Assembly (NCBI GenBank): GCA_030039775.1
Contig: JASHUX010000222.1
Location: 1-13,864, forward strand
Reading direction: 5' to 3'
Origin: Alphaproteobacteria bacterium
GTDB lineage: Bacteria; Pseudomonadota; Alphaproteobacteria; ATCC43930; CGMCC-115725
Length of the DNA: 13,864 nucleotides
Each line of letters starts with the position of its first letter. Position 1 is the first letter of the stretch. Positions 1-13,864 of the stretch are shown here, in pieces. The notes beneath the pieces are model-generated. The model was not told where the DNA came from. It saw only the letters and a list, made by a program, of their open reading frames with translations, and searched no databases. The position numbers and the translations under genes are program-made.

Positions 1-251
1 TCTTTCAAATCAAGACATAGCGATTGCTTGCCGCGATTAGTGAAATTGAACTGGTGCGAGCGGTTCCACCAGTCGGTCCCCGGATCGGCGCCGTCCCAAC
101 TGCGGAAAGAATCGAGCGCGCCCGGGCCTTCGACCTTCACCACCGCGGCGCCGAGATCGAGCAGCAGCGCGGAGGTTCCCGCCCCTGCGGTGATCATACC
201 GAGGTCGACGACGCGGATGCCCGCGAGCGGCAGGGCGCGGTCAGACGACAC
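1..251 (-). CDS. CaiB/BaiF type III CoA-transferase, N-terminal part (cut by left edge)
   Basis: This is the first ~83 codons of a second type III (CaiB/BaiF) CoA-transferase, a family that moves CoA between acyl-CoA and free carboxylic acids through an aspartyl-CoA intermediate. The visible N-terminus reads LPLAGIRVVDLG, followed by an Ala/Gly-rich stretch, VVKVEGPG and NFTNRGKQSLCLDLK, which are the standard N-terminal landmarks of the family. The catalytic Asp lies beyond the edge. I chose the GTG at 251 because it precedes LPLAGIRV by seven residues and overlaps the upstream CoA-transferase stop by 11 bases; the first ATG in frame lies inside the conserved block. It is the fifth gene of the leftward acyl-CoA operon. 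Two adjacent, unequal family III subunits recall heteromeric enzymes such as BbsEF (benzylsuccinate CoA-transferase), but the substrate cannot be read from sequence. The family is certain; the exact start is less so. Confidence 0.85.
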   Translation of the reverse strand, partial: MSSDRALPLAGIRVVDLGMITAGAGTSALLLDLGAAVVKVEGPGALDSFRSWDGADPGTDWWNRSHQFNFTNRGKQSLCLDLK

Positions 252-1224
252 CGGCCACCGCTCTATTGACACGCCTTCCGTTCCACGCCAATGGCAGCGC
301 CGGCGCGCCGTCCGGCGCCAGGAAATCGCGCGCCCGATAATGCGCGTCGGTCAGCAGCTCGGCCGGAAGTTTCACCGGACCGATCGGGATGCGCCGCGCT
401 TGCGCCGCCGCCGTGATCTCGGTGCGGGTGCGCGCCGCGAACCACGGGCCGATGATCGCCGTCAGCGCCGCGCGATTGGCGCCGCGCAGTGGCGCGGAGG
501 CGAACCGCGGATCGTCGAGCCGCGCATCGCCGATCAGCGCGCGGAGCGGCGGCCAGTCCTTGTCCTGGTAGACCAGCGCGACATGCCCATCCTTCGCCGC
601 CACCGTGAACCACTGCGTCGCGGTGCCGCGCACCGGAACGCGGCCGAGAATCAGCATATCGGCGGCGGTCTTCCAATTGAGCCAGACGCAGACATCGAAC
701 AGCGAGACATCGACGATCTCGTCGCCGCCCGCGCGCAATGCCGCGAACAGGCCCGTACACGCTGCAAGACCGGCAGAATAAGCGGGCTGATGCCCGGCCA
801 ACGGGACCGGCGGCGCCGGCGGCGGCTCGCCGACAACGCCGAGCAAACCGGAGAGCGCAAGCAGACCGAGCTCGCTCGTCGGCGGATCGTCGCCCGGTCC
901 GAACACGGAAATGCGGACCTTCGCCGGCACCTCGGCCGCATGGCGTGCCAGCGAAACCGTATCGCCGATCGCGGCGTCGAACCGGCCCAATGCCGGACCG
1001 GTATGCTTGCCGGCATTGAGGAAACGATCCAGCGCCGAGCCGCCGCCCGGCAGCAATGGCGGCATCGTCGCAAACGGCTCGCCCGCCGCCGGGACGGGCC
1101 GCACCACCTCGGCACCGTAGGCAAGGCAAAGTTTCGCCGCCATCGACGCGGCCAGCGCATGCGGCTGCCGCGCGCACAGGGCACCAAGATCGAGCACGCG
1201 CCGGCCGGCAAGCGGCGCGAGCAC
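241..1224 (-). CDS. CaiB/BaiF type III CoA-transferase
   Basis: Family III CoA-transferase of about 327 residues, shorter than the usual ~400. The N-terminus LAPLAGRRVLDLGALC is the CaiB/BaiF opening. The motif VDVSLFDV near residues 171-178 carries the expected catalytic Asp (about D177), as in formyl-CoA transferase. I prefer the GTG at 1224 over the TTG at 1263: GTG gives the canonical N-terminus, sits one base after the TAG stop of the enoyl-CoA hydratase, and has a purine-rich AGGG upstream, whereas the TTG would add 13 atypical residues inside the hydratase gene. The middle section before the catalytic Asp is shortened, and the usual substrate-loop region is compact. It lies fourth in the leftward operon and overlaps the next CoA-transferase by 11 bases, so the two probably form one heteromeric enzyme or act in succession on the same pathway. 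The acyl substrate is unknown. Confidence 0.87.
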   Translation of the reverse strand: MLAPLAGRRVLDLGALCARQPHALAASMAAKLCLAYGAEVVRPVPAAGEPFATMPPLLPGGGSALDRFLNAGKHTGPALGRFDAAIGDTVSLARHAAEVPAKVRISVFGPGDDPPTSELGLLALSGLLGVVGEPPPAPPVPLAGHQPAYSAGLAACTGLFAALRAGGDEIVDVSLFDVCVWLNWKTAADMLILGRVPVRGTATQWFTVAAKDGHVALVYQDKDWPPLRALIGDARLDDPRFASAPLRGANRAALTAIIGPWFAARTRTEITAAAQARRIPIGPVKLPAELLTDAHYRARDFLAPDGAPALPLAWNGRRVNRAVAGVV

Positions 1225-1225
1225 G

Positions 1226-2005
1226 CTACACGCCCTGCCCTGGATTTTTGCCGCCGGCGGCAAAGCGCGCGCTGCCCTCGGCCTGCGCTGTGGTCTTGGC
1301 GCGGATGGCGGCGTTCACCGCCTGGCCGTGCTGCATCGCCCCCCGCCAATCGGTGATGACGGCGGGGATATGGTCGAGCGCCTTCTTGCTTTCGGCCAGC
1401 GCCACAGCGTCGAATTGCGCGATCTTTTCGGCCAGCGCCCGCGCCGTCGGCAGCAGCGCGTCGGGATCGACACATTGATTGACCATGCCCCACCGCTCGG
1501 CGGTCGCACCGTCGATACGGTTGGTGGTAAGCACCAGCCATGCCATCTGTTTGCGGGTGACGCCGGAAAGCTGGATCGCCGGCCCCGCCATGCCGGGATA
1601 GGTCGCGAACCCCATCTCGGGACAGCCGATGTTGGCCTTGGTGCTGGCGATCGCAAGATCGCAGACATTGATCAGCGTGGCACCGCCGCCGAGCGCGAGC
1701 CCGTTCACCGCGGCGATGAAGATGGCAGGATGCGCGCGGATCGCCAGGTTGACCGCGATCCATTCCTCGCCGGCGGTGTGGATGCCTTGCCGCACATCCT
1801 GCTCGCGCTCCTTGAGGTCGATGCCGGCGCAGAACGCGACCCCGGTGCCGGTGAGGACGATGGCCTTCGCATGGCCGCGCAATTCGTCGAAGGCGCGCAT
1901 CAGCCCCTCACGGCATTCGCGGTTCGCGGCGTTGCGCTTGTCTTCGCGGTCGATGCGCAGCTCGGCCCAATTGCCATGGCGCGTAACGACGATGGGGCTG
2001 GTCAT
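1226..2005 (-). CDS. Enoyl-CoA hydratase/isomerase (crotonase family)
   Basis: A 259-residue crotonase-fold protein of full length. The oxyanion-hole strands are visible as FCAGIDL (residues 58-64) and NGLALGGG (101-108). The motif CPEMGF places a Glu at 130, matching the second catalytic Glu of rat mitochondrial hydratase (E164). The position of the first catalytic Glu (E144, in GGGCE) is Thr 110 here (GGGAT). The typical C-terminal helix with EGSARF is present. Hydratases normally use both Glu residues; single-Glu members include isomerases, hydrolases and other crotonases, so 'hydratase' is only a family-level call. The ATG at 2005 is preceded by GGAGGG eight bases upstream and lies four bases after the DUF35 stop. 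It is the third gene of the acyl-CoA operon, and its stop is one base from the next start. It probably acts on an unsaturated or ring-containing acyl-CoA made in the same pathway. Confidence 0.92.
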   Translation of the reverse strand: MTSPIVVTRHGNWAELRIDREDKRNAANRECREGLMRAFDELRGHAKAIVLTGTGVAFCAGIDLKEREQDVRQGIHTAGEEWIAVNLAIRAHPAIFIAAVNGLALGGGATLINVCDLAIASTKANIGCPEMGFATYPGMAGPAIQLSGVTRKQMAWLVLTTNRIDGATAERWGMVNQCVDPDALLPTARALAEKIAQFDAVALAESKKALDHIPAVITDWRGAMQHGQAVNAAIRAKTTAQAEGSARFAAGGKNPGQGV

Positions 2006-2009
2006 GGCG

Positions 2010-2420
2010 TCAACCCTCCGGACCGAATTGCGGCAACAGGAAATCGCCCGGGCCGCCTGGGAACCGCACCGTGAGCCGCATGCCGATCTTGGCCTCGGCG
2101 GCGCTTATGCCGTCGAGATTGGTGAGGAGATACGGCCCTTCGTCGAGCTTCACCATCGCGACCGGATACGGCAGTTCGTCCGCCATGCCGTCGAAATATT
2201 TCTGGTGAAACACGACGAACGACCACAGCTCGCCGCCACCGGACGCATCGATCCACGCCCATTCGGGCCGCCCGGTGAAGGGCGAGACCGGGGCCGGCGG
2301 GAAGAAGCATTTCCCGGTCACTTTGCAGCGCTGCAGGATCAGCCGCCGCTCGCGGCAGGCCTGCCAGAACGGCCGATTCCAATTGTCGACGACCGGCGCC
2401 GGATGGGTGGCGAGGCTCAT
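2010..2420 (-). CDS. DUF35 OB-fold / degenerate zinc-ribbon protein, thiolase partner
   Basis: A 136-residue protein of the DUF35 family (N-terminal rubredoxin-like zinc ribbon plus C-terminal OB fold), which pairs with thiolase-fold enzymes of lipid-transfer-protein type. The motif FWQACRERRLILQRC (residues 19-32) is the family hallmark, followed by FFPPAPVSPFTG where the second zinc knuckle should be. Of the four usual zinc ligands only C32 is kept: the CxxCG knuckle reads CKVTG and the CPxCG knuckle reads SPFTG, although C22 and C38 are nearby. The OB part follows (ELWSFVVFHQ, YPVAMVKLDEGP, LLTNLDG). The ATG at 2420 overlaps the upstream thiolase stop as ATGA and has AGGAGA six bases upstream; the longer open frame to 2510 runs inside the thiolase gene and is not needed. 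Tight coupling implies a stoichiometric complex, as for Ltp2 with the DUF35 domain of ChsH2. It may bind the acyl-CoA in the partner's active site without zinc. Confidence 0.9.
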   Translation of the reverse strand: MSLATHPAPVVDNWNRPFWQACRERRLILQRCKVTGKCFFPPAPVSPFTGRPEWAWIDASGGGELWSFVVFHQKYFDGMADELPYPVAMVKLDEGPYLLTNLDGISAAEAKIGMRLTVRFPGGPGDFLLPQFGPEG

Positions 2421-3580
2421 GCGGCTCTCCTGAGGATCGCGCTCTGGGCGATGTTGGTGGCGCAGATATATTGCATCGCTTGCACATTCGGGATTTGGCG
2501 CGCGCCGCAATCATCGCGCAATTGCCGGACGCATTCGGCGATAACGCCCCAGCCCTGCATGTAGGAATCGGAAAGATGCCCGCCCGAGGTGTTGGTCGGC
2601 CACCGCCCGGTGCCGAGCTGCAACGTGCCGCCGCGCACGAACGCGCCGCCGTCGCCTTGCTTGCAGAAGCCGAGCCCTTCGAGGCTGAAAATCACGGTCG
2701 GCGAGAAATTGTCGTAGATGCCGAGGCCGCCGATCTCGTCCCGCCCAATGCCGGCGCGATCGTAAACGGCGCGGCAGGCCGACAGGCTCGGGTGCCAGAA
2801 ATCGTCCGGCGGCGCGCTGCCGTAGTGGAACGCGTCCTGCCGGGCGTAACCGGCGAGCAGCACCGGTGGCCGGCGCATGTCCTTCGCGCGCTCCGCGCTG
2901 GTCATGATCCAAGCCACGGCGCCGTCATTGATGAGGCAGTAATCGAGGAGCTTCAACGGCTCGCAGATCGGGCGCGCCTTGGCGTGATCGTCGAGCGTGA
3001 TCGGCCGGCCGTGCATCACCGCGTCGGGATTGAGACACGCATGATGGCGGAAGGCGACGGAGATGTGGCCGAGATCGGCATGCGTGGTGCCGAACTGATG
3101 CATGTGGCGGCGCCACATCATGGCGTGGATCGCGCCGGGGCTGGTCATGCCCCAAGGGCTCCATTGGCTGTCGTCGCCGCCATACATCATGCGGACGGAA
3201 CGGCCGTTATTGCCGTAGACCAGCGCCACCGTCTTGGCGGCGCCCGTTGCGATCGCTTGCGCCGCGAGCGCCAGCGACACCCCGGAGAAGCGTCCCGGCG
3301 TCTCCGTCAGCAGGCAATATTGCGGATTGACGCCCATCATCTCGGCGAAACGCTCGTAGGTCGGGATGCGGTTGACGATGAGCCCGTCAATGTCCGACGG
3401 TTTAAGCCCCGCGTCGTCGAGCGCCGCGTTCAGCGCGACGCAGCCGAGGCCGTAGCTGTCCGTTTCGGGAAAATTGCCGAAGCGGCTGGTGCCGATGCCG
3501 GCGAAGGCGACCTTGTCGCGCAAGGACCACGATGCGCCGATGGCGGGCGCGACAAGCGGCCGGTTGGGTGGCATGAGCAT
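2417..3580 (-). CDS. Thiolase-fold lipid-transfer-type protein, probable Ltp2-like aldolase
   Basis: A 387-residue thiolase-superfamily protein of the SCP-x/lipid-transfer branch. The opening DKVAFAGIGTSRFG, the segment AAQAIATGAAKTVALVYG (106-123), CLINDGAVAWIMTSAERA (215-232) and NTSGGHLSDSY (330-340) are its landmarks. The usual nucleophilic Cys loop is replaced by TETPGRFSG (residues 92-100), which has no Cys, and the canonical GHPxG histidine motif is absent. Tyr 289 (IYDNFSP) and Tyr 340 occupy places where Ltp2-type retro-aldolases use catalytic tyrosines. From family knowledge I infer a retro-aldol cleavage of a beta-hydroxyacyl-CoA side chain, not Claisen thiolysis. The ATG at 3580 has GGGAGA five bases upstream; a second ATG two codons in is possible. 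It is the first gene of the operon and ATGA-coupled to its DUF35 partner. Steroid, bile-acid or other terpenoid side chains are plausible substrates, but none is proven by this sequence. Confidence 0.88.
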   Translation of the reverse strand: MLMPPNRPLVAPAIGASWSLRDKVAFAGIGTSRFGNFPETDSYGLGCVALNAALDDAGLKPSDIDGLIVNRIPTYERFAEMMGVNPQYCLLTETPGRFSGVSLALAAQAIATGAAKTVALVYGNNGRSVRMMYGGDDSQWSPWGMTSPGAIHAMMWRRHMHQFGTTHADLGHISVAFRHHACLNPDAVMHGRPITLDDHAKARPICEPLKLLDYCLINDGAVAWIMTSAERAKDMRRPPVLLAGYARQDAFHYGSAPPDDFWHPSLSACRAVYDRAGIGRDEIGGLGIYDNFSPTVIFSLEGLGFCKQGDGGAFVRGGTLQLGTGRWPTNTSGGHLSDSYMQGWGVIAECVRQLRDDCGARQIPNVQAMQYICATNIAQSAILRRAA

Positions 3581-3660
3581 GCGTTCTCCCTCAACTGTCT
3601 CGCCGCCCCATGGGAACGTGCGGCGATCCGTTTGAAAATTATTGATTCCCGCCGCAAATG

Positions 3661-3694
3661 AAAAGCATTCGGCGCTTGCAGCCGGAGCGCGCCG
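3661..3694 (-). terminator. Possible intrinsic terminator after the NTPase gene
   Basis: On the minus strand CGGCGC and GCGCCG (3689-3694 and 3670-3675 on the plus strand) can pair around a 13-base loop, and a short TTTT follows at 3664-3661, inside the 137-base gap between the NTPase stop and the thiolase start. The 9-base direct repeat AAGCATTCG flanks the hairpin at 3663-3671 and 3697-3705. The stem is only 6 bp and the T run is short, so termination would be partial at best. Confidence 0.35.
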
Positions 3695-3717
3695 TTAAGC
3701 ATTCGAAATGGGCGCGC

Positions 3718-6700
3718 TTACCGCGCGGCGGATTTTCCAAGCACCGCAATCTGCGCCTGGCAGTAACCCGTGACATCCGGCGGCGACAGCGCCGCGGGCG
3801 ACCATATCGTCGCCTTCATTGGCGTCGCCACGCATTGCTTGAGCGCGGCGAGCGCACCCTTGTTGTCGCCCTGGGCCTTGAGCGTCATGGCGACGCGCTC
3901 GCGGCTCAACGGCAGCAACCTCGACCAGGTTCCGTTGGGGCAATTTTTCTGCACCAGCGTTAGGGCGCCGCTTTCGAATTCGCGATACTGAACGAGAGCG
4001 CCCGCGATGTCGCCTTGCGCCAGGAGCGCGTCGCCCACCTTTTTGATGCGCGTTCGCCGCCTCATAGATGGCGTTGCCATAAGTCGGAAATCTCTGAAGC
4101 GTGTCGGCGGCCAGCGAAAGATAGAGGCGGAATTGCGTCACCGCGTCGGGCGGATCGTTCTGCTTGAGGTACAGATCGCCCAATCGTTGGTAGGCCACCA
4201 TGTAGAATTCGCGGAAGCGGAAGATTTTCGGCGCCTGTTCGGCCAGGTTCTCCGCGATCTTCCGGTATCGCTCATATTCCGTCGCGGCGCGTTCGGTATC
4301 GCCCTTTGCCAGCCACAGATCGCCTTGCCGCTGGTGGGCCTGCAACTGCGCCGCCAGGTTTTCCTCGCTTGCCCGTCGGTCGGCCATCTCGTCGGCCTTG
4401 GTGACGTTCACCTGATAGTGCGACACCGCCTCATCGATCCGGCCGCGCGCCATCGCGATATCACCGAGGCGCTCCTCGGAAAATACGATATCGCCGAGCC
4501 ATAGACTCGGTTCTTTCGCCTCCGCTTTTGTCGCGTCCGCCAGGCGCGTCTCTCCGGCGGCTTCGGCGCGGTCGAGGTCGCCCATCGCCATCCACGCATC
4601 GGTGATGGTTTCATAGTCGGTCAACAGGCGTTCGTGGAGATAGTCGTTGCCGGGATTCGACGTGAGCAGCTTCTTAATAACCGCGACGCTGTCCTCGGCG
4701 TCGCGCACGGCCTTGGTGCAATCGCACTGCCGGAACTGCAGCCCGCTCCGACGACCGCGCGCGAACGCCCATAACTGCAGCCACTGAGGATTGGCCGGCT
4801 CCTTGGCGATGAGTTTGTCCGCCAGGTCATTTTCCATCCGCGCCATTCTGAACGCGTCGGAGTTGCCGGTTGAGACGCCGACTAGGGTGGCGGCGTCGAG
4901 CAGCTTCACCCGCGCGACCGTCGCGTCGTCCGGATCGTCAGGGCCGGGCGGACCATCGACGACTTGCGCGGAATTCGCGACGACGGTTCCAAGCACGTCC
5001 GCGCTGATCTTCCCACGGTCATACGTATCCTGGAGGAAGTTGAGGCTCGCGGTCGCCTCGGTCAGCGCCAGCGTGAAATTCTTTTGCGCCAGCACTTCGC
5101 GATCCGCGGCGAGGTTGCTCTCGCGCAGCGCGAAGTTGCCGGCGATCACGGCGACGACGAACAGCACCGACACCACGGCAGCGACAATGCGGACGCGCTT
5201 GAGGTCGCGTCGCAGCGCCGCTTCCTTCGCCCGCTGTTCCGCCGCGATCCGCTCCTCTTCGGCCTCGATCGAGGTTTCGGCGTAAACGACGCTTTCGGGA
5301 TCGACATCATGGCGCCGCTTTGCCAGCACCTCCTGCGCTTCGGCCAGACGCCGGCCGGCCGGCAACAGAAAGTCGGGATGCCGGCTGTGGGTTTCCCAGG
5401 CGGCGGCGTCGAGTTGGAGGCGGCGACGAATGACCAGGAAGTCGCGGTCTTCCTCGATCAACGCCCCAAGCAGTTTCCAGTGGGTCAGCAATGCCTCGTG
5501 GGCCAGGCGTAAGGTCACGCCCGTCTCGTTGCGGTCGGCCACTAGAAGCCGCGCCCTCACGAGAATGTCGGCGACATCGCCCTGCGCGGTATCGGCAAGC
5601 GCGGCCCGCCGCACGGTCCGAGCCGTCGCCGTGCCCTTGATCTCGTCGATTTCGACCAGCGCCAGCAGCAGGGGCCGGAGCGCCGGTTTCAGTTCGTCCG
5701 GCAGGGTTTCGGCGGTTTCCCGGGCGTGTTGGGCGATCGCACCCTCGAGCTGGCCGAGGTCTCGGTAGCCGGCATAGGTCAGCGTGTTCCCGCCGGCGGT
5801 CACGACGTCGCGGCGGTAAAGCTCATCCAGCACGAACGAGAGCAGCGGCAGCGCCGCCGCGTCGCGTGCGGCCGCCTCGCGAATGACCGAGGCGAGGCTT
5901 GTGTCGTCGGCGGGATCGACCTCGAACGACAGGCCTGCGATTTCGGCCGGACGTCCGATGATTTGCTCGATCTCGGTTCCCGTGACCGGCGCGAGATGAT
6001 ATTGACCCAATCCCTTCGCCATCTCGGTCATTTCCGGCAGCTCGACCACGCGGTGGAAGAAATCACTGCGCATGGTCGCAATCACCCACACCAACCCACT
6101 CTGCGCGAGGCTGGAGAGAATCTTATCGAGGGCCCTGCGCGTCTGTTCCGAGTGGGCGGCCGAGGTGAATAGCACCTCCATCTGATCGAGGACGAGCACC
6201 AGTCGTCCTTGGCGCAAGCTGCTTGACGGGTTGGGATCGTCGGCCGCCGCGCGTTCCAAGGCGAGGCGCAACGGTACCGTCGCCAGCGTGCCGCCCGCGC
6301 GCAACTGGGCGGCAATGTCGTCCGCGCTATAGCCGATCGTCGCCAATTCGGGCAGTGCTTGCTTCCGGAACAGGGCTGCAGTCAGCCCCGCGGCCGGGTC
6401 CGGCGCGAGTTCGGCCGGCGTGACGATCACATGGCGCCAGGTCGAGATGCCGGCCACCACGCCCGGCGCCATCAAGTCCGGTAGCAGCCCGGCGCGAACC
6501 AGCGAAGACTTGCCTGAGCCGCTAGCGCCGAGAACGAGCATGAAGCCCGTGCCTTCGCCGACGCGGCGCACCAGGGCCTCCGTGATTTCGCGTTCGGCCC
6601 GGTCGCGGCCGAAAAACACCGCGGCGTGCTCGACGTCGAAGGCCTTTAAGCCGAGATAGGGCGATCCCGCCCACCAATCGATCCGGTCGCCAGGTGTGTG

Positions 6701-7299
6701 CGTGGTTCGTGCGCCTTGGGGAGGTAAACGCCGGCGCAGCAATTCGCGCAGATCGTGCTCGAGCCGCGTTTCGAACTCATCGAGCGTTTGGAAACGGCTG
6801 AAACCGGCCTTAAGTGTCCCGGGCGCCTCGAAATGACGCTCCCAGAACGCCTGCAGCGCCTCCCACTGCTCGCGCAATTGATTGAGTTGTTCCGAGCGGC
6901 TGAATTTGGCAATGCCCTCGGCAAATTTCCGGTAGACGAGCGGCTGCGGGCTGCCGCGCTTACGCTCGGATTCAATTGCCTGCTCATATTCCCACTCGGT
7001 GCCCGTGACAGGCATGCGGCCGTCGATGCCGCGATATTCGCGCGTCGCCGTTTTTTCCGGCAGCGGCGTGCCGAGCCGAGACCATAGGATCAGCACCAAG
7101 ATATCGGCGTCGCCCGGCGGATCGATGATGTCCTGGAAATGACCGGAGCTCAGCATCGGCTCATATTCCCAGAGCACCGGCGCGATATCGAAAAACCGGG
7201 CGAACTCGCGCTTGAGCCGGCTGATCACCAGAGCCGCCCGCAGCCGCTCGTCCGCGACGTCCCCCGGCGAGGAACTGAAGATCTTCAGCGGTCGCGCAT
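3718..7299 (-). CDS. DUF4062-nSTAND1 NTPase with membrane span and TPR tail (two apparent frame breaks)
   Basis: A ~1190-residue signalling-type STAND ATPase. The uninterrupted frame runs 7228-3695 (1177 codons from a GTG); numbers below use that frame. An N-terminal DUF4062/TIR-like region (ADILVLILWSRLGTPLPE at 41-58, GTEWEYEQA at 76-84) precedes an NTPase with Walker A GASGSGKSS (234-242) and Walker B LVLVLDQ (343-349). A winged-helix-like segment, a charged helix (650-680), one membrane span (681-699) after basic residues, and TPR-like repeats follow. Positive-inside reasoning puts the ATPase in the cytoplasm and the TPRs outside it. The family's opening strand KIFxSSPGDV is encoded just upstream (7285-7258) with no ATG, GTG or TTG in frame; ATG 7299 would reach it if one base were added near 7288. 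The TPR tail shifts frame at an A5 run (7-base context 4038-4044): the real tail (VGDALLAQGD...AVLGKSAAR) ends at 3718. Relatives include defence and regulatory proteins; the role here is unknown. Confidence 0.82.
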
Positions 7300-7358
7300 G
7301 CAGCTAAACCCCGTCCACGATCATGGGCGACTGGGGCTAATTCGGCAACCGGCCGCCA

Positions 7359-8763
7359 TCATCGCCGGACGTGAATCACGGCCCGGTCGTCTTCGTAGGC
7401 GCGGCGCCAACCCGGCAAGCGATCGAGGATCGCGGTCTGTTCGTCGCGGGGATAGAAGATCGTCCACGCGATGCGGTACCGGTCGAGCAGGGCCGGCAAT
7501 TGATTGGGCGCGAAATCGCGGAGGACGAAGTCCTGCCCGTAAAGCTCGACGCGGGCGTCGATAAACGGCGCCAAGCCGCGGAAGATCAAATAGCCGCCGA
7601 AATTGAAGGCGTTCATCACCGGTCCGTCGAGATGCCGCTGCAATGCCCAGTCCACCGCCGCCGTGGGGTGAACCGGTCGCTGTCGTGGCCTGGATTGCGC
7701 GCGACTAGTACCAACGACACCGCCACCGCCACGGCCATGAGCGCCGCCGCCGCGCCGACTCCGGGCCGAACCGTCCTTTCCCACCATGGCGGCACGGAAC
7801 CGATCGAGGTCGTTTGCACGTTGGCAAGCGCCTCCCGCATCAGCAGCGGGGCCCCCAGCCCAGCAGCTCGCTGAAGCGGAAATGTGCGAATGCCATGTAG
7901 GTCAGCATCAGCAGCATCGCAATGCGGGTGACCGCGACGCGTAGGCCGAGGAACAGCGCGACGAACAGCACAAGCAACAGCCAGATGATCAAAGGCGGGT
8001 TGTTGGCCAGGCTCGACGGCTCCCATTCGACAATGCCCGCGAGCGCCAAGGTCATGCTGGTCAACCGGATCGGAAACAGCAGCCCGGCGAAGCCGTGGGG
8101 TGTGATCAGCGCGGCGGCCACCGATGCGACAAGAAAAATGCCCCAGCGCCGAGCGGCGGCGACGGTCCGTTTCGTGTCCGGTGCGACGTAGATCGCCTCG
8201 CCCGCGAACAACAACGTGAACACCGGAGCGATCAAGAACCCGCCATGCAGATTAGCCCATAGGATCATCACCAGGGCGAGGTAGAGCGGCGGTGCCCGAT
8301 CGGACGCCCGCGCCCGGACATGCGCCGCGATCCACAGCGCGAACAACGGCAGCGTTAGGATATGCGGCCGGGCCTGAAGATGGCTTTGGCACAGGCCCCA
8401 TGCCAGCACCGCGCACGCGAGGGCCGGGATCGGCCCGGCGGCGCGCCCGATCTCGTAGGCTACGATCCCGACCGCGAGCGCCAAGACCAGCGCCGCAGCC
8501 GCGACCACGCCGTTCCAACCGAGTTGATCGTACAGGCCGGCAAAGATCAGCGAAGACAACCACTCATGCGCCAACCACGGCGCGTCCGGCATGCTGCCCG
8601 AGAAAATTCCTGTGACCGGGACCTGGCGATGCTCGGCGATCCAGCGGCCGACCGTGATATGGAGGTAAAGGTCCTGGGTCAGCAACACTCGGGCGCGCAT
8701 TGCCACGGTCGCGCAAAACACCACGACCGCAATCGCGGACGCCAGTAGCCCGGGTCCACGCAA
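7359..8763 (-). CDS. Polytopic membrane protein, GT-C-like (two apparent frame breaks)
   Basis: A membrane protein of about 468 residues once two single-base breaks are closed. The first frame (8763-7840) encodes roughly 8-9 hydrophobic segments and the loop LYLHITVGRWIAEHRQVP...PWLAHEWLSSLIF, resembling the DxWWHLAxGRWI / HEWL pattern of widespread integral membrane proteins with glycosyltransferase-C-like topology. The second frame (about 7850-7670) supplies APLLMREALANVQ and another span (ALMAVAVAVSLVLVA). The third (about 7668-7359) gives a soluble tail: NFGGYLIFRGLAPFIDARVELYG, then LLDRYRIAWTIFYP and GWRRAYEDDRAVIHVRR, matching the usual C-terminus of the same family. The breaks fall at GGGGCCCCC (7848-7856) and GGGG (7665-7668); one missing base in each restores the frame. 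The start is a TTG at 8763 with no ATG in frame before residue 22. It lies about 60 bases upstream of the STAND gene on the same strand. The sugar or lipid substrate, if any, is unknown. Confidence 0.7.
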
Positions 8764-8788
8764 GTACAGGTTTTCAGGAGCCCCGCAT

Positions 8789-8822
8789 CAAGGACGACCG
8801 AAGCAAAGGGCCGCCGTCCTTG
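8789..8822 (-). terminator. Inverted repeat between micropeptide and membrane-protein genes
   Basis: A perfect 8-base inverted repeat, CAAGGACG (8789-8796) and CGTCCTTG (8815-8822), encloses an 18-base loop just after the micropeptide stop. There is no T run on either side, so it may be an RNA stem that limits read-through or protects the short upstream transcript; it could also be a protein-binding palindrome. The function is inferred only from position. Confidence 0.35.
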
Positions 8823-8844
8823 GTTCGAGGTTGACCCGACCCCT

Positions 8845-8958
8845 TTAGCTGCTGCTGTTGCTGCAGGCGGCGAACGACGCCGGCGCGATGAACGACGTCA
8901 CGACGAAAGCGCCGCCGAGTCCGAGAATGATGGCAAGCGCGAGAATGTAGGCTTTCAT
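8845..8958 (-). CDS. 37-residue single-span membrane micropeptide
   Basis: A short gene encoding 37 residues that begin MKAYILALAIILGLGG and end FAACSNSSS. Residues 4-24 form one hydrophobic helix rich in Ile, Leu, Ala and Gly; a Lys at position 2 fits an N-in orientation or an uncleaved signal peptide. A single Cys (32) is followed by Ser and Asn only. The start is well supported: GGAGGGATC stands directly before the ATG, the strongest ribosome binding site in this part of the window. Similar tiny MKAxILA-type membrane peptides occur in rhizobia-like genomes, but I know of no assigned function. It sits between the lipoprotein gene (146 bases upstream) and the polytopic membrane-protein gene (81 bases downstream) on the same strand. 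A longer overlapping frame in another register is basic and repetitive and looks like a shadow. If AFAAC were a cleavage site, the product would be a very short Cys-Ser tail, which seems unlikely. Confidence 0.7.
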   Translation of the reverse strand: MKAYILALAIILGLGGAFVVTSFIAPASFAACSNSSS

Positions 8959-9104
8959 GATCCCTCCGTTTGAACGGGCACCCATTTACCACCCCGCCCA
9001 TCCATCCACATAGCTCGCCGCGATCCGCCATCGAGTCAAGTTCGGCGACGGATGCGAATCGGCGGCAAAGAGTGTCGCATCGTGTCCGGCACTCCCGCTC
9101 CTAT

Positions 9105-10448
9105 TTATGGAACCACTTCGACTTGCTGCGTCGTCGGGATTTCTTTTGCCACCTTGTTGATGTTGATCAGTTGCGTCAGTAGCGCGAGGACCTGGAGCGT
9201 GCGGTCGTCGCTTGTCACAGGATGCACGAAATAGGTGGCATCCAAATAGTCGACGCTGTAACGGGCATGATCGGATTCAGGGCTCAGGTCGATCAGCGAG
9301 TAATGCATGTGCTGCTTCACGATTTGCGCTGCTTCCGGATTCCGGAGCAAAGCGCCGAGATATTGAATGATGCCTTCAACCGAACGGATCCCGATCGCGC
9401 CGAAATCCGCGGGATTGGTTTGCCCGCCGGCGGTCATCGGGGCGACGGCGGCATTGCAAACGCTTTTCCAGGAATCGCGGATCATGGCTTCGAAGGATGG
9501 CGCCGACGAGACCGCCGCGCCGTGCGCCTTGGCAGAATTGCTCGGTCGGCTGGCGGAAGGCCGCGGTCCCGGCAGCTGGGGCGCCAGCATCGGAAATTGG
9601 ATCTTGTTCGATCTGATGTCGTCATCCAAACCGACCATGGGGAGCGGTACGTTGCCTCTGCAGAACACGATTTCCGGTTCGGCATTCACTGAATAGAGCT
9701 GGGCCTTCTTGTCCGGCAGACTGGCGAGACGAAACTTGGCGGGATCGAGCGCGGACAAATCCTTCAACACATCGGATTTGGACGAAAAGGAGATCGGCGG
9801 GCCGATCGGCGTCAGCCGGGTGTAGCGATTAGCCTTCACGACGTTGAGATCGGTCTGATTGTCGAAGATTTCGTCGATGTATTCCGCGAATTGCTCCAAC
9901 AGCTTCGGTTGCGTCGGATCGTTGAAGTACGTGCCCGGGCGGCGCGGCCCGCCGCTGGCCGCATCAGGCTCCGGCGGGCCGCTCGCGACATCGGCCGTCT
10001 TGATCTGCGAGAACAGCAAGAACATCAGCATCTTCTGCGGAATCTCGCGATCCATGTAGTATTTGACCAAGACCGGATCGATCGGGGTCAAGATGCCGCG
10101 CGTAAAGTCCTGCGTATCAAGCGGTGCGACGTCAAACGATGGACTGGTCGAGGCGTTGATCCCCGACATTCCCGTGCCGATGCTGCCCCGCGTCGTCGAT
10201 TTGTCGAGCGGGCCGGTCGGCCAACTCGTGGCCAGCGATCCGCCCAGCGTCATCTGAAGCCGGATGTCGGAAAGGGCACTGAAGTTGAGGGGCGCATAAT
10301 CGCGGGCGCGCAGGACGTTCGTCACCAAACTGACGCCCGCCATTTCTTCGTAAGTCTGCGTGTAGTCGACCGTGGATTTCTTGACCAGAGATGCGAGTGA
10401 GCAGCCGCCGACAAGCAGCGCGGCCGCGAGCGCTATTGCGATCCTCAT
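9105..10448 (-). CDS. Predicted lipoprotein of unknown family
   Basis: A 447-residue predicted outer- or inner-membrane lipoprotein. The N-terminus MRIAIALAAALLVGGC has one Arg, a hydrophobic core and a lipobox VGGC with Cys 16 as the lipidation site; an Ala/Ser after the Cys would favour outer-membrane sorting. I chose the ATG at 10448, which has GAGGGTGGGG just upstream, over an ATG 10 codons earlier that would place LRSRVGG before the signal. The mature part starts with a Lys-Lys and Tyr-rich stretch (VDYTQTYEEMAGVSLVTNVLRARD), contains a Pro/Ser/Ala-rich low-complexity linker near residues 295-315, and has two further Cys (in IVFCRGN and SVCNAAV) that could form a periplasmic disulfide. 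I recognise no catalytic motif or named domain. The gene diverges from the GAF-protease-exporter operon across about 150 bases, so it may be co-regulated with it and could act at the envelope with the exporter; that link is inference. Confidence 0.82.
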   Translation of the reverse strand: MRIAIALAAALLVGGCSLASLVKKSTVDYTQTYEEMAGVSLVTNVLRARDYAPLNFSALSDIRLQMTLGGSLATSWPTGPLDKSTTRGSIGTGMSGINASTSPSFDVAPLDTQDFTRGILTPIDPVLVKYYMDREIPQKMLMFLLFSQIKTADVASGPPEPDAASGGPRRPGTYFNDPTQPKLLEQFAEYIDEIFDNQTDLNVVKANRYTRLTPIGPPISFSSKSDVLKDLSALDPAKFRLASLPDKKAQLYSVNAEPEIVFCRGNVPLPMVGLDDDIRSNKIQFPMLAPQLPGPRPSASRPSNSAKAHGAAVSSAPSFEAMIRDSWKSVCNAAVAPMTAGGQTNPADFGAIGIRSVEGIIQYLGALLRNPEAAQIVKQHMHYSLIDLSPESDHARYSVDYLDATYFVHPVTSDDRTLQVLALLTQLININKVAKEIPTTQQVEVVP

Positions 10449-10480
10449 GCCCCCCACCCTCGACCGAAGGTTATGCACCC

Positions 10481-10509
10481 AATCTAGCAGCCGGATTCGG
10501 TGCGGTGAA
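10481..10509 (-). promoter_or_regulatory. Weak sigma70-like promoter candidate for the lipoprotein gene
   Basis: On the minus strand TTCACC (10509-10504) and TAGATT (10486-10481) are separated by exactly 17 bases, each matching four of six consensus positions, and lie about 33 bases upstream of the lipoprotein ATG. In high-GC DNA such matches arise by chance, so this is tentative. I see no equally good match facing right for the GAF operon in 10449-10596. Confidence 0.22.
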
Positions 10510-10596
10510 GCGGCTTGAAAAGGTCGGTTCGGCCCCTCGACTCGCCTGCTGCCCTATGATTAGCTTTCGCGGACTGCGGTGGGGATGTTGGCACGC

Positions 10597-11337
10597 ATGC
10601 CGGCCTACAAAAGTCGGAACGTTTCGGCGCCCGCGATGGGCAAGAAAATGGTCGACACGCGGTCGCGCAGATCGGTTTTCGGTGTCTCCAGAGCCGCGCC
10701 CGAGGCGGTGGAATTAAAATGGCTGCTGGATACCGGCATTCATTTGATCGGTGCCGACGAGGGCTCGTTGCTGGCCTATGACGAGGCGAAGCGCGTTCTG
10801 CGCTTCGTGATGACCGCGGGAAATCGTCGCTCGGAGCAGAAGCTGATCGGTCAGACCGTCCCGCTCAGCCGCGGATTGACTGGACTCGCGGCGCAATTGC
10901 AGGAAGTTCAGATCGGCACACCGACCTACCACAAGATCGAGCAAGTCGGACGGCATGGCAGCACACCGCTCGAGCCTCGGAACGTAATCGCGGCGCCCAT
11001 GGTTGCGCGCGGCGTCTTGCTTGGCGTCATGACCGCCGTTCGTTTCTCGCCGCACCCTGTGTTCACGATGGAAGAAGGAAAACTCCTCGGCCGTTTTGCG
11101 GCGGTGGCGGGGCTCGTCATCGAACAGCATCGGCGGCTCGAGGCCCTGGCCGCCGAGCGAAAGGGACATCCGGTCACGGTGGATGGTACCGGCGACCGCC
11201 ATCAGCGAAAGATATTGGCGGCGATCGCGGAGGTCAGGCGCCACCGGCCCCAGGCGATGGCGGGGTTGGCGCGCACGATTGGCGACGTGGCAGCGCTGAT
11301 TGTCGCGGATACACGTGACGCCGATGCAATCCAGTGA
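10597..11337 (+). CDS. GAF-domain protein
   Basis: A soluble protein of 246 residues carrying one GAF domain (about residues 40-185). The pattern WLLDTGIHLIGADEGSLLAY, then LSRGLTGLAA, then NVIAAPMVARGVLLGVMTA, FTMEEGKLLGRFAAVAGLVI and a closing helix QHRRLEAL is typical GAF order; such domains bind small ligands, chromophores or mediate dimerisation. There is no fused kinase, cyclase or DNA-binding domain, so any output must go through a partner. A short helical C-terminal tail follows. Possible starts are GTG 10579 and ATG 10585, 10597 or 10636; I chose 10597 because GGGGA lies about ten bases upstream and the long basic leader is compact, but this is uncertain. It is first in the rightward operon, and its stop overlaps the protease start by 14 bases, so the two are translationally coupled. 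A sensor or allosteric subunit for the protease is a reasonable inference. Confidence 0.83.
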   Translation: MPAYKSRNVSAPAMGKKMVDTRSRRSVFGVSRAAPEAVELKWLLDTGIHLIGADEGSLLAYDEAKRVLRFVMTAGNRRSEQKLIGQTVPLSRGLTGLAAQLQEVQIGTPTYHKIEQVGRHGSTPLEPRNVIAAPMVARGVLLGVMTAVRFSPHPVFTMEEGKLLGRFAAVAGLVIEQHRRLEALAAERKGHPVTVDGTGDRHQRKILAAIAEVRRHRPQAMAGLARTIGDVAALIVADTRDADAIQ

Positions 11338-12175
11338 CCTCCGCCGCGCGCTTGACGCGCCGCTGGGTCGGCTCGCGCGACGCAAACTTGCGCCCGTGGA
11401 CGTCGCGGTGCTCGATAGCGGCATCGATGCCTCCCACCCCGATTTGGCAGGGCATGTCCTTGAGGCCTTTCGCGTCCAATCGGACGCGAAAGGGGCCCGC
11501 CTCGTTTCGGCGCGAACGGGCATCAATCAGGATGCATTCGGGCATGGCACCGCGGTCGCGAGCATCATCCGGCGCGTCGCGCCGAACGCGCGGCTGATCG
11601 ATGTTCGCGTCGTAAGCGCGGATGATGTTTTCACCGGCGAGGCTCTGATTGCGGGCCTGACCGCCACGGTCGAACGAAAATGGAAGGTCGCCAATATCAG
11701 CCTGGCCGCGTCGCCTGGGGTTGCGCGCCATTTGATGCCGCTGTGCGAACGGGCTCACTTCCAGGGGCAAGTGCTCGTGGCGTCGCAGCGCAATTTGGCA
11801 ATCGAGGACGACGGATATCCGGCGGCGTTCTCCTCGGTCCTGGGCGTGACCTCGCGGGATATACGCGCGGCATACGAATATTTCTTCGACGACGGCGCCA
11901 TGATCGAATGGCAGGCGGCCGGCGAAAAAATCGCCGTCGCCGCGAGCGGCGGCGGCTACACGTTGAAGGCGGGGACCAGTTTCGCCACACCGGTGATCGC
12001 CGGCATGTGCGCCTTGGTGTTAGGCGCTTTTCCCGACCTGACGCCGTTCGAGATAAAGACCGTGCTCAAAGCCCATGCCCGGGCCGCAACCGTTTCACTG
12101 CCGAACGCGAGCCGCCGACCACACCCGCAGCGCGGCCCACCCCATCAATCCAAGCTTAGGAGACAGCACGCATGA
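11324..12175 (+). CDS. Subtilisin-like serine protease (S8 family), no signal peptide
   Basis: A 283-residue S8 peptidase domain with a complete triad: Asp 31 in VAVLDSGIDASHPDL, His 74 in FGHGTAVAS and Ser 219 in GTSFATPVIAG. The Asn of VASQRN (about 157) probably serves as the oxyanion-hole residue, although the usual AAGN context is changed. There is no signal peptide, propeptide or extra domain, so it should act in the cytoplasm on a specific protein or peptide. The ATG at 11324 overlaps the GAF stop; a TTG (11300) or GTG (11315) in frame would add a few residues. The last ~25 residues are Arg/Pro/His-rich and look unlike protease; in another frame the same DNA reads FTAEREPPTTPAARPTPS and stops just before the next gene's ribosome binding site, so a late frame break is possible. 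The stop forms an ATGA overlap with the small zinc-ribbon gene, which is a good candidate partner or substrate. Confidence 0.9.
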   Translation: MQSSDLRRALDAPLGRLARRKLAPVDVAVLDSGIDASHPDLAGHVLEAFRVQSDAKGARLVSARTGINQDAFGHGTAVASIIRRVAPNARLIDVRVVSADDVFTGEALIAGLTATVERKWKVANISLAASPGVARHLMPLCERAHFQGQVLVASQRNLAIEDDGYPAAFSSVLGVTSRDIRAAYEYFFDDGAMIEWQAAGEKIAVAASGGGYTLKAGTSFATPVIAGMCALVLGAFPDLTPFEIKTVLKAHARAATVSLPNASRRPHPQRGPPHQSKLRRQHA

Positions 12176-12408
12176 CGACCGCACCCGCCAAGACGAGACT
12201 CATTCCCGCGTCACGGGCCAAGAATCTGAAGAAGGCCAATCAGGGCAAAGCCCTGAAACACCCGCCGCGGGGTGCCGCGGTAGAGGCTGAGGAAGGCTCG
12301 ATCAAATTGGTGTCGTGTCCGTCGGGCCATATGAATTTCATCGAATACGACCCGAACAAGAACCAATGGTACCAATGCACCGTGTGCGGCTGTTCCTTTG
12401 AGATGTAG
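12172..12408 (+). CDS. 78-residue basic protein with C-terminal zinc-ribbon-like motif
   Basis: A small protein in two halves. Residues 1-40 are basic and Ala/Pro/Lys-rich without predicted structure (RLIPASRAKNLKKANQGKAL, then KHPPRG). Residues 45-78 contain CPSGH, then NFIEYDPNKNQWYQC and TVCGCSFEM, giving CxxxH and CxxC(G)C ligand sets about 16 residues apart. YQCxxCGxxFE is the usual second knuckle of a zinc ribbon, so zinc binding is likely. The ATG at 12172 overlaps the protease stop as ATGA and has TAGGAGA about ten bases upstream, so it is a real, well-translated gene. Location between a subtilisin and an ABC exporter lacking its own peptidase also fits a leader-plus-core precursor peptide, with the basic half as leader and the Cys-rich half as core. 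I favour a zinc-ribbon adaptor or substrate and treat the precursor reading as the alternative. No family name is known to me. Confidence 0.8.
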   Translation: MTTAPAKTRLIPASRAKNLKKANQGKALKHPPRGAAVEAEEGSIKLVSCPSGHMNFIEYDPNKNQWYQCTVCGCSFEM

Positions 12409-12441
12409 CCGAGACCCGCGCCGCGCGGTTCGGGGGACGCG

Positions 12442-13864
12442 ATGACCTCGCTGTCGGAAACGGCACGCACCGTACGGACGACACGGCCGTCGGTGTCGTC
12501 TCAACCGAAGCAGCGCGCCTGGTTCTGGCGGGTGCTCCGCGCCGGGTGGCGCGCAGTGCGTGACCGGCCCGGGCTGTTTTTCGGCGGCAGCGCCGTTCTT
12601 CTTATTGTCGATCTGATCGCACTCTATAACGTGCAATTATTGGCCGCTCTGACGACATCGTTGTCGGGACAGAGCGGATCGCCCCAGATGATTTTCGATA
12701 TCTGGGTGCCGAACGGACCCGACGTCCAAAGCTTGATGTTCCTGGGCCTGGTCGTTTTGATCGTATTGCTGCGCATTCTTCAACGGCGGATGTCAGCCCA
12801 GTCCGAAAACGAAACGCTCGCCGCACTTCGGCTGACGTTGCATAACCGCATCCTGAGTTTGGGCCCCGACTATTACAAGCGGACGACGCCCGAAAGTCTT
12901 GAAGGCTTGGTGATGGGCGGCGCGCAAGGCGCGAATTTGCTGTTCCGCCAATTGATCGCCGCGCCGATCACGCAGCTTCTCCCGCTCGGCACCGCCATTT
13001 GGCTCATCTACAACAACATCAACGTGGTGAGGCAACAGGGCGCTTTTGTCCTCCTGATCTTGCTGTTGGTCCTGATCGCCTTGCCGGTCGTCGGCTGGTT
13101 TTTCTCCACGCGGGTCGATCGCGCGATCGGACGCGCTGTGGCCCTGGCCGGGAAACTGACGACGGAAACCGCCAATTCTCTGTCGAAACCCGAGGAAGTT
13201 CAGCAGATGGACGCGCTGCCGCAGCGCGCGCGAGCCTATAAAGTCAGACTGGATGAGCAGGCGAAAGCGCAAACCGTCGCGACGGCCGGGCAAGGCCTAG
13301 CGGAGCAGATCAAGAATGCCGTGCAGCCGCTGCTGCAGGCGCTGTTTCTGGTCTACGGCGCCTATGCCGCCTTTCATAATCACGATCCCGCCACGGCGGG
13401 CGCCATCGTCGGCCTTTTCCTGTTCATCCCGCAGGCGATCAATCCGCTACGGTCCGTCATCGACCTCGTGACGGCGATCAATACCGCCCACTCGACGATC
13501 GGCGGCGTTCTCGACATTTTGGAAACCGCGCCGCCGCGTGCGCCGGAGGGCGGCGGTGTTGCCCTGGCGGCGGTGGATTGTTCGGTCACACTGACCGATG
13601 TTTTCCTGCATTATGCCGGCGCCGCCGCGCCGGTGCTCGACGACGTGTCGCTGCAAATCGCGCCGGGAAAAGTCGCCTCGATCGTCGGCCGGTCGGGCGC
13701 CGGAAAATCGACCGTGCTCAATCTCGTCGCCGGCTTGGCGACGCCGGATCGGGGCACGATCGAGATTGGCGGGAAAAAGTTCGCCGACATTGAGACTCAC
13801 AGCCTGCGTCGGCACGTAGTGAAGGTGTCGCAGGACCCGCTGCTGATCACCGCATCGGTGCGCG
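12442..13864 (+). CDS. ABC exporter, TMD fused to NBD (cut by right edge)
   Basis: An open frame of 474 codons running off the right edge. After a basic ~40-residue cytoplasmic N-terminus, hydrophobic segments appear at about 46-70, 96-113, 170-190, 200-221, 292-312 and 318-336, six spans as in type-I/IV exporters. The coupling region is RLTLHNRILSLGPDYY (130-145), where family members have a conserved Phe/Tyr. The NBD begins near 378; Walker A is GRSGAGKST (416-424) and the Q-loop Gln is about 464 (KVSQDP). The signature motif and Walker B lie beyond the edge. There is no N-terminal C39 peptidase or cyclic-nucleotide domain. The long extracytoplasmic loop between spans 1 and 2 (70-95) is Ser/Gly/Pro-rich. 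The ATG at 12442 has GGGGGA about five bases upstream and lies 33 bases after the small-protein stop. Linkage suggests that it exports the small protein, a fragment of it, or another substrate processed by the S8 protease. Confidence 0.88.
   Translation, partial: MTSLSETARTVRTTRPSVSSQPKQRAWFWRVLRAGWRAVRDRPGLFFGGSAVLLIVDLIALYNVQLLAALTTSLSGQSGSPQMIFDIWVPNGPDVQSLMFLGLVVLIVLLRILQRRMSAQSENETLAALRLTLHNRILSLGPDYYKRTTPESLEGLVMGGAQGANLLFRQLIAAPITQLLPLGTAIWLIYNNINVVRQQGAFVLLILLLVLIALPVVGWFFSTRVDRAIGRAVALAGKLTTETANSLSKPEEVQQMDALPQRARAYKVRLDEQAKAQTVATAGQGLAEQIKNAVQPLLQALFLVYGAYAAFHNHDPATAGAIVGLFLFIPQAINPLRSVIDLVTAINTAHSTIGGVLDILETAPPRAPEGGGVALAAVDCSVTLTDVFLHYAGAAAPVLDDVSLQIAPGKVASIVGRSGAGKSTVLNLVAGLATPDRGTIEIGGKKFADIETHSLRRHVVKVSQDPLLITASVR

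Follow-up and report, generated by a model that had tools for sequence, protein, structure and literature searches.

Gene content and organization of the locus

The window analyzed here is a 13,864-nucleotide stretch of DNA that makes up the whole of contig C377, from an alphaproteobacterial genome of 476 contigs that is 71% complete. Its features are as follows.

3695..7228, reverse strand: nearby nSTAND1-TPR gene, assigned from Pfam, with a DUF4062-like start, recognized by eye, in the sequence preceding the listed GTG
9105..10478, reverse strand: divergent flanking gene, lipoprotein-like by eye, without a Pfam family
10648..11337, forward strand: GAF-domain gene, assigned from Pfam GAF_2, an alignment of six homologs, and profile comparison with solved structures
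11324..12175, forward strand: S8 subtilase of the cytoplasmic type, assigned from Pfam Peptidase_S8, an alignment, the catalytic residues, and a tree
12172..12408, forward strand: small protein of 78 amino acids, described from database relatives, dN/dS, and a low-confidence model
12442..13864, forward strand: first 474 codons of an ABC exporter gene (TMD and start of the NBD), assigned from the ORF, Pfam, and a homolog in the same-genus genome G031

The ORFs and the sequence bear out the four codirectional genes described in a first-pass annotation of this DNA, including the 14-base overlap of the GAF and S8 genes, the ATGA overlap at the junction of the S8 and small-protein genes, and the 33-base gap in front of the ABC gene, which is cut by the end of the contig at 13864. 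The order S8-small gene-ABC is the same in G031, and purifying selection acts on each of the four genes, with dN/dS values relative to that genome of 0.085 for the GAF gene, 0.14 for the S8 gene, 0.10 for the small gene, and 0.20 for the stretch of the ABC gene that the window contains. The divergent gene at 9105..10478 is kept in G031 (81% at the amino acid level) and had no match in the four distant loci searched; it is probably a flank rather than part of the operon.

For the GAF gene, the start at 10648 gives the best fit to distant homologs, and further in-frame starts lie upstream at 10579 (GTG) and 10597 (ATG). The encoded protein is a GAF domain, as first annotated (Pfam GAF_2, E value of 2.6e-8). 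In the alignment it has the F and acidic residues of NKFDE, which we take to be the motif of nucleotide-binding GAF domains, and the NK is not kept, a loss that, judged from sequence, would still leave room for the binding of a nucleotide or of another ligand. A search of 378 genomes of the phylum found the GAF protein only in the window genome and, at an E value of 1e-20, in one Zavarzinia-like genome.

The adjoining gene encodes a member of peptidase family S8 (Pfam Peptidase_S8, E value of 5.7e-25) with the intact triad that had been claimed for it: the catalytic D, H, and S and the oxyanion N are present, and all four are invariant in the six aligned S8 proteins. Neither a signal peptide nor a propeptide was seen by eye. 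The protein also matches the NCBIfam model for QhpE (NF049966) with an E value of 4.8e-25, at 88.2 bits against a curated cutoff of 165. In a tree in which QhpE was represented by two of four loci (no usable row came from L060 or L061, and gen_L030 was left out), the S8 clade stood apart from the two QhpE rows with 100/100 support, and a model derived from six members of the clade scored these rows at 24 and 47 bits, compared with 327 to 490 bits for the 18 clade rows.

The 78-residue product had been described as a Cys/His protein. This holds for Cys 49, 69, 72, and 74, which are invariant across four sequences, and not for His53, which is Asp in two of the four. The N-terminal half is basic and the C-terminal half Cys rich. 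A database search, which depends on shared 5-residue words, returned the protein itself and three close relatives only; nothing in Pfam scored above the cutoff, and tblastn gave no match in seven distant loci that carry the GAF, S8, and ABC genes (one of which, L055, ends within the ABC gene). As far as searched, the small protein is thus lineage specific. Its PDB sequence matches, which cover 16 to 38 residues and almost all involve Kelch-type repeats, either designed or human, were set aside as compositional. The predicted model is three-stranded and of low confidence (pLDDT of 46), too poor to tell whether the conserved C-terminal half might equally form a metal-binding ribbon.

The ABC protein of the window matches Pfam ABC_tran (E value of 8e-17). 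In the exporter, the Walker A, signature, and Walker B motifs were each found whole by eye, and the TMD is recognizable, if weak, in Pfam; together these features argue for transport. The homolog in G031 is a 1229-amino-acid fusion with the order TMD-NBD-TPR-S-SLOG-like-cyclase, in which TPR-S (PF20308) scores 47.1 bits against a gathering cutoff of 27.6. Since the window copy is cut by the contig end before TPR-S, the first-pass description of a TMD-NBD exporter covers only the first part of the protein and missed the TPR-S, SLOG-like, and cyclase regions. The claimed lack of a peptidase domain stands, in that no C39 match was found in P0005, P0008, P0009, or two distant ABC proteins.

The cyclase domain has the class III nucleotide cyclase fold and two Asp residues that we take to be metal binding; PF00211 was below its cutoff in all three ABC fusions. 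It was rejected as a canonical adenylyl or guanylyl cyclase on the residues at two positions that we assume to be the base-specifying Lys (Lys/Glu) and the transition-state Asn of class III enzymes: the first is Asn or Arg in all 17 rows, and the second is Thr or Ser in 14 of 17. With these atypical residues, the enzyme may make an unusual product or have no activity. The middle, putatively SLOG-like region of the G031 protein (approximately residues 860 to 1050) has one Pfam match, which is subthreshold and unrelated, no PDB profile match up to an E value of 1, and a short similarity to an L056 protein, itself a weak YAcAr match; its predicted model is a Rossmann-like alpha/beta fold. In the structure search with the G031 model, matches to the cyclase domain took up the list and left the remainder barely tested, and the absence of a PycC structure among the 50 structure matches listed excludes nothing.

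Conservation in other genomes

Conserved linkage of the S8, GAF, and ABC genes across distant genomes had been set beforehand as a test of whether these genes form a system, and such linkage was found in a distant family, at seven loci; a GAF-S8 fusion also exists, as one known protein. The GAF and S8 genes are tightly coupled, either overlapping or 9 to 12 bases apart, and at the distant loci the S8 and ABC genes overlap or lie at most 25 bases apart. The triad of GAF, S8, and ABC genes is present in all seven genomes of an order. At four of the seven distant loci, a secreted repeat protein is encoded upstream of the triad; it was weighed as a possible substrate and set aside, the link being by position only.

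In a family other than that of the window, a TPR-S/SLOG-like/class III cyclase unit lies near the exporter and is paired with a Crp-type regulator. The unit was not found in two of the seven distant-family genomes (92% and 74% complete) and is at a distance from the triad in two of the five that have it; 21 of 380 genomes of the class have all or part of the unit but lack the triad. The class searches scored only the best few first-look candidates per genome (five, six, or two, depending on the search), so a miss is not proof of absence. The search for S8 relatives counted 691, and none of the 120 S8 matches listed was assigned to the 300,763-base contig of P0008. Cooccurrence of triad and cyclase unit across 385 genomes gave a P value of 0.002 (Fisher test), which is given little weight because the three double positives all belong to one genus.

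Proposed function and alternative explanations

The sequence shows the genes of the GAF protein and of the propeptide-less, cytoplasmic-type subtilase to be a tightly coupled pair, followed by a half-size ABC exporter that is fused to, or in the other family lies near, the TPR-S/SLOG-like/class III cyclase unit. We assign a probability of about 0.4 to a conserved alphaproteobacterial signaling-linked protease/exporter module as the explanation of the locus. In such a module, the cyclase unit would make a cyclic nucleotide, with TPR-S or the transporter sensing the state that triggers its synthesis. A nucleotide-like ligand bound by the GAF domain would switch the protease, which would trim or destroy a cytoplasmic protein, and the exporter would carry the product, or a peptide reporting on that protein's processing, over the inner membrane. 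The 78-residue protein of the window lineage may be an adaptor, an inhibitor, or a substrate. A more specific and more tentative version is an unnamed transport-coupled second-messenger circuit, in which transport or substrate load would act through the exporter's TPR-S/SLOG-like/cyclase region, a cyclic nucleotide, and the GAF domain on a dedicated cytoplasmic subtilisin, with Crp reading the signal as well in Zavarzinia-like bacteria. If this is true, one operon connects an exporter with a second-messenger enzyme and with an intracellular protease that can be switched, which would be a new bacterial way of coupling transport to regulated proteolysis, and the defined gene set in Zavarzinia-like bacteria makes the reading testable.

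The first-pass annotation proposed instead a ligand-gated cleave-and-export module. Spelled out for the 78-residue protein, the S8 protease would remove a leader from it in the cytoplasm, the ABC protein would export the core, and the GAF domain would gate the process, by analogy with the action of QhpE/QhpF on QhpC. The overlapping gene order shared with G031, the purifying selection on the small gene, and the basic and Cys-rich halves of its product are consistent with this proposal, and the logic has precedents that the annotation missed in the case of Qhp: the subtilisin-like protease of the QhpE/QhpF system acts in the cytoplasm on the substrate QhpC before ABC export (PMC7876137), and ElxP is the cytoplasmic leader protease of a class I lanthipeptide (PMC10885120). 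The GAF-S8-ABC linkage that the proposal drew upon is real. Its substrate, however, is not borne out as a general rule, since the three genes persist at the seven distant loci with no match to the small protein and no room between S8 and ABC. No peptide-modifying enzyme was present among the flanking genes scanned, a subset of the ORFs, and a metal-binding ribbon could account equally for the Cys-rich half. The proposal seems unlikely.

Also unlikely is a nucleotide-signaling conflict system, immune or abortive, in which the TPR-S/SLOG/cyclase unit and TIR/nSTAND proteins would sense an invader and the subtilase would be the toxic effector. Its appeal lies in the neighborhood: a TIR-nSTAND1-TPR gene follows the G031 operon by approximately 540 bases on the same strand, a gene of the same nSTAND1-TPR class lies near the operon in the window, and a TIR-WD40 gene lies upstream of the operon in G031. 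Stand-alone cyclase units stand beside TIR or nSTAND1-WD40 genes at at least four of nine loci of the class (the neighbors scanned being those of the four), and in G029 the next gene after the unit carries DUF4231 along with a subthreshold SLATT match. Presence throughout a whole order, however, is unlike the patchy distribution of defense systems, and the neighbors in that order include ATP synthase and branched-chain amino acid transport genes (sequences read by eye). PADLOC 2.0, whose output came without cutoffs, gave domain-level matches only, the best being mad3 on the ABC protein (109 bits) and subtilase on the S8 protein (66 bits), along with a TPR match. No close homes for the S8 protein were found on plasmids or viral contigs, where its relatives are at most 38% and 33% identical, respectively.

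Somewhat less probable again is regulated proteolysis of a housekeeping kind, with the ABC protein acting as a sensor or scaffold instead of an exporter and with the cyclase output governed by its load or ATP state. The fusion of ABC protein and cyclase unit, the retention of the triad across the order, and a set of scanned flanking genes that contains no membrane-fusion gene would suit such a role, whereas the complete nucleotide-binding motifs and the recognizable, if weak, TMD argue for transport.

Finally, a divergent Qhp-type maturation operon can be set aside as very improbable, QhpE/QhpF membership being rejected on the score and the tree: at L062 a qhpE gene that does exceed the cutoff overlaps its ABC gene by 4 bases, but the G031 ABC protein is only 27% identical over 493 residues to one presumed QhpF and 32% over 292 to another, and Pfam gave no sign of QhpC or the radical-SAM protein QhpD in the operon and flanking genes scanned in the window and in G031, which are part of the ORFs.

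Comparison with known systems

Type VII mycosins and subtilisin BPN' are secreted proteases. The window S8 protein shares with both the S8 domain and the triad; the mycosin model matches it with an E value of 1.2e-28 (100 bits, cutoff of 279), and BPN' is its best solved match. In contrast to both, it is minimal, and no secretion signal was seen. For ElxP-type proteases, which we assume to be S8 members, the likeness is a leader protease that works in the cytoplasm as part of a peptide system; here, in contrast, no lanthionine enzyme was seen, GAF and cyclase parts are present, and the candidate substrate is not conserved. As for QhpE/QhpF, the common logic is a cytoplasmic subtilisin-like protease combined with an ABC exporter, and the differences are that the window S8 protein falls below the QhpE cutoff and in another clade and that no radical-SAM or QhpC gene was seen. 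We know of no Qhp counterpart to the GAF and TPR-S/cyclase parts.

By profile, the closest solved GAF domains are those of cyclic-nucleotide receptors, namely, adenylate cyclase (1ykd), cGMP PDE, and PDE10A, from which the window protein differs in being a single stand-alone GAF domain that has lost the NK of the presumed motif. ABC exporters with a fused nucleotide cyclase are, to our knowledge, unusual, and no such fusion was described among the matches listed in a literature search. The C-terminal half of the exporter fusion corresponds to the module of TPR-S (PF20308)/nucleotide-cyclase signaling proteins, which elsewhere has RyR, BTAD-Crp, and NB-ARC partners; here, by contrast, that module forms one protein with an ABC exporter and is linked to a GAF-S8 pair.

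Composition and linkage of the operon

The GAF-S8-ABC operon in the window is a real, conserved module, for which we know of no name. The first-pass annotation had called four genes, encoding a GAF protein, a cytoplasmic-type S8 subtilase, a 78-amino-acid protein and an ABC exporter; open reading frames and sequence bore these calls out, and Pfam confirmed the GAF, S8 and ABC families. The S8 gene overlaps the GAF gene by 14 bases, the 78-amino-acid gene is joined via an ATGA overlap, and the ABC gene begins after a 33-base gap. The source genome comprises 476 contigs and is 71% complete; since the window is an entire contig (C377), the ABC gene, last of the operon, ends inside its nucleotide-binding domain. 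Acyl-CoA metabolism genes (enoyl-CoA hydratase, thiolase-like) lie at 1226-3580, in the left part of the contig, and in G031, a genome of the same genus, the genes upstream likewise include those for enoyl-CoA hydratase and short-chain dehydrogenase.

An alignment of the exporter transmembrane domain (TMD) matched 5 of 385 genomes of the class, and an S8 alignment matched the same five at E <1e-130, plus nine others at E 1e-26 to 1e-21. The GAF, S8 and ABC genes (the triad) are side by side and co-directional in all five, four of which belong to a different, Zavarzinia-like family. Among seven genomes of this family, which were every genome examined of its order, S8 is present in all and is flanked by GAF and ABC in all, with a contig end falling within ABC in one; the linkage across distant genomes that had been put forward as a check on the module is thus conserved. 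In the four distant genomes aligned, identity to the window is 42 to 45% for S8 and 42 to 44% for GAF; TMD identity, with the G031 protein rather than that of the window as reference, is 27 to 30%. The GAF-S8 gap ranges from -17 to +12 bases (9/9 loci) and the S8-ABC gap from -20 to +25 bases (seven distant loci). One protein, P0223, is a GAF-S8 fusion. At E 1e-30, the wider S8 family counts no fewer than 691 members, of which 120 were among the matches listed. Two different S8 proteins of the subfamily, P0221 and P0222, both lie on contigs of 26511 bases and are probably two copies on one contig.

Upstream of the triad, four of the seven Zavarzinia-like loci encode a protein of 677 to 1048 amino acids that has internal repeats and what looks like a signal peptide, although farther out the loci differ.

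Upstream repeat protein, by genome stretch
L018 3745-6522
L016 12720-15626
L017 13118-16264
L055 750-2783

GAF ligand and cyclase unit

Three solved structures matched the GAF profile at E <0.001, namely, 1ykd (the adenylate cyclase CyaB2), a cGMP phosphodiesterase and PDE10A, followed by a phosphohydrolase, DevS and others. These matches hint at a cyclic nucleotide as the putative ligand. The cyclic-nucleotide-binding GAF motif includes NK, and its absence from the window-type GAFs counts against the hint. Both the ligand and the direction of signalling are what we infer here.

A unit with a class III cyclase fold, fused to the exporter in G031, was detected in 5/7 distant-family genomes, adjoining the triad in three (G084, G306 and G762) and sitting elsewhere in two (G210 and G763). 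A Crp-type regulator directly precedes it in all five (by tblastn; in two also by Pfam). Matches to the unit, partial ones included, occur in 24/385 class genomes; among those with a match are three of the five triad-bearing class genomes, these three being of one genus. Stretches were fetched for 9 of the 21 remaining class loci, and within them tblastn found no relatives of GAF, S8 or Crp. From the separate loci and the joint occurrences, it follows that unit and triad are separable, yet they have been joined twice, once by fusion and once by neighbourhood.

In five genomes, the Crp-cyclase pair has as its neighbour a TPR gene of about 306 amino acids; in G382 this gene adjoins the ABC gene, though the cyclase unit was not found in that genome.

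TPR gene, about 306 amino acids
L018 11731-12648; relatives in L017, L053, L057, L100 and L019

Several other arrangements of the unit were seen. Proteins P0013 to P0020 join the TPR-S/cyclase unit, in a single chain, to a cyclic-nucleotide-binding domain and a transcription-activator part (BTAD, Trans_reg_C), and could be cyclic-nucleotide regulators that are self-contained; in the alignment, P0020 shows no cyclase region. In L095 (genome G128), a stand-alone unit (1186-3045) starts 9 bases after a co-directional ABC ATPase-like gene (133-1176), which may be a further case of ABC-cyclase pairing. In L056 of G029, another genome of the window's genus, the contig ends inside the unit; the gene that follows the unit (gene at 82-1890, minus strand) has a SLOG-like beginning and carries DUF4231 along with a SLATT match below threshold.

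Neighbouring genes and the small protein

In the window's lineage, the surroundings favour a reading of the operon as a possible conflict system. In G031, the operon is followed at a distance of about 540 bases by a co-directional TIR-nSTAND1-TPR gene and has a TIR-WD40 gene upstream; the window also carries an nSTAND1-TPR gene, and stand-alone cyclase units adjoin TIR or nSTAND1 genes in at least four of nine fetched class loci. The 7/7 conservation across Zavarzinia-like genomes speaks against such a system as the general role.

nSTAND1-TPR gene of the window
3695-7228, minus strand; by eye, a DUF4062-like start lies upstream of the listed GTG

At the end of this gene, a TPR-like open reading frame (3718-4080, minus strand) goes on in another frame by eye; it looks as if there is a frame change near 4080, either real or an assembly error.

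Cleavage and export of a small peptide, as the first-pass annotation proposed, is one of several readings and is not the best supported; its substrate and transport step are putative. A database search with the small protein gave itself and three relatives, 74 to 85% identical, and tblastn with E limits of 1e-2 and 1e-5 gave zero matches in the seven distant loci; no Pfam family was found for it. On sequence grounds, its gene is real (dN/dS 0.10). Its description as a Cys/His protein holds for four Cys, invariant among the relatives, and fails for His53, which varies. One possibility is that the protein acts as an adaptor, another that it is a substrate specific to the lineage.

Comparison with known systems

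The S8 protein of the window was rejected as QhpE, scoring 88 bits against a cut-off of 165 and falling in a separate clade of the tree; the exporter, compared through the G031 protein, has 27% identity over 493 residues to one presumed QhpF and 32% over 292 to another. A further protease, ElxP, belongs to S8. The logic of protease plus exporter is already known from these precedents: QhpE is a cytoplasmic subtilisin that cuts the leader off QhpC before the ABC protein QhpF exports it (PMC7876137), and ElxP is described as a cytoplasmic leader protease of a lanthipeptide (PMC10885120). What the operon shares with the Qhp system is a cytoplasmic subtilisin-like protease together with an ABC exporter.
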